Source: Pricia antarctica (GTDB lineage Bacteria > Bacteroidota > Bacteroidia > Flavobacteriales > Flavobacteriaceae). Taken from it: 64,000 bases of DNA. Made by a program: the position numbers and the translations under genes. The stretch is taken from contig DRGL01000036.1 in the NCBI GenBank assembly GCA_011050085.1, positions 1 through 64,000 of the forward strand, written 5' to 3'. The notes beneath the pieces were generated by a model that ran no database searches, was not told where the DNA came from, and saw only the letters and a list, made by a program, of their open reading frames with translations. Positions 1 to 64,000 of this stretch are shown piece after piece; positions within the stretch are counted from its first letter, which is position 1; each line of letters opens with the position of its first letter.

Positions 1-862
1 AAGTTCGTATAAATTTGACGGGGAAGGCGGACAAGGAACGCCTGAGCATACCCATATATTTCCATTACCCGATGCGTTTCGTGGTAAATTTCGCGGAGAA
101 GATACGGGTGGCCTTTATGCGGAAGAAGTCAAACGTAAGATTGAGACCGTTCACGAAAAAGAAATGGGCGTCTCCGCACTAATTGTAGAACCAATCATTA
201 GCTGTGGCGGACAGATAGAACTGCCTGCCGGATTTTTGAAGAAAGCTTATGAGTACGTAAGGGCCGCCGGGGGACTCTGTATTTCTGATGAAGTACAGGT
301 AGGTTGCGGACGTTTGGGCAAAACCTTTTGGGGCTTTCAATTGCATGATGTGCTTCCGGATATCATTACCATTGGTAAGCCTTTAGGTAACGGACATCCA
401 TTAGCCGCCGTAGTTTGCACGACGGATGTTGCCGAAAAATTTGCCAATGGTATGGAGTATTTTAATACCTTCGGTGGTAATCCCGTATCCTGTGCAATCG
501 GCACCGAAGTACTACGAACGGTAAAACGGGAAAAGTTGCAGCAGCATGCCCATCAGGTTGGGGAATTTCTAAAATCTGGATTGATAAAGTTAGCATTGGA
601 ATATCCCATTATTGGCAATGTTCGTGGCCAAGGTTTTTTCTTAGGATTTGAATTGACAGATACCGACAGATGCCCGTTAGAAAAACAGGCCGACTATCTT
701 GTCAATCGTATGAAAGACTATAGCATTCTAATGAGCACCGATGGGCCTGATCACAATGTATTGAAACTAAAACCGCCAATGGTGTTTTCTTTGGATAATG
801 CGAAAGAAGTACTTCAGTATTTGCGAATTGTTCTTGCGGAAGACTTTATGAGAAAAATCTAA
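1..862 (+). CDS. Class III PLP-dependent aminotransferase, 3' part (5' end outside window)
   Basis: The reading frame is open from base 2, so the gene starts outside the window and only about 286 C-terminal residues are present. The [10 protein letters not shown] stretch carries the Asp that contacts the PLP ring nitrogen, and [11 protein letters not shown] holds the Schiff-base Lys; both are class III (ornithine/GABA transaminase-fold) signatures. The early part, with [17 protein letters not shown], resembles the AGXT2L/phospho-lyase-like branch. In Bacteroidota that branch is often the C-terminal third of a very long protein with APH-kinase and M23 peptidase domains; whether this one is such a fusion cannot be seen here. 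The TAA stop is at 860-862. Substrate unknown. Confidence 0.85.
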
Positions 863-1017
863 AAAAACGCCATGCTTTTCTATATACTAGACACGGTAAA
901 ATACCACATCCTGTTTAAAAATCAGACGTAAAATTGATGTGGACAATTTTATGATGGATTCGACTAATTATAAACGATTTAAACGACTAATTTGCACACC
1001 TTAATAAAACAAAACTT

Positions 1018-1509
1018 ATGAAAACAAACATTGGAATATCCGAGGAGAACAGACAAAAAGTAACTGATATACTTTCTGTAGTTTTAGCGGACGAATTTTT
1101 GGTATATACCAAAACTTTACGAGCCCATTGGAACCTTGAAGGAAGTGATTTTCACACCAAACATGAATTTTTTGAAGAACACTATAATGCTATCAAAACC
1201 TTCACTGATAGTGTTGCCGAACGCATAAGGAAATTGGGGCATTACGCTCCTGGAACTATGAAAGAGTTTTTAGAACTGACCCATATCACCGAAAAGCATA
1301 AGGGAGGAAATTCTAGTGACGATTACATCAAAACGCTTCTTGAAGATCACGATTCAATCATTCAGTATATCCGTAAAAATATCGGAAAAATCGAGGAAGA
1401 TCTTAAAGATGTTGGAACCGCAGATTTTTTGACAGGATTGATGCAAGAGCATGAGGAAATGGCTTGGATGCTAAGGGCGACCGTTGCAAAGCCAACCGAC
1501 AAAAAGTAA
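1018..1509 (+). CDS. dps: Dps-family DNA starvation/ferritin-like protein
   Basis: A 163-residue protein of typical Dps length. The ferroxidase-site region is visible: LRAHWNLEG followed by FHTKHEFFEEHY, with the characteristic His and the Asp/Glu of the inter-subunit site, then the GHYAPGTMKEF stretch typical of the family. Dps forms a cytoplasmic 12-mer that oxidises Fe(II), stores iron and shields DNA during starvation or peroxide stress. The ATG start follows an AT-rich leader with no Shine-Dalgarno. It is monocistronic: a strong hairpin terminator follows at 1527-1570. A TAATTTG sequence at 988-994 is one base short of the TAnnTTTG box, so the promoter is unproven. Confidence 0.92.
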   Translation: MKTNIGISEENRQKVTDILSVVLADEFLVYTKTLRAHWNLEGSDFHTKHEFFEEHYNAIKTFTDSVAERIRKLGHYAPGTMKEFLELTHITEKHKGGNSSDDYIKTLLEDHDSIIQYIRKNIGKIEEDLKDVGTADFLTGLMQEHEEMAWMLRATVAKPTDKK

Positions 1510-1526
1510 AGGATTATCTAGAAAAC

Positions 1527-1570
1527 AAAAAAGGTAGCATTCCGTTGATTACGGGATTGCTACCTTTTTT
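1527..1570 (+). terminator. Rho-independent terminator after dps
   Basis: Inverted arms: AAAAAAGGTAGCA at 1527-1539 pairs with TGCTACCTTTTTT at 1558-1570. The inner TTCCG/CGGGA bases can extend the stem, and a run of T forms the tail. Confidence 0.85.
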
Positions 1571-1657
1571 CGTTTTTATTCCAAGTTTGATTTATGCTCG
1601 GTTTCAAGTATATTCAGGCACTGAATAATCGAACTATCCATTTAAGAAATTCGCTTG

Positions 1658-3577
1658 ATGAAAAATACGATATCAGCCAGAGTGGCGGATTTTTTAAAGC
1701 AGTTTCCTCCCTTTAACGAAATGTACGCCGAAGACCTGCATAACTTGTCACAAGAGGTACACATTATCTATAAAATTAAAGATAGTATCATATTCGAGGA
1801 AGAAGCCGAACCGCATGACTATTTTTACGTCGTGCATAGAGGCGCTGTCGTATTACAAAAAAAAACCGGAAATGATATAGTCGACCTATGTGACGAGGGC
1901 GATATTTTTGGGCTTCGCCCGTTAATGGCCAGTGAAAATTATAAATTACAAGCAAAAGCTTTTGAAGAAAGTATTTTGTACTCCATACCTATAGCTATTT
2001 TTAAACCTTACACTCAAAAGTATGAAGGTGTCGCCAATTTTTTAATCGAAAGTTTCGCTTCCAATACCCGAAACCCATATTCTAAAATCTATAGGGGAAA
2101 ATTGTTGGGGGAAACTCTAAAAACACCTACTCAAACACCGGAGGGACTTTTAGATCTACAACATGTTCACTATTCGAAAAAACCGGTCACCAGTACCGAG
2201 GATACTTCGATTAAGGAAATCGCACAGACTATGACCCAGAAAAAAGTAGGAGCCATGTTAATCGTAAAAAATAAATTACCGGTCGGCATCATTACGGATA
2301 AGGATATCCGCAACAAAATTGCCAGTGGTGAGTTTCCGATTACGGCGAAAGCTAAAGCGATAATGAGTAGTCCAGTCATAACGTATCCCCAGAAAATGAC
2401 CATAGCACAGGCGCAAATGGCCATGATGAAAAGTGGTATCAGTCATTTATGCCTTACAAAAGATGGTACCCAGAACACACCTGCCATGGGTATATTATCG
2501 AAACACGACGTGATGCTCGAGCTCGGCAACAACCCTGCGGTATTAATGAAGGCCATTCAGCGTTCAAATAAATTCAAAAGTATAAAAGTTATTCGGCGAC
2601 AAGTGACCAGTCTATTAAAAGGGTATTTGAATCAAAATATACCAATGACCCTAACCTCTAGTATAATTTCGGAACTCACCCATGCCTGTACCAAAAGAGT
2701 CATTGAGATTGTAATCGAGAATATGCAAAATTCACCACCAGTGAAATTCGCTTGGCTTGCCATGGGCAGCCAAGGCCGCAGTGAGCAATTATTACAGACA
2801 GACCAAGATAACGCGCTACTTTTCGACACTGTTTCCGAAAATGAATTGCAGTCAACAAGAACTTATTTTTTAGAATTGGCAAAACAGGTAAACCAAGCTC
2901 TTCGAACCATAGGCTATGAATATTGCCCTGCTGAAATGATGGCTTCGAACCAAGAATGGTGCCTATCTTTATCAGAGTGGAAAGACCGCACCTCCCATTG
3001 GATAACCAACCCTGGTCAAAATGAGGTACTCTTGTCGTCCATTTTCTTTGACTACGATTTAGCATATGGTGATTCTTCGCTGGTCGATGCCCTGACCTCC
3101 CATATTTTTAAGCAAACGGCGAGCTATCCGATTTTTTATATGCACTTGGCGGGAGGCGCTTTACGGAATCCCTCCCCTACGGGTTTTTTCCGCGGTTTTT
3201 TAGTTGAGGAGGATGGTGCCCATAAGGATTTTTTCGATGTAAAACGTAGGGCTTTAATGCCCCTTATCGATGGTGCTCGCGTGCTGACCCTTTCGCATCA
3301 AATCAAATCAATCAATAATACGGCAAGGCGTTTTGAAAGATTGGCGGAGCTCGAACCCAATAACGAACCTATATTTTCCGCTTGCTCCTATGCCACCAAA
3401 GCCTTATTAAAATTTCGAACGAAACAAGGCTTATTACATAATGATTCAGGGCGATTTATTGCTTTAAATATGTTGACTAAGGAAGAAAAAATAAAGTTAA
3501 AACGCACTTTTAAAGTTATTAAAGAGCTGCAGGAATTGATAAAATTGCGTTTTAAGGTTAACGCTATGATAGGATAA
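1658..3577 (+). CDS. cNMP-binding / CBS / DUF294 nucleotidyltransferase-like regulator
   Basis: A 639-residue cytoplasmic protein with four parts in order: a cyclic-nucleotide-binding-type beta-barrel (about residues 10-130), a CBS-domain pair (about 165-290, with GIITDKDIR and GILSKHDVM), a DUF294 nucleotidyltransferase-like domain (MGSQGRSEQ near residue 367, followed by TDQDNALLF with the paired Asp), and the DUF294 C-terminal helical domain. A TTG lies in frame at 1655, but the ATG at 1658 is preferred. This architecture is known in many bacteria, often beside an exonuclease and acetate-uptake or acetyl-CoA synthetase genes; the latter are not seen here. It overlaps the next gene by one base (TAATG), implying translational coupling. 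Ligand and target are unknown. Confidence 0.88.
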   Translation: MKNTISARVADFLKQFPPFNEMYAEDLHNLSQEVHIIYKIKDSIIFEEEAEPHDYFYVVHRGAVVLQKKTGNDIVDLCDEGDIFGLRPLMASENYKLQAKAFEESILYSIPIAIFKPYTQKYEGVANFLIESFASNTRNPYSKIYRGKLLGETLKTPTQTPEGLLDLQHVHYSKKPVTSTEDTSIKEIAQTMTQKKVGAMLIVKNKLPVGIITDKDIRNKIASGEFPITAKAKAIMSSPVITYPQKMTIAQAQMAMMKSGISHLCLTKDGTQNTPAMGILSKHDVMLELGNNPAVLMKAIQRSNKFKSIKVIRRQVTSLLKGYLNQNIPMTLTSSIISELTHACTKRVIEIVIENMQNSPPVKFAWLAMGSQGRSEQLLQTDQDNALLFDTVSENELQSTRTYFLELAKQVNQALRTIGYEYCPAEMMASNQEWCLSLSEWKDRTSHWITNPGQNEVLLSSIFFDYDLAYGDSSLVDALTSHIFKQTASYPIFYMHLAGGALRNPSPTGFFRGFLVEEDGAHKDFFDVKRRALMPLIDGARVLTLSHQIKSINNTARRFERLAELEPNNEPIFSACSYATKALLKFRTKQGLLHNDSGRFIALNMLTKEEKIKLKRTFKVIKELQELIKLRFKVNAMIG

Positions 3578-4245
3578 TGGGATTCTTGAAAAAACTATTC
3601 CGCAAGGGTCAAAAACATTATCCAGAATTCTGGTCGGTTTATCAAAATGCTTTCGAACGTCAACAGGCGCATGATTTGAACGCAATACGCTTCGTGGTTT
3701 TTGATACCGAAACGACCGGTCTTGATATTGAAAAAGATCGAATTTTATCTATCGGCGCCCTGTCACTCCAAAATGAATCCATAGCCGTAAAGCAGAGTTT
3801 TGAAGTTTTTTTGTACCAGCACTTTTATCACGCCGATAATATTGCTATTCACGGGATTCTTGAAGAAGAATCAAAGCCGAGGATTACGGAGCTTGAAGCG
3901 CTTTGTCTTTTCCTGAATTTTATAGAAAATGCCATTTTAGTAGCACATCATGCCGGCTTCGACCGTGCTATGATCAATCAGGCGCTCAAACGCCATGGAT
4001 TACCCAAACTGAAAAACAAATTCTTGGATACCTCAACATTATACAAACAAACGCTGATAGACTCTCCGTTGTTGCAACGGCAAGAGCATTACGCCTTAGA
4101 CGATTTGGCGGAAAAATTCGACATAACTACAGTTGATAGACATACAGCACTGGGCGATGCTTATATTACCGCAATTGCCTTTCTAAACATTTTAGGAAAG
4201 TTAAAGGGGAAACGTGGTTTTTCAGTAAAAAAACTATTAAATTAA
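3577..4245 (+). CDS. DEDDh 3'-5' exonuclease (Pol III epsilon-like)
   Basis: A 222-residue protein with the exonuclease motifs of the RNase T/DnaQ superfamily. FDTETTGLD near residue 42 holds the first two acidic metal ligands. HHAGFDRAM carries the ExoII Asp, and HTALGDAYITA the ExoIII His and Asp of the DEDDh type. The extra N-terminal ~35 residues and short C-terminus match the stand-alone epsilon-like group that accompanies DUF294 proteins rather than replicative DnaQ. Its ATG shares a base with the stop of the upstream regulator, so the two are almost certainly co-translated. Nucleic-acid substrate not known. Confidence 0.88.
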   Translation: MGFLKKLFRKGQKHYPEFWSVYQNAFERQQAHDLNAIRFVVFDTETTGLDIEKDRILSIGALSLQNESIAVKQSFEVFLYQHFYHADNIAIHGILEEESKPRITELEALCLFLNFIENAILVAHHAGFDRAMINQALKRHGLPKLKNKFLDTSTLYKQTLIDSPLLQRQEHYALDDLAEKFDITTVDRHTALGDAYITAIAFLNILGKLKGKRGFSVKKLLN

Positions 4246-4360
4246 GGAAATTCTAAAGGGAGGTTAATCTAACCTAAATACATCCTAACGATTTAGTTTA
4301 GAACCCTATTTCGATGAGAAACGCTCTTTAAACTTCAAAGAATTGTTGAGCAGTTTACTA

Positions 4361-5314
4361 TCATAAATTATCCAAATAATCTAAAACATTTTTCTCAATA
4401 CGATGCTGAATATTTGAAATGTCCGCTTTTATAAAAGCTTCACCTGTAATATTCTCATATAATTCTATATACCGCTCAGATACGGTTCCGATATAGGCAT
4501 CTGACATTTCCGGCACGGTTTGCCCATCAAGACCTTGAAAATTATTTTGAATCAACCATTGCCTTACAAACTCTTTCGAGAGTTGCTTTTGCGGTTCTCC
4601 GACATCTTGGCGCTGTTGATACCCTTCGGCATAAAAATATCTTGAAGAATCCGGTGTATGAATTTCGTCGATTAGTACAATTTCGCCTGATTTGGTCTTT
4701 CCGAATTCGTATTTAGTATCCACTAAAATCAATCCTCGTTCGGCAGCTATTTCCGTCCCTCGCTGGAAAAGGGCCCGTGTATATTTTTCCAAAATCGAAT
4801 ACTCATCCTGCGAAATAATTCCTCGATCGATGATATCCTCCTTACTAATATCCTCATCATGATTGCCATGCTCCGCCTTTGTAGCCGGAGTAATAATTGG
4901 TTCAGGAAACGCATCATTTTCTTTCATTCCCTCAGGCATGCTTACCCCACAAAGCGAACGTTTCCCTGCTTTATATTCCCTCGCGGCATGGCCTGACATA
5001 TATCCCCGAATCACCATTTCTACTTTAAATGGTTCACACGCATGGCCAACCGCTACATTGGGATCTGGGGTAGCCATTAACCAGTTCGGTACAATGTCGG
5101 CAGTGGCGGCCATCATCTTGGTCGCAATCTGGTTTAAGATTTGTCCTTTATAGGGAATGCCTTTTGGCATAACAACATCAAAAGCCGATAGCCTGTCGGT
5201 GGCCACCATTACCATGACATCATTCTCCAAAGCATATACTTCCCGGACTTTGCCTTTGTACAGACTTTTTTGTCCGGGGAAATGGAAGTCGGTATCGATG
5301 ATGGTGTTGTTCAT
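4361..5314 (-). CDS. purC: Phosphoribosylaminoimidazole-succinocarboxamide synthase
   Basis: SAICAR synthetase condenses CAIR with aspartate using ATP, the eighth step of IMP biosynthesis. The 317-residue length fits the longer fungal/Bacteroidota-type enzyme rather than the ~237-residue E. coli form. Visible motifs include YKGKVREVY and [10 protein letters not shown] near the N-terminus (ATP/substrate site), [17 protein letters not shown] and the [13 protein letters not shown] signature. It lies 51 bp downstream of phoH on the same strand and is probably transcribed with it. Confidence 0.96.
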
Positions 5315-5365
5315 TACTTTGGGATTGTGGTTGGAGCAAAGATGCGATATATCAGCACCTATACG

Positions 5366-6319
5366 TTATCCTTGATGCTCGATAGTTTTATAAGCATGGA
5401 TTACTTTTTTGACCAGTTTATGGCGAATGACATCTTTGTCATCTAGGTAAATCATGGCAATACCCTCTACGTCCTTTAATACCAAAAGGGCTTCCTTCAA
5501 TCCAGAGACTGTTCTTCTGGGCAAATCGATCTGACCTGGATCTCCGGTAATCATGAACTTGGCATCTTTACCCATTCGGGTGAGAAACATCTTCATTTGG
5601 GCGTGGGTGGTATTTTGGGCCTCATCTAAGATGACAAAGGCATTATCAAGGGTACGACCGCGCATAAAAGCCAATGGGGCGATTTGAATGATGTCGGTAT
5701 CGATCAAATGAGCCAACTTTTCAGCCGGAATCATATCACGAAGGCCATCATACAAGGGCTGCATGTAAGGGTCTAGTTTTTCTTTCAGGTCACCGGGCAA
5801 AAAGCCGAGGTTCTCCCCTGCTTCGACCGCTGGTCGTGTAAGAATAATACGTTTAACCTGTTTTTCCTTTAGGGCTTTTACCGCTAAAGCCACACCAGTA
5901 TAGGTTTTTCCGGTCCCGGCAGGTCCTATAGCAAAAACCATATCATTTTTCTTTGCGGCATCTACCAATTTTCTTTGGTTGACGGTACGTGCTTTTATTA
6001 AGCGACCATTTACCCCGTGCACCAAAGTTTCCCCGCTATTCTCTGGAGATTCGTAATCTGCTTCGGTATTGCTTGTCAACACTCTTTCGATTACGTTCTC
6101 GTCTAATTTATTGTATTTGATAAAATGAGCGGTTAACATGGCTATCCTTCGGTCGAATTCCTCTAAAAGTGCTTCATCGCCGTATGCCTTAATCTTGCTG
6201 CCACGCGCAACTATCTTTAGCTTCGGAAAATATTTTTTGAGCAAATCGATATGTTCGTTGCCCTGCCCAAAAAAATCTCTCGGGCTAATCTCGGTAAGTT
6301 CTACTATGAGTTCGTTCAA
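5366..6319 (-). CDS. phoH: PhoH-family P-loop ATPase
   Basis: A 317-residue PhoH-like protein of the usual length. The Walker A motif GPAGTGKT covers residues 132-139 and Walker B/DEAQN residues 232-236, followed by ITGDPGQIDLP, which acts as sensor. The N-terminal ~70 residues resemble the KH-like nucleic-acid-binding part found in this family (GSKIKAYGD). Family members are cytoplasmic ATPases linked to RNA metabolism; the exact cellular role is unsettled. It is the first gene of a minus-strand pair with purC. Some relatives are tied to phosphate starvation, but nothing here shows a Pho box. Confidence 0.92.
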   Translation of the reverse strand: MNELIVELTEISPRDFFGQGNEHIDLLKKYFPKLKIVARGSKIKAYGDEALLEEFDRRIAMLTAHFIKYNKLDENVIERVLTSNTEADYESPENSGETLVHGVNGRLIKARTVNQRKLVDAAKKNDMVFAIGPAGTGKTYTGVALAVKALKEKQVKRIILTRPAVEAGENLGFLPGDLKEKLDPYMQPLYDGLRDMIPAEKLAHLIDTDIIQIAPLAFMRGRTLDNAFVILDEAQNTTHAQMKMFLTRMGKDAKFMITGDPGQIDLPRRTVSGLKEALLVLKDVEGIAMIYLDDKDVIRHKLVKKVIHAYKTIEHQG

Positions 6320-6382
6320 AAACTTTCGGTGTTTAGGTGAAAGCCAATTAGCAATTCTTTCGCTTGGCTATTTTTTTTGCAC

Positions 6383-6390
6383 TAATTTTG
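6383..6390 (+). promoter_or_regulatory. Flavobacterial -7 box (TAATTTTG) for the SAM hydroxide adenosyltransferase gene
   Basis: TAATTTTG fits the Bacteroidota TAnnTTTG -7 consensus. A TTG at 6364-6366 lies 16 bp upstream as a possible -33 element. It points to the gene starting at 6471. Confidence 0.55.
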
Positions 6391-6470
6391 TCCATCCCTG
6401 TGGTTATTGGACATAACAAATCTAAGGAAAAAAATCAGTTTGTAGATTCAAAAAAAATCAACCGTGCGGC

Positions 6471-7301
6471 ATGGCCATCATTACCCTTACTACTGATTTC
6501 GGACTCAAAGATCATTTTGTCGGCTGCCTGAAAGGTAGTATTTACAAAGAACTGACGGATATCAAAATTGTCGATATTTCGCATGATATTAGTCCTTTTA
6601 ATATTCACGAGTGTGCTTACATCCTTGAAAATTCCTATAAAAGTTTTCCGGAAGGTACCATTCATGTGGTAGGGGTCGATGCTGAACCCACTATAGAAAA
6701 CCAGCATATCGCTCTTTTAATCGACGGTCATTATTTTATAATGGCCAATAATGGAATAATTGCATTGATTACTTCTGAAAGAAAGCCAGAAAAGGTGGTC
6801 GAAATTAATATACCCAATCCCGATCATGGTTCATTTCCCGTTCTCGATGTTTTTGTCAAAGTGGCTTGTCATATTGCCCGTGGAGGGACACTGGAGGTTG
6901 TCGGAAAGCCTTTTAACGCGCTAAAGGAGCTTCGTGATTTTACGCCCAGCGTTACCGAAGACGGAAACAAAATTATAGGTAGCATTGTTTATGTGGATAA
7001 TTACGGTAATGTAGTGACCAACATTCATAAAAATTTTTTCGAGGCCTATCGCAAGGGTCGCGCTTATGAAATTACCGCACGTTCTACAAAAATTAGCCAT
7101 ATCTATAATAAATACAGCGATATTGTCAATTTCAGTCTAGAACCGGGTCAGCGAAAGGGTGCTGGGGACTTATTGGCACTTTTTAATTCTGCTAACTATA
7201 TAGAGCTTGCCATTTATAAAAGCAACCTAAATACGGTAGGCGGTGCTTCAACCTTGTTAGGTTTGGATTTTAGGGATACGGTTACGATATCATTTTTATA
7301 A
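6471..7301 (+). CDS. S-adenosyl-L-methionine hydroxide adenosyltransferase (SAM hydrolase, DUF62)
   Basis: A 276-residue member of the fluorinase/chlorinase superfamily. Bacterial household members use water or hydroxide to split SAM into adenosine and methionine. Family marks are TTDFGLKDHFVG at the N-terminus (with the SAM-ribose-binding Asp), ISHDISPFNI, GTIHVVGVDAE and the C-terminal-domain region GSIVYVDNYGNVVTNI. There is nothing to suggest a halogenase: the family is common in Bacteroidota and the length is ordinary. It is transcribed away from phoH with its own TAnnTTTG box. Confidence 0.9.
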   Translation: MAIITLTTDFGLKDHFVGCLKGSIYKELTDIKIVDISHDISPFNIHECAYILENSYKSFPEGTIHVVGVDAEPTIENQHIALLIDGHYFIMANNGIIALITSERKPEKVVEINIPNPDHGSFPVLDVFVKVACHIARGGTLEVVGKPFNALKELRDFTPSVTEDGNKIIGSIVYVDNYGNVVTNIHKNFFEAYRKGRAYEITARSTKISHIYNKYSDIVNFSLEPGQRKGAGDLLALFNSANYIELAIYKSNLNTVGGASTLLGLDFRDTVTISFL

Positions 7302-7832
7302 GAAAGTTAGCTTTTAGTTTGAATGATGTTTCAACGCTATCTAAGCTTTTACTCCAGTAAGGTTTATTTCAAAAATGATTTGAACATAAAAGTCGGATTC
7401 ATTCCAATCCGTTGAAATTGCATCGCATTCTTTGGTTAAAAACCATCCTACAGACTAAATTATAATTAAAGGATTGACATATCATATCGCAACCGGTACG
7501 TTTTTCAAATGCCTTTTATTGCGTTTTGAAGGATGTGGTACTTATAAACATTCAAAATATAGAAGGGGTCGCAACTTCCACCAATTCTAAAAAATATATT
7601 CAGATTGACTACAATTTAACCTATAAACATAGGGCCTAAACCATAATTTACACCTATTTTGGGATTGACTTTTATCCATTTTAAATTCGGTAAATATAGC
7701 CTCTTGATGTTGATAAGTTTGTTTCGCTAAAAAGACCAATTCAAATATCTTTGTTCGTCTTGATATGTGTACGGTTAACGTACTTTTCGGACACTTTGGA
7801 ACACTAGACATACAAATGAAAAAAACTAACCT
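7302..7832. other. Intergenic region upstream of dnaN
   Basis: About 530 AT-rich bases with no convincing gene. A short minus-strand frame across 7587-7811 has no recognisable domain. The only functional-looking element is the TATCTTTG box at 7746-7753. A single TTATCCA-like word near 7672 is not enough for a replication origin. Confidence 0.5.
7746..7753 (+). promoter_or_regulatory. Probable dnaN -7 box (TATCTTTG)
   Basis: Exact TAnnTTTG match 80 bp before the dnaN ATG. The nearest upstream TTG (7719-7721) is 24 bp away, slightly long for a -33 element. Confidence 0.5.
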
Positions 7833-8951
7833 ATGAAGTTCATAGTATCGAGCACCTACCTTTTAAAGCAACTACAAATTTTGGGGGGCGTAATCAATAA
7901 CAGTAATACGCTTCCTATTCTAGATAATTTTCTTTTCGATTTGAATAAAGACAAACTAACCGTTTCAGCATCGGATCTTGAAACTACTATGAGTTCTGTC
8001 ATAAATGTTGACTCCGATAGTGAAGGTACCATTGCAGTACCGGCACGTTTGTTATTGGATATTTTGAAAACCTTTCCAGAACAGCCCCTTACCTTTGTGG
8101 TCGAAGATAATAATACCGTGGAAATCAGCTCGAACCATGGAAAATATGCTTTGGCTTACGCCGACGGAGCGGAATTTCCAAAAGCGGTCGAATTGGCAGA
8201 TCCAAGCTCCACTACTCTAATGGGCGATATTCTTGCAACTGCAATCGATAAGACCATATTTGCATCTGGTAACGATGACTTGAGACCTGTTATGAGCGGT
8301 GTTTTTTTCCAGTTCTCTACTGAAAATTTGACCTTTGTTGCCACGGACGCCCATAAACTTGTCAAATACAGACGTGAAGATGTATCGGCTTCCGAAGTGG
8401 CAGAATTTATCATGCCGAAAAAACCGTTGAATCTTTTGAAAGGCATCTTAGGGGGAAGTGAATCTGACGTTCTTATCGAATACAACGACAGCAATGCCAA
8501 ATTCAGTTTTGAGGATACAGAACTGATATGCCGTCTAATCGATGGAAAATACCCAAACTATGAGGCGGTGATTCCAAAAGAAAATCCGAATAAATTATCG
8601 ATCTCTAGAAATCAATTTTTGAGTTCCGTTCGCCGTGTAGCTATTTTTTCAAATAAGACAACCCACCAGATTCGCCTGAAAATTGCTGGTGCCGAGCTGA
8701 ATATTTCTGCAGAGGATATAGACTATAGCAATAAAGCAGAAGAGCGATTGACCTGTGCTTATCAGGGAGATGACATGCAGATTGGATTCAACTCCCGCTT
8801 TTTGACCGAAATGTTGAACAACCTTAATTCCGACGAGGTTTCACTCGAAATGAGCCTTCCGAACCGCGCAGGCATTCTCACCCCGGCAGACGGACTTGAC
8901 GAAGGCGAAAATGTAACTATGTTGGTGATGCCAGTGATGTTGAACGGATAG
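7833..8951 (+). CDS. dnaN: DNA polymerase III beta subunit (sliding clamp)
   Basis: A 372-residue protein matching the three-domain clamp in full. It starts MKFIVSSTYLLKQLQ and includes SASDLETTM, FVATDAHKLV, LICRLIDGKYPNYEAVIP in the central part, and the C-terminal VMPVMLNG that contributes to the peptide-binding pocket. It forms a ring-shaped dimer that tethers the replicative polymerase. There is no dnaA or recF next to it, as is usual in Bacteroidota where the classic dnaA-dnaN-recF cluster is broken up. Confidence 0.97.
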   Translation: MKFIVSSTYLLKQLQILGGVINNSNTLPILDNFLFDLNKDKLTVSASDLETTMSSVINVDSDSEGTIAVPARLLLDILKTFPEQPLTFVVEDNNTVEISSNHGKYALAYADGAEFPKAVELADPSSTTLMGDILATAIDKTIFASGNDDLRPVMSGVFFQFSTENLTFVATDAHKLVKYRREDVSASEVAEFIMPKKPLNLLKGILGGSESDVLIEYNDSNAKFSFEDTELICRLIDGKYPNYEAVIPKENPNKLSISRNQFLSSVRRVAIFSNKTTHQIRLKIAGAELNISAEDIDYSNKAEERLTCAYQGDDMQIGFNSRFLTEMLNNLNSDEVSLEMSLPNRAGILTPADGLDEGENVTMLVMPVMLNG

Positions 8952-8999
8952 GTTTTAATAAAAGTTTTTCGAAAAGCGTTTGACATCAATCCTTTCGGT

Positions 9000-10484
9000 T
9001 CAATAGTAACAACCGTAGGGATTTGTTGGTATTTCTCTATATATTCTGAACTTTTTGTCTACCCAGTTAAGGGGTATGATGAGTTCTTCATTAGTTTCGG
9101 CATTTTCGATATAGACCTCATTGCCATTCCTCCAATAGTGTAAATTTATACCACTAATCCCTTTGTCATGTAATTCGGTCACTCTTTTCTGCAATTCATA
9201 GTACACCATTTTTTCATCATTTTTCCAATTTAGTTCTTGGTCGTAATTCGTATGGTTTTCCGGAAAAGGTGTTACAACATCCTCTTGAGTATTCAAGATA
9301 TTTATAGTCGGCATAAATAAGTGGTTGTTTGTCGTTCCATGGGTCAATACCCCTGAGAACATACTAAAACTTTGATGAGTTTTGAATCCTAAGTATGGCG
9401 AAAAGCCATTTAGTATGATTGTAACAGGAAATAAATAATAGGCTAACGGTAATTTATATATAAATTTATTTTGACTACCTCTAGCAAATAATACAACGAA
9501 ATATGTAAATATAGAAGTATAAACTAGAAAGGGAAGCCAGCCGATGAAAGTTCTTATATTTATGCCCAGCGCCCATCCTCTCCCTGAATTTCTTGAAAAA
9601 TTACCTAATTCGTTTTCTATTATGGGAAAATAAAAACTCGAGACAAAGAGAATTGGAATTATAACAAACAAGCTTAGTAAAGAATATTTAATCCCCTTCC
9701 GTAGCATTTGACTATTCCTATACAACCCAAAAATTTTGGTATAAAAAACATCTGGAAGAAACAATACGTAAAGGGCATAGAGTAAAGGCGTGAAGTGCCA
9801 AAAATACACAAAGCCTAAAGTTGCGTGTAAAACTATCCCAAGAAAACACCCAAGCCAGGCGAATTTTCTATGAAGTAGAAGTATAGGGATCAACATTTCT
9901 AAAAGTAAACTTGAATAAATATTGAAGTATTTGAGAAACTGTATGGTATCCGCAGATATTACACCAAGAATTGATACGGCCGCTTTATTGTTTAAGAGAC
10001 GGTCTATCAATATACTTCCACCACATGAACTGGGGTCCAGATAATTCGAATTCAGCTTGTGAAAAACTGCGAAAAAATATAAAATTATTGTAAACCACTT
10101 TATGATAGGGTTCAGTTTCCAGAAAAAATGTTTTCGATCAGGATTTGACTTCAAATAATTGAAGCCATAAACCAAAAGAATGGTCATGTCTACACAAAAG
10201 GCAAAAAAAGCATGATTTGAAGTGTTAGGGGCATGAATAAGATATACTCCAACATGTAGTGCCGAAAATAGTATTAGCCTGATATCCTTCGAAGGATCAA
10301 GCAATACATACACCCCAGCAAGAACGGTTAGTACCGGAACAATACCGGATACAATATCACTACGGTGAATCATGTGAAAAAACACGGCCAGAACCCACAT
10401 TATTGCGAATAGGGTAAACCTATCCAAAGTTTTATCGAAGTTTGGATTCAGTAAAATTTTCTGCTTATTTAAATCTTTTGACAT
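9000..10484 (-). CDS. HTTM / vitamin-K-carboxylase-like multi-pass membrane protein
   Basis: A 494-residue integral membrane protein with roughly eight to ten hydrophobic helices over the first ~370 residues and a soluble C-terminal tail of ~120 residues. The segment FAVFHKLNSNYLDPSSCGGS, then repeated helices including HATLGFVYFWHF, resembles HTTM-type proteins related to vitamin K-dependent gamma-carboxylase. The enzymatic role of bacterial HTTM proteins is mostly unknown, and the assignment rests on the pattern of helices and the HKLN motif. It is converged upon by dnaN with a 48-bp gap, and lies downstream of a glycosyltransferase on the same strand (~100 bp apart), possibly one surface-modification unit. 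Confidence 0.6.
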   Translation of the reverse strand: MSKDLNKQKILLNPNFDKTLDRFTLFAIMWVLAVFFHMIHRSDIVSGIVPVLTVLAGVYVLLDPSKDIRLILFSALHVGVYLIHAPNTSNHAFFAFCVDMTILLVYGFNYLKSNPDRKHFFWKLNPIIKWFTIILYFFAVFHKLNSNYLDPSSCGGSILIDRLLNNKAAVSILGVISADTIQFLKYFNIYSSLLLEMLIPILLLHRKFAWLGCFLGIVLHATLGFVYFWHFTPLLYALYVLFLPDVFYTKIFGLYRNSQMLRKGIKYSLLSLFVIIPILFVSSFYFPIIENELGNFSRNSGRGWALGINIRTFIGWLPFLVYTSIFTYFVVLFARGSQNKFIYKLPLAYYLFPVTIILNGFSPYLGFKTHQSFSMFSGVLTHGTTNNHLFMPTINILNTQEDVVTPFPENHTNYDQELNWKNDEKMVYYELQKRVTELHDKGISGINLHYWRNGNEVYIENAETNEELIIPLNWVDKKFRIYREIPTNPYGCYY

Positions 10485-10582
10485 CTAAATAGTTTTTCTA
10501 GGATTGTATTGCTATGTGGTGAAATCTATGGCAGGAAGAAAAAGAAATTCCCCGACTAAAATTAAGTTTACCATTGTTCTGT

Positions 10583-11509
10583 TTAGTCTAAAAAAATCTT
10601 CATTAGAAGTAGTTTAAGTGTATATGCACCGATTTTCATTATGGTATATAGGTATGCCATAGCTTTGTTCGAAGAGATATCCGAACGCAGCAATTTGAAC
10701 AAAAAGAAACCAACAACGATATCTTTAGGCTTTTCCAAAGTTTGAATTACCGAATTGGTAACTTGACTAAATTTTAACCGAGCAATACGTTGTGAAAAAT
10801 CATAGATTATGCCGTGAAGATTTTGTACTATCATGCGACGATGTCCCATAACTTTGTTATGCATTATAGAAAAGTCACTTTGATTATAAAAATGCACAGA
10901 AATCGGAAGTTGAAAAAGGCGTTTTGCACTACCTAGAAGGGGCACGGTAATGAAGACTTCACCGTTGGAATCGTTATAGTTGAAAGTTAAGTTGATTTGA
11001 GTAAGAAAGGATGTTCGCACTAAGTACCACCAAGTTTCCATACGACCCTTTGAGTTTTGCTCTAGATAATCGCTTTCGTTAGGGTTATTTAAATCGGTTG
11101 GTACTACGATTGGGAGTTTCTGGTCAAAATTATTTACTTCGGTAGTAGTTATAGTGTCAAAACGAAGAAAAGCAAATAACCGTCTTTTAGCCTCGCGCAC
11201 CAATAGGCCCAAAGCTCGATAAGCTAAAAGGTGGTCGGCATCGAAGAAATATACATACGTACCACTAACTTTTTTCAGCAAGGCATTACGCGCCGAACAA
11301 GATCCTTTGTTCTCTTGTTGATAAACCTTACTACAACTATACGTAGCGGCATAGTTTTGTAAAATGAAATAGCTAGTATCCAAGGATTCATTATCCATAA
11401 CCAGAATTTCATATTCTGGCTTTGAAATATCATGCTTCAGGAGAGAATCCAAAAATCCTTCCACATACTTTTCGGCATTGTAGATAGGTACGATAATGCT
11501 AAGCACCAT
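10583..11509 (-). CDS. Glycosyltransferase family 2
   Basis: A 308-residue GT-A-fold enzyme. The N-terminus LSIIVPIYNAEKYVEGFL is the classic GT2 nucleotide-sugar-binding strand. ENKGSCSARNALL and YFFDADHLL (near residue 93) give the DxD-type metal/UDP-sugar site. The C-terminal half is more variable, and the end (VVGFFLFKLL to the last residues) is hydrophobic and may touch the membrane. Such enzymes add sugars to polysaccharide, LPS or glycoprotein chains; donor and acceptor cannot be told. The gene stands alone with the HTTM-like gene downstream, not in a full capsule cluster. Confidence 0.85.
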   Translation of the reverse strand: MVLSIIVPIYNAEKYVEGFLDSLLKHDISKPEYEILVMDNESLDTSYFILQNYAATYSCSKVYQQENKGSCSARNALLKKVSGTYVYFFDADHLLAYRALGLLVREAKRRLFAFLRFDTITTTEVNNFDQKLPIVVPTDLNNPNESDYLEQNSKGRMETWWYLVRTSFLTQINLTFNYNDSNGEVFITVPLLGSAKRLFQLPISVHFYNQSDFSIMHNKVMGHRRMIVQNLHGIIYDFSQRIARLKFSQVTNSVIQTLEKPKDIVVGFFLFKLLRSDISSNKAMAYLYTIMKIGAYTLKLLLMKIFLD

Positions 11510-11526
11510 AGGGTATAGGTTACTTT

Positions 11527-11557
11527 AAAATCTCAAAGGATAACTCTTTGAGATTTT
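11527..11557. terminator. Hairpin terminator between DUF4870 gene and glycosyltransferase
   Basis: Perfect 12-bp arms AAAATCTCAAAG and CTTTGAGATTTT separated by 7 bases. It sits after the minus-strand DUF4870 gene and before the minus-strand glycosyltransferase; the A/T flanks allow termination in both directions. Confidence 0.7.
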
Positions 11558-11631
11558 AACTTGCTGAGTCCACAACGAACTACAGCCCTATCCTATTTTG
11601 ATTTGGTTCCCTTTTTCGACCAAACACCAAG

Positions 11632-11997
11632 CTATTGGATAAAGCGGATCGTCATAAAGCTACTTGGTGATTCTCCCTTACTTGCCCTTACGGCATTTAC
11701 TATAGGTAGTACGAAAACAATTATTCCGATACATATAAGGCTAAGAATACCCAAGCCGAGAAGTAGTATAGCGGGAATACTTAGAATCGTAAAAAGCAAC
11801 ATGCTTAGCTGAAAATTTACGATAGCTTTTCCGTGTTCATCCATTCCGGCAATTTTATCCTTACACGTAAGCCATATAATAAGGGGAGCGATGAGTCCAC
11901 CAAAGCCGGTCACATAAGTTAATAACTGTGATAGATGCGTCAACACTAAAAAAGAATTATTCATTTCTAATGTTTTGTCTTGATTGATGATTTCCAT
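11632..11997 (-). CDS. DUF4870-domain membrane protein
   Basis: A 121-residue protein with three predicted membrane helices. The family pattern is present: LTHLSQLLTYVTGFGGLIAPLIIWL as helix one, then DEHGKAIVNFQLS, and a final helix ending in IVNAVRASKGE. DUF4870 proteins are small inner-membrane proteins of unknown function, common in Bacteroidota and Firmicutes. A hairpin lies ~75 bp downstream. The gene stands between two others on the same strand but is separated from both by terminators, so it is probably transcribed alone. Confidence 0.85.
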   Translation of the reverse strand: MEIINQDKTLEMNNSFLVLTHLSQLLTYVTGFGGLIAPLIIWLTCKDKIAGMDEHGKAIVNFQLSMLLFTILSIPAILLLGLGILSLICIGIIVFVLPIVNAVRASKGESPSSFMTIRFIQ

Positions 11998-12081
11998 GCC
12001 TTTATATTTTGTGGGTTCTATATATAAGACGACCCAAGGTGAAAATTGTTACAGAAAAGTGACGTAAATACAACTGAAAAT

Positions 12082-12120
12082 AAAAATCCCAGTACCACGA
12101 TCGAGGGTACTGGGATTTTT
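12082..12120. terminator. Strong bidirectional hairpin terminator
   Basis: Arms AAAAATCCCAGTACC (12082-12096) and GGTACTGGGATTTTT (12106-12120) with a 9-base loop and T/A-rich flanks. It ends the coiled-coil gene on the minus strand. Confidence 0.85.
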
Positions 12121-12143
12121 TTGAAATACAATATGTTGTCAAA

Positions 12144-12563
12144 TTACAACTTCTGGTGTAATTTACTAAGTTTCCGTTTATCTTTTAAAATATCTTTCTT
12201 CTCGTCTAGAATATCCTCGTTTAACTCCATGATATCATTCGGGCTAAGCTCACCTTTGCTCTTACCTTCCTGAAGTTCTTCTTCCAAGTCCCTTACTTCC
12301 TCTTCACCATCTTTAATATCCTCTTTTAAATCAGCAATATCTTCCGTCAATTTTCCTAACTTTTGCTCTCTTTTTTCGGCCTTCTTTTCTTCTTTACGAG
12401 CCTTTTTTCTGGCATCTTCAGCTTGAGTCGCATCCTTTTCGGCTTCCTCCAGTCTTTGGTGTAAATCCAATACCTTTTCAGTAGTCTCTACACTTTCAGA
12501 TTGAGCGTAAGACAAGGTACCGATAAAAATAAGGGCGGCAAGTAAGTATATTTTTCTTTTCAT
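12144..12563 (-). CDS. Exported coiled-coil protein of unknown function
   Basis: About 139 residues from the ATG at 12563 (MKRKIYLLAALIF); an ATG nine bases further upstream is less likely. An N-terminal signal peptide ends near LSYAQ, giving a secreted or periplasmic protein. The rest is strongly charged, rich in E, K, D and A with heptad-like spacing (KARKEEKKAEKREQKL, DIADLKEDIKDGEEEV), and is predicted to be one long coiled coil with a break around LSPNDI. No enzyme motif is visible. Short signal-peptide coiled-coil proteins of this type are common in flavobacteria and uncharacterised. Confidence 0.7.
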   Translation of the reverse strand: MKRKIYLLAALIFIGTLSYAQSESVETTEKVLDLHQRLEEAEKDATQAEDARKKARKEEKKAEKREQKLGKLTEDIADLKEDIKDGEEEVRDLEEELQEGKSKGELSPNDIMELNEDILDEKKDILKDKRKLSKLHQKL

Positions 12564-12679
12564 AATTATCATAAATCACTTTTTATTTGATGCAAGATAT
12601 GGATTATATCTACCTGTTTTAGCGGGATGCCAAAGAATTTTGATGCAGCAAAAACGATACCGCCTATGGCCATTTTACC

Positions 12680-12687
12680 TACTTTTG
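12680..12687 (+). promoter_or_regulatory. Probable mnmE -7 box (TACTTTTG)
   Basis: Exact TAnnTTTG match 16 bases before the mnmE ATG, implying a very short leader. No TTG is present at the usual -33 spacing. Confidence 0.5.
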
Positions 12688-12702
12688 TGAAAATTTGAGA
12701 AA

Positions 12703-14091
12703 ATGATTCCGAATGATACTATTATTGCGTTGGCAACACCCTCAGGAGCAGGTGCCATAGCCGTTATCCGCATTTCGGGGAAGGATGCCATTACGGTTGC
12801 TGCCCCGTTTTTCAAGTCGGTATACGGAAAAAATTTATCCAACCAAAAAAGCCATACCATCTTACTGGGTCATATAGTGGAAGGCAAACAAACTTTGGAC
12901 GAGGTTCTGATTTCCATTTTCAAGGGGCCGAATTCTTATACCGGCGAAAATGTCTTGGAAATTTCCTGTCACGGATCCCCCTATATTCAACAACAAATCA
13001 TTCAATTGTTCTTAAGAAACGGATGTCGCATGGCGGATGCCGGGGAGTTTACGTTACGTGCCTTCCTAAACGGAAAAATGGATTTAAGTCAAGCCGAGGC
13101 GGTAGCAGACCTGATTGCCAGTGACAATGCAGCGGCCCATCAAATTGCCATTCAACAGATGCGTGGCGGATTCAGTACTGAAATCAAAGAATTGCGGGAA
13201 GAACTATTGAACTTCGCATCGCTTATCGAGCTTGAACTGGACTTCGCAGAGGAAGATGTAGCATTCGCCGATCGCATCGCATTTAAGAAGCTGGTCAACA
13301 AAATACGCATCGTACTGAAACGTCTTATCGATTCTTTTGCCGTCGGTAATGTTATTAAGAATGGTATTCCCGTAGCTATTGTTGGGGCGCCTAATGTTGG
13401 AAAGTCTACGTTGCTCAATGCCCTATTGAACGAAGAAAGAGCCCTAGTTTCCGAGATTGCGGGCACCACACGCGATACAATCGAGGATGAGATTTCGATT
13501 GGGGGTATCGGTTTTCGTTTTATAGATACTGCGGGTATTCGTGAGACCGAAGATATTGTAGAAGGCATGGGCATTAAACGAACTTTCGAGAAAATCGGGA
13601 AATCACAAGTTGTCGTCTATCTCATCGAATCACCAAAATTTGCAACACATGGTGCGCTATTCAAAATTGAAATCGATAAAATAAAAACCACATATCCGCA
13701 AATTCCTCTAGTAATCGTTGCTAATAAGTCCGATCAGCTTTCGGATAAAGAGAAAGTCTCAATTAGCGATGAAATCGAAGGTATTCATCATTTATCCGCT
13801 AAAACCGGCGATGGCGTTGAAACGTTAAAGGAAAAATTAATGGATTTTGTCAACACGGGTGCCCTTCGAAACAATGAAACCATCGTTACCAATACGCGTC
13901 ATTACAATTCGCTACTGAAAGCTTTTGAAGAAATTGATAAAGTACAATTGGGATTGGAAGAAGAATTACCTAGTGATCTCATGGCCATCGATGTTCGCGA
14001 GGCACTATACCATTTGGGCGAGATTACGGGACAAGTTACAAACGATGAGCTTTTAGGTAATATTTTCGCGAATTTTTGCATCGGGAAATAA
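12703..14091 (+). CDS. mnmE: tRNA uridine-34 modification GTPase MnmE
   Basis: With MnmG, MnmE builds the carboxymethylaminomethyl group on U34 of certain tRNAs. The 462-residue protein has the N-terminal folate-binding domain (TIIALATPSGAGAIAVIRIS), the helical domain, and an inserted G domain: GAPNVGKST near residues 228-236, switch TTRDT, DTAG near 275 and NKSD near 340. The C-terminus FCIGK has the invariant Cys. Length and all GTPase motifs are normal. Immediately downstream the sequence becomes non-coding and IS-rich, so the gene marks the left border of an accessory patch. MnmA, which acts on the same nucleotide, is encoded at 59.6-60.8 kb. Confidence 0.97.
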   Translation: MIPNDTIIALATPSGAGAIAVIRISGKDAITVAAPFFKSVYGKNLSNQKSHTILLGHIVEGKQTLDEVLISIFKGPNSYTGENVLEISCHGSPYIQQQIIQLFLRNGCRMADAGEFTLRAFLNGKMDLSQAEAVADLIASDNAAAHQIAIQQMRGGFSTEIKELREELLNFASLIELELDFAEEDVAFADRIAFKKLVNKIRIVLKRLIDSFAVGNVIKNGIPVAIVGAPNVGKSTLLNALLNEERALVSEIAGTTRDTIEDEISIGGIGFRFIDTAGIRETEDIVEGMGIKRTFEKIGKSQVVVYLIESPKFATHGALFKIEIDKIKTTYPQIPLVIVANKSDQLSDKEKVSISDEIEGIHHLSAKTGDGVETLKEKLMDFVNTGALRNNETIVTNTRHYNSLLKAFEEIDKVQLGLEEELPSDLMAIDVREALYHLGEITGQVTNDELLGNIFANFCIGK

Positions 14092-14394
14092 CCGTTGGTT
14101 TCATTTGATCTTATTTGGTATCATTTGGGTACAAATGACTAAAAATCATATGTTTGGTTAAAATCTAACAATTTAATATATCTTTTACTTTTAAAATTTT
14201 CAAAGCTATTTTCATCTCACTTGTACCTCAAAATCAAGTAATTCTTTTGAGATACAAAATTTGCACCTGACATTAAAATCCGGCTCAGAAAGAAATTTGA
14301 AAATTGGAAAGACCAACCTATATGTAGGCCATACAACGACACGTAATGAAAAAATAAAATTCCATGGAACTTTGAGCATTTGGAATTTAACTTA
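14092..14394. other. AT-rich spacer between mnmE and IS remnant
   Basis: No gene or clear signal was found. It probably includes the unrecognisable left part of the decayed IS256-type element. Confidence 0.4.
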
Positions 14395-15190
14395 ACGATC
14401 GAACCTTGGATATGGGTTGTATTAATTGGCTAGATGCCATGTAAACAAGGTTAAGGTAGCCTAGAAGATAGCCCAAAAGGCACCTTACAAAACCCAAGGC
14501 ATTCAGAAGGAGAGCGGAAAGGAAATATTAGTCATGATATTTTCAAGAATTACATGGTCAACTTTTGGCTATAGCTGCTTGCCAACCAAAACAAAGGTTG
14601 CATGGACAATATCTTGACCGCATTCACCGACAAACCCTTAGGATTCAACGATGCGATACAGAGCGTATGCCGAAAGGCGCAGGTACAACTCCCAATCATA
14701 CACCAATTAAGGAACCCATTCAAATATATGACCTCCAAGAATTAAAATGAGTTCATCAGGAATCTAAAATTGGTACTTGGCGATAAGCAAAGAGGTTTAG
14801 TTAAAAGACTTCTTAACCTTGAAGTGAAATGGGGAGCAAATATACTGTGGTCATCCAAAGCTGGCAACCTCATTGGCAGCAACGACCCAAGTACTTACTG
14901 TAAACCTAATCTATCGGGAAAATTATTTGTGCCAGCAACGATCCAAGTACTTGCTGTAAACCTAATCTATCGGGAAAATTATTTGTGCCAACAACGCCGT
15001 GGATGGCTTTCAGTACTAGGTGCGTAAGGTGGAACAGTACCAAGTGTGCGTTGACCATTGAAATGGCGCTGCTCAAACGTTTCTACCTCCACACTAAGAA
15101 CATCGAAAGGAAGTAGACAAGCCCTTTGCATAACTGAATGCTGACGGTTCAGCAACTTAATAGTCAAATTTGGCGCCGTATATGGTTTAA
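14395..15190 (+). mobile_element. Decayed IS256-family transposase remnant
   Basis: Fragments in several frames line up in order with an IS256 (mutator-type) transposase. They are INWLDAM and TRLR (the DAIxxKVR region, with stops); GIQKESGKEIL; NFWL-stop-LLANQNKG; then, from 14602, ILTAFTDKPLGFNDAI with VQLPIIHQLRNPFKYM (normally DGLxGFxEAI and CIVHQIRNSLKYV). KWGANILW, a broken NAVDGF segment and MALLKRFYLHTKNIERK near 15062-15110 follow. At least four in-frame stops and several frameshifts are present, and part of the middle is missing or replaced by a 56-bp tandem duplication. It cannot encode an active transposase. The ends could not be defined. Confidence 0.8.
14877..14988 (+). repeat. 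56-bp tandem duplication
   Basis: Two consecutive 56-bp copies (14877-14932 and 14933-14988) that differ at only a few bases (for example ACCC/ATCC and TTACTG/TTGCTG). The sequence resumes with a partial third start (CAACAACG). It lies inside the IS256 remnant. Confidence 0.85.
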
Positions 15191-15362
15191 TCTAAATGGG
15201 ACTTCAAAGGAATTCCGCTGCTGCGGTGGCGTATTCCAGTACTGATTTAACAAAAATCGGACAGGTTTTGGATTGGATGAAAAGAGAACTGGGCAGAGTT
15301 TCAAGTACCCACACTATAAATCACAAACTACCAAATTTATTTTGACACCGTGGTGATAACAG

Positions 15363-16565
15363 TTACTTTTCAATAGTAAATTTAAATTTTGCCCCCTTGC
15401 CTACTTCTGATTCCACTTTTACTATTCCGCCACTTTTTTCGACTATTTTCTTTACTGTTGCTAATCCTATTCCGTTTCCTGAATCACCATACCTATCTTT
15501 ATTAACCATGACACTGAAAATTTCAAATATCTTATCTTTGTTATCTGAAGCTATTCCAGGTCCATTATCTTTGACATAAAATTCATAGTGGGTATCTGAA
15601 GATGAAATCCCTATTTCAACTTTAATGTGTTTCTTATCATTATATTTAATCGCATTAGCAATAAGATTTATCAATATTTGATCAAGTGCAGCTTTGTTTG
15701 TTACTATTTCCTTAATTGATGATTCTAAAGCAAGACTTAATTTTGGTTCATAAGTAAAAAGACCAAAGATGTCACTTTTTAAATCCCTTAAGTCTATGGT
15801 GGATTTATTTTCTTTCAAAACATTCTCACTTCTACTATAATTAAGTAGCCCATCAATTAAGCTTTTTAAATTTGTAGAGGCAGATTTAATAAGGTTTAGC
15901 ATTTCTAGACCTTTACTATCAATTTGGGAAGCATATTCATCGATGAATAATTGAGTTATGCCAGAGATGCCCGCTAAAGGAGATTTGAGGTCATGAGCAG
16001 CAACAAAGGCAAATCGTTCCAAATCTTGATTTTTGTCCTCCATGTTAACTAAAGCCTCTTGTAATGTTATTTTAGTCTTTCTAAGATTCAAAATATCCAT
16101 TACTTGATCTGCTAATGCATTCAAAGATTTTATCTGATTTTCACTCAGTGACTTTGGTTTATTATCTATAACACACAAGGTACCAAGTGGTAGTCCATTA
16201 TCGCTAATTAAGGGAACACCAGCATAAAATGTGACATAAGGATTGCCAGTAACTAACGGATTGTCATGAAAGCGCTCATCGATTCTCGCATCTTTGACGA
16301 TAAAAATATTGTCTGAATCATTTATTGCGTGAGCGCAAAAGGAATGTTCCCTTGCGGTTTCTGAAGCATTAAACCCATGCTTGGATTTGAACCATTGCCG
16401 TTTACTGTCAATTAGGCTGACTAAAGAAATTTCAGTATTACATATTTCTGATGCAATAGCCGTTATATTGTCATAATCAGACTCTGGAAGGGTATCTAAT
16501 ATCGAATAGGACTTTAAATCTTTTAACCTTTCTTTTTCTTTGCTATGCTCTTTTGGTGCTATCAT
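15363..16565 (-). CDS. Soluble GAF-domain sensor histidine kinase
   Basis: A 400-residue protein without membrane helices. An N-terminal GAF domain spans about residues 24-158 (with REHSFCAHAI and YAGVPLIS...LGTLCVID, a typical GAF pattern). It is followed by a HisKA dimerisation domain with the phospho-acceptor His191 in AHDLKSPL, and an HATPase domain with the N box NLIANAIKY, G1 DNGPGI and G2 GNGIGLATV. All catalytic motifs are intact. No response regulator is adjacent, so it is an orphan. It is the only intact gene between two decayed insertion sequences and may have been carried in with them, or may simply be a native gene left standing among insertions. Confidence 0.92.
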   Translation of the reverse strand: MIAPKEHSKEKERLKDLKSYSILDTLPESDYDNITAIASEICNTEISLVSLIDSKRQWFKSKHGFNASETAREHSFCAHAINDSDNIFIVKDARIDERFHDNPLVTGNPYVTFYAGVPLISDNGLPLGTLCVIDNKPKSLSENQIKSLNALADQVMDILNLRKTKITLQEALVNMEDKNQDLERFAFVAAHDLKSPLAGISGITQLFIDEYASQIDSKGLEMLNLIKSASTNLKSLIDGLLNYSRSENVLKENKSTIDLRDLKSDIFGLFTYEPKLSLALESSIKEIVTNKAALDQILINLIANAIKYNDKKHIKVEIGISSSDTHYEFYVKDNGPGIASDNKDKIFEIFSVMVNKDRYGDSGNGIGLATVKKIVEKSGGIVKVESEVGKGAKFKFTIEK

Positions 16566-17343
16566 TATTCATAACTTGATTTTTACCATGGGTTGTATTT
16601 ATAGGACAGGAGTGAAAAACATGCTGAATTTCCGACTAAAATAAAGACAGTTTTTTGTTTTTACGATATTATAAATTAGCGTTTTAAAAGCTCATAAAAA
16701 AAGAGGGGCTTGGAAAAAGGACTTAGACCATTAAGTTGAGCGCCCATAACTTCATTATTTTTTACGTGAACAATGTTAGCCTTTTATAAAAAAAATTTGC
16801 TTTTTATTATTTCCTGTACTTTTTTGTAATGTGTTCATTTGCCATTTTAAAGGCTAATTATTTTAATCTTTTAATTCCTTATTAGCGCTAAAAAAAACCA
16901 TTCTACGTTCCATTCTATCCGCTTAACGTACCCCTACAAAATCAATTGCTTTAAAATTTACTGAACGGGCAGTATAATCCAATTCTAATAACGAAATGAA
17001 AAATCTATTATTGTGGAATTTTTAAAAACGTATTCTGCATGTATAATCCCTTAACAAGCTAATAATTGATATTTTATTGGTTGATGTAATCTAAATCAGA
17101 ATTGTGGAACTAAAAGTAATATACTTCATATTCAAAAATATTTTAAGAATCTTTCAGTGAAAGGAATTCTGATCAACCCATTAGAATCGAGTTTAAGGGT
17201 ACATAGATTTTTCGATCGTATTAAATTTTAATTCACGGAAGAAAGATTATTTGATGGTGAATGAGCTGCTACTATAAACGGCACAGTTTATAATTAATGG
17301 ATTTTGGGTAAATATCGTTTAACTTTAAAACAGGGATTTACCT
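16566..17343. other. AT-rich non-coding stretch
   Basis: About 780 bases with stops in all frames. I see no domain remnant, RNA or promoter worth naming. Confidence 0.45.
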
Positions 17344-18289
17344 ATGAAAACATTAAAATTCAGGGAATTGCAGATTGTATTTGAGATTAAGCGGATAGAG
17401 ACGGGGACACATATCGACGAGGTTTTCCTCAACATAGGCATTACAAAGGCCACCTCTTATATTTGGAAGATGAAATATGGTGGCCTTGTTGTTTAGGAAC
17501 TTCGAAAGCTCAAGAACCTCAAGGGAGAAAATTCACAGCTCGAGAGGCTTCTGGCCGAACCTGGCCTCGATAAACCGATTATGCAGGACGTGCTGAAAAA
17601 CCTGAATGCCGGCAGGAAGGGAAGTTTCGGGACCGTCCCGAAAGCGCCGATATGGGTTTTGGCGCACCCATATCCTTTAGGGAAGGCAGGGTTTTATGGC
17701 CATGGTTAAACGTATGTACAGGCTCTATTGAGAAGAAGTACTGAACCTGAGAAGCAAATGCCCCAGACGGAACCGTTCGGCCGCACATATACAGCCCCAC
17801 GAGTGCGACTCCTCTTGTTTGAACTAGTGTTGAATCAACTATTTTGTCTCGGACCAGCTCTACAACGGTAACCGTTTCTCGGGTTTGACTTAAGTGGATA
17901 ACTTTAGCCGCAAATATATGTACGTCCATGCCGGAAATTCGCTTAAGGCAAGTAAGGCAATACAGGTCATGGAAACGATTACCTATGGGAACGAAATGCT
18001 ACCGAAGCGTATTAAAGTGGATAACGTAAGTAGATACATCAGTAAAATATTGGACAGGAGGGCCTATGAGAACGAAGTGGAGCTGGATTTTTCAAGGCCC
18101 GAAAAGCCTCCCAATAATCTCTTTATCAAAAGCTTCAACGCTTCGACCAAGGACGAGTGCCTCAAAGTGAACTAGTTCCTGTAGTTAGATGAAGCACAGG
18201 AAAAGTTCGTTATCTGGAGAGAGGACTACAACAACATTAGGCCGCACAGTTCGCTAGGTCATGTGACGCCGAAGCGTACATCGAAATAG
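17344..18289 (+). mobile_element. Decayed IS3-family element (OrfA and OrfB remnants)
   Basis: OrfA is recognisable from the ATG at 17344: an HTH-type start, then SYIWKMKYGGL, an in-frame TAG where homologs have VSE, and LRKLKNLKGENSQLERLLAE with a leucine-zipper-like pattern, ending KPIMQDVL. OrfB is broken by frameshifts over 17640-17890. It then reads in one frame from about 17894: VDNFSRKYMYV, YENEVELDFSRPEKP, FNASTKDECLK and [10 protein letters not shown], with two in-frame stops between the last two. Of the DDE triad, the Glu in DEC remains and the first Asp region reads INYFVSD instead of MDFVSD. Non-functional; terminal inverted repeats not identified. Confidence 0.88.
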
Positions 18290-18925
18290 CTTGGAATCAG
18301 TTGTTTAGACCAATACCTAAATAAGGAAGGAGCTCAACATTATAACTCTACAAGATTATTTTTATCGTTCATTTTGAAAAGTTTGTGAGAACTTTATCCT
18401 AAGGCTTTCTAATGTTACCTTAATCTTTAATGGATTGGTTGGATTTGCTTTATAGTGTGATGAAAGGACGGAAAATGACTTGGTTCAATACGTTCTGTAG
18501 ACTCCTACCAATTATATTTAATCAATACTTTTTTTGATTATGTATATCCCCAAAAAATGAATACTTGAAAAATTTTAAATAATAGGTACATAGTCAAAAC
18601 CATTCAATATTTACTACGTATATATTTTAGATAAAGGAATATTGAGGTACTGTAACAGGGCGGCAAATTAGTTTTGAGTCTAATGGATTTAGTTGGTAAT
18701 TCGTTTTGCCTGCTGTATAGTTCTACATATCCTTGAGAAAATTTCTTGTTCAAAGAGTGGCATATTTTGGTAATAAATACCGATTTTAAACTAACAACCT
18801 GTTACCTATTTTTATTCAACAGGATATTTCATTGAAATAGTTTTGTACACCTTTTTTAGGGTATAATGAAGCATAATTGACGAGGACTTTTTGCTGAATT
18901 TAGATATCAGAGAATTAAAACAAAT
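18290..18925. other. Non-coding region upstream of haloperoxidase
   Basis: About 640 AT-rich bases after the IS3 remnant. Only the -7 box at 18838-18845 is supported. Confidence 0.45.
18838..18845 (+). promoter_or_regulatory. Probable haloperoxidase -7 box (TAGTTTTG)
   Basis: Exact TAnnTTTG match, 80 bp before the start codon. No TTG occurs at the expected -33 distance. Confidence 0.45.
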
Positions 18926-21097
18926 ATGAAAAGTGCGTATTTAGTAATAGCAATGATGACTGTTTTTTCGTCATTCGGTCAACAAGACATTGCAAGAAAG
19001 TGGAATGAAATAGTTTTGGAAGGTATCAGAAATGATTTTGCAAGACCCACAGTCCATGCTAGAAACCTTTTTCATATTTCTGCTGCCATGTATGATGCCT
19101 GGGCTGTGTTCTCCAAAGATTCAAAGCCCTATTTAATAGGTAACGAAGTTCACGGTTTCAATTCTAGTTTTGAGCCATTTACCCCATTTACTTCCAATTT
19201 GGATTCTTTAAGACAACTTGCAATTAGCTATGCCGCTTTTAGGTTAATCGAACATCGTTTTGGGAATTCCCCAGGATTTATCAAAACTACTGTACTGGCA
19301 GAAGAGTTATTTACCCAAGAGCTGGGATTGGATAAAGATTTTACGGATACTGATTACAGCAAAGGTTCCGCTGCGGCATTGGGCAACTACATAGCCGCTC
19401 AATATATTGCATACGGGCTGCAAGATGGGTCAAACGAAACGAATAGGTATCAGAATCAACATTACGTTCCCGTAAATGCGGCATTAAATGCCGTGTTTGC
19501 AGGGAATACCACTATTTCAGATCCCAATAGATGGCAGCCTTTAGCCTTTGAATTTTTTGAGGATCAGAGCGGGAACATTACTGTTGGAGATATTCCAACG
19601 TTTTTAGGTGCTGAATGGGGAAATGTGCAACCCTTCGCAATGACCAACACTAATCTAACAAGTCATACTAAAAATGATAATGACTATCTGGTCTATTACG
19701 ATCCCGGGCCGCCACCCATATTGGGAAATAGTGATGCCGAAAACGACTTATACAAATGGAGTTTTTCAATGGTCGCTGCATGGTCAGGACATCTAGATCC
19801 CGCGCAGGACGTGCTTCTGGATATTTCGCCAAATGCCTTGGGAAATATCAATATTAACTCCTTCCCTGAAAATTTCTCGGATTATAATCAGTTCTACAAT
19901 TTTGAGGATGGAGGCGATACGGGAGAGGGATATGATGAAAATCCGATAACTGGAAATGGGTATGAGCCCCAAATTGTAAACATGGGGGATTACACTCGGG
20001 TTTTAGCGGAGTTCTGGGCAGATGGGCCGAACTCCGAAACCCCACCGGGCCATTGGTTTACCATTCTAAATTATATAAATGACCATCCTCAACTGAAGAA
20101 AAAGTTCAATGGAAAGGGTGAAATACTGGATGATTTGGAGTGGAGCATTAAGGCCTATTTCACTTTGGGGGGTGCAATGCATGATGCAGCGGTCGCAGCT
20201 TGGAGTATTAAAGGGTATTATGACTATATAAGACCCATATCGGCAATTCGATATATGGCAGGCCGAGGTCAAAGTTCGAATCCGGACTTGCCAAATTTTG
20301 ATGCTCTTGGGTTGGAGTTGAGAACTGGTTTTATCGAGTTGGTATCTGAGAATGACCCTTTAGTTGGCGATGAAAATGAAAATTTAAATAAAATTAAATT
20401 ATGGGCATGGAGGGGGCCAGACGAAATTGAAAATCCCAATGTTGACGTGGCAGGGACTGGATGGATTTTGGCGGAGAATTGGTGGCCCTATCAACGGCCT
20501 ACTTTTATAACCCCTCCGTTTGCCGGATATGTTTCGGGACATTCTACGTTTTCAAGAGCTGCGGCAGAAGTACTGACCTTAGTAACGGGGGATGCTTTTT
20601 TCCCAGGAGGTATAGGAGAATTTCAAGCTGATAGAAATGCATTTTTAGTTTTTGAGGAAGGCCCAAGTGAAGATGTTGTTTTGCAATGGGCCACGTATAG
20701 GGATGCTTCCGATCAATGCAGTCTATCTAGGATATGGGGTGGAATCCATCCTCCTGCAGATGACCTAAAGGGTAGATTGATTGGAGAGAAAATCGGAAAA
20801 GAAGCTTATGATTTTGCTGTTCAATACTTTAATTCCCAAGAGGAATCCACCTTGGTAGAAATAACTAAAACTACTATTTATCCCAATCCAACGGCTAATG
20901 AGGTTCATGTGGTCGTTGCAAATCATAAGGAACCGTACACGTTGGCTTTATTTGATTTAACAGGGAAATTAATCTTACAGGAACAAATGAGCGAACTAAA
21001 ATCTTTGATTACGCTAGATGGGTTGCCGAAAGGATTATATGTGCTTGATGTATCAAGTAATGGAAAATCCGAAGAACATTTAATTATAAAAAAATAA
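18926..21097 (+). CDS. Secreted vanadium-dependent haloperoxidase-like enzyme with T9SS sorting domain
   Basis: A 723-residue protein. The signal peptide ends near FSSFGQ. The vanadate/phosphate-binding motifs of the VHPO/PAP2 superfamily are intact and in order: RPISAIR (Arg436), VSGHSTFSRA (Ser537-Gly538-His539) and SRIWGGIHPPADD (Ser601-Arg602...His608). From about residue 650, IYPNPTANEV to the end (LYVLDVSSNG...HLIIKK) is a type A Por/T9SS C-terminal sorting domain, so the enzyme should be exported across the outer membrane. Homologs are either halide-oxidising peroxidases or acid phosphatases; the motifs alone do not decide. It has its own promoter box and a shared terminator at 21200-21233. 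It lies just right of the IS3 remnant. Confidence 0.88.
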   Translation: MKSAYLVIAMMTVFSSFGQQDIARKWNEIVLEGIRNDFARPTVHARNLFHISAAMYDAWAVFSKDSKPYLIGNEVHGFNSSFEPFTPFTSNLDSLRQLAISYAAFRLIEHRFGNSPGFIKTTVLAEELFTQELGLDKDFTDTDYSKGSAAALGNYIAAQYIAYGLQDGSNETNRYQNQHYVPVNAALNAVFAGNTTISDPNRWQPLAFEFFEDQSGNITVGDIPTFLGAEWGNVQPFAMTNTNLTSHTKNDNDYLVYYDPGPPPILGNSDAENDLYKWSFSMVAAWSGHLDPAQDVLLDISPNALGNININSFPENFSDYNQFYNFEDGGDTGEGYDENPITGNGYEPQIVNMGDYTRVLAEFWADGPNSETPPGHWFTILNYINDHPQLKKKFNGKGEILDDLEWSIKAYFTLGGAMHDAAVAAWSIKGYYDYIRPISAIRYMAGRGQSSNPDLPNFDALGLELRTGFIELVSENDPLVGDENENLNKIKLWAWRGPDEIENPNVDVAGTGWILAENWWPYQRPTFITPPFAGYVSGHSTFSRAAAEVLTLVTGDAFFPGGIGEFQADRNAFLVFEEGPSEDVVLQWATYRDASDQCSLSRIWGGIHPPADDLKGRLIGEKIGKEAYDFAVQYFNSQEESTLVEITKTTIYPNPTANEVHVVVANHKEPYTLALFDLTGKLILQEQMSELKSLITLDGLPKGLYVLDVSSNGKSEEHLIIKK

Positions 21098-21199
21098 ATC
21101 CTTTATTTTCGATTATACATTTTAAAAGGCGATTGAGAAATAGAATCGCGAAATGGAATAGTGAACACATCAAAAATTCAAACAACATATTTTAATGAA

Positions 21200-21233
21200 A
21201 AACCCCGTTCACATATAAATGTGAACGGGGTTT
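21200..21233. terminator. Bidirectional terminator between haloperoxidase and rpsA
   Basis: Perfect 15-bp arms, AAACCCCGTTCACAT and ATGTGAACGGGGTTT, with a 4-base loop, between two convergent genes and flanked by A and T runs. Confidence 0.92.
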
Positions 21234-21264
21234 AAAAATTTAGAATAAAAAGTTAGAAAATAAA

Positions 21265-23118
21265 CTATTCGTTACCTTCCATTTTCTTCTTCAATGCTTG
21301 CAAGGCTTCGTTAGCGTCACCTAAAGTAGGTTTGGCTTCATCAGCAGCTGCAGCGGCTTTCTTCTGAGCCTGCTTCACGTTACGAATCTCCTCTTCACGG
21401 AAGATAGCGGTATGACTGGCAACAACACGTTTGAAGTCTTTGTTGAATTCAATAATCTTGAATTCGGCTTCTTCGCCCTTACCTAGCTTTTTGCCATCTT
21501 CTTTCTCCAAATGACGTTGCGGCACAAAAGCCGTAATGTCTTCGTTGAAGTCAATGGTCGCACCTTTATCTACCATATCGCCGATGGTCCCTTTATGAAC
21601 GGTACCTAAGGCAAACTCTTTTTCGTATTTGTCCCATGGGTTTTCGGTCACTTGTTTGTGTCCGATGCTCAATTTACGGCCCTGGACATCCAATTCAAGG
21701 ACTTCCACTTCCATCGTATCGCCAACATTGACAAATTCAGATGGATGCTTGATTTTCTTAGTCCAAGAAAGGTCAGATATGTAAATCAAACCGTCTATTC
21801 CTTCTTCCATCTCTACAAAGACACCAAAATTGGTGAAGTTGCGGACGATACCCTTGTGCTTAGATCCTACAGGATATTTTGAAGTAATATCAGTCCATGG
21901 GTCTGGAGTCAATTGCTTGATACCTAACGACATTTTTCGATCTTCACGGTCTAAGGTCAATACTACGGCATCTAGCTCATCACCGACTTTAACGAAGTCT
22001 TGTGCAGAACGCAAATGCGTTGACCATGACATTTCAGATACGTGAATTAGGCCTTCAACACCTTCTACCACTTCAACGAAAGCACCATAATCAGCGATTA
22101 CGACAACCTTACCTTTTACCTTATCACCAACTTTGACCTCATCGCCCAAGGCATCCCATGGATGCTTCTCAAGCTGCTTCATACCCAATTGGATACGGCT
22201 CTTGTTCTCATCAAAGTCTAAGATTACCACATTGATTTTCTGATCCAAGTCGACCACCTCGTTCGGGTGGTTGATTCGGCTCCATGAAAGATCCGTGATA
22301 TGTACTAGTCCATCTACACCACCAAGGTCTACGAACACTCCGTAAGAAGTAATGTTTTTCACAACACCTTCCAACACCTGTCCTTTTTCCAACTGGCTGA
22401 TGATTTCTTTTTTCTGTTCTTCGATATCAGCTTCAATCAAAGCTTTGTGCGATACAACAACGTTTTTAAACTCATGATTGATTTTCACAACCTTGAATTC
22501 CATCGTTTTACCTACATACTGATCGTAATCACGAATCGGTTTTACATCGATTTGCGAACCTGGCAAGAAAGCCTCAATTCCGAATACATCGACAATCATA
22601 CCACCTTTGGTACGACATTTCACAAAACCGCTAACGACCAATTCTTCGTCGTGCGATTTATTGACACGATCCCAAGCCATAATCGTTCTGGCCTTTCTGT
22701 GCGACAAAATCAACTGCCCAGTTTTATCCTCACGGATATCGATAAGCACATCGACTTTATCACCGACTTTCATATCGGGATTGTATCGAAATTCATTCAA
22801 GGAGATGACGCCTTCAGACTTTGCATTAATATCGATAATCGCCTCACGTTCGGTCATATAAGTAACCGTACCTTCAACGACTTCTTCATCTTTAGTGTCA
22901 ACGAAATTTTCCGCGACCAGTTTCTCGAATTCCTTTAGTTTGGAATCGTCGACGGGTTCGATGCCCTCTTCGTACTTGTCCCAATCAAAAGTATCCAAGA
23001 ACTCCTGCGGATCTTGTTTTGAAGTTTTTTCTTCTACAGCTTGTTCTTGTTGAACTTCCTGTTCTTGTTGTGCTTCAGTGGTTTCTTCCACCTCTGCGGT
23101 TGTTTTTTCTTCAGCCAT
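21265..23118 (-). CDS. rpsA: 30S ribosomal protein S1
   Basis: A 617-residue S1. It has an acidic, Gln/Glu-rich N-terminal extension of ~60 residues, six tandem S1 (OB-fold) repeats with recurring patterns such as GVFVDLGGVDGLVHITDLSW, FVEVVEGVEGLIHVSEMSW and FVEMEEGIDGLIYISDLSW, and a Lys/Ala/Glu-rich tail. S1 brings mRNA to the 30S subunit. In Bacteroidota, where Shine-Dalgarno sites are rare and starts are unstructured and A-rich, S1 is thought to matter especially. A strong promoter (23236-23266) lies ~120 bp upstream. Confidence 0.97.
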   Translation of the reverse strand: MAEEKTTAEVEETTEAQQEQEVQQEQAVEEKTSKQDPQEFLDTFDWDKYEEGIEPVDDSKLKEFEKLVAENFVDTKDEEVVEGTVTYMTEREAIIDINAKSEGVISLNEFRYNPDMKVGDKVDVLIDIREDKTGQLILSHRKARTIMAWDRVNKSHDEELVVSGFVKCRTKGGMIVDVFGIEAFLPGSQIDVKPIRDYDQYVGKTMEFKVVKINHEFKNVVVSHKALIEADIEEQKKEIISQLEKGQVLEGVVKNITSYGVFVDLGGVDGLVHITDLSWSRINHPNEVVDLDQKINVVILDFDENKSRIQLGMKQLEKHPWDALGDEVKVGDKVKGKVVVIADYGAFVEVVEGVEGLIHVSEMSWSTHLRSAQDFVKVGDELDAVVLTLDREDRKMSLGIKQLTPDPWTDITSKYPVGSKHKGIVRNFTNFGVFVEMEEGIDGLIYISDLSWTKKIKHPSEFVNVGDTMEVEVLELDVQGRKLSIGHKQVTENPWDKYEKEFALGTVHKGTIGDMVDKGATIDFNEDITAFVPQRHLEKEDGKKLGKGEEAEFKIIEFNKDFKRVVASHTAIFREEEIRNVKQAQKKAAAAADEAKPTLGDANEALQALKKKMEGNE

Positions 23119-23235
23119 TTGCTGATTTTACTTTGTATTCCACGATACTACAAGGGTAAAACAATTGTCGTAGAAGTTGTTATAAATTATTTTTCAGTGC
23201 CCTTTTTCCTCTTGCTGCTTTGTAAAAAAGGAGTG

Positions 23236-23266
23236 CAAAAATACAACTTATAAGTCAATAAACCAA
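23236..23266 (-). promoter_or_regulatory. rpsA promoter: TTG - 20 bp - TATTTTTG
   Basis: Read on the minus strand, TTG (23264-23266) is followed after 20 bp by TATTTTTG (23243-23236). This is the best complete flavobacterial -33/-7 pair in the window, ~120 bp before the rpsA ATG. Confidence 0.7.
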
Positions 23267-23581
23267 TAAGAGTAGCTGGATGTTTAGATAAATAATTAAG
23301 GCATTTGAACTTTATTTACAACCATTGGTTTCTAAATTTCATCATCATGTTTCTACCAAAATTTAACAGTTGATGTAATAAGTATAATTTGGAATTAAAA
23401 ATTCTTAAAACATTGGTATACAAGTGTATTCTAATCAGATTCGGATGAAAGTACATAGTGCACATCAAACCATAAGAAAATTGGCATATTGAAGTATTAC
23501 AATTAATCAATTCTTATTACAAACAAGGACCCTTTATAAATCCTTAATGTATAGAGTCATTTAAAAACTGCAGGAATGAAT
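23267..23581. other. Spacer between rpsA promoter and lipoprotein gene
   Basis: AT-rich with no convincing ORF, hairpin or RNA. Confidence 0.4.
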
Positions 23582-25201
23582 CTATAAACCAAAGACTGAC
23601 TGTTTACCAGTGCTATATTCAGCGGCCTTCTTTGAATGTTTAGCTGATCCAGAATTGGAGTTGAGACGAAGGGCGTACCATTCCCCCCTGCTATCGTACC
23701 TATTGGCATACTGAAACATCAATTCTCGATAATCCTTATATTGTTCCTTCTTAACAAGAATTGCCGAAAGCCCATTTTGTATTCGATTCTCATCAAGAAT
23801 TTGGTCCACGTTGGCATCCTCCAATATTATGCGAATTGCATCGGGCATCTCGAAATTGTAATACGGTATGTTTATGGTTTGACTCGGTTCTTTGTAAAAA
23901 AACCATTGCATACCAATGAAAACTTTATTTTCCACGTCATAATAACCATAATCGAATAGTGTATAATCATAGGTTCCAAACGTATTAACGGTATTACTGT
24001 TAAAAAAGAGGTCGATATCGGGAAATTCCTTGAGTTCCATACCTCTTTGTTTTCTGCTCATTTCATAATTCTCCCTATCTGAAGCCATAAAATATAATTC
24101 GTAAAACTTAAACTCTTCAATCATGGGCAAGTCTAGTGAATTTCCAAAAATGTTTACTGAACTCCCATAACCGATTATGTTATGCAATATTCCATCTTCT
24201 AAATCAGATTCACTACGGTATCCATTTAGATGGTAATTATAAAATCCAGAATATGAACTGCTATAAACACTTTCAGGTATATCGACCGTATAATATCGGT
24301 TAGGCTTCAAGAAATCTTCTTGATTATAATTTTTCTTTTCCAAATCGGTTATAATTGTATACCGATAATCTTCTTTAACCACTGGATCGAATGGTAAACT
24401 TGAAAGCAGGAAAAAATTGTCATCTATGTAATCTGAATATTGTAGTTGCACTTGTGTATCCGTTTCTCGTTTTAGGGAATATCCAGTACCATTTATACCA
24501 TACGGATTTGGATAATCGATTACCAAATCCAATTGTTTATTAGAATCATATATAATCGGACTATTGCCATCAGTTAGGTGTTCTTGGAAGGTTTGCAAAA
24601 TGGTGCCTGGTTCGATACCTCCAAAAGAATACATTCTTTGAAGACGGTCTGGACTTACATCCTTAGGATTTACAAACAGGGAGGCGGTGAAATTATCAAC
24701 AATCGATCCATCTCCATAGATAACTATGTCAGTGTCCTCCTCTGCCTTTTGATAGTCGATAAGGCTACCATGTGAATCGTTCAAAACAATATAATTATCA
24801 CTATAACCAAAATATTTCAAGTTTGAAATTGGCACCTTCAACAGCAGATGCTTAATACTGATAGTTTTTTCTATCTGAACCTCATTATCGGAACTATCAA
24901 TCGACTTAATCAGTAATTTATGCTCTCCTAGGTCATAATTAAAGGGATCAATAACAATGTCAACTGTTTTATTTGATGATTGTAGAATGATTATTCCATC
25001 AAACCAAACCGTTGTTTTGACAGTTGTCGATTCGTCAGAGACTTTGAGTTGTATGGTTGTTTCTATCTCAATTATTTGTAAAGTATCCGTTAGTGAAAGT
25101 TTTGGTGGTATAACATCGACTTGGTGTTCTTCTAAATCACGTTCAGGACTACAGGAAAAGAATACACTAATAACAAAAAGGTTGTAAAATAAACGAGACA
25201 T
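23582..25201 (-). CDS. Large surface lipoprotein of unknown function
   Basis: About 539 residues from the ATG at 25201 (MSRLFYNLFVISVFFSCS); an in-frame upstream start exists but would spoil the signal. The lipobox FFSC, followed by Ser-Pro-Glu-Arg, indicates an SPII lipoprotein. Residues ~25-120 look like one or two Ig-like beta-sandwich units (PPKLSLTDTLQII; DGIIILQSSNKTVDIVIDP; EHKLLIKSIDSSDNEV), as in surface carbohydrate or adhesion proteins. The remaining ~400 residues are Tyr/Asp/Asn-rich and match no family I know. Base composition is lower in GC than rpsA, suggesting a fast-evolving accessory gene. It is transcribed alone. Confidence 0.7.
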   Translation of the reverse strand: MSRLFYNLFVISVFFSCSPERDLEEHQVDVIPPKLSLTDTLQIIEIETTIQLKVSDESTTVKTTVWFDGIIILQSSNKTVDIVIDPFNYDLGEHKLLIKSIDSSDNEVQIEKTISIKHLLLKVPISNLKYFGYSDNYIVLNDSHGSLIDYQKAEEDTDIVIYGDGSIVDNFTASLFVNPKDVSPDRLQRMYSFGGIEPGTILQTFQEHLTDGNSPIIYDSNKQLDLVIDYPNPYGINGTGYSLKRETDTQVQLQYSDYIDDNFFLLSSLPFDPVVKEDYRYTIITDLEKKNYNQEDFLKPNRYYTVDIPESVYSSSYSGFYNYHLNGYRSESDLEDGILHNIIGYGSSVNIFGNSLDLPMIEEFKFYELYFMASDRENYEMSRKQRGMELKEFPDIDLFFNSNTVNTFGTYDYTLFDYGYYDVENKVFIGMQWFFYKEPSQTINIPYYNFEMPDAIRIILEDANVDQILDENRIQNGLSAILVKKEQYKDYRELMFQYANRYDSRGEWYALRLNSNSGSAKHSKKAAEYSTGKQSVFGL

Positions 25202-25478
25202 AGTATGAATAATAAATTTCAACAATCGGGATAATCTTGATAAACGATAACGACTTTAGATGGTATAATATTTCATTTCAGTACGCCAACCGATTTATAC
25301 CAAAACTAGCAGTGGACAAATCCAAATCATTACACCATCGTTTTCTAATCAAAAATCAACAAGTTCATTGTCTGAATTAGATTGATTCGAGCTTATAATT
25401 TAAGTGTTATGACTGTTTAAATACACCATTAATTATTATATTGGGGCAGAAATTTAAATAATCCAAAAGCAAAATATT

Positions 25479-25859
25479 ATGAGTGTTAAAGACAAATATC
25501 AGCCCGTATTAAACTTGGGTGAAAAATTAAATATTAAAGGTGGTGACGTATCGGAAGAAAATGGGATATTGAAAGTCAAAGGGGAAGCCAGTAACCAATA
25601 TGAGAAAAACCTTTTGTGGGATAAAATCAAGGAAATAGGGGGTGAAAATCCTTCGGATATTCAGGCTAATATTACTGTTGCGGACACCTCGGTATACGCA
25701 AAGCATGTAGTAAAAAGTGGCGAATCATTAAGTAAGATAGCGAAACACTATTATGGGGATGCTATGAAATACAAAAAAATCTTTGAGGCGAATACCGGGA
25801 TTTTGAAAGATCCAGATGTAATTCATCCCGACCAGGTTTTGGTAATACCCAATCCATAA
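25479..25859 (+). CDS. BON-LysM domain protein (YgaU/Kbp-like)
   Basis: A 126-residue protein without a signal peptide. Residues ~10-70 form a BON-like domain (GGDVSEENGILKVKGEA, then NLLWDKIKEIGG). Residues ~76-125 form a LysM domain: HVVKSGESLSKIAKHYYG through HPDQVLVIP. This is the layout of E. coli Kbp (YgaU), a small cytoplasmic potassium-binding stress protein. Equating function is inference, since LysM more often binds peptidoglycan. It is monocistronic with a clear hairpin terminator 25 bp after the stop. Confidence 0.88.
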   Translation: MSVKDKYQPVLNLGEKLNIKGGDVSEENGILKVKGEASNQYEKNLLWDKIKEIGGENPSDIQANITVADTSVYAKHVVKSGESLSKIAKHYYGDAMKYKKIFEANTGILKDPDVIHPDQVLVIPNP

Positions 25860-25884
25860 GGCAACACGCAAGGGTCAATAATAC

Positions 25885-25911
25885 TAAGGGCGTCCAAAAT
25901 GGACGCCCTTA
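25885..25911. terminator. Hairpin terminator after BON-LysM gene
   Basis: 11-bp perfect arms TAAGGGCGTCC / GGACGCCCTTA with a 5-base loop, between convergent genes. Confidence 0.75.
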
Positions 25912-25973
25912 CTTATACTATAACTCCGACCTCAGTTTAACGGCCCACCTAAAAACTAAACTTTAGGCATGAT

Positions 25974-26666
25974 TTACTGATTTGCAATATAACGCTTGGC
26001 AATACTCTCCAACCTTTCGAATTGTTCTTTTAAACCCATGTCACTATTATCGAATTCAATAGCGTCATCAGCTTTTCGTAAGGGCGAAATATCGCGATGG
26101 GTATCTATATGATCCCGCTTTTGTACGTTGTCGAAAACCTCATCGTACGATACCTTTTCTCCTTTGTCCAGAAGCTCTTTGTACCTTCTAGCAGCCCTAG
26201 CTTGAGACGATGCCGTCATAAATACTTTCAGTTCCGCATCGGGGAAAACGGTTGTGCCGATATCACGGCCGTCCATCACGATACCCTTATCTTTTCCCAT
26301 TGCCTTTTGCATCTCGACAAGCTTATGTCTGACCTCCTTTACCTCCGAAATACGGCTGACATGTTTTGAAACCTGCATTTGACGTATCTCTTTCTCAACA
26401 TTTTCTCCATTGAGATACATTTCCGAAAATCCCAATGAATCGTTTGGAACGAATTTCAAGTCAATTTTAGGAAGTGCTTTCACTAAATCCTCCATATGTT
26501 CGTCCGCATCTCCAATATATCCATTTTGCATAGCAAACAGCGTAACTGCCCGGTACATCGCACCGGTATCCACATAGATATATCCCAAAGCTTTGGCCAA
26601 TTGTTTGGCCAAGGTACTTTTACCCGTTGACGAATACCCGTCTATAGCGATGGTGATTTTTTGCAT
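25974..26666 (-). CDS. cmk: Cytidylate kinase
   Basis: A 230-residue (d)CMP kinase. The P-loop GYSSTGKST covers residues 9-17, then YVDTGAMYRA, and VMDGRDIGTTVFPDAELKVF, the CMP-binding and hinge signature typical of Cmk. DRRDHIDTHRD-like text near the end (KRDHIDTHRDISPL) is the lid. It phosphorylates CMP and dCMP for nucleic acid synthesis. Its ATG overlaps the stop codon of lon (TAATG read on the minus strand), so translation is coupled to the protease gene. Confidence 0.96.
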   Translation of the reverse strand: MQKITIAIDGYSSTGKSTLAKQLAKALGYIYVDTGAMYRAVTLFAMQNGYIGDADEHMEDLVKALPKIDLKFVPNDSLGFSEMYLNGENVEKEIRQMQVSKHVSRISEVKEVRHKLVEMQKAMGKDKGIVMDGRDIGTTVFPDAELKVFMTASSQARAARRYKELLDKGEKVSYDEVFDNVQKRDHIDTHRDISPLRKADDAIEFDNSDMGLKEQFERLESIAKRYIANQ

Positions 26667-29116
26667 TATAGTTCCTTTGGATGTTTTACCTTTTCATCGG
26701 TGATGGCAATATCGATTACGTCCATCATATCGGTTACATAATGAAAGGTCAAGCCCTTACGATAGTCATCCTTGATCTCCAAAATATCCCGCTCATTATC
26801 TTTACAAAGTATCAGTTCTTTGATTCGCGCACGTTTGGCCGCCAAAATTTTCTCTTTGATACCACCAACGGGAAGCACTTTTCCCCTAAGGGTGATTTCA
26901 CCGGTCATTGCAATACTCTTTTTGACCTTTTTCTGGGTGAAAAGGGATACAAGAGAGGTTAACATGGTAACACCTGCACTGGGTCCGTCTTTAGGCGTCG
27001 CCCCTTCCGGAACATGTATATGAACGTTGTACTTTTCAAAAATTCCGGAATCTATCCCAAATCTATCGGCATTGGATTTAATATATTCCATGGCGATGGT
27101 GGCGGATTCTTTCATCACCTTACCAAGGTTACCTGTAATGTTCAAGGTACCCTTTCCTTTGGATAGGATGGACTCTATAAAAAGGATGTCTCCTCCCACA
27201 CTTGTCCATGCCAATCCGGTTACTACTCCTGCGACATCATTATTTTCATATTTGTCGCGCTCCATCCGGGCAATACCTAGAATCTTTTCGACATCGGAAT
27301 TTGAAATTTTGATGTTATATTCTTCTTCCGTTGCGATATTCTTAGCGGCATAGCGCACCATTTTTGCGATTTGCTTCTCCAAAGCACGTACTCCGGATTC
27401 ACGGGTATAGCCTTCAACGATTTTTTCCAACTGGGGTTTGCCTATCTTGATATCCTTTGCAGTCAAACCGTGTTCCTTCAATTGCTTAGGCAATAAATGT
27501 CTTTTGGCAATCATTACCTTCTCTTCTATGGTATATCCGGATACCTTGATGATTTCCATACGGTCACGCAAGGCTGGCTGTATGTTCGATAAATTATTGG
27601 CCGTAGCAATGAACATGACTTTCGATAGGTCGTAGCCCATCTCAAGAAAGTTATCATGAAACTCGTTATTTTGTTCGGGATCCAATACTTCCAACATGGC
27701 AGAAGAGGGATCGCCTTGATGGCTATTCGCCAGTTTATCGATTTCGTCGAGAATGAAAACGGGATTTGAAGTGCCTGCCTTCTTTAAACTCTGCACTATT
27801 CTACCGGGCATGGCACCGATATAGGTCTTTCGATGACCTCGTATTTCCGCTTCGTCGCGCAAGCCACCCAATGACATACGTACATATTCCCTTCCCAAAG
27901 CCTCTGCTACGGATTTTCCAAGAGAAGTTTTTCCAACTCCAGGAGGACCATACAAACATAAAATCGGTGACTTCATATCGTTTCGCAGCTTTAAAACTGC
28001 CAAATATTCTATGATACGCCGTTTGACATCCTCAAGACCGTAATGGTCACGGTCAAGAATTCTTTCCGCACGTTTCAAATCAAATTTATCTTTGGAATAC
28101 GTATTCCAAGGTAAATCAAGAAAAAGGTCAAGGTAATTTCTTTGGATGGAATACTCCGCGACCTGTGGGTTCATCCGCTGTATTTTGGTAAGTTCCTTAT
28201 CGAAATGCTTACCAACTTTTTTCGACCACTTTTTCTTCTTGGCTCTCGCTTTCATTTCCAACACCTCATCGTCATGCGAGACCCCTCCCAATTCTTCTTG
28301 AATGGTCTTCATCTGTTGGTGCAGAAAATATTCACGTTGCTGCTGGTCCATATCACTACGAACCTTACTCTGAATAGTGTTCTTGAGCTCTAGTTTTTGA
28401 AGTTCTACGTTCATATACTTCAAAGTAGCCAAGGCCCTTTCCTGCAAGCTATTGACCTCTAGCAGTTCTTGTTTCTCCTTTACGCCGAGATTCAGGTTCG
28501 AAGAAACGAAGTTGATTAGAAACGAATTGCTTTGAATGTTTTTTATAGCAAAAGAGGCCTCGCTGGGAATATTCGGATTATCGCGAATTATCTTCAAAGC
28601 CAATTCCTTAATCGACTCAATAATGGCCAGAAACTCCTGACCGTCCCTCTCGGGCCTTTCCTCAGCGGTTTCTCTTACTGTCGCCGTCATGTAAGGCTTC
28701 TCGGTTAAAATTTCGGCTACTTCGAAACGCTTCTTACCCTGTAAGATAACCGTAGTATTTCCGTCAGGCATTTTTAACACTCGCAAAATACGCGCAACGG
28801 TACCCAAGGTATTTATATCCGAGACCTTTGGGTCTTCGGTCTGCTCGTCTTTTTGGGATACCACTCCGATTACTTTCGAACCATTGTTGGCATCCTTTAT
28901 TAAATTTATAGAGCTATCCCTTCCCGCGGTTATCGGAATTACGACCCCCGGAAATAACACGGTATTGCGCAACGGTAAAATCGGTAAGGTTTCGGGCAAC
29001 TTTTCGTTGGCCATTTCCTCCTCGTCCTCCGGTGTCAACAACGGAATTAACTCCGCATCTTCATCGATGGCCTGCAGCGACATATTGTCAAAATCTGAAA
29101 AATTAGAATCTCCCAT
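26666..29116 (-). CDS. lon: ATP-dependent protease Lon
   Basis: An 816-residue LonA-type protease. The N-terminal substrate-binding domain begins after an acidic leader ([19 protein letters not shown]). The AAA+ module has Walker [10 protein letters not shown] near residue 390, Walker B FILDEIDK and the arginine-finger region. The C-terminal Ser/Lys-dyad protease domain holds the catalytic Ser of PKDGPSAG near residue 713. It degrades misfolded and regulatory proteins in the cytoplasm. The downstream cmk overlaps it by one base. No heat-shock operator is visible upstream. Confidence 0.97.
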
Positions 29117-29355
29117 ATCTATGTTTATCGGTCATTCTGTCATTGCTCGTACAGAAATCCTCTTTTTGCTTAAATTAAAAAATCTTTGGCGTCTACTGTA
29201 AATGTTCATAAAATACAATAAAACTTTTTTTTCCGATGCTATAAAGACAATTGTTATGCCATATCCTACAGGGCGCATTCGGATTTAAAAATTTTTAGGA
29301 TGAAAACTGTAACAATCCCTAACTTATCCCATCCTTATAACAAACCATCCACTTT

Positions 29356-29907
29356 TTGAGCCATAAAGAGGAACATATAGCAACACTGTTACAACAGTGT
29401 CTTGAAGGTAATCAAAATGCCCAGCTAGCCGTTTACAATCAATACTATAAGGCGATGTATAACATTTCCTTACGAATAGTAAAGCAAACGGACGAGGCGG
29501 AAGATGTTATGCAAGAATCTTTCTTAAAGGCATTTACTAAGCTGCATACCTATAAAGGTGAGGTGGCGTTCGGGGCATGGTTGAAGCGTATTGTAATCAA
29601 CAATAGTATTCAACACTATCGTAAACAACAAAAAATGAAAGAAGTAGGTTTAGACGAGGTGCTATACAAGGTCGAAGATAACGAGGTAGGTGTTCCGGAT
29701 CATGCGTTTACCGAACTGAAGGCTCAAAAAGTGATGAAAACCATGAGCCGGCTAAAGGACAACTACCGGATTTCTTTGACCTTGCATCTCATTGAAGGTT
29801 ATGATTATGACGAAGTCAGCCGCATTATGAATATTAGCTACGCGAACTGCAGAACGACAATATCACGGGCGAAGGTAAGCTTACGAAAAAAATTAATAAT
29901 TGCTTAA
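29356..29907 (+). CDS. ECF-type RNA polymerase sigma factor
   Basis: A 183-residue sigma-70-family protein. Region 2 is seen in YKAMYNISLRIVKQTDEAEDVMQESFLKAF and the following AFGAWLKRIVINNSIQHYRK. Region 4 follows an acidic linker (LKDNYRISLTLHLIEGYDYDEV, then a helix-turn-helix ending SRAKVSLRKKL). The start appears to be TTG at 29356: there is no in-frame ATG upstream before a stop, and the first internal ATG would cut into region 2. It is followed by an anti-sigma gene two bases after its stop, then by envelope genes likely under its control. Confidence 0.9.
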   Translation: MSHKEEHIATLLQQCLEGNQNAQLAVYNQYYKAMYNISLRIVKQTDEAEDVMQESFLKAFTKLHTYKGEVAFGAWLKRIVINNSIQHYRKQQKMKEVGLDEVLYKVEDNEVGVPDHAFTELKAQKVMKTMSRLKDNYRISLTLHLIEGYDYDEVSRIMNISYANCRTTISRAKVSLRKKLIIA

Positions 29908-29908
29908 G

Positions 29909-30463
29909 ATGGAAAGAGACGATATAGATAAGCTTTTTGAAGATCTTCAAGGGTCTTTCGACACCAACGCTCCAAAATTAGGCCACGAACAGCGTTTTCT
30001 CGAAAAGTTGAAGGCTTCGAAAAAGGATGCAAACCGAAGAAAGAAATCTTGGTGGAGGCCTTTTGCAGTAGCTGCTTCAATAGCTCTACTCTGTACCCTA
30101 GCATTCGGAGCTTACGAATCGCTACCGACTTTCGAAGAAAAGGTAGCGGAAATTTCACCCGAAGTATCGCGAACACAATTTTATTTTGCCAGCCTTATCG
30201 AAGAGAAGGTCAAGGCGCTCGAAGAGGAAAGTACCCCAGAGACCCGCCGTATTATCGATGACAGTATGCTACAGCTTGATAAATTGGAAAGTGACTACAC
30301 CAAATTGGAGCAAGATTTAGTTAATGGGGGTAATACCAAGCTTCTATTGAGCGCCATGATAACCAACTTTAGCACACGTATCGACTTATTACAGGATGTT
30401 CTTAACCATATTGAAAACATAAAAAAATTAAAATATAACGATGAAACGAAAACTACTATTTAG
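29909..30463 (+). CDS. Single-pass anti-sigma factor-like protein
   Basis: 184 residues from the ATG at 29909; a TTG nine bases earlier is possible. The N-terminal ~48 residues are charged and cytoplasmic, ending RRKKSWW. One membrane helix covers about residues 50-68 (PFAVAASIALLCTLAFGAY), and the C-terminal periplasmic part is acidic and helical. No ZAS zinc motif is visible, so the anti-sigma role is inferred from its position directly after the ECF gene and from its topology. Its end overlaps the next ORF by 23 bp. Confidence 0.75.
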   Translation: MERDDIDKLFEDLQGSFDTNAPKLGHEQRFLEKLKASKKDANRRKKSWWRPFAVAASIALLCTLAFGAYESLPTFEEKVAEISPEVSRTQFYFASLIEEKVKALEEESTPETRRIIDDSMLQLDKLESDYTKLEQDLVNGGNTKLLLSAMITNFSTRIDLLQDVLNHIENIKKLKYNDETKTTI

Positions 30464-31535
30464 GCATATGGCATTAGCCATCTTGATGTTACCTATGACA
30501 ATATGGGCCAATGATGGAAAATTAAAGGGGAAATACAATAAGGAGAAAACGGTCAAGAAGGAATTTGAGGTTAATTCAGAAGCCCTTTTGTTAGTAGACA
30601 ACAGCTATGGCAACCTTAACATTACCTCTTGGAACGAAGATAGAATCGTTATTGAAGTTAATATCAAGACCAGTGGCAACAATGCAGAGAAAGTGCAGGA
30701 AAAACTAGACGAGATTCGTATCGACTTCGAAAACAGCAGTAGTCAAGTATCGGCACGTACGATTTTCAATACCAAAGATTCAGGTTGGGGATGGAACTGG
30801 GGCCGGAGCAACAATGTTGATATGCAGGTAAACTATACGATTAAGCTGCCCATAAAAAGTAAAGTGGACCTCAACAACGATTATGGAAGTATCATATTAG
30901 ACCGCATTGATGGCCACGCCAAAATCAGCTGTGACTACGGCAGGTTAGATGTGGGGGAACTCAACGGTCGAGATAATCAATTGAATTTCGACTACACTTC
31001 AAAATCAACGATCGGCTATATTCGAAGTGGCGATATTTCTGCCGATTATTCCGGTTTTACGATTGAAAAAGCTGGCGATTTAGTCATTAGCGCCGATTAC
31101 ACCAACTCAGAGGTCGGCCAAATGGGTAACCTACAGTATTCATGCGACTACGGAAAAATCGAAATTAGAGAGGCTGAAAATATACAAGGTACCGGTGATT
31201 ATTTAAACGTAGACTTAGGTACGATACATGGAAATGTTGATATAACCTCCGATTATGGCTCCCTGAAAATTGATAAAATGGACGTCGATGCCGGAAACCT
31301 ACAGATCAATTCAGATTACACCGGTGTGAAAATCGGATATGACCTAGGATACCATTTTAATTTCGAAATTAATACGAGTTACTCCGGAGTGAGTGGCAAA
31401 GATGATTTCCAAATCAATATCAGTGAAGAGAAAAATAACAAAAACTATTATAAAGGATTTTATGGGTCTCCCAACAGCGGTAACGCGGTTTCCATAAGTA
31501 GCGATTACGGGGGAATAACATTTTATCAAAATTAA
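30441..31535 (+). CDS. Exported DUF4097-type solenoid protein with DYG repeats
   Basis: A 364-residue protein with a signal peptide (MALAILMLPMTIWAN). After a short N-terminal part it carries about a dozen copies of an x-[DS]Y-[GTS] unit spaced ~15-30 residues, such as DNSYGNLNI, NNDYGSIIL, SCDYGRLDV, SADYSGFTI, SCDYGKIEI, TSDYGSLKI and SSDYGGITF. The pattern fits a right-handed beta-helix of the DUF4097/putative-adhesin family. The predicted site is periplasm or cell surface; function unknown. It overlaps the anti-sigma gene and is followed by a second solenoid gene, so it likely belongs to the sigma factor's operon. Confidence 0.8.
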   Translation: MKRKLLFRHMALAILMLPMTIWANDGKLKGKYNKEKTVKKEFEVNSEALLLVDNSYGNLNITSWNEDRIVIEVNIKTSGNNAEKVQEKLDEIRIDFENSSSQVSARTIFNTKDSGWGWNWGRSNNVDMQVNYTIKLPIKSKVDLNNDYGSIILDRIDGHAKISCDYGRLDVGELNGRDNQLNFDYTSKSTIGYIRSGDISADYSGFTIEKAGDLVISADYTNSEVGQMGNLQYSCDYGKIEIREAENIQGTGDYLNVDLGTIHGNVDITSDYGSLKIDKMDVDAGNLQINSDYTGVKIGYDLGYHFNFEINTSYSGVSGKDDFQINISEEKNNKNYYKGFYGSPNSGNAVSISSDYGGITFYQN

Positions 31536-31606
31536 ACATCAATCAAAACCTGAACCGCACTCGGTAGTCCATATTTAGATGCTGTTTGGGTCAAAACAAG
31601 AACATC

Positions 31607-32332
31607 ATGAAAAAAGTAGCCGTTTTAAGTTTAGTGGTTTTAGTTACAGCCTCTTGCGCAGGACAATGGGGCAAGGGCGTTAATGGCAACGGTAATTCCG
31701 TTAGTATTGAACGTAATGTCGATGAATACGATGAAATCTCTGTCTCAGGATGGTTTGATGTTGATTTAGTCTCTGGTAAAGAGGGTGCATTGACCATTGA
31801 AGGGGAAGAAAATTTGTTAGAATATATTATTACCGAAGTAAAAAATGGGAAATTGGTTATTAAACAGGAAAAAGGAATCAATTTGAAGCCTTCAATCTCG
31901 AAACAAGGTATTCGCATTACTGTACCTGTAGAAAGTATAGAGGCCCTAAACTTATCCGGGTCAGGGGATATCGTAGGAAAAATGACCCTTAAGACTTCGG
32001 ATTTTAAAACTGCCATGTCTGGCTCCGGGGATATTACATTAGACCTGGAAACTAGTTCCATAAGTGCCTCGATGTCGGGTTCCGGAGACATGAACCTCAG
32101 CGGAACTACCACTGATTTTGAGGCTGCCATTTCAGGCTCGGGAGACATCAAGGCTTACGATTTAGTAGCGGACAATGTAGAAGCTACCGTTTCGGGATCG
32201 GCGGATATCAAGGTGACGGCCAATAAAATGCTGAAAGCAAGAGTTTCAGGATCCGGAGATATAAGCTATCGTGGAAATCCAACTAAGGTAGACACCAAAA
32301 CTTCAGGCTCAGGAGATATTTCAAAAGGCTAA
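31607..32332 (+). CDS. DUF2807 (GIN-type) lipoprotein with SGSGD repeats
   Basis: 241 residues from the ATG at 31607; a TTG 21 bases earlier is less likely. The lipobox VTASC marks an SPII lipoprotein. From mid-protein there are seven copies of SGS[GA]D[IM] (LSGSGDIVG, MSGSGDITL, MSGSGDMNL, ISGSGDIKA, VSGSADIKV, VSGSGDISY, TSGSGDISK) about 20 residues apart. This is a hallmark of DUF2807 head GIN-domain proteins, thought to form a beta-helix. No catalytic residues. It sits 71 bp after the DUF4097-type gene and likely shares its regulation. Confidence 0.88.
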   Translation: MKKVAVLSLVVLVTASCAGQWGKGVNGNGNSVSIERNVDEYDEISVSGWFDVDLVSGKEGALTIEGEENLLEYIITEVKNGKLVIKQEKGINLKPSISKQGIRITVPVESIEALNLSGSGDIVGKMTLKTSDFKTAMSGSGDITLDLETSSISASMSGSGDMNLSGTTTDFEAAISGSGDIKAYDLVADNVEATVSGSADIKVTANKMLKARVSGSGDISYRGNPTKVDTKTSGSGDISKG

Positions 32333-32459
32333 TCCTTCATCTATACAGCGGTGGTTTTTCCAAGCTAGAAAGTTGCTGGTCTTTTACAACAAAAACGCTA
32401 CATATTACGTTCTAGAGGTTGTTTTTGATAGTAAAAACTTAGGACCAACCCCTATAGCG

Positions 32460-32987
32460 ATGGATAAAATTTTAAAAATTATTGTACCCGTATTATTTTT
32501 AATGATAACATGCACCACTGTATTTTCACAGGAAGGCTTTAAAATCGGTGCCCATGGCGGAATACCGCTCGGGGATTTAAATGACCAAATCGGAATCGTT
32601 ATCGGAGCGGATATCGGATATCTCTGGGCGCCCAACAAAATTTTTGATTTAGGGATTAAAGCGGGAATACTACATGGATTTCCGGAAACCTTTAAGGCAG
32701 AAACGGTAAGTGTAAAATTGCCTAGTGTACAATTTGCACCTTTAGCAGCGTCTTTACGCATTTGGCCCGCCAAGTCTTTTTCTATTGGCGGTGATGTAGG
32801 TCATGCCATCGGACTGAATGAAGGTAATGATGGCGGATTTTACTATCGCCCCCAAATAGGCTTTCAAGTGGGTCCGCAATCGGAAATCAATATCTCATAT
32901 ACAGCTATAGACCTAGGTGAAGCAACTTGGTCAACAGTGACCGTTGGTTATATGTACACCTTTTTATCTGCGCGGCACTTTAGATAG
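32460..32987 (+). CDS. Outer-membrane beta-barrel family protein
   Basis: 175 residues from the ATG at 32460 (MDKILKIIVPVLFLMITC); the frame is open upstream but the signal peptide, ending TTVFSQ, fixes the start. Alternating hydrophobic strands (FKIGAHGGIPLGDL, SIGGDVGHAIGL, FYYRPQIGFQVGP, WSTVTVGYMYTF) are typical of a small OmpW/OmpX-like beta-barrel, and it ends with aromatic and positively charged residues. Substrate or partner unknown. It is the last gene of the sigma-regulated cluster and is followed by a terminator. Confidence 0.75.
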   Translation: MDKILKIIVPVLFLMITCTTVFSQEGFKIGAHGGIPLGDLNDQIGIVIGADIGYLWAPNKIFDLGIKAGILHGFPETFKAETVSVKLPSVQFAPLAASLRIWPAKSFSIGGDVGHAIGLNEGNDGGFYYRPQIGFQVGPQSEINISYTAIDLGEATWSTVTVGYMYTFLSARHFR

Positions 32988-33015
32988 CTATCCAACAGAA
33001 TATATATTGAAAAAC

Positions 33016-33063
33016 AAAAGCACCTATTGCCAATTTTTGAATTGGAAACAGGTGCTTTTTTTA
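33016..33063. terminator. Two-tier hairpin terminator
   Basis: Outer arms AAAAGCACCT / AGGTGCTTTT and inner arms CCAAT / ATTGG form a long interrupted stem with a T-run. It ends the sigma-regulated cluster and also faces the convergent DUF3817 gene. Confidence 0.85.
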
Positions 33064-33110
33064 TTGGGTGATTGCAATTGCTTTTATACGTAAGCAACTA
33101 CCACTGTATT

Positions 33111-33395
33111 TTAATTCGCTTGCGGCGCTAAATATTTTTTGTCGACATAAAAGGTGGCAAAGGGCAAGAGTGATGCCATTAATAACACGAATCCCTTTTT
33201 GAATCCCCACTTTTTCATGGTCCAAAAAACTATCGCCAACACGATATAGGCGATAAATAGTATCCCATGGGCATAACCTACGTATTTATTGGGCATCGGT
33301 AAATCTGCCAAATATTTTAGGGGCATCGTTACGGCAAAGAGTGCCAAATACGAGATACCTTCAAGAATAGCAGTGATTCGAAATAGATTGAGCAT
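33111..33395 (-). CDS. DUF3817 small membrane protein
   Basis: 94 residues with three hydrophobic helices. The family pattern is clear: FRITAILEGISYLALF near the start, the KYVGYAHGILFIAYI segment with His, and a terminal LPFATFYVDKK. DUF3817 members are inner-membrane proteins of unknown role, sometimes linked in name to MarC/YjgP-type annotations without evidence. It starts 14 bp after the lpdA stop and is probably its operon partner. Confidence 0.88.
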   Translation of the reverse strand: MLNLFRITAILEGISYLALFAVTMPLKYLADLPMPNKYVGYAHGILFIAYIVLAIVFWTMKKWGFKKGFVLLMASLLPFATFYVDKKYLAPQAN

Positions 33396-33409
33396 GCGTC
33401 ACATTTTAT

Positions 33410-34801
33410 TTATAGGTGGATAACCTCGTCATAAGCCGCCGCAACTGCCTCCATAACGGCTTCACTCATGGTAGGATGCGGGTGTACCGATTTTAAAATT
33501 TCGTGACCGGTCGTTTCAAGCTTACGTGCGACCACCGCTTCGGCAATCATATCGGTAACACCGGCACCAATCATATGGCAACCTAACCATTCGCCATATT
33601 TGGCATCGAAAATGACCTTCACAAAACCATCTGGCGAACCGGAGGCTTTGGCTTTTCCACTAGCGGAAAAAGGGAATTTACCAATTTTAATGTCCAATCC
33701 CTTTTCCTTGGCCTGTTTTTCCGTAAGTCCTACGGAAGCTATTTCGGGCGTACAGTAGGTACAACCGGGAATATTACCGTAATCTAAAGGTTCGACGTGC
33801 ATGTCGGCCAATTTTTCTACACAAAGAATACCTTCCGCAGATGCAACATGGGCCAAAGCTTGACCAGGGGTAACATCACCAATTGCATAATACCCAGGGA
33901 TATTTGTTTGGTAAAAGTCGTTAACTAAAATCTTATCCCTATCCGTTTTAATACCTACATCCTCTAAGCCAATATTTTCGATATTGGATTTAATGCCGAC
34001 CGCTGATAACACGATATCCGCTTCGAGCACCTCTTCCCCTTTAGAAGTTTTAACGGTAGCCTTCACCCCTTCACCGGAAGTATCAACCTTAGTAACTTCA
34101 GATGCGGTCATGATTTTAATACCCATTTTTTTGAAACTGCGTTCCAATTGTTTAGAGATATCCTCGTCTTCTACTGGAACAATATTGGGCAAATATTCAA
34201 CTACAGTTACTTCGGTGCCCATTGAATTATAGAAATAGGCGAATTCAATACCGATGGCACCGCTACCTACTACAATCATTTTCTTGGGTTGTTTTTCCAA
34301 GGTCATGGCTTCACGGTAGCCTATGATTTTTTTCCCATCCTGTTTTAAGCTGGGAAGTTCCCGGCTTCGTGCACCTGTTGCAATAATGATATTTTTGGCG
34401 CTGTGCTCTTCTGTCTTGCCGTCTTCCGTTTTTACGGATATTTTCTTTCCTGTTTTTAAGGTGCCAAAACCTTTAATAACCTCGATTTTGTTCTTTTTCA
34501 TCAAGAACTGAACACCCTTGCTCATATCATTGGCTACATTTCGACTGCGCTTCACTACCCCTTCAAAATCCTTTTCCACATTGTCGGCCTTCAATCCGTA
34601 ATCTCCGGCATGTTTTAGATATTCGAAAACTTGGGCAGATTTCAACAGTGCCTTGGTAGGAATACAGCCCCAGTTCAAGCAGACCCCACCAAGACTTTCT
34701 TTCTCGATGATAGCGGTCTTGAAACCAAGTTGCGAAGCACGTATAGCAGTTACATATCCTCCGGGGCCACTGCCCAAAACAATTATATCAAAATCGGCCA
34801 T
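33410..34801 (-). CDS. lpdA: Dihydrolipoyl dehydrogenase (E3)
   Basis: A 463-residue FAD disulfide oxidoreductase that reoxidises lipoamide in pyruvate and 2-oxoglutarate dehydrogenase complexes and the glycine cleavage system. The FAD-binding GSGPGGYVTAI is at the N-terminus. The redox pair Cys41/Cys46 is in GGVCLNWGCIPTK, the NAD motif is GSGAIGIEFAYF, AIGDVTPG is the second FAD contact, and the C-terminal dimer-interface HPHPTMSE holds the catalytic His-Glu. All intact. E1/E2 genes are not nearby. Confidence 0.96.
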   Translation of the reverse strand: MADFDIIVLGSGPGGYVTAIRASQLGFKTAIIEKESLGGVCLNWGCIPTKALLKSAQVFEYLKHAGDYGLKADNVEKDFEGVVKRSRNVANDMSKGVQFLMKKNKIEVIKGFGTLKTGKKISVKTEDGKTEEHSAKNIIIATGARSRELPSLKQDGKKIIGYREAMTLEKQPKKMIVVGSGAIGIEFAYFYNSMGTEVTVVEYLPNIVPVEDEDISKQLERSFKKMGIKIMTASEVTKVDTSGEGVKATVKTSKGEEVLEADIVLSAVGIKSNIENIGLEDVGIKTDRDKILVNDFYQTNIPGYYAIGDVTPGQALAHVASAEGILCVEKLADMHVEPLDYGNIPGCTYCTPEIASVGLTEKQAKEKGLDIKIGKFPFSASGKAKASGSPDGFVKVIFDAKYGEWLGCHMIGAGVTDMIAEAVVARKLETTGHEILKSVHPHPTMSEAVMEAVAAAYDEVIHL

Positions 34802-34837
34802 AGTATTGTGTTTTAGCTAATGAGTTTTAAAGAAGTG

Positions 34838-34845
34838 CAAAAGTA
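34838..34845 (-). promoter_or_regulatory. Probable lpdA -7 box (TACTTTTG on minus strand)
   Basis: CAAAAGTA on the plus strand is TACTTTTG on the minus strand, 37 bp before the lpdA start. No clear -33 TTG. Confidence 0.5.
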
Positions 34846-35386
34846 AGGAATTCTGTCGATAACATGAGACCATTTACCGATTAGGAACTGAAGTTTGAAA
34901 GGTCGCTGAAGATTGTTGTTGAACAAGGGATAAGACACATTCAAAACCTTGAAAGTATTGCAATCTACCGATAACACTTCGTGGTATAATTGTGAAAAAG
35001 AGCTCGCGAACAAGTACTATCCTATTTCACTTTGACGTAGAATTAAAACTGAAACCCAAAGCATTGTCAAAGTTTGATATAGTTTTAGAGTTTAGTGGTC
35101 TAGGTAAAATACAATATCTTATAGAACCGCAATACAAGCTTAACCTAATACTATGGAGTGTTAGGCGATTGAAATAGATGTATCAATTTAATAATTGGCC
35201 AGTCCCATCAAATGCAATCAACCTTTATAATCGCTCTACCCTAAAAGGATACGGTGGAAAATTTTTGCAATGAACAATTACTACCACCTGAATAAGTATG
35301 ATATGGCGACCCCACCTAGCGTACTAAGAGAAAGTATGTTAAATTCTATATTTCTACAACGCAAACTGCAAGTTCACTATCAATCG
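34846..35386. other. Non-coding spacer between lpdA and msrB
   Basis: About 540 AT-rich bases. A 61-codon plus-strand frame at 34992-35177 has no recognisable feature. No RNA or IS remnant recognised. Confidence 0.4.
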
Positions 35387-35887
35387 CTACTTTGTAGCTG
35401 GTACAAATTTTAAAGCCGCACCATTGATACAATGTCGTAATCCGGTCGGTTCGGGCCCATCTTCAAAGACATGACCGAGATGGCCACCACAAGTGGCACA
35501 GTGCTCTTCGGTACGCTTGTATCCAATCTTATAATCTACGTCATAGGCAACATTACCTTCTACCTCTTTATAAAAACTAGGCCATCCGGTACCTGAATCA
35601 AATTTAGTATCACTCTTAAAAACCTCGGTCCCACAACCAGCGCAGACATACGTGCCTTTCTTCTTATTTTCAAGCAATTCACTTGAAAACGGATTTTCGG
35701 TTGCCTCATGCCGAAGAACTTGATATTCCATGGGTGTAAGTGCCGCTTGCCATTCGGCATCCGTTTTGGTAACCTCGAACTTCTGTTCGGTCTGGTCATC
35801 CTTTCCCATTGCGGTCTTATTTTCCTGTGAGTTTCCCTTGCAGTTTGTCAATAGTAAACAGAGGGCAATCGCTATTTTAGTATACAT
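35387..35887 (-). CDS. msrB: Lipoprotein peptide-methionine (R)-S-oxide reductase
   Basis: A 166-residue MsrB. The first 16 residues (MYTKIAIALCLLLTNC) form an SPII lipoprotein signal, which places the repair enzyme in the envelope, unlike cytosolic MsrB. Zinc-binding CxxC pairs are CAGCGTEVF and CATCGGHLGHVF. The catalytic Cys is in RHCINGAALKF. FDSGTGWPSFY is the substrate pocket. It reduces R-methionine sulfoxide in exported proteins; the reductant chain is not encoded nearby. Confidence 0.95.
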   Translation of the reverse strand: MYTKIAIALCLLLTNCKGNSQENKTAMGKDDQTEQKFEVTKTDAEWQAALTPMEYQVLRHEATENPFSSELLENKKKGTYVCAGCGTEVFKSDTKFDSGTGWPSFYKEVEGNVAYDVDYKIGYKRTEEHCATCGGHLGHVFEDGPEPTGLRHCINGAALKFVPATK

Positions 35888-36061
35888 GATAATTTTATTT
35901 TTATGGTATTGAATTAGACGTATGTAATCCTATTTCCTATCCTTTATATCTACGTAAAATTGGTCATAAAGTTTCACTAGGCATGAAGGAACATCCGTGA
36001 TATATATATAAAGAACCCCACTTATATAGCAGGGTTCCATATATTAATATCACAATAAAGC

Positions 36062-36637
36062 TTATTTTACACGTATTTTTTGAACATCCTTTTCAGTAAG
36101 TCCCAAAGAACTCATTACCGCAGCCATATTACTTTTGTCCATTTTTGACGTCGCAGCCACTCCCGGTACGATAGCGATACGGAAAATTTGATTATCGGTA
36201 AAACCTGGGTCAAGGTTGGATAGATTAAAATTACCGCTGATCAATATTTCCACATCCTTCGAGGTATGGCCCGAAATGAATTGAATCGTACCTTGATCTA
36301 AAAAGAAACTTTGGGGAATAAGGTTCCAAACATTTTCTGATCCACCATCCTCAAAATCGACCGTTCGATCAAATTGATATACGAGAACAGCGTCATTGGG
36401 CAGAACTTCAAAACTAGTGAAGTCGGTAAAAGTGAGAATGCTCTCATAAAGGTTATCTGCAACGATATAATCAAAATTTACGCCTTCGACCTCAAAGACC
36501 TGGGCTTGTATTCCGGCTTCACCATCAATGCCATCGAGACCATCCAAACCGTCAAATCCCGGAGGTCCTTGATCGCCCTGACACGATACTAATACTAAGG
36601 TTAAAAAAGCACCCAACACTATTCCTACATTTTTCAT
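36062..36637 (-). CDS. Collagen-like lipoprotein of unknown function
   Basis: 191 residues. The signal ends at the lipobox LVSC (Cys19). Immediately after it comes a short Gly-X-Y tract, GDQGPPGFDGLDGLDGIDGE, about seven triplets long. The rest looks like beta-rich folding with no family I recognise. The C-terminal LGLTEKDVQKIRVK is basic. Collagen-like tracts next to a lipid anchor are recurrent in flavobacterial lipoproteins. Whether seven triplets can form a triple helix is doubtful, so the tract may only be a stalk. Confidence 0.75.
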   Translation of the reverse strand: MKNVGIVLGAFLTLVLVSCQGDQGPPGFDGLDGLDGIDGEAGIQAQVFEVEGVNFDYIVADNLYESILTFTDFTSFEVLPNDAVLVYQFDRTVDFEDGGSENVWNLIPQSFFLDQGTIQFISGHTSKDVEILISGNFNLSNLDPGFTDNQIFRIAIVPGVAATSKMDKSNMAAVMSSLGLTEKDVQKIRVK

Positions 36638-36787
36638 AATTCTAAATTTTTGATGGTTAACATTCCGTATTATAAACTTAAACTTTCAAAAAGCGTTCCG
36701 TTTTTTAAAAATCCGTATCTTTTGTCCGAAAATTAGTTATTCATTAAGTAAAAATAATAAAGGAGTCTGACGTTAGGCAAAGTTGTT

Positions 36788-36795
36788 TAGCTTTG
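36788..36795 (+). promoter_or_regulatory. Probable glgB -7 box (TAGCTTTG)
   Basis: Exact TAnnTTTG match 34 bp before the glgB start. No TTG at -33 spacing. Confidence 0.5.
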
Positions 36796-36829
36796 ACATC
36801 AAATTCTATTCGTAATCCTACCTTATATT

Positions 36830-38728
36830 ATGGCCGAAGTTACCGTGTATAGTCTTTTCTCTGAATTCGATATCAATCTTTTCAAATCGGGCAAGCACTT
36901 TCGCCTTTATGAAAAATTAGGTTCGCACCCTATGGAAGTGGATGGTATCAAAGGCACTTATTTTGCCGTCTGGGCACCTTCCGCGCGCTCGGTATCTGTA
37001 ATCGGCAATTTTAACGGATGGAATGAGCACGAACATCGCCTTCACGTACGATGGGACGCGAGTGGTATCTGGGAAGGCTTTATTCCCGAAGTCGGCCATG
37101 GCGAAATTTATAAGTATAAAATCCATTCCAACAATCACGGGGTCGTAACAGAGAAGGCAGATCCCTTTGGCCGCTATTGCGAACAGCCCCCAAAAACGGC
37201 ATCTATCATATGGGATAATAACTATGATTGGAAAGATAAAAACTGGATGGAAAATCGGAAATCCAAAAATTCATTGGATACTCCATTTTCAGTTTACGAG
37301 GTACACCTAGCTTCTTGGAAGCGGGATGCAAATAATGATTTTCTCACCTACGAGCAACTCGGTGAAGATCTAGTGGCCTACGTAAAGGATATGGGCTTTA
37401 CGCACGTAGAATTTATGCCGATAATGGAATATCCGTACGACCCCTCTTGGGGGTACCAGCTTACCGGATATTTCGCCCCTACATCTCGTTTCGGAGACCC
37501 TGAAGGTTTTAAATTATTAATAGACAAAATGCACGAAGCGGGAATAGGAATTATATTAGATTGGGTACCGTCGCATTTTCCTGAGGATGCCCATGGTCTC
37601 GGATTTTTTGATGGATCGCACCTCTACGAACATCCAGATAGACAAAAAGGATATCATCCCGATTGGAAGAGCCTTATTTTTAATTACGGCCGTAACGAAG
37701 TCCGTGCCTTTTTAATCAGTAACGCCATCTTCTGGCTCGATCAATTTCACGTCGACGCCCTGCGGGTTGATGCCGTTGCCTCCATGATCTATTTAGATTA
37801 TTCTAGGGAGGAAGGCGAATGGCAGCCCAATATGTACGGTAATAACGAATATCTCGAAGCCCTATCTTTTATAAGGGAATTCAATGAAGCGGTATATGGC
37901 AGTTTTCCAGACGTACAGACCATCGCCGAAGAGTCAACGGCATTTGCCGGAGTATCGAAACCGGTCAATTTTGGCGGACTCGGTTTTGGGATGAAGTGGA
38001 TGATGGGATGGATGCATGACACCCTGCGATTCTTTAAAAGGGAGCCGATCTATCGCAAACACCATCAAAGCGACCTGACCTTCGGCATGACCTATGCCTT
38101 CACGGAAAACTTTATGTTGCCATTTTCACATGACGAAGTGGTCTACGGTAAACAATCATTGGTTTACCGGATGCCCGGCGACGAATGGCAGCAATTCGCA
38201 AACCTTCGACTGCTCTTCGGCTATATGTTTACGCACCCTGGCACCAAGCTCATTTTTCAGGGCGGGGAATTCGGACAGACCTCTGAATGGAATTTTCAAC
38301 AAAGCCTCGATTGGCATTTGACCCAATACGAAGTACATGCCGGCGTTCAAGCACTGGTAAAGGATTTAAACAAGCTTTACAAAGGCTATCCTGCACTCTA
38401 CGAAAAACAGTTCAGTCCCGATGGCTTCCAATGGATCGACTACGGGGATAATGAAAATTCTGTTCTGACCTATATTCGAAGAGGACATGATACTAAAAAC
38501 GACCTCTTTGTGGCGTGTAACTTTACCCCGGTTCCTAGGGAAAAATATATCATCGGCCTGCCTAAAGACTCTGGGAAGATTAAGCAAATCTTAAACAGTG
38601 ACGATAAAAAATATGGCGGATCCGGCATGGACACCAAACTGACCCAACTTATCGAAAAACCGTGGAACGGTCGCGAGCAGTCGGTTGAGTTGACCATTCC
38701 CCCTTTAAGTATTGTCGTTTTTCAATAA
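36830..38728 (+). CDS. glgB: 1,4-alpha-glucan branching enzyme
   Basis: A 632-residue GH13 enzyme that makes alpha-1,6 branches in glycogen. The N-terminal CBM48 is seen in YFAVWAPSARSVSVIGNFNGW. The (beta/alpha)8 barrel has the nucleophile Asp in DALRVDAVASMIYLDYSR (near 313), the acid/base Glu in TIAEEST (near 366) and the third Asp in FSHDEVVYGK. A C-terminal all-beta domain follows. The length fits GlgB without the long N1 extension. A GH31 alpha-glucosidase follows 107 bp downstream. GlgA, GlgC and GlgP are not in this window. Confidence 0.95.
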   Translation: MAEVTVYSLFSEFDINLFKSGKHFRLYEKLGSHPMEVDGIKGTYFAVWAPSARSVSVIGNFNGWNEHEHRLHVRWDASGIWEGFIPEVGHGEIYKYKIHSNNHGVVTEKADPFGRYCEQPPKTASIIWDNNYDWKDKNWMENRKSKNSLDTPFSVYEVHLASWKRDANNDFLTYEQLGEDLVAYVKDMGFTHVEFMPIMEYPYDPSWGYQLTGYFAPTSRFGDPEGFKLLIDKMHEAGIGIILDWVPSHFPEDAHGLGFFDGSHLYEHPDRQKGYHPDWKSLIFNYGRNEVRAFLISNAIFWLDQFHVDALRVDAVASMIYLDYSREEGEWQPNMYGNNEYLEALSFIREFNEAVYGSFPDVQTIAEESTAFAGVSKPVNFGGLGFGMKWMMGWMHDTLRFFKREPIYRKHHQSDLTFGMTYAFTENFMLPFSHDEVVYGKQSLVYRMPGDEWQQFANLRLLFGYMFTHPGTKLIFQGGEFGQTSEWNFQQSLDWHLTQYEVHAGVQALVKDLNKLYKGYPALYEKQFSPDGFQWIDYGDNENSVLTYIRRGHDTKNDLFVACNFTPVPREKYIIGLPKDSGKIKQILNSDDKKYGGSGMDTKLTQLIEKPWNGREQSVELTIPPLSIVVFQ

Positions 38729-38802
38729 TACCATTCAACCGATTCCATCGGAAAAGTTGACAAATGCTGACGATTCGCTGCAAAATTATATCTTAATATT
38801 GT

Positions 38803-38810
38803 TATTTTTG
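38803..38810 (+). promoter_or_regulatory. Probable GH31 -7 box (TATTTTTG)
   Basis: Exact TAnnTTTG match 25 bp before the ATG of the GH31 gene, allowing transcription apart from glgB. Confidence 0.5.
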
Positions 38811-38835
38811 CTGGTCTCCAAATACTATAAGGCAT

Positions 38836-41274
38836 ATGATTACCAATACAGAACTTGAATATAAAGGCAATCTTTATCCGAACCATATTACCAAATATAT
38901 AAGGGACAAAGACAGATTTTACTTTACCACCGAAAACGGTGTAATTCTTGAAATCACTGTTATTCAAGACCGTACCATACGCTTTCGTTATGCTACCGAG
39001 CACACCTTTGAAAACGATTTTTCGTATGCTATCGACCCCGACGCAAGAAGAGGATACAACCACCTGGATATTGTGGAGACCAAAACCGAGTATATTATCG
39101 AAACCACAAAAGTTCAGGTACTTGTAGACAAACGTACTTTACGAACCCAAATTTCAGACCTTGACGGTAATATCATCAATGAAGACGAGCTAGGATTTCA
39201 TTGGGAAGAAAATTACGAATACGGTGGAAATACCGTCAAGATGGGTAAAATAACCCAGAACTCCGAAAGCTATTATGGAATGGGCGATAAGGCTACCCAT
39301 AGTAACTTGAAAGGCAAACGGATCAGCAATTGGGTAACGGATTCGTATGCTTACGGAAAAGACCAAGACCCGTTGTATAAAGCGATTCCATTTTACATTG
39401 GTTTGCATAATAATCAAGCGTACGGCATCTTTTTCGATAATAGCTTTAAAACACATTTTGATTTTGCGCACGAACGACGTACGACCACCAGCTTTTGGGC
39501 CGATGGCGGTGAAATGAATTATTATTTTTTCTATGGACCGGAAATGCCAAAAGTCGTCCGAGCCTACACCAACCTAACGGGTGCACCTGAGCTTCCTCCG
39601 CTATGGGCCTTGGGGTACCATCAATCTAAATGGAGCTATTTTCCAGAAAGCCAAGTAAAAGAAATCGCCCAGAAATTTAGGGACGAAAAAATACCTTGTG
39701 ACGCCATTTATCTTGACATTGATTATATGGATGGCTTCCGCTGCTTCACTTGGGACAAAACGAAATTTCCGAATCCCAAACGCATGATAAAAGATTTGGA
39801 AGAAGACGGCTTCAAGACCGTGGTCATGATCGACCCGGGCATCAAAATCGATAAGGAGTATTGGGTGTATCAAGAAGCCTTGGAAAACGATTATTTCTGT
39901 AAGCGTGCCGATGGCCCAAATATGAAGGGAAAAGTATGGCCAGGGGAATGTAATTTTCCCGATTTTACCAATCCTGAAGTTAGGGAATGGTGGGCCGATC
40001 TTTACAAAGAATTTATGGCCGAATTGGGTGTTCACGCCGTTTGGAACGACATGAACGAACCAGCCGTTATGGAAGTACCGACTAAAACCGCCCCTATAGA
40101 TACTCGACATTACTATGACGGCAACCCCTGCAGCCATAGAAAAGCGCACAACATATATGGAATGCAAATGGTCAGGGCCACATATGAAGGCGTAAAAAAA
40201 TATGTATATCCTAAAAGACCGATGGTTATTACCCGAGCCGCATACGCCGGTACCCAGCGGTTTTCATCAACTTGGACAGGGGATAATGTTGCCACATGGG
40301 AACATCTTTGGATAGCCAATGTACAAATGCAACGTATGTGCATGAGCGGCTATTCTTTTGTAGGTTCCGATATTGGAGGCTTTGCAGAACAGCCTGATGG
40401 TGAATTGTTCGCCCGGTGGATTCAATTGGGTATTTTTCATCCGTTCTGTAGGGTTCATTCGAGCGGCGACCACGGTGATCAAGAACCATGGTCTTTCGGT
40501 AAGGAAATTACCGATATTGTGCGTAAGTTCATAGAACTCCGCTACCAGTTGTTACCCTACCTGTACACCATGTTCTGGCGGTATTCGAAAGAAGGAAAGC
40601 CAATGTTGCAACCCATAGTCTGTTACGACCAAGAAGATACCCAGACCCACTTCAGAACGGACGAATTTATATTCGGTGAACAAATTTTGGTGTGTCCCAT
40701 TCAGGAACCGAACGCCAAAGGACGGCGCATGTACATTCCAAGGGGGAATTGGTATAATTATTGGAATGATGAAATTATTGAAGGAGGAAAGGAAAAATGG
40801 ATTGAAGCCGATCTTGACAAAATTCCTCTTTTTATCAAAGCCGGAGCAATTATTCCAAGATATCCGATACAACAGTATGTTGGCGAGAAAGTAATCGAAG
40901 AATTGATTTTAGACGTATATTATACCAAAGGAGACGAAAATTCCACGGTTTATGAAGATGCAGAAGATGGATACGCCTACGAAGACGGCAAATTCAGTCT
41001 TCGCAATTTCAAACTTTTAGGTAAGGAAAACGAACTTATCATACAGCAGTTCAAGGATGGCTCTTTTGCTACGAGTTATGATACATTTAAAATACAGTTG
41101 CATGGCATGCCTTTCAAAATCGAGAGTATCGAAATAGATCATGAGTTAGTAGCTTTAAATGATACCGAACGAAACGGAGAGAACAATATCGAGGTGCAAA
41201 AAGATTTTACCCAGTTACGCATAACAGGGATGGTAGTCAGTGACAGCCAGAAAGAAAAAGATGAGCAAGAATAA
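38836..41274 (+). CDS. Glycoside hydrolase family 31 alpha-glucosidase
   Basis: An 812-residue GH31 protein with no signal peptide, so probably cytoplasmic. The N-terminal beta-sandwich is followed by the catalytic barrel. WNDMNEP near residue 402 holds the nucleophile Asp404, and the acid/base Asp is in WTGDNVATW near 482. RVHSSGDHGDQEPWSFG, typical of alpha-glucosidases, and DIGGFAEQPDGELFARW also fit. A C-terminal beta domain follows. It probably removes terminal alpha-linked glucose from glycogen or maltodextrin, in step with the adjacent glgB; alpha-xylosidase is less likely from the motif context. Confidence 0.92.
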   Translation: MITNTELEYKGNLYPNHITKYIRDKDRFYFTTENGVILEITVIQDRTIRFRYATEHTFENDFSYAIDPDARRGYNHLDIVETKTEYIIETTKVQVLVDKRTLRTQISDLDGNIINEDELGFHWEENYEYGGNTVKMGKITQNSESYYGMGDKATHSNLKGKRISNWVTDSYAYGKDQDPLYKAIPFYIGLHNNQAYGIFFDNSFKTHFDFAHERRTTTSFWADGGEMNYYFFYGPEMPKVVRAYTNLTGAPELPPLWALGYHQSKWSYFPESQVKEIAQKFRDEKIPCDAIYLDIDYMDGFRCFTWDKTKFPNPKRMIKDLEEDGFKTVVMIDPGIKIDKEYWVYQEALENDYFCKRADGPNMKGKVWPGECNFPDFTNPEVREWWADLYKEFMAELGVHAVWNDMNEPAVMEVPTKTAPIDTRHYYDGNPCSHRKAHNIYGMQMVRATYEGVKKYVYPKRPMVITRAAYAGTQRFSSTWTGDNVATWEHLWIANVQMQRMCMSGYSFVGSDIGGFAEQPDGELFARWIQLGIFHPFCRVHSSGDHGDQEPWSFGKEITDIVRKFIELRYQLLPYLYTMFWRYSKEGKPMLQPIVCYDQEDTQTHFRTDEFIFGEQILVCPIQEPNAKGRRMYIPRGNWYNYWNDEIIEGGKEKWIEADLDKIPLFIKAGAIIPRYPIQQYVGEKVIEELILDVYYTKGDENSTVYEDAEDGYAYEDGKFSLRNFKLLGKENELIIQQFKDGSFATSYDTFKIQLHGMPFKIESIEIDHELVALNDTERNGENNIEVQKDFTQLRITGMVVSDSQKEKDEQE

Positions 41275-41348
41275 TAGATTATTAATTTCTATCCACGCTA
41301 CTCTTTTTCCTATTTCTTTGTTTCCTCTAGAACATTAAATTAAATATA

Positions 41349-42158
41349 ATGAGAAAAATAATTCTAATTCTAACAGTTTTTATAGGCGTTGCAGCCTGCA
41401 AGACCAATCCCTTTACCGGAAAAAAAACCCTCAACTTTTATGGGAATAGTTCTATATTCCCAACCGCTTTTGCTCAATACGATCAGTTTCTTGAAGAGAA
41501 CAATGTGGTCGAAAATACAGCCGAAGCGAGAACCATCACAAAAGTGGGGCAGCGTATATCGGCAGCTGCCGAAAAATGGTTATCTGCAAATGGATACCAA
41601 GGCTATCTGAAAGACTACAAATGGGAATATAATCTAGTTAAGGATGAAACGGTCAATGCTTGGTGTATGCCAGGTGGAAAAATCGTATTCTACACAGGTA
41701 TTCTGCCTATCTGCGATGGGGAGACTGGCATAGCCGTGGTCATGGGCCACGAAGTGGCACACGCATTGGCCGACCATGGTGCACAGCGCATGAGTGCTGG
41801 TATGTTGCAGCAACTAGGTGCTGTAGCCGGTAATGTAGCCATACAAGATGCACAAAAACGTAATATATTCAATCAAGCGTACGGTGTAGGATCTACTGTT
41901 GGTGTGATGTTGCCTTTTGGTAGAAGCCACGAGACCGAAGCGGATCGTATCGGTTTGCAAATTATGGCGATTGCAGGCTATAATCCGGATGAGGCGGCGG
42001 AGCTTTGGAAACGCATGAAAGCCAATAGCGGCGGTCAGGCTCCACCGGAGTTTATGAGTACGCACCCTTCCAATGATACACGAATTAAAAATTTAACGGA
42101 GTGGGCGCCAGCTGCTAAAGCCGAAGCAAAAAAATTCGGAGTAACCAAGTTCCAATAA
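41349..42158 (+). CDS. M48-family zinc metalloprotease, lipoprotein
   Basis: 269 residues. The N-terminal signal ends at the lipobox GVAAC (Cys17), making it an SPII lipoprotein. The zinc site HEVAH is near residues 134-138 within VVMGHEVAHALADHG, and the third ligand Glu is in HETEADRIG. The C-terminal FMSTHPSNDTRI is a familiar BepA/LoiP-type end. Such periplasmic M48 proteases (E. coli LoiP, BepA) help outer-membrane protein quality control. BepA's TPR domain is missing, so it is closer to LoiP. A hairpin terminator lies 25 bp after the stop. Confidence 0.93.
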   Translation: MRKIILILTVFIGVAACKTNPFTGKKTLNFYGNSSIFPTAFAQYDQFLEENNVVENTAEARTITKVGQRISAAAEKWLSANGYQGYLKDYKWEYNLVKDETVNAWCMPGGKIVFYTGILPICDGETGIAVVMGHEVAHALADHGAQRMSAGMLQQLGAVAGNVAIQDAQKRNIFNQAYGVGSTVGVMLPFGRSHETEADRIGLQIMAIAGYNPDEAAELWKRMKANSGGQAPPEFMSTHPSNDTRIKNLTEWAPAAKAEAKKFGVTKFQ

Positions 42159-42182
42159 TATACGTAATAACTATTCTCTCAT

Positions 42183-42212
42183 AAAGCCGTTCCTATTGGA
42201 TCGGCTTTTTTT
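42183..42212 (+). terminator. Rho-independent terminator after M48 gene
   Basis: Arms AAAGCCG / CGGCTTT with an inner CC-TATT-GG pairing and a T-run. Confidence 0.8.
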
Positions 42213-42355
42213 ATTTTATAATTTGAGCAAAGATTAAATGTAATTCACTAAAAAACAGTGTTGAAATCTACTAAATGCTACCCAATGGTCATAACCTAAA
42301 AATTCAGCACTAGACCTTCCATGAGATTGAACATAGGTCAATCAATATATTCGAT

Positions 42356-42363
42356 TACATTTG
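42356..42363 (+). promoter_or_regulatory. Probable MFS gene -7 box (TACATTTG)
   Basis: Exact TAnnTTTG match 18 bp before the ATG at 42382. The nearest TTG upstream is 26 bp away, too far for a standard pair. Confidence 0.45.
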
Positions 42364-42381
42364 CCAACGAACCTTTCAACC

Positions 42382-43716
42382 ATGACCGACCAACCGCTTG
42401 TAAAAGGAAGTAAAAAGTTACTGAACGCCTGGGCTTTCTATGATTGGGCCAACTCCGTTTATAGCCTTGTGATCTCCTCTTCTGTTTTTCCTATTTTTTA
42501 TGGGGCGCTAACCCTGGTTAAAGATGAAAACGGAAAAGTGCTCGACGATACTGTACGTTTTTTAGGAACGGATTTCAACAATGATACGTTGATCAGTTAC
42601 GTAACCGCTGCCGCTTTCTTGGTCGTTTCTTTTCTTAGTCCGTTTTTGAGTGGTATTGCCGATTATGTTGGTAATAAGAAAGTTTTCTTGAAATTCTTCT
42701 GCTATTTGGGCGCACTGTCGTGTATTGGACTATATTGGTTCAATATAGAGCAACTGTGGTTCGGTCTTCTGTGTTACTTCACCGCCCTAATCGGATTTTG
42801 GTCAAGCTTGGTTTTTTACAATTCCTACCTGCCTGACATCGCCTTCCCCGAGCAACAAGATGCTCTAAGCGCCAAAGGCTACTCGCTGGGCTATATCGGA
42901 AGCGTTTTGCTGCTGCTTATTTGTCTTGCAATGATTCTTAAATTTGACTTTTTTGGTTTTGAAGACGAATCTACGCCTACCCGACTCTCGTTTGTGCTCA
43001 CCGGACTTTGGTGGATCGGTTTTAGCCAATATACCTATTACTACCTACCTAAAGGAAACAAAAAGGAAACCCTAACTAAAAATGTAATGTTCAACGGCTT
43101 TAAGGAATTAAAGCTAATCTGGGAAAAAATTAAGGCGAATGCACCTCTAAAAAGATATTTGGGTGCCTTTTTTGTATACAGTATGGCCGTACAGACCATC
43201 ATGCTCATAGCCACCTATTTTGGTATCGAAGAATTGGATTGGGGCGAAACGAATTCCACCATCGGTTTGATCGTTAGCGTATTACTGATTCAAATCGTCG
43301 CTATCTTAGGGGCGTATATTACTTCAAGCTGCTCAAAACGTTTTGGAAACATCAATACGTTGATAGGGCTCAATTTTATTTGGATAGGAATTTGCATTTA
43401 TGCCTATACCGTGGTAACACCACTGCAATTTTATTTTACTGCCGGCTTCGTCGGCTTGGTAATGGGCGGTATTCAGTCGCTTTCACGATCGACCTACTCC
43501 AAACTACTTCCCGAAGATGCCGTAGACACAACCTCATATTTTAGCTTTTACGATGTCTCGGAAAAAATTGGCATCGTTATCGGCATGCTCAGCTATGGCT
43601 ATATTGCACAAGTGACCGGCAGCATTCGCTATTCCATTATATTTCTGGGTCTATTTTTTGTAATTGGGATGCTACTGTTGTTTCGAGTGAAAAACGTCGA
43701 GGTCAAAGCTATCTAA
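42382..43716 (+). CDS. Atg22/UMF1-type MFS transporter
   Basis: 444 residues from the ATG at 42382; a TTG seven codons upstream is less likely. Twelve predicted membrane helices. The N-terminal AWAFYDWANSVYSLVISS-like stretch (AFYDWANS) is the signature of the UMF1/Atg22 group of the major facilitator superfamily, whose yeast member exports amino acids from the vacuole. Helices 4-5 around GFWSSLVFYNSYLPDIA also fit. Bacterial substrates are unknown. It has its own -7 box and no operon partner. Confidence 0.9.
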   Translation: MTDQPLVKGSKKLLNAWAFYDWANSVYSLVISSSVFPIFYGALTLVKDENGKVLDDTVRFLGTDFNNDTLISYVTAAAFLVVSFLSPFLSGIADYVGNKKVFLKFFCYLGALSCIGLYWFNIEQLWFGLLCYFTALIGFWSSLVFYNSYLPDIAFPEQQDALSAKGYSLGYIGSVLLLLICLAMILKFDFFGFEDESTPTRLSFVLTGLWWIGFSQYTYYYLPKGNKKETLTKNVMFNGFKELKLIWEKIKANAPLKRYLGAFFVYSMAVQTIMLIATYFGIEELDWGETNSTIGLIVSVLLIQIVAILGAYITSSCSKRFGNINTLIGLNFIWIGICIYAYTVVTPLQFYFTAGFVGLVMGGIQSLSRSTYSKLLPEDAVDTTSYFSFYDVSEKIGIVIGMLSYGYIAQVTGSIRYSIIFLGLFFVIGMLLLFRVKNVEVKAI

Positions 43717-44180
43717 GATAAATACTTCCCAATCTTTTAAGGAAAATAGCTGAACTAAATTCGGATGCGAATTCACTAATGAGCGTCAAATAATCCCTTT
43801 AAAAAGCAGCGCCGTTTCATGCCAATTTAAAAGTGATTAGGGTGCCTGTAATGCAGTACTCTCCTCAAAATATAATATTAGACGTATATAAAACATATTT
43901 TCGGTGCGGAGTGATTTTCTTTTTCAACTTCCCTTGACTTTAGTTTCAGGCTGAAAATATAATTACCTAGATAAAAATCAAAGTCAAGATTTTGAGGTCG
44001 ATTTTTAAATGCCAAAAAATCATTATAAATAGGAAAATGAAAATAGTTGAAACGCATTTTACATTCTAGAGATAGGCAGTAATACACGATTTAAGAACTC
44101 TTCGCCTTTGACTCACATAAATCGAAACCAAAAATAATCTACTCAAATTAGGATATTTTGAATATTGAAATCCTTAGTTA
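43717..44180. other. Intergenic region between MFS gene and aroQ
   Basis: About 460 AT-rich bases between two converging genes. No convincing ORF, RNA or clear terminator seen. Confidence 0.4.
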
Positions 44181-44597
44181 CTACTCGAGAAAACTACGTA
44201 TAGCCAGTTCGTAACTTTTTAATCCGAAACCAAGAATTACGCCCTTTGCATTTGGCGAAATATAAGAAACATGTCGGAATTGTTCACGTTGATGCGTATT
44301 GGATATATGGACTTCGACCACAGGACTTTCTACCGCTTTAATAGCGTCTCCGATGCCCACTGATGTGTGTGTGTATGCCGCAGCGTTGAGTACAATACCA
44401 TCATATGAAAAACCGACTTCCTGGATTTTACCAATAAGTTCTCCTTCGATATTGGATTGAAAATACTCAAGTTCCACTTCTTTGAACTTCAATTTCAGAT
44501 TTTCAAAATAGGCTTCGAAGCTTTGGTCACCATAAACCTCAGGTTCACGTTTTCCCAAAAGGTTTAGATTTGGGCCGTTGATTATCAGTATTTTCAT
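44181..44597 (-). CDS. aroQ: Type II 3-dehydroquinate dehydratase
   Basis: A 138-residue enzyme of the shikimate pathway that dehydrates 3-dehydroquinate to 3-dehydroshikimate. The signature IINGPNLNLLGKREPEVYG at the N-terminus contains the catalytic Arg and Tyr. NAAAYTHTSVGI and EVHISNTHQREQFRH (with the catalytic His) complete the active site. It forms dodecamers in the cytoplasm. The order aroQ, porin-like barrel, divergent xerD recurs, as I recall, in other flavobacteria. Confidence 0.96.
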   Translation of the reverse strand: MKILIINGPNLNLLGKREPEVYGDQSFEAYFENLKLKFKEVELEYFQSNIEGELIGKIQEVGFSYDGIVLNAAAYTHTSVGIGDAIKAVESPVVEVHISNTHQREQFRHVSYISPNAKGVILGFGLKSYELAIRSFLE

Positions 44598-44683
44598 GAA
44601 GAGAATTTAATACTCTATGGTTTAAAATAAAAGACCGCAAGTTCAGCGGCCATTTAAAGAATGCTAATGATACTCCTATACTT

Positions 44684-45268
44684 TTAAAAAAAGTAGCTTG
44701 CCCCTAAAGAAATAGCACGATTTCTCAAATCAAAATCGTCAAGCACTCTTGAAAAACCAGCTTCGAAACGAAGTTGAAAATAATAGGAATCGTTTAAAAG
44801 ATAACCTCCTCCTACATTCAAGCCAACATCAATTCCTTTTGGGTTTACGTTGGTCAAGGGCTCTTTATTTCCGTTATCCCCCAAAAGAAATCCTACTTGA
44901 GGACCCAATTCAACTGCAATGGCATCCGTTATATGATATTTAGCCATTACCGGTAGTTGGAGGTAATATAAATTTAAATTACCAGGTCCGACGTCTGCAC
45001 CTTTCAAAGCAAACAAAAGCTCTGGCTGAATATAAAACGAGTCAAAAAAAGCCGGTATTTCGGCAATAGCACCTATAAAACCACCAGTTTTCACATTTAT
45101 ATTGACAAAATCATTTCCTGAAAAATTAGAAGCTAGAAATCCAATTTTAGGTCCGAAACGTATCTCATTTAAATCGACAGGTCCACTCGTGCCCTCAAAT
45201 ACCTGTGCATTTGTTTGTGACAGACCGAAGAATAGCAACAAAAGAATCGCTACCAGTTTAATTTTCAT
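44684..45268 (-). CDS. Outer-membrane beta-barrel (porin-like) protein
   Basis: 194 residues with a signal peptide ending SQTNAQ. Multiple amphipathic beta-strands (IRFGPKIGFLASNF, YLQLPVMAKYHI, VELGPQVGFLLG, QLRFEAGFSRV) and a terminal YFF fit an eight-stranded barrel of the Bacteroidota OMP_b-brl_2/PorT-like group. A specific PorT role cannot be claimed. It lies 86 bp upstream of aroQ on the same strand, divergent from xerD. Confidence 0.8.
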   Translation of the reverse strand: MKIKLVAILLLLFFGLSQTNAQVFEGTSGPVDLNEIRFGPKIGFLASNFSGNDFVNINVKTGGFIGAIAEIPAFFDSFYIQPELLFALKGADVGPGNLNLYYLQLPVMAKYHITDAIAVELGPQVGFLLGDNGNKEPLTNVNPKGIDVGLNVGGGYLLNDSYYFQLRFEAGFSRVLDDFDLRNRAISLGASYFF

Positions 45269-45298
45269 AACGCCTTTAATTTTGGTTGTTCCTTACTT

Positions 45299-45306
45299 CA
45301 AAGATA
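45299..45306 (-). promoter_or_regulatory. Probable porin gene -7 box (TATCTTTG on minus strand)
   Basis: CAAAGATA on the plus strand, 30 bp before the porin-like gene's ATG. A CAA (minus TTG) at 45333-45335 is 26 bp away. Confidence 0.45.
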
Positions 45307-45452
45307 GAAAACTTTGACATACGTCTGTGTCCCAAAAATCTATAACAACTGACAATCACTATATTTGTTTTCAAAGTGGCCCTATAGCCTAAAGTGGTAT
45401 GTGGCATATATAGATAACTAATTTTTAGTATGTACCTAATTGATTTTAGACC

Positions 45453-46358
45453 ATGAAATGGCAACAGGCGCTAACCGATTATAGACATTATCTAAAAATT
45501 GAGAGGGGGCTTTCTACCAACACCCAGCAAAATTATAGTCGTGATATCGAGAAACTTATTTCTTTTCTCGATACCGTTGAAAGTAAGAATACCCCTATCG
45601 ACATACATAAAGAAACGCTTCAGCATTTTGTCTATGAAGTCGCGAAAACCATGAACCCTAAATCACAGGCCCGTATAATTTCCGGTCTCAAAAGTTTTTT
45701 TAATTATTTGGTATTTGAAGACTACCGTAAAGATAATCCGTTAGACCTAATCGAATCGCCCAAACTAGGTAGAAGCCTTCCGGATACCCTTTCCGAAAAT
45801 GAAATCAATAGCCTTATAAACGCCATTGACCTTTCGAAACCTCAAGGTGAGCGCAATCGCGCTATACTCGAGACACTGTATGGGTGCGGATTGCGGGTAT
45901 CTGAACTGGTAGCTCTGAAAATTTCCGACCTATTTTTCGATGAAGACTTTATAAAAGTTACGGGTAAGGGCGACAAACAACGCTTCGTACCTATCAGCGA
46001 TATAAACAAAAAATACATCGATATCTATCGCAAAGAAATACGTATTCATCAAACCATTCAAAAAGGCTTTGAAGATATTCTTTTTCTTAACCGACGTGGC
46101 AAGCATTTGACTCGCGCTATGATTTTCACCATTATTAAAAGGTTAGCCGAAAAAATCGGTTTACAAAAACGTATTAGTCCACACACATTTCGACATTCAT
46201 TTGCAACGCATTTACTTCAAAACGGTGCCGACTTGCGGGCTATACAACAGATGCTTGGCCATGAAAGTATTACGACAACGGAAATATACGTGCATGTAGA
46301 TCGCAGTGACCTTGCCAGGGTCATGAACGAGTTCCATCCGAGAAAAGAGATTTATTAA
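45453..46358 (+). CDS. xerD: Site-specific tyrosine recombinase XerD
   Basis: A 301-residue tyrosine recombinase of Xer length. The N-terminal SAM-like core-binding domain is seen in YRHYLKIERGLSTNTQQNY. Catalytic residues are intact: Arg in GCGLRVSELVAL, Lys in GKGDKQRFVP, His-x-x-Arg in HTFRHSFATHL, His in LGHESITTTEIYVH and the final Tyr in the same motif. With its partner it resolves chromosome dimers at dif. No mobile-element genes adjoin it, so it is the housekeeping enzyme rather than an integrase. Confidence 0.93.
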   Translation: MKWQQALTDYRHYLKIERGLSTNTQQNYSRDIEKLISFLDTVESKNTPIDIHKETLQHFVYEVAKTMNPKSQARIISGLKSFFNYLVFEDYRKDNPLDLIESPKLGRSLPDTLSENEINSLINAIDLSKPQGERNRAILETLYGCGLRVSELVALKISDLFFDEDFIKVTGKGDKQRFVPISDINKKYIDIYRKEIRIHQTIQKGFEDILFLNRRGKHLTRAMIFTIIKRLAEKIGLQKRISPHTFRHSFATHLLQNGADLRAIQQMLGHESITTTEIYVHVDRSDLARVMNEFHPRKEIY

Positions 46359-46513
46359 GGGCGGCGAAAACTTGTAAAAGGTGTAAATAGGTTTGAAGAT
46401 CTGTACTTTTTTGTCTTCGGTGAAAAGGAATCTCTGTAGCCTTACCTAGAGAAAATAACTGGATTTACTATACAATTAATTAATTTGGTTACTCTTTATC
46501 AGACTTACTTGTG

Positions 46514-47824
46514 TCAATCCTTAAACTGGCTGTAATCTCTATTGTACGGTCGGATGATGAGCCGAGCTTCACGATCGAACTTCACGTAATTATAGACCCA
46601 ATTCACAAAGACCACTGCTCTGTTTCGAAAACCGATAAGAAAAAAAAGGTGCACGAACATCCAAACGAACCAAGCAAAGATGCCTTGAAATTTGTAATGT
46701 TTTAAGTCCACTACAGCCTTATTTCTTCCTACGGTAGCCATACTTCCCTTATCCTTATAAATAAAAGGTTTCATGGGCTTGCTATTCAACATACGGACAA
46801 TATTCTCGCCAAGGTGCCGCCCCTGTTGAATGGCGGGTTGTGCAACCATGGGATGACCATTTGGCATTTCATCTGACGCCATGCAGGCCAAATCGCCTAT
46901 AGCAAAAATGTTTTCATAGCCGGCTATTTGGTTAAAGTTGTTCACCTTCATCCGATTGCCGGGCATTATAATATCCTTAGCCTCCAAACCTTTGACTGAA
47001 ACTGCCTTCACCCCTGCCGCCCAAACCATGGTAGCGGCTTCGAATACCAAGTCTGTTTTGGTCGTTACGGTTTTGCCATCATAACCGGTTACCCTGATAT
47101 TTTTCCACACCTGAACACCGAGTTCCTCCAAAAAATCCTCGGCTTTTTTCGAGGCCTTCTCACTCATTTCCTTCAAAATACGGTCGCCAGATTGAATCAA
47201 ATTAATTTGTGCCTTTCTTGTATCTAAATCAGGATAATCTTTGGGTAAAATTCCTTTTTTTATTTCCGCTAATGCCCCAGCAAGCTCAACACCTGTGGGT
47301 CCACCCCCCACAATGACAAAATTCATCAAGGCATCCCTTTCATGTAGATTATCGGTCAATAAGGCCTGTTCAAAATTCTCTAGAATCAAGCTTCTCAAAT
47401 TCAAGGATTGCGGAATGGATTTCATCCCCATACTATTCTTTTCAATTTCATCGTTTCCGAAAAAATTAGTTTCCGAACCCGTTCCGATTACGAGATAATC
47501 ATACCGAAGATTACCGATATTCGTTTGTACTAGATTCGACTCGATGACAACTTGCGTAACTTCGGCCAACCGAAAGAAAAAGTTTGAGTAGCCTTGAAAA
47601 ACTTTACGTAACGGATAGGCAATTGAATCAGGTTCTAGACCACCGGTAGAGACCTGATAGAGCAAAGGCTGAAAGGTATGGTAGTTATTTTTATCCAAAA
47701 GCACAACCTGTACCTCTTTTCCTCGCAATTTTTTGGCCAGAGCTATGCCTCCAAAGCCCCCACCTACGATGATAACCCGAGGAAAGCTGGATTTAGGAAT
47801 ATTCAACGCATCTGTATCTCCCAT
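46514..47824 (-). CDS. ndh: Type II NADH dehydrogenase (NDH-2)
   Basis: 436 residues from the ATG at 47824; a TTG seven codons upstream also exists. The FAD motif IIVGGGFGGIALAKKL, the quinone-site region NNYHTFQPLLYQVSTGGLEP and the NAD motif VIVGGGPTGVELAGAL mark a single-subunit, non-proton-pumping NADH:quinone oxidoreductase. A hydrophobic hairpin near the C-terminus (FAWFVWMFVHLFFLIG) provides membrane attachment, which is common in the Bacteroidota form. It feeds electrons to menaquinone. A TAAATTTG box lies just upstream. Confidence 0.93.
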   Translation of the reverse strand: MGDTDALNIPKSSFPRVIIVGGGFGGIALAKKLRGKEVQVVLLDKNNYHTFQPLLYQVSTGGLEPDSIAYPLRKVFQGYSNFFFRLAEVTQVVIESNLVQTNIGNLRYDYLVIGTGSETNFFGNDEIEKNSMGMKSIPQSLNLRSLILENFEQALLTDNLHERDALMNFVIVGGGPTGVELAGALAEIKKGILPKDYPDLDTRKAQINLIQSGDRILKEMSEKASKKAEDFLEELGVQVWKNIRVTGYDGKTVTTKTDLVFEAATMVWAAGVKAVSVKGLEAKDIIMPGNRMKVNNFNQIAGYENIFAIGDLACMASDEMPNGHPMVAQPAIQQGRHLGENIVRMLNSKPMKPFIYKDKGSMATVGRNKAVVDLKHYKFQGIFAWFVWMFVHLFFLIGFRNRAVVFVNWVYNYVKFDREARLIIRPYNRDYSQFKD

Positions 47825-47842
47825 ATTTCTTTCGCTAAGGGC

Positions 47843-47850
47843 CAAATTTA
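47843..47850 (-). promoter_or_regulatory. Possible ndh -7 box (TAAATTTG on minus strand)
   Basis: CAAATTTA on the plus strand, 19 bp before the ndh ATG. No paired TTG at normal distance. Confidence 0.4.
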
Positions 47851-47945
47851 AACAATGGTTTTTGTTAAATTAAGGCTATTCCAGCTTTTTGTGTAACGAA
47901 ACCGAAATTTCATCTACTAATACCAAAGTAACCTACCACTTCAGT

Positions 47946-48440
47946 GTGAACAAAGACCTCGAACATCAGTTTGTGACGGAACTTGAGAACAACCAGAACA
48001 TTGTTCACAAGGTCTGCACGCTTTATACCAATAACCGGGATGCGCATAAGGATCTTTTTCAAGAAATTACCATTCAGTTGTGGAAAGCGTATCCCAAGTT
48101 TAGGGGAGATTCAAAATTCAGTACTTGGATGTACCGCGTAGCCCTGAATACGGCGATAACTTTATATAGAAAATCGAAAAGGAGCATCAGGACCCAAGAT
48201 TACGAATCGGTTATTTTTAAGATTAAGGCAGAGGAATACGACCCCACAGAAGAGGAGCAACTCAAGCTTTTGTACAAGGCTGTCAAGCAATTGGGAGATA
48301 TCGATAAAGCTTTGGTATTTCTGTATTTAGAAGATAAAAATTACGACGAAATCAGCGATATGCTCGGTATAAGTGAGGTGAATGCAAGAGTAAAGATGAA
48401 TCGAATAAAGAACAAATTAAGAACCATATTGAATCCATAG
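47946..48440 (+). CDS. Second ECF sigma factor
   Basis: About 164 residues if started at GTG 47946 (VNKDLEHQF read with Met); the frame stays open to a TTG at 47889, which would add 19 poorly conserved-looking residues. No in-frame ATG precedes region 2. Region 2: AHKDLFQEITIQLWKAYPKF and FSTWMYRVALNTAI. Region 4: DKALVFLYLEDKNYDEISD followed by a helix-turn-helix with NARVKMNRIKNKLR. The downstream gene, five bases after the stop, encodes a four-helix membrane protein that may take the place of a classical anti-sigma factor. Confidence 0.88.
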   Translation: MNKDLEHQFVTELENNQNIVHKVCTLYTNNRDAHKDLFQEITIQLWKAYPKFRGDSKFSTWMYRVALNTAITLYRKSKRSIRTQDYESVIFKIKAEEYDPTEEEQLKLLYKAVKQLGDIDKALVFLYLEDKNYDEISDMLGISEVNARVKMNRIKNKLRTILNP

Positions 48441-48445
48441 GGAAT

Positions 48446-49102
48446 ATGTTGGATGAACTAGACTTATTAAAAAAGGATTGGCAGAGAAAGGCGGAAAATC
48501 TCCCCAAACTATCCTTTGATGAAATCTATCGGATGCTGTGGAAAAAATCATCTTCGATAGTAAAGTGGATATGCTATATCAGTATCATCGAACTGGTATT
48601 TTGGATTGTCATGAGCATTCTACCCTTTTTCTGGAACTCGTTTCAAGAAAAGCTAGATGACACCTACGGAAGCGGAGAGGATACCTTTGTCATTTTTTCA
48701 AGTGCTTTTGGGGTAGCGGTCGTTATCATTTTCATATTCTACCTTTTCAGGGCCTATAAATCGATATCAACCGTTGATAATGTAAAGAAGTTAATGGAAA
48801 GTATTCTGCGTACAAGGCGCATAGTTAGGTATTATGTAATCTATAATCTTTTCATGGCCGTGCTCATTACGCTTTATACGTTCTATACTCTGTTTACCCA
48901 CGACGACAAAACTATGCAACTGCTTGAAAGTGTAAAAGAAAACGGTTCTGAATTGCGCTTTTGGCTCATTTCAGGCTTAATCGTTCTCGCAGGTATCGGA
49001 TTTATGGTGGCTATTATATGGCTCTTCTACCGACTGGTATACGGTATTTTATTGAAGCGATTATACCAAAATTATAAGGAATTGGAACGCCTTGAGGTTT
49101 GA
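48446..49102 (+). CDS. Four-helix membrane protein, putative sigma partner
   Basis: 218 residues with four strong membrane helices (about 41-63, 80-103, 132-152, 177-200). A ~40-residue charged cytoplasmic N-terminus begins MLDELDLLKKDWQRK; this LKKDW start is typical of a conserved, unnamed Bacteroidota family found directly after ECF sigma genes. No ZAS or other anti-sigma fold is visible. Position and topology suggest it could hold the sigma factor at the membrane, but this is inference. A basic, Leu-rich C-terminus follows the last helix. Confidence 0.7.
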   Translation: MLDELDLLKKDWQRKAENLPKLSFDEIYRMLWKKSSSIVKWICYISIIELVFWIVMSILPFFWNSFQEKLDDTYGSGEDTFVIFSSAFGVAVVIIFIFYLFRAYKSISTVDNVKKLMESILRTRRIVRYYVIYNLFMAVLITLYTFYTLFTHDDKTMQLLESVKENGSELRFWLISGLIVLAGIGFMVAIIWLFYRLVYGILLKRLYQNYKELERLEV

Positions 49103-49115
49103 TTACCATTAGTGT

Positions 49116-49931
49116 TTACACTTTCTTACGGTTTCTGAACCGCCGCAATTCATTCTCTTGTTCATACGCCATCAAATCTTTTTGTGGGATGACTTTTAGG
49201 AAGGATGGATGTTGTTCTATGGCATATTCCAATTTTTCGATAATGGCGTCGAATGACTCGTTTTCATAGTCGATATCAAGAGGTTCTTTGATTACGATGG
49301 ATTGAAGGATGCCTTTTTTCTTGATGCGCAAACCTTTTTTATCGAATGACCGCCTAAAACCATCAATAACTACGGGCACAACGATGGGCTTATATTTTTT
49401 TATGATATGTGCAGTTCCTTTACGCAAAGGCTTCCACGGCGTAGTTGTGCCCTGAGGAAATGTAATTACCCATCCATCGTCCAAGGCTTTGCCTATATTG
49501 GAAATATCGCTGAACTTGACCTGGCGATTAATGTCTTGTCCTTGAGCTCGCCACGTACGCTCGACGCTGATTGAACCGGCATAGGCAAAGATTTTGGTCA
49601 ACAAACTCTTTTTCATGGTTTCCGCAGCCGCTATATAATACATGTTTAGTTTTGGCTGCCAGATATATCCAATATTCTTAATGGAATCGTTTCTACCGCT
49701 TAGGCTGGCATTGAACACGTGAAACATAGCCACCACATCTGCAAAATAAGTCTGGTGATTACTAACAAAAAGTACGTTTCTATCCGGCAATGACCGAATG
49801 ATTTCAGAACCGTCAATTTCCAAACTATTGAATTGTTTGTACCGCGAATGTGTCATCACTCCCAATAGACGTATCAACCACTTTTTTAAAAATAAGATAT
49901 GCCCAAAAGGATTTTCTTTGAATAGCCCCAT
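49116..49931 (-). CDS. PlsC-like 1-acyl-glycerol-phosphate/lysophospholipid acyltransferase
   Basis: 271 residues. Acyltransferase block I NHQTYFAD (the HX4D catalytic motif) is near residue 78, and block III is FPQGTTTPW in place of the usual FPEGT. PIVVPVVIDGFRRSF is block IV. A preceding hydrophobic segment (WLIRLLGVM) probably associates with the inner membrane. The Glu-to-Gln change in block III occurs in a few PlsC-like groups that use other acceptors such as ornithine lipids, so the substrate is uncertain. It is transcribed alone. Confidence 0.85.
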   Translation of the reverse strand: MGLFKENPFGHILFLKKWLIRLLGVMTHSRYKQFNSLEIDGSEIIRSLPDRNVLFVSNHQTYFADVVAMFHVFNASLSGRNDSIKNIGYIWQPKLNMYYIAAAETMKKSLLTKIFAYAGSISVERTWRAQGQDINRQVKFSDISNIGKALDDGWVITFPQGTTTPWKPLRKGTAHIIKKYKPIVVPVVIDGFRRSFDKKGLRIKKKGILQSIVIKEPLDIDYENESFDAIIEKLEYAIEQHPSFLKVIPQKDLMAYEQENELRRFRNRKKV

Positions 49932-50171
49932 AGGATGCTAATGTACAAAAAAGAAGGAAAGAAGAATGCAGAATTCGAACGGAACATCCTACTTAATCCC
50001 CTATATAAAAGAGACAACTTACGGGTAGTTTCAAAAAGGGCTATTGTTCAATTATTAAGTGGAACAAAATACTATTACCGATGTTATTTATAAAATAAAT
50101 TTACCGCCTAAACGGTACAGCATGGGAAATTAGTGCGATATCCAAACTATTTAAAAATATTTATGCTCGAC

Positions 50172-50816
50172 TTACAAAATTTCCTTTAGTAGCGTCCGCA
50201 TTTCATTAAGCATCATTCCAGTAGCACCCCAAACGGTATACCCGTTCAGCTTGAAAGCAGGAACCGAAACGTTTTGGGCGTAAGACGTGGTCAAGGTTTC
50301 CGAAAATAGGTTCGTATCATCTAAAAAATCGGTCAGTGAAACCTCGATAAGGTCAGCTACTTCGGATACTTGTGGAACAAAGACTTGCGCGTTTCTGCAG
50401 AGCCCCATAAAAGGATACACTTCAAAGTTACTCGGAGGAATATATATGGAGCTGAATGCCCTGATCACCTCAATATTTTCAGGAGAAATACCTACTTCTT
50501 CCCATGTTTCCCGTAAAGCCGTTGCTTCGATATCGGAGTCCGTTACCTCTACCTTTCCCCCTGGAAAACCAATTTGGTTCGAGTGAACGTCTTTAGGATG
50601 CGGTTGCCTTAAAATCAGCAGCAGGTGTGTTTCATTTTGTATATCCGGATAGAACAAGGCCATTACTCCCGCTTTTTTCGGGTTTTTTCGTTCATCTCTT
50701 GCCCTTCGTAATTCTTGTATTCGAAAGTCAGGCGCCATTTTTACATGGGAGGCTTCTCCCGGTAACGCCAATTGTTTTATTTTTGGGATACGTAAGGCAA
50801 AATCATCAAAATTCAT
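50172..50816 (-). CDS. CoA-type Nudix hydrolase
   Basis: 214 residues from the ATG at 50816 (MNFDDFALRIPKI); the frame extends 16 codons further upstream without a better start. The UPF0035/CoA-pyrophosphatase pattern is present: LLILRQPHPKDVHSNQIGFP leading into GGKVEVTD and the Nudix core ATALRETWEEVGI. Homologs split CoA and its derivatives to 3',5'-ADP and phosphopantetheine in the presence of Mg or Mn. Its start codon overlaps the oppositely oriented start of the cyclophilin gene (CATG), so the two share essentially no intergenic promoter space. Confidence 0.9.
   Translation of the reverse strand: MNFDDFALRIPKIKQLALPGEASHVKMAPDFRIQELRRARDERKNPKKAGVMALFYPDIQNETHLLLILRQPHPKDVHSNQIGFPGGKVEVTDSDIEATALRETWEEVGISPENIEVIRAFSSIYIPPSNFEVYPFMGLCRNAQVFVPQVSEVADLIEVSLTDFLDDTNLFSETLTTSYAQNVSVPAFKLNGYTVWGATGMMLNEMRTLLKEIL
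50778..50785 (+). promoter_or_regulatory. Possible cyclophilin -7 box (TATTTTTG) inside the Nudix gene
   Basis: Exact TAnnTTTG match 29 bp before the cyclophilin ATG, inside codons 11-13 of the opposite-strand Nudix gene. No TTG at standard spacing. Confidence 0.4.
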
Positions 50817-51546
50817 GAAAGTCCATCGTTTTTTTACAAGTGCAATATTACTACTATTTTTCATGGCCTCATGTGGCGACGAACCGAAGAAAGAGGATGC
50901 TTCGCAAGAAGTAGAAGTAATTCAGAAAGATTCAGTCCCCATAGATTCTACTGCGCTTAAAGATAAGGAGGTAGAAGAGAAAAAATTCGTGTTAACTGAA
51001 GATAATGCCGTTGATTTTTTCTTTGATTACCAAAAAGACCTTAAGGTCGATAAAGTGAAGATTACCACCCGATTAGGTAGTTTTACAGTACAGCTATTTG
51101 ACAATGTTCCTTACCACAAGGCAAATTTTATTTATTTGACCCGTAAGGGCTATTTCAACGACACCCAATTTCACCGTGTTGTGAAGGATTTTATTATTCA
51201 GGGCGGGAATTCCGATGATCGAGAGACCGGAAGAAAAAGAAGTGAAATAGGTCGTTATCTTTTGCCGCCCGATTCTCGAAAAGGGCACCGACATGATAGG
51301 GGTACATTATCTATGCCCAGTAGTGAAAAGGAAAACAATCCGCACATGCTGGCATCGCCTTACGAATTCTTTATTGTCGTGACCAAACCAGGCTCATATC
51401 ATCTTGACGGGGACTTTACGCCCTTCGGGAGGGTTATCGAGGGTATGGATGTTGTTGATAAAATCAATAATGTTCCCACTGGTGAACAAGGAGACTGGCC
51501 GTTGCAGAACATCTATATCCAGAAAGCTGAAGTTCTTGGGGAGTAA
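50815..51546 (+). CDS. Lipoprotein cyclophilin-type peptidyl-prolyl isomerase
   Basis: 243 residues. The signal ends at the lipobox FMASC (Cys20), followed by an acidic, Glu/Asp-rich linker of ~50 residues, so the enzyme is tethered in the periplasm or at the surface. The cyclophilin fold is seen in TRLGSFTVQLFDNVPYHKANF, FHRVVKDFIIQGG with the catalytic Arg, GTLSMP and FTPFGRVIEGMDVVDKI. The active-site loop differs from classic CypA (DDRETGRKRSEIG), as is usual in Bacteroidota. It is expected to help folding of exported proteins. Confidence 0.92.
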   Translation: MKVHRFFTSAILLLFFMASCGDEPKKEDASQEVEVIQKDSVPIDSTALKDKEVEEKKFVLTEDNAVDFFFDYQKDLKVDKVKITTRLGSFTVQLFDNVPYHKANFIYLTRKGYFNDTQFHRVVKDFIIQGGNSDDRETGRKRSEIGRYLLPPDSRKGHRHDRGTLSMPSSEKENNPHMLASPYEFFIVVTKPGSYHLDGDFTPFGRVIEGMDVVDKINNVPTGEQGDWPLQNIYIQKAEVLGE

Positions 51547-51628
51547 TTGGCGGTATTTGTAAAATAAAAATTAAGTAACCTATTCTATATTGTCAACTGG
51601 ATTATTGGGGACTGAAAACCACAATGCG

Positions 51629-52243
51629 TCACCAATTTTCCTTTCTGTAAATATTGGGAAGGGAAATCTTGAATTTTACGGCTAAGAGTCGGGTTAAAAT
51701 GATAATACAAATGGCACCGATATACGCATAGGTCGTATATATAGGTAACAATACAAGAATAAAATAGCTAAGACCTCCTAAAATACAGGCCGTAGCATAA
51801 ACTTCCTTCCTAAATATTACTGGAATTTCATTACAAAGAATATCACGGATAACCCCACCGAAACAGGCGGTTATTGTACCTAATGCAATACACATCACGG
51901 GTGATACGCCAGCAGTCAATCCTTTTTCGATTCCGACCATCGTAAAAAGACCGATTCCGATGGTATCAAATAAAAGAAGGGTTCGTCGCAGATATTTCAA
52001 TTGATTGACAAACAGGATTGCAAGTACTACGGTAATAAAAATAATTAATACATAGGTATATTCCCGCATCCAGGCCACAGGCGTATTACCTATTAGAATA
52101 TCCCTCAAGGTTCCGCCACCCACTGCAGTGACGAATGCTATGATAAAAACACCAAAAAGGTCCAATTTTTTTTCCATGGCAACCAATACCCCGGAAATAG
52201 CGAAGGCGATGGTTCCTAAAATATCGATGATGAAATAGAACAT
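51629..52243 (-). CDS. TRIC-type cation channel family protein (UPF0126)
   Basis: 204 residues with about seven membrane helices in two inverted repeats. Glycine-rich loops AFVTAVGGGTLRDILIGNTP and GTITACFGGVIRDILCNEIP carry the paired GGG/R-D signature of the family. Prokaryotic TRIC homologs form trimeric monovalent cation channels. The gene is complete. Physiological role in bacteria unknown. Confidence 0.9.
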   Translation of the reverse strand: MFYFIIDILGTIAFAISGVLVAMEKKLDLFGVFIIAFVTAVGGGTLRDILIGNTPVAWMREYTYVLIIFITVVLAILFVNQLKYLRRTLLLFDTIGIGLFTMVGIEKGLTAGVSPVMCIALGTITACFGGVIRDILCNEIPVIFRKEVYATACILGGLSYFILVLLPIYTTYAYIGAICIIILTRLLAVKFKISLPNIYRKENW

Positions 52244-52384
52244 GGTAACGCCAATATTAAAGGCTTATGCAAAAATTATTTTGTAATTGCAAAGATACCT
52301 TTATCTGCTTAGCTAGAAAATTGGGGTAGATGTTGCGTACTTAGATGTACTTTAAAAATCCTGAAAGTTCGCAATAATATAAAG

Positions 52385-53179
52385 ATTTCAGCAATCGGGA
52401 ATCGGTTAACTGAATTCGGTCTTAAAAAGATATGCCGTGTAGGACATACACAAGAATTTGAACAGTAAAGGAATATGTATCAGGCGATGATTTTCGTACC
52501 GTCAACGACAAGGCCACCGCTAGACAAAACAAGTTGATGGTAAATCAATACCAAGACGAACGCTCGCAGCCCATTTACTCTATAATCGACACAGGTAGAA
52601 TCATAAAGATGCTATTTAAGGTACTGAAATTACTAGATTACGCCATCAATTCGACCTTGGTCTTTTCGAACATAGCCTTGAAACGCAAGGATAAGACCGA
52701 AATGCTACAGTTCCCTAAAAAACAGAAGATTTTTTGCCGGCAGTACAGAAACTAGCGCAACAGAACACAATTTTAGAAATCTTTAAAATATCAAAACGCA
52801 ATTTAGCGATTCCGATTTTAGAATGCTTTATGCGACTGTAAAACACAATCAATCACCGCAGCTTGTTGCTGCTCTATACAAACTTCGAACATATTTTAGC
52901 GCTTAAAAGACAGCTGCCCTTTTTATTGGCCTTAATAAAAAACATGTACTGGCGGTTATTTTTTTTGAGAATACCGAGCTTAAGAAGCTTACAAAACCGA
53001 TGCCTTCGATGTACAAGCTATCTTCCACAAAACATAGCCGAAAAATTCGTACTTGAAAAACGTATGATGCAAAAAGAACTACAACGCTACGGCATTCATA
53101 CCATCCTGAAGAAGCTAGAAAGTTTAACTATCAATACCATCAAAAAATAGTTAAAATCAAGGCTAAGGGTATTTTGTAA
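52385..53179 (+). pseudogene. DUF58-domain protein, C-terminal remnant with several frameshifts
   Basis: Consecutive blocks in shifting frames match the C-terminal ~250 residues of the flavobacterial DUF58 (BatA/vWA-neighbour) family. They are RLTEFGLKKI, VGHTQEFEQ, EYVSGDDFRTVN, MVNQYQDERSQPIYS, LLDYAINSTLVFSNIAL, FLPAVQKLAQQ, LLLLYTNFEHILALKRQLPF, FFENTELKKL, IAEKFVLEKRMMQKEL and LTINTI. An in-frame stop (after FEQ) and at least four frame changes separate them. The N-terminal half and the normal MoxR AAA+ neighbour are absent. The blocks are still well conserved, so inactivation is probably recent. The final stop in frame is at 53177-53179. Confidence 0.88.
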
Positions 53180-53495
53180 ATTTAAACTTACAACATATAA
53201 AACTTTGAATTTATTTCTCGTAGGATAAAAACTCAAAGCGTGCACTGTTGATAAGTTTTAGATAAGAAATGATAACTTTTTACCGGCAGAATTGGTGAGG
53301 GATGATCGATGAAATACATCTTAAACCTAGCTTTTAGGATAGCATACTTCAAAAATTTCACATTTTAATTTTATTCTAAATCTTAACTTGTGCCTTCACC
53401 GTCAATTACATCAATGATTGGTCGGATATATCTCGGATATATCTTTTAAATATTTAGTACTCATTTTTTTTTACCGCTAAAACCACCTTTCAGAA
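53180..53495. other. Spacer after DUF58 pseudogene
   Basis: About 315 AT-rich bases. No gene, hairpin or promoter box convincingly seen. Confidence 0.4.
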
Positions 53496-54029
53496 ATGTC
53501 TCATGAATCTACATCCGATAAGAGTTTAGCCAAGTATTTAGGTTTAACCTCCAAAAAAGCAAAATATGAATATCGCTTGGTAGATTATAGAAATGAGCGT
53601 TACAGAACTGATGTTTTACTCAGTCAGACAAAATGCAACATCACTATTTCATCAAAGGGTATCCTGGTTCTTGGTAATTTTTCGACCAATATCCCCAAAA
53701 TTCCCGTTATGAAAGAGGAAATTGAGACGATTACGCTAATTCGGGGCAAGGAAGTTATCGATACATTTTATCTTTCTCCCATGCATTTGCTCTCTAAGTT
53801 GGGTGTTCCCAACCATATCTCCCGTCATGCAAGCATTCTTCCTTTTGAATACAAAATAGGTGAAACCAGACTAATCATCAAAAGTAAAGCGTGTCAGTTA
53901 ACCTTGATATCGCACGGCGCTAGATACGAAAAACTACTTCGTAGTCTTAAGAGTTGGGGTTACGGTGGTAAATTAAACCTTGTTGAGAAGCCAAGTACAA
54001 ATTACCTTACTTATATGAACAGAAATTAA
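53496..54029 (+). CDS. Hypothetical protein
   Basis: A 177-residue protein I do not recognise. It lacks a signal peptide and membrane segments, is rich in Lys, Leu, Ile and Ser, and looks like a mixed alpha/beta protein with a basic surface (KSLAKYLGLTSKKAKYEYRL at the start, KYLGLTSKKAKYE being the charged part). Codon use resembles neighbouring genes, so it is probably expressed. No operon partner is evident: the DinB gene starts ~140 bp later. Confidence 0.55.
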   Translation: MSHESTSDKSLAKYLGLTSKKAKYEYRLVDYRNERYRTDVLLSQTKCNITISSKGILVLGNFSTNIPKIPVMKEEIETITLIRGKEVIDTFYLSPMHLLSKLGVPNHISRHASILPFEYKIGETRLIIKSKACQLTLISHGARYEKLLRSLKSWGYGGKLNLVEKPSTNYLTYMNRN

Positions 54030-54172
54030 AGCTGTTCAAGAGTTTCCGCACTATACGAAAAATTCAAAATTCACTTCGTGGTCTTACCATAATCAAGTAT
54101 AATTGAAATGCATTAAGCGTCATTCTACGAATTAAATGCTAAACGTCTAAAAATGCATCACATGTGCCGAAA

Positions 54173-54715
54173 ATGTTAAATAAGAAGCCAAAAAAAAACA
54201 GTCCCGAAGTTTGGCTTAGAGGGCCAATCGAAGGCATTCCCGATTTGCTCCAGCCCGCTGCACACGCTCTTCTACAATCTAGCGAAGAAATTGCTAAGTA
54301 CCTTGACGGGTTTCCCGAACAACTGTTATGGCAAAAAACTTCAGGTCGAGCTACCGTAGGATTTCATTTACTACACATTACTGGGGTCTTAGATCGAATG
54401 ATGACCTATGCTAGAGGTAAAAAGCTATCGGAAGAACAATTTGAGTTTTTGAATAATGAAGAAAAAGCGGTTACACATATGTCTTCGAAAAAATTGATAG
54501 TTGCTTTTGAGCAGAAAGTAAGCGAAGCCTTACAATATTTTACTTCTTTGAACGAATCCGAATTGACGGAAGCACGACATGTAGGTCGGAAAAAATTACC
54601 AAGTACGGTTATCGGTCTACTTTTTCATGCTGCCGAGCATAGTCAACGCCACGTAGGGCAATTGTTGGTGACCGTGAGTGTTTTACGCAATACTGATGGA
54701 CGGTTTGAAAATTAA
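54173..54715 (+). CDS. DinB-family protein
   Basis: 180 residues from the ATG at 54173; a GTG three codons upstream is possible. The four-helix DinB/YfiT-like metal-binding fold is suggested by GFHLLHITGVLDRMM (first His) and HAAEHSQRHVGQLL (second and third His) near the C-terminus. Family members in Bacteroidota and Bacillota include bacillithiol S-transferases and many proteins of unknown activity. The thiol substrate is unknown here. DUF2007 lies 71 bp downstream. Confidence 0.85.
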   Translation: MLNKKPKKNSPEVWLRGPIEGIPDLLQPAAHALLQSSEEIAKYLDGFPEQLLWQKTSGRATVGFHLLHITGVLDRMMTYARGKKLSEEQFEFLNNEEKAVTHMSSKKLIVAFEQKVSEALQYFTSLNESELTEARHVGRKKLPSTVIGLLFHAAEHSQRHVGQLLVTVSVLRNTDGRFEN

Positions 54716-54786
54716 CAACCTATTTTTACCCCAAACCTTTGCAAAGTTATTGCTATCTTAGTTCATTATATATTTAAAAAATAGCT

Positions 54787-55020
54787 ATGAGTTCGGACTA
54801 TACTAAAATCTACACGGGCAACCCCTTCATTACACAACTTATTATTACGGAATTAAACGAAGCGGGTATCGAGCCCATCGTTAAAGACGAATCCGAATCA
54901 GCACGATTGGCTGGTTTTGCAGCTAATATTGATGGAGATCGTGAAATTCACGTACACAAAGGTCAGGTAGAAAAAGCCGCGGATATAGTGAATCGCATTC
55001 TAGCAGATCGGAAAGTGTAA
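54787..55020 (+). CDS. DUF2007 small protein
   Basis: A 77-residue protein. The pattern KIYTGNPFITQLIITELNEA, GIEPIVKDESES and the closing HVHKGQVEKAADIV match DUF2007 (putative signal-transducing protein, a ferredoxin-like alpha/beta fold related to PII-type folds). Function unknown. It lies 59 bp before the large cytochrome gene. Confidence 0.88.
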   Translation: MSSDYTKIYTGNPFITQLIITELNEAGIEPIVKDESESARLAGFAANIDGDREIHVHKGQVEKAADIVNRILADRKV

Positions 55021-55079
55021 CACACACATACGGCACTTATTTAATGAATTAAAGAACCTTACCTTATTAAAATCCAATA

Positions 55080-58000
55080 ATGAAATCGATTTTTAAATCT
55101 TTCAACGTACTTTATTATTTTGCTTTTTTATTGATTTTGGCTTCTTGCGATACCGAATCAAAAAAACCTAAGGTTACACCATTGGTTATAGTCGAAGATT
55201 CCCTAACAGAGGTAAAAAGGGCTCAAGAAACAAGAGACGGAATCACACCAAAAATAGCGGACGGGCTTCAGTTAAGCCTCTGGGCTTCCGATTCATTGGC
55301 CCCCGACCCTATCGCCATGTCTATAGACAACCAAGGCAAGGTATATTTGACCCGAACCAATCGCCAAAAGAATTCTGAATTCGATATTCGCGGGCATCAA
55401 GATTGGATGACCCCTTCTATAGCAATGCAATCCGTTGAAGACCGACGCGATTTTCTACACGCCACCTTCGCACCTGAAAAAAGCGAAGAAAATGAATGGC
55501 ACGCTGACCTTAACGGCGATGGTTCTCACGATTGGAAAGATCTGGCGGTTGAAAAAGAGGAAGTTTGGATGTTGGAGGATACGAATGATAATGGTATTGC
55601 CGACCGGTCGACCCGTATTCTTGAGGATTTTAATGAGGAAATTACCGATGTCGCAGGCGCGCTACTGGTCCGCGACGATGATGTATTCGTAGGCGTCGGC
55701 CCAGATATGTGGCGGTTAACCGATACTAATGATGATTTAGTTCTGGATGAAAAAACTTCAATCGCACATGGATTTGATGTGCATATCGGTTTTGGTGGAC
55801 ACGGTATGTCAGGAGCCGTTGAGGGTCCTGATGGAAAAATCTATTGGGGAATAGGCGACATCGGCGCCAATATTACGGATCAAGATGATGTAAACCACTT
55901 CTATCCTAATCAAGGCGTTATCGTGCGTAGTAATCCCGATGGCAGCAACTTTGAGGTCTTCGCCCATGGCTTGCGCAATACCCACGAGTTCGTCTTTGAC
56001 GCTTATGGTAATATCATTTCTTCGGATAACGATGGCGACCATGCCGGTGAAAGTGAGCGTTTGGTACACATCGTAGAAGGTTCCGATGCCGGATGGCGTT
56101 CCAATTGGCAGTATGGCAAATACACCGACCCACAGAACAATAGATACAACGTATGGATGGATGAACAAATGTTCAAACCCCGATGGGAAGGTCAAGCAGC
56201 TTATATCATCCCTCCTATTCAAAATTTTCACAACGGTCCGACCGGGATGCAGTACAACCCGGGTACTGCTCTTGGAAAAAAATGGTTGAACAAATTCTTC
56301 TTGGTCGAATTTGTAGGTAATCCCGATCGCTCACACATCTGGGCTTTTGACTTAAAACCAAAAGGTGCCAGTTTTGAGCTCGGTACCGACCAAAGTATAT
56401 TAAGTGGTGTGCTACCAACAGGTATTCAATTCGGACCCGATGGCGCTTTATACGTTGCGGATTGGATTAATGGATGGGACACAAAAAATTACGGACGGGT
56501 TTGGAAACTCGACGTAACCGAAAACAATAGCGACCTGAGCAAACAGCGAAAGGAAACAGAGCGCTTGATGACTTTGGACTACACAAATCAACCTACGGAA
56601 AAATTAACAGAACTTCTCGCCGATCAAGATAAGCGTATCCGTCAGAAGGCACAATTTGCCTTGGCAAAAAGTGACTCAGCATTAGAAACCTTTACAGACG
56701 TAATTCAGAACAATGCAAATCAATTTGCCCGAATACATGCCATTTGGGGTATTGGTCAGATTGCCGCTGAAAAACTTGAAGACGCAGAAGTACTTACAGG
56801 ACTTTTATCCGATAAAGACCCCGAAATTATTGCACAAGCTGCCAAAATTCTGGGAGATGTAAAATATAAGGATGCAGGGGCTAAGCTCATTCCATTACTG
56901 AAAAATAACAACGAAAGAATCAAGTTCTTTGCCGCTCAGGCCTTAGGAAGAATTAAACAAGAATCGGCCGTACAACCTTTATTGGATATGATAACCAATA
57001 ACAATGACAAGGATTTATACCTACGACACGCTGCTGTTCTCGCACTTTCGCGAATCGGTAAAAAGGATGCTATACTTGATTTGGTAGACAATCCGAATCG
57101 TAGCCTTCGTATCGCAGCCGTATTGATTCTTCGAAAATGGAAAGATGAGCGCATAGCTAAATTTCTTAAAGATGAAGATGAGTACATCGTAACCGAGGCC
57201 GCAAGGGCGATAAACGACGACTTTTCAATCGAAAAGGCCCTTCCGCAGTTAGCCGATATTCTGACCGTGGAAAAATTTAGTTCAGAGCCTCTTTTGCGAA
57301 GGGGCATCAACGCGGCACTCCGTGTCGGTAGCGACCCGGCCTTGGAAAATCTAATTGCCTTTGCTAAAAGAAAAAGTGTTTCAGATACCCTTAGGGGCGA
57401 GGCTCTGGCTGCGATAGGTACTTGGGCACAGCCTTCGGTACTTGATAGGGTCGATGGACGCTATCGCGGAGAGATCAAACGGGATGCTAATGCTGTAAAG
57501 GAAAAGATTGAAAAAGACATTCCTATCTTTTTGGAGGATAGAAATCCGGAAATTTTAATTGGCATCTCTAAAACTTTGGCGAATCTCGGCATTGATACCC
57601 ACAATCCCGAACTGTTCCAGATAATGCGTACCAATACATCTGCGGAAGTTCGCTCCGCAGCCTTAAAGACATTGGGCGAGCTGAAGTTTGCTGATATCGA
57701 AATCGCAATGGGATTGGGTATGAAAGACAAAGATCAACAGGTAAGGGCTACCGCGGTTGGACTGATTCCACAAATGGATATTTCAAAGCAAAACCTACCG
57801 GCAATAGTAAATCCAATTTTCAAAAATGGGTCAACACGAGAGCAACAAGAACTACTAAGTGTCTTGGGAGAACTTCCATTGGATAAAAGCGGTGATGTTT
57901 TGGAAAAATTAATTACGCAGGCAAATGCTGATCAATTGGATGAAAGTATCGTTCTTGACTTAAGCGAAGCGGTTAAAGCAACAGATTCGGAAGAATTGAT

Positions 58001-58496
58001 AGCTCAATTAAACGCGCCAAAAGATAGTGGCGACCCTTTGGCCGCTTATGCCGAAACACTGCAAGGCGGCAATGCACGCCAAGGATCTCGGGTGTTTGGC
58101 AATAATCCGACGGCACAATGTACGCGGTGTCACGCTGTTGGCTCCTCAGGAGGTACCGTTGGCCCACCTTTGCAGAATATTGGTAATATCTTAAGTCGAG
58201 AGCAGCTATTGCAGTCCTTAGTTGAACCTAGCGCCCGCTTGGCGCCAGGGTATGGCAGTGTCGCCTTAACTTTAAAGGATGGTCAAAAAGTAAATGGAAT
58301 ACTAGAAGAAGAAACCGAAGAGGGACTTACCCTGCGCACCAACGCTGCTGAGCCTTTGGAAATTCCTACTGCACGGATTGAGAAACGTGAGAACATGCCA
58401 TCGGCCATGCCCGCAATGGGCAAGCTCATTACAAAGCGGGAATTACGTGACTTGATCGAGTATCTGTCTGGCTTAAAAGAAGAGGAAAGTTCGTAA
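55080..58496 (+). CDS. Large lipoprotein: beta-propeller, HEAT repeats and cytochrome c
   Basis: 1,138 residues. The lipobox LILASC (Cys23) anchors it in the envelope. Residues ~45-490 form a propeller of the PVC/membrane-bound dehydrogenase type (GKVYLTRTNRQKN, HGLRNTHEFVFDAYGN, DGALYVADWINGW). Residues ~500-960 are HEAT-like repeats (for example IKFFAAQALGRIKQESAVQPLLDMI, LRHAAVLALSRIGKKDAI). The C-terminal ~140 residues carry one c-type haem site, CTRCHAVG, followed by PSARLAPGYGSVALTL. This layout is known in Planctomycetota/Verrucomicrobiota and Bacteroidota and is thought to act in periplasmic sugar or alcohol oxidation; substrate unknown. The single CxxCH and Met-rich tail (PSAMPAMGKL) suggest electron transfer. 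Confidence 0.88.
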   Translation: MKSIFKSFNVLYYFAFLLILASCDTESKKPKVTPLVIVEDSLTEVKRAQETRDGITPKIADGLQLSLWASDSLAPDPIAMSIDNQGKVYLTRTNRQKNSEFDIRGHQDWMTPSIAMQSVEDRRDFLHATFAPEKSEENEWHADLNGDGSHDWKDLAVEKEEVWMLEDTNDNGIADRSTRILEDFNEEITDVAGALLVRDDDVFVGVGPDMWRLTDTNDDLVLDEKTSIAHGFDVHIGFGGHGMSGAVEGPDGKIYWGIGDIGANITDQDDVNHFYPNQGVIVRSNPDGSNFEVFAHGLRNTHEFVFDAYGNIISSDNDGDHAGESERLVHIVEGSDAGWRSNWQYGKYTDPQNNRYNVWMDEQMFKPRWEGQAAYIIPPIQNFHNGPTGMQYNPGTALGKKWLNKFFLVEFVGNPDRSHIWAFDLKPKGASFELGTDQSILSGVLPTGIQFGPDGALYVADWINGWDTKNYGRVWKLDVTENNSDLSKQRKETERLMTLDYTNQPTEKLTELLADQDKRIRQKAQFALAKSDSALETFTDVIQNNANQFARIHAIWGIGQIAAEKLEDAEVLTGLLSDKDPEIIAQAAKILGDVKYKDAGAKLIPLLKNNNERIKFFAAQALGRIKQESAVQPLLDMITNNNDKDLYLRHAAVLALSRIGKKDAILDLVDNPNRSLRIAAVLILRKWKDERIAKFLKDEDEYIVTEAARAINDDFSIEKALPQLADILTVEKFSSEPLLRRGINAALRVGSDPALENLIAFAKRKSVSDTLRGEALAAIGTWAQPSVLDRVDGRYRGEIKRDANAVKEKIEKDIPIFLEDRNPEILIGISKTLANLGIDTHNPELFQIMRTNTSAEVRSAALKTLGELKFADIEIAMGLGMKDKDQQVRATAVGLIPQMDISKQNLPAIVNPIFKNGSTREQQELLSVLGELPLDKSGDVLEKLITQANADQLDESIVLDLSEAVKATDSEELIAQLNAPKDSGDPLAAYAETLQGGNARQGSRVFGNNPTAQCTRCHAVGSSGGTVGPPLQNIGNILSREQLLQSLVEPSARLAPGYGSVALTLKDGQKVNGILEEETEEGLTLRTNAAEPLEIPTARIEKRENMPSAMPAMGKLITKRELRDLIEYLSGLKEEESS

Positions 58497-58585
58497 TACC
58501 GAAAGCTTTATTTAGTAGGGAATTTGGCTAATGAAAAGACCTCTGATTGGGGATTTGATATTTTAAAGTATATCCTATAAATTCG

Positions 58586-59527
58586 TTAAAGTTGGCTAAT
58601 AAGCCTTTTCGCTTCCTCAAATTCATTCATCATATCCTCAATGATAGCTGCGGCTGGTTTTATATCGTGAATTATGGCTGATACCTGTCCAATTTCCAAT
58701 TCACCCTCATCCATATCACCTTCAAACATACCACGTTTTGCACGAGAGCGGCCGAGGAGTATTTTGAGCTCTTCGACAGTGGTACCCTGTGCGTAGGCTT
58801 GCTGTATATCTTGGTAAAACTTATTTTTCAAAAGCCGTACGGGAGCTAGCTCCTTTAATGTAAGATGCGTATCTCCCTCGCAAGCTTCCACTACCCTCTT
58901 CTTGAATAATTCGTGCGATGAGGCTTCATCCGATGCTACAAACCGACTACCGACTTGTACACCATCGGCTCCAAGAACCATTGCGGCTAGCATAGTACGA
59001 CCTGTGGCAATTCCGCCAGCGGCGATAAGGGGAATTTTTAATTTTTCCCTAACTGAAGGAATCAAGATAAAGGTAGTGGTCTCATCACGACCGTTATGCC
59101 CCCCTGCTTCAAAGCCTTCAACAACAATGGCATCCACACCGGCTTCTTGTGATTTTAGTGCGAATTTTACGCTGCTGACCACATGAACAACCGTAATTCC
59201 GTTCTCCTTTAAAAAGCTAGTGTAGGTTTTAGGATTACCTGCAGAAGTAAAAACTATTTTAATCCCAAGTTCGACGATTATGTCCATTAGTTTATCCACA
59301 TCGGGATACATCAAGGGCACATTAACCCCGAAAGGAAAATCCGTTGCCTGTTGGGATTTTTGAATATGCTCCCGCAAGACCTCAGGATACATTGATCCCG
59401 CCCCCAGAAGTCCCAAACCTCCGGCATTTGAAACTGCAGAAGCCAAGCGCCAACCACTTGCCCAAACCATACCAGCCTGAATAATCGGATAGCGTATGTC
59501 AAAAAGTTCGGTAATTCTATTGTTCAT
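58586..59527 (-). CDS. Nitronate monooxygenase (2-nitropropane dioxygenase family)
   Basis: A 313-residue FMN-dependent TIM-barrel protein. FDIRYPIIQAGMVW at the start, GGLGLLGAGSM, VEGFEAGGHNG (the active-site His region), PLIAAGGIATG and GADGVQVGSRF are the FMN-binding marks of the NMO/FabK group. It oxidises alkyl nitronates such as propionate-3-nitronate; the closely related FabK enoyl-ACP reductase is a less likely alternative because the conserved His is present. Transcribed alone. Confidence 0.9.
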   Translation of the reverse strand: MNNRITELFDIRYPIIQAGMVWASGWRLASAVSNAGGLGLLGAGSMYPEVLREHIQKSQQATDFPFGVNVPLMYPDVDKLMDIIVELGIKIVFTSAGNPKTYTSFLKENGITVVHVVSSVKFALKSQEAGVDAIVVEGFEAGGHNGRDETTTFILIPSVREKLKIPLIAAGGIATGRTMLAAMVLGADGVQVGSRFVASDEASSHELFKKRVVEACEGDTHLTLKELAPVRLLKNKFYQDIQQAYAQGTTVEELKILLGRSRAKRGMFEGDMDEGELEIGQVSAIIHDIKPAAAIIEDMMNEFEEAKRLISQL

Positions 59528-59638
59528 TTACGACGTATTCAAAGGAATGCAGGCATTGGTTAGCATTGGACGAACCTATATTGCTTGATTCATAATTCTT
59601 TGGTTCTGTATTTTGTACTATAGAATGAGAATATCCAA

Positions 59639-60832
59639 TCAAGAAATTACACCAGACCCGATTAGCTCATCTCCGATATACCAAGCAACGAACTGACCTT
59701 CCGTAATAGCGGATTGCTTATCCTCGAAATCAACATATAAACCTCCGTCAATTTTGTACAAAGTCGCTTTTTGTAAAGGTTGCCGGTAGCGGATACGTGC
59801 CATAACGGACATGGTTTCATCTATTTTCAAAGCCATATCGGTACGAACCCAATGCAGTTCTTCATCCGTTACAAAGAGTGTTCTTCGATAAAGACCGGGA
59901 TGGGCTTTTCCTTGACCCGTATAGATCACATTTTCGTCAACATCGGTATCAATAACAAAAAGTGGTTCTTTCGTGCCTCCGACATCCAATCCCTTCCGTT
60001 GGCCTTTGGTAAAATAATGGGCCCCTTGATGCTCCCCTACAATTTTTCCATCCGCTATATGATATTGTGGCTTTTGAGCATAATAGGCCAACTCGTCAAC
60101 CTTTTCCTTAAATTCCGGAATGGCAACCTGATAGTGACCGATGTCAGCGGGAACTTCTACTATGACCCCTTTCTTAGATTTCAGTTTTTGCTGTAAAAAA
60201 TCGGGCAGTCTGACTTTTCCTATGAAACAAAGTCCTTGAGAATCTTTTTTGTCGGCAGTGATCAACGCATTTTCAGCAGCAATTCGTCGGACTTCCGGTT
60301 TATTTAATTCACCGATTGGAAAAAGCGTTTTGGATAATTGTTGTTGTGATAACTGACATAAAAAATAAGACTGGTCTTTATTACCATCTTTCCCTGCTAA
60401 TAGTTGATAGTTTTCAGAACCATCCGAATCTGTCAAAACACCTTTCCGACAGTAGTGACCCGTAGCCACAAAATCGGCGCCGAGCTGTAATGCAATTTTC
60501 AAGAAAACATCGAACTTTATTTCCCGATTACAAAGCACATCGGGATTAGGGGTACGTCCTCGTTCATATTCCGCAAACATATAATCAACGATGCGCTCTT
60601 TATATTCAACGCTTAAATCAACAGTTTGGAAAGGGATACCTAGTTTTTCAGCCACAATAAGCGCATCGTTACTATCCTCTAACCACGGACATTCTTCAGA
60701 AATAGTCACGGAATCGTCGTGCCAGTTCTTCATAAACAGGCCAATGACCTCGTATCCCTGCTGCTTTAAAAGATAAGCTGCAACACTGGAATCTACACCG
60801 CCAGATAACCCGATTACCACCTTTCCTTTCAT
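59639..60832 (-). CDS. mnmA: tRNA-specific 2-thiouridylase MnmA
   Basis: A 397-residue PP-loop enzyme that makes s2U34 in Lys, Glu and Gln tRNAs. [15 protein letters not shown] is the ATP-binding PP-loop. [13 protein letters not shown] holds the first active Cys, and [10 protein letters not shown] the second. The C-terminal OB-like domains ([24 protein letters not shown]) are complete. It acts on the same nucleotide as MnmE, encoded at 12.7-14.1 kb. A TATTTTTG box precedes it. Confidence 0.96.
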
Positions 60833-60849
60833 GCTCTAAATTTGTAGCA

Positions 60850-60857
60850 CAAAAATA
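60850..60857 (-). promoter_or_regulatory. Probable mnmA -7 box (TATTTTTG on minus strand)
   Basis: CAAAAATA on the plus strand, 18 bp before the mnmA start. No -33 TTG. Confidence 0.45.
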
Positions 60858-61029
60858 GGAAATTGCATAGTAATAAATTTATTTCACCTTTTAGTTGAGA
60901 CACATTTGTTGAATAGTGTTAAACTTTTTTTTAAAAAGGTTAAACATTAATACGTTGTTCCTTATCTTTATAATGGGATTTTCAAAAATTGATAATCCTC
61001 TTAAATTTTTTAATCTTAATACAACGTTT

Positions 61030-62448
61030 ATGAAAATCTTGAATTTAAAGTTTTTATCGTTTTTAACATTGATGTGTATAATGATAGTTTCGTGCAACAA
61101 TGATGATGATAACGGTGTAACTCCGCCACCACCTACTACACCAGAGGCACCTACTCCAACTCCTGAGACGCCAGCAGAAGTAAATACTATTGCCGATGTA
61201 GCTATTGCCACTCCGGAATTATCAAGCTTAGTGGCTGCCTTACAAGAAGCGGATCTAGTTGGCACATTAGAAGGTGATGGACCTTTTACTGTTTTCGCAC
61301 CAACCAATGAGGCCTTTTCAGCATTTCTTACTGAAGGTGGATTTGCAACGGTTGCAGATGTTCCCGATGAAGTATTAAGTCAGGTATTGCTAAACCATGT
61401 AATTTCAGGTTCAGCACTAGAATCTTCTGCACTTACTACATCTTACGTGAGTTCTTCTTCTACAGCAGGAGTAGACGGCAAGGCGTTGAGTCTGTTTGTC
61501 GATATTTCCGATGGTGTAAAAATTAATGGTTCAACTGTAACCAGCGCAGATGTCGAGGCATCAAATGGTGTAGTTCATATTGTGGACCAAGTTATTGGTT
61601 TGCCGAATATTGTTGATCATGCCCTTAACAATCCTGCGCTTTCTGAATTAGTAGGCGCTCTAACCGCTGATGACAATACCACGTATACTGACTTATTGAG
61701 TTCTGAGGATATAGCTTTTACTGTTTTTGCACCGGTTAATGAAGCTTTCACTGCTTTTGAAAATCCTGATAATAACGATATCAATAACGTTTTAGCTAAT
61801 CATGTAATTTCTGGTGTTGCTTTTGCTGCTGGAGACTTGACTAATTCTTATTCAAATACTGCTGCTGTTAATGAAGATGGTGATGCTTTAAGTATCTATA
61901 TTAATACTGATGATGGTGTAACATTAAACGGCGAAAGCAGCGTAGCCATTGCTGACATTGTCGCCACTAATGGAATTATACATGCGGTAGATACGGTAAT
62001 TGATCTTCCGACTGTAGTTGACTTTGCTGTAGCCGATAGTGCAAATTTTTCTTCGCTCGTAGGAGCACTTACTGCTGAAGGTCAGCCTGATTTCGTTACT
62101 ACATTGAGTACGCCATGGGGAACCGATCCTGCTCCATTTACTGTATTTGCACCTGTTAATTCAGCTTTCGATGCTTTGGAGGCCACCCCCGAAGGTGATG
62201 CACTCACAGCGGTTCTTCAACATCATGTAATTGCTGGTGCGAATGTAGTGTCAGGTGATTTAGTGAACGGTCTTGCCGCTGCCACCTTAGAGGGTGATGA
62301 AATCACGTTCTCGACTTCAGGTGACACATTTACGATTACAGACGGCTCCGGTAATCCTGGAACAAATTTTGTTTTAGCTGATGTACAAGCCATAAATGGC
62401 GTCGTACACGCTATAGATACAGTTTTGATTCCAGATACAACTAACTAG
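61030..62448 (+). CDS. Fasciclin (FAS1) repeat lipoprotein
   Basis: 472 residues from the ATG at 61030, which begins a proper lipoprotein signal (lipobox MIVSC); the frame is open for 38 codons upstream without such a signal. A Thr/Pro-rich linker (PPPPTTPEAPTPTPETP) leads to three FAS1 domains, each with the FTVFAP[TV]N-x-AF motif and an ILxNHVI-type H box (LLNHVISG, LANHVISG, LQHHVIAG). FAS1 modules are adhesion domains of cell-surface proteins. The gene is followed by a palindromic terminator. Confidence 0.93.
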   Translation: MKILNLKFLSFLTLMCIMIVSCNNDDDNGVTPPPPTTPEAPTPTPETPAEVNTIADVAIATPELSSLVAALQEADLVGTLEGDGPFTVFAPTNEAFSAFLTEGGFATVADVPDEVLSQVLLNHVISGSALESSALTTSYVSSSSTAGVDGKALSLFVDISDGVKINGSTVTSADVEASNGVVHIVDQVIGLPNIVDHALNNPALSELVGALTADDNTTYTDLLSSEDIAFTVFAPVNEAFTAFENPDNNDINNVLANHVISGVAFAAGDLTNSYSNTAAVNEDGDALSIYINTDDGVTLNGESSVAIADIVATNGIIHAVDTVIDLPTVVDFAVADSANFSSLVGALTAEGQPDFVTTLSTPWGTDPAPFTVFAPVNSAFDALEATPEGDALTAVLQHHVIAGANVVSGDLVNGLAAATLEGDEITFSTSGDTFTITDGSGNPGTNFVLADVQAINGVVHAIDTVLIPDTTN

Positions 62449-62488
62449 GAGTCGTATTAGGTTATTCTGAACTCAATTTTACTAAGTC

Positions 62489-62512
62489 AAAACCCCGTAT
62501 ATACGGGGTTTT
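62489..62512. terminator. Perfect 24-base palindrome terminator after the fasciclin gene
   Basis: AAAACCCCGTAT / ATACGGGGTTTT, a GC-rich stem with flanking A/T runs, 41 bp after the stop codon. Confidence 0.88.
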
Positions 62513-62992
62513 GATTTTTATAGTACCTGTACATCTATCCTTTTCCCCTATCTTTCCCAATACACTATAAACTGGTTAGCGAAAAGAGCACAGTTCCAAA
62601 TTGTAATTGTTTACTGATTTCAAAGAACTCAATTATTTACCAATTTTAAGCTTTTGATACGTACCTACCTTAATTTACTTAGAGTGCTTAAAGGCGTGCT
62701 CAATTTATTTTATAATCAGAGCACCTAAAGGATAATCCGTCATATCATTATAATAAAAGAGTGTACTATTAGATGGCTCTTATGGCTATACCCAATATTG
62801 AATTATCAAGGATATACTAGGGTAGTTAAGGCATAAAGTTGTCAGAAAGAGCAATGCCACTTCACTCTTACACTTTATAGTATCGGCCTGACGGTACTTT
62901 ATCAATCATGTATCTCGGCAAGCGAGAACGATATAAGTGCATTTGTTTCCGCAAGTTATGACCGATTCTATTCAAACATCAAAATTTACTTA
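62513..62992. other. Gene-free region before the first repeat module
   Basis: About 480 bases with no ORF or domain remnant; AT-rich. Nothing else recognised. Confidence 0.4.
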
Positions 62993-63123
62993 CTTGACAT
63001 ACACTAAATCATTGTTTACAACTCGTTTTTTTTTCCATCCTAAATTATGTACATCTTTATAGTCCCAAATCTTACCAAACCAACCTAACTTCATGCTAGA
63101 AACCCTGTTCGCGAACAGGGTTT
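62993..63123 (+). ncRNA. Repeated leader-terminator module, copy 1 (candidate small RNA)
   Basis: 131 bp beginning CTTGACA, with an ACAACTCGT and T-run midway, then a 39-nt core (63052-63090) that is repeated at 63927-63965 with two mismatches, then a 24-base palindrome ending the module. No long coding sequence; a tiny ATG frame (MLETLFANRVF) crosses the hairpin. A short transcript or a leader with immediate termination is inferred; no family is recognised. Confidence 0.4.
63100..63123 (+). terminator. Palindromic terminator of repeat copy 1
   Basis: AAACCCTGTTCG / CGAACAGGGTTT followed by a T-run. Confidence 0.8.
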
Positions 63124-63126
63124 TTT

Positions 63127-63525
63127 AGTTTTTATGATTACTTAAATACCCTGTTTCAACTCTTATTACTAAAGTTCATCTTGTAATATTTTTACCTAAT
63201 GCCAACTCCCCAAATAATCGACATTTTAGTATACCTCGTTTATATTGTTTAATTTTTTTATTTAAATTTTAAACAAATATTTCGATAATATATCAACTAT
63301 TATCAATTCTCTATAGTACATGTGCAGCACATTACAGCTCCTAATCTACCAAAACCCTTAGTCTATGAATAACGGAGATTATGCTTAACTATAACTTACT
63401 AAGATTTCCTAGCTAGTCTAAATAGTTTGGTCAAAACTAGACTACCATCGATAATTTTAAAGGGGATGAAGAATTTGTTTTCCTTCATTTTTTTTCCAAT
63501 AGAATGTTGGACATGACGTATTTCT
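63127..63525. other. Non-coding AT-rich stretch with one nested hairpin
   Basis: No gene. A nested hairpin lies at 63414-63444: TAGTC...GACTA encloses TAGTTT...AAAACTA around a 4-base loop. Its role is unknown. Confidence 0.35.
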
Positions 63526-63804
63526 ATGGATAAAAAAACTTACAGAAAGGAAATTACCAATGCCTTCGCAAATTCTACTCTAAGTAAGGTTTAGGAATTC
63601 CTTTGTAAATGGGGATGCTCCAGAGTTGGGTTCCAGCATTATCTTAATCAATAATTGAGTCTGAAAATACAATACACAACATTTGTCGACCAAGAAGCAG
63701 TCGAAAATTTCGTAACCTTCCTAGGTTTTCAATTGACATACGCCCATACTCTAGAGGAGTATATTAATTCAAACGAAGAGCACGCTAATAAAATATCTAG
63801 GTAG
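63526..63804 (+). pseudogene. Possible decayed small gene
   Basis: From the ATG at 63526 (MDKKTYRKEITNAF) one frame gives ~93 codons interrupted by a TAG at 63592 and a TAA about 20 codons later, ending at TAG 63802. The pieces (FLCKWGCSRVGFQHYL; EAVENFVTFLGFQLTYAHTL; EYINSNEEHANKI) look protein-like, but I recognise no family. It could be a broken hypothetical gene or chance. Confidence 0.35.
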
Positions 63805-63867
63805 GTTTTTGGATTAGCTTTAATATTATTCGGTGAACTGAAAGCCATAAACAACAAAATTGAGGTG

Positions 63868-64000
63868 CTTGACACACAGGAATCAGCCCTAGACAACTCG
63901 TATTTTTTTCAATCCCCTGTTATCATCATCTTTACAGTCCCAAATCTTACCAAACCAATCTAACTAATGCTAAAAACCCTAACATCACTGTTAGGGTTTT
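63868..64000 (+). ncRNA. Repeated leader-terminator module, copy 2 (runs to window end)
   Basis: Same order as copy 1: CTTGACACACA, ACAACTCGT with a T-run, the 39-nt core at 63927-63965, ATGCTA, then a hairpin AAAACCCTAACA / TGTTAGGGTTTT (63973-64000). The hairpin arms differ in sequence from copy 1 while position and the AAACCCT...AGGGTTT frame are kept, so pairing looks preserved. Confidence 0.4.
63973..64000 (+). terminator. Terminator hairpin of repeat copy 2
   Basis: 12-bp arms AAAACCCTAACA / TGTTAGGGTTTT with loop TCAC; the T-run continues to the window edge. Confidence 0.75.

Follow-up and report, generated by a model that had tools for sequence, protein, structure and literature searches.

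Two modules of about 130 bp at the end of the window look like genes for a candidate small RNA, here called A, whose core is a near-complement of the core of a second family of putative small RNAs, here called S. We consider it probable, at roughly 65%, that A would be a trans-acting anti-sRNA of ~65 nt, a sponge for the tandem sibling S RNAs, which in turn would act on gldL. The argument for this reading is drawn from sequence comparison across the Flavobacteriaceae. The window is the whole 64,000-nt stretch of DNA analyzed (G000:C36:1-64000), within the 5.48-Mb genome of Pricia antarctica.

Two A modules at the end of the window

Re-reading of the sequence confirmed both modules (62993 to 63123 and 63868 to 64000), with the block order and hairpins that the original prediction had described. 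On the plus strand, upstream elements lead to a -7-like box, CATCTTTA, followed by CCCAAATCTTACCAAACCAAYCTAAC (beginning at 63064 in copy 1 and at 63939 in copy 2) and a terminator hairpin; AGTCCCAAATCTTACC starts at 63061 and 63936, respectively. The parts of the modules and their left neighbor are as follows.

61030 to 62448, + strand: fasciclin-domain gene, left neighbor of the A copies (PF02469; start codon inferred from sequence, the listed ORF opening at 60916)
62994 to 63026, + strand: A copy 1, conserved upstream promoter elements, distal TTGACATACA and proximal GTTTACAACT at -50 from CCC (relatives: TTAGCATACAAAAA at -68 and CTTGACAACT at -50, fixed distances)
63052 to 63059, + strand: A copy 1, -7-like box CATCTTTA (compare TAnnTTTG; CATnTT at -12 from CCC in 28 of 29 canonical-seed A copies)
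63064 to 63097, + strand: A copy 1, RNA 5' part, predicted unpaired, nearly complementary to the S core (duplex with S at -38.4 to -38.6 kcal/mol, lower than any of 200 shuffles)
63100 to 63126, + strand: A copy 1, terminator hairpin and T-run, 24-base palindrome (covariation, predicted fold)
63869 to 63901, + strand: A copy 2, conserved upstream promoter elements, distal TTGACACACA and proximal TAGACAACT (comparison with relatives)
63927 to 63934, + strand: A copy 2, -7-like box CATCTTTA (comparison with relatives)
63939 to 63972, + strand: A copy 2, RNA 5' part, predicted unpaired, nearly complementary to the S core (duplex with S at -35.5 to -35.7 kcal/mol)
63973 to 64000, + strand: A copy 2, terminator hairpin, its T-run ending just past the window (covariation, predicted fold)

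The cores are near-identical, as had been claimed, with two differences over CATCTTTA.AGTCCCAAATCTTACCAAACCAA.CTAAC. AGTCCCAAATCTTACCAAACCAA occurs twice in the window at up to three mismatches, for a chance expectation of 0.00 and a maximum of 0 in 100 shuffles. The hairpins are of unlike sequence and pair fully, also as described: copy 1 has a perfect 24-base palindrome (63100 to 63123), and copy 2 has 12-bp arms around a 4-base loop (63973 to 64000), with a T-run that extends beyond the window end. The CTTGACA with which the modules open is present, but it did not hold up as the conserved part of the promoter. Relatives mostly have TTAGCATACA(AAAA) there, and the conserved CTTGACAACT lies ~18–20 bases further in, where the window copies show GTTTACAACT (copy 1) and TAGACAACT (copy 2). 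Searching 1.2 Mb of the own genome for CTT(G/T)ACAACT gave five sites, and an A-like core follows none of them. The 740 bp between the A copies (63127 to 63866) are without a clear gene and possibly hold remnants of lost genes.

Conservation and class of the A family

A covariance model (E<=0.01) matches A in 61 of 299 sampled Flavobacteriaceae genomes and 45 of 203 genera, with strong matches (E below 1e-9) in 53 of the 299 genomes. In 25 of 29 canonical-seed copies, CTTGACAACT or a near form stands at -50 or -49 from CCC, and the A box, CATnTTT, deviates from TAnnTTTG. The suggestion of compensatory change in the hairpin was borne out: across 39 A sequences, in an alignment that had been fitted to the tested structure, both sides are altered at 11 of 12 pairs and 95.7% of cells are paired, beyond 500 of 500 shuffles and all slid controls. 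In the predicted fold of three different A sequences, the first ~34 nt are unpaired. A conserved small ORF in A or S was rejected by inspection, the ATG being lost in several A copies and S variants differing by a one-base deletion. A combines promoter-like boxes at a fixed distance with a covarying terminator and no conserved ORF, the features of an intergenic trans-acting sRNA with its own promoter and intrinsic terminator.

The neighborhoods of A were compared in the 27 retrieved loci that match the seed pattern, as distinct from variant-seed loci (six places are double, leaving ~21 distinct). Among these listed loci, yidC is a neighbor in 22, yidC together with a fasciclin gene in 21, and at least one of yidC, fasciclin, and mnmA in all 27. 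One locus (L214, positions 908-1635) carries four tandem A copies, at a spacing of ~200 bp, between fasciclin and yidC.

The original prediction had left open an unrecognized small RNA or an attenuator. The first part stands, given the 61 of 299 genomes, the covarying terminator, the fixed promoter spacing, and the lack of an Rfam match at gathering score in the loci scanned; the second fell. That A is the 5' leader or attenuator of a gene would suit a conserved leader-like segment followed by a terminator, but there is no sense gene directly downstream, the next gene, yidC, is convergent where present (22 of the 27 listed loci), and no conserved small ORF accompanies the segment, so that we regard a leader as scarcely credible. 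A transposon end or mobile repeat was likewise rejected. The core is not confined to such an end: A and S places are syntenic across relatives, and no transposase was recognized by eye among the ORFs listed around either own-genome locus. The exact A core was not found in viral contigs.

A weaker A-like class, A', was also seen (L237, L239, L240, and L242), with CCAAAATTAC/CCAAATTTTA..AAACCTACTT and a terminator-like hairpin; it occurs in three genomes, with two copies in one. Its members are possibly further anti-S RNAs.

With Rfam 15, no match at gathering score was found in the window or in seven further loci (L283, L281, L045, L058, L214, L196, and L240), and L030/L031 gave six matches up to E 1, all of them short of gathering scores. 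The Flavo-1 motif of Rfam, likewise a candidate RNA motif of Flavobacteriaceae, had been named for comparison; it gave no gathering-score match in the window and these seven loci, and none up to E 1 in L030/L031.

S units between purF and sodA

The strong matches to A copy 1 in the own genome are both window copies. Besides these, the search registered an array on contig C23 as four weak inverted matches within 900 bp (E 0.1 to 1.2). The C23 array consists of four tandem S units between purF and convergent sodA. Each unit runs from a TAnnTTTG box, through 5 to 6 bases, to CCATAGCATAAGTAGGTTAAGTT(C/T)ATGGTAAGATTTGGG, a GC-rich hairpin, and a T-run; a TAnnTTTG-like box is present in all four.

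S was matched by covariance model in 256 of 299 Flavobacteriaceae genomes and 175 of 203 genera. In an order-level sample of 118 genomes that included family members, S was found in 17 genomes of the own family (the own genome included), with one weak match outside it (E 0.004). By a stricter pattern, at least 108 of at least 120 stretches from named contigs carry S, and 106 of the 108 S loci listed have purF on the same strand, sodA on the opposite strand, or both no more than 2 kb away. The listed loci hold one unit in 43 cases and two to six in 65, cut loci included. A single 40-nt core is common to 178 of 279 distinct S units (one of the 279 being a backward-read A copy). The search pattern had fixed 20 core positions; the free ones (2-11 and 18-24) are 90–100% conserved, except position 23 (C 74%, T 25%). 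A strict or loose TAnnTTTG occurs in the 27 bases before the core, or at it, in 155 of the 279 units and is unmatched in 124. The terminator in the units shown is a hairpin of variable sequence with a T-run; with this and its promoter-like boxes S, too, has the make-up of an intergenic trans-acting sRNA. In loci with at least three units, the upstream consensus differs among first, middle, and last units, the last, beside sodA, being the most conserved; this suggests that the units may be separately controlled.

The predicted fold of two S sequences comprises a 5' hairpin with the loop GTAGG (GUAGG in RNA), an unpaired linker TAAGATTTGGGG, and the terminator. Covariation in the 5' hairpin is not distinguished from chance among 13 hand-picked variants: 92.3% of cells are paired and two pairs are changed on both sides, and 82-89 of 500 shuffles score equally high. 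Because the RNAalifold structure underlying covariance model R1 misplaces the S terminator, R1 works mainly by sequence.

Several single S loci deserve mention. A contig labeled Candidatus Rokubacteria carries a typical S unit (L134) and is probably a mis-binned Flavobacteriaceae contig. Two loci with S units (L165 and L170) have neither purF nor sodA within the 8-kb locus. In the own genome, an exact 14-base CCCAAATCTTACCA lies in an intergenic region of another contig (L410, C9:68393-68406); its opposite strand reads AAGTTATGGTAAGATTTGGGG and then a possible hairpin, and resembles a degenerate fifth S unit.

Complementarity between A and S

All 61 genomes with A are contained in the 256 with S. 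Each of the 53 genomes with strong A matches has three to seven S matches, and the eight with weak A matches have one to three, in co-occurrence counts that ignore phylogeny. The complementarity runs in blocks: CCCAAATCTTACC of A complements the 3' part of the S core, and the later AACCTAACTT.ATGCTA complements the 5' part. In the 39 copies of the A3 alignment (35 loci), the predicted A–S duplex ranges from -25.9 to -51.6 kcal/mol (median -37.1, median z -7.3), and for none of the 39 did any of 200 dinucleotide shuffles reach as low; the 29 canonical-seed copies have a median of -36.9 kcal/mol and a median z of -7.5. Exact CCCAAATCTTACC is found in 28 of the 39, and CCAAATCTTAT in seven of the other 11. 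In most of the 29 copies, nucleotides 18-42 of A pair with S no better than shuffled sequence when considered by themselves (median z -0.9), and the first block of A therefore carries most of the pairing signal. Exceptions are L097, L183, L196, L204, and L213 (z -3.1 to -4.4), with AACCTACTTA opposite the S loop. The conserved AAAC of A is not complementary to S. What would be expected of a sponge, extensive complementarity to siblings beyond chance and a target encoded by the same genome as a multi-copy sRNA family, is seen in 39 of 39 A3 copies and in the four S units here.

Part of the complementarity may have been inherited, if A arose from an S copy in inverted orientation. It is conceivable, though on balance unlikely, that A is an independent base-pairing sRNA with mRNA targets of its own, and that its match to S is a relic of such an inverted duplication of the S core. 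The two cores are alike in length and block order, and A has its own conserved promoter elements and stands as a four-fold tandem in one genome (L214). Against this, all 39 copies keep the complementarity although A and S have unrelated promoters and terminators, and BLAST of the own genome finds the A-pairing segment outside the S array only once exactly (14 bases, C9:68393-68406), at the intergenic, degenerate-S-like site rather than in an mRNA.

The occurrence of CCCAAATCTTACC in both orientations relative to the hairpin, in A and in S loci, would also be compatible with a DNA site at which a regulator binds in either orientation, with no pairing of RNAs. We hold this to be very improbable. 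In both families the conserved stretch runs from just after a promoter-like box to a terminator-like hairpin, as in transcripts; moreover, the S core is nearly invariant over ~40 nt, and gldL has short parts complementary to S.

gldL as a candidate target of S

The target scan of the own genome covered 904 ORFs in 1.2 Mb, in the region from -60 to +30. It recovered 115 occurrences of 8-mers complementary to S where 59 were expected from permuted words, with 65 and 63 in the reversed and sense controls; some of the excess is due to ATG-containing words. The most prominent of these 8-mers is CCCAAATC (8 vs. 1.0), and gldL and gldM are both among the matches. Since gldL was a selected match, it was tested in other genomes. 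The ten closest of 30 gldL loci have CCAAATCTT or CCAAAT(A/T)CTT upstream, at about -38 to -52. In other genera, the region upstream of gldL has TTAACCTACTTA instead, which matches S perfectly over 12 bp; it lies at -44 to -51 and was seen in nine of the first 50 genomes.

The wider test took the best ungapped S helix in the region from -75 to +6 for 74 genomes with a gldL match, one start each. With three S variants allowed per region, 15 genomes chosen as S-bearing (partly for a variant S), and S-less genomes that are rather distant (gldL 45–68% identical), a helix of -13.5 kcal/mol or lower was found upstream of gldL in 43 of 62 S-bearing genomes vs. 0 of 12 S-less ones (Fisher 6e-6), and one of -16 or lower in 25 of 62 vs. 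0 of 12 (p 0.004). At these two cut-offs, reversed S gave 6 and 1 of the 62 S-bearing genomes and 1 of the 12 S-less genomes at both. Other genes reached them in 10 and 2 of 112 cases (sodA), 13 and 1 of 65 (purF), and 8 and 1 of 60 (pfkB), and the own-genome genes, by the same measure, in 154 and 34 of 904. Some gldL helices near -14 are AACTTAACTTA-like and less specific, and a site at -13.5 was not found upstream of gldL in 19 of the 62 S-bearing genomes. When gldL regions were compared with dinucleotide shuffles, 15 of the first 30 reached p 0.05 (median p 0.055). On this evidence, S probably pairs with the gldL mRNA of the type IX secretion/gliding motor.

A broader set of targets is not apparent. 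Taken together, the 904 own-genome genes do not carry more strong S helices than controls (112 at -13.5 or lower vs. 77 to 116 for reversed or shuffled S). In four genomes of the genus, the seed AACCTACTTA occurs 25, 12, 10, and 13 times (G000, G001, G002, and G003) vs. 20, 28, 20, and 17 for the reversed pattern, and no large regulon by that 10-mer is therefore indicated. Among the genes behind AACCTACTTA in the genus (30 of 60 sites with loci), one ORF pair recurs (L253/L258), its site lying 71-74 nt before a possibly internal ATG.

Variation between genera gives a hint, from one position, that S and gldL may co-vary. In genus g133, S reads TAGATTTGG (G297 and G392) and gldL reads CAAATCTA, or CCAAATCTA in G139; among genomes close to that of the window, the forms are TAAGATTTGG in S and CCAAATCTT in gldL. 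Pairing S with gldL in matched forms gives -15.5 and -13.7, and in swapped forms -12.8. Other genera with TAGATTTGG have the loop site at gldL instead. Separately, the gap between gldL and gldM holds CCCCAAATC or ACCCAAATC in nine of ten loci (L345-L354, not L353), mostly flanked by TAATTAG-like and CTAATTA arms in a hairpin-loop-like display.

Pairing is symmetrical, and the roles could in principle be reversed, with A regulating mRNAs and the S array serving as a multi-copy sponge of A. This, too, appears very unlikely: S occurs in many more genomes than A (256 vs. 61 of 299), and the gldL sites complement S, not A.

A proposed circuit and its relation to known sponges

With A as a sponge of S, each A gene would be transcribed from its own promoter into an RNA with an unstructured 5' half and an intrinsic terminator. 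S would fold at its 5' end into the hairpin with loop GUAGG, leaving the linker UAAGAUUUGGGG single-stranded ahead of the terminator. The unpaired 5' end of A, CCCAAAUCUUACC, would contact this linker as a toehold, and the next block of A would then open the S hairpin. The stretches of S that bind mRNAs would thereby be masked; their main target would lie upstream of gldL, with gldM as a further one in the vicinity of the window's clade. Most likely, translation of gldL would be repressed or otherwise set by S, which A, under its separate promoter, would titrate; that the sign is repression by S and relief by A is a guess. The first block of A, CCCAAATCTT, also appears upstream of gldL in the own genome (ACCCAAATCTTTAG), and A therefore appears to mimic a target besides being antisense to S. 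More tentatively, and at somewhat less than even odds in our estimation, the circuit may be family-wide: tandem, separately promoted S siblings would set the gliding/T9SS motor via gldL (and gldM), and part of the family would have added A, a mimic of the gldL/gldM sites and a near-full complement of the S regulatory domain. Canonical Hfq is often absent in Bacteroidota.

Sponges of sibling sRNAs are a known kind of RNA (CrfA/Sis, QrrX/Qrr). According to PMC12559287, CrfA of Caulobacter crescentus sequesters the four sibling sRNAs SisA-D by base pairing and masks their mRNA site, with a TonB-receptor mRNA among the targets. Like A in the proposed role, CrfA is a single RNA directed by base pairing against a conserved family of siblings; unlike A, it belongs to another phylum and was found with Hfq (PMC12559287). 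In the present case, the S units stand in tandem, and almost all of the 40-nt S core is covered by complementarity to A. QrrX, mentioned there as a sponge of the Qrr sRNAs of Vibrio, is similarly directed against a sibling family and is likewise from another phylum (PMC12559287). The proposed A–S pair differs from the known sponges in its phylum, tandem syntenic array, near full-length complement, more than one sponge copy, and proposed T9SS target.

Among multi-copy sRNAs, the FopS/GibS family of Bacteroides thetaiotaomicron resembles S in belonging to the same phylum and in its conserved 5' seed, which pairs near the start codons of outer-membrane genes (PMC11697453). It differs in its 14 members, in its protein antagonist, RbpB, and in its SusC targets, as opposed to gldL; the word "sponge" occurs 0 times in that paper (PMC11697453). 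The Rfp RNAs of Flavobacterium psychrophilum are, like S, sRNAs of a member of the Flavobacteriaceae. Rfp18 affects the mRNA levels of two metalloproteases and pairs via its third stem-loop, unlike S with its two predicted hairpins, and a sigma-ECF-type promoter class is common to T9SS genes and one sRNA, Rfp11 (PMC9723704). Among the open-licence PubMed Central papers listed, none appeared to describe either family, sRNA control of gldL or of T9SS/gliding genes, or a Bacteroidota RNA sponge.

S, with its nearly invariant core, is matched in 256 of 299 sampled genomes of the family, yet falls below Rfam thresholds where scanned. As a defined pair, A and S lend themselves to testing by exact base changes, and an RNA sponge in Bacteroidota would extend a mechanism described in other phyla. 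If the family-wide circuit is true, surface secretion and motility in these bacteria could be released on a separate signal.
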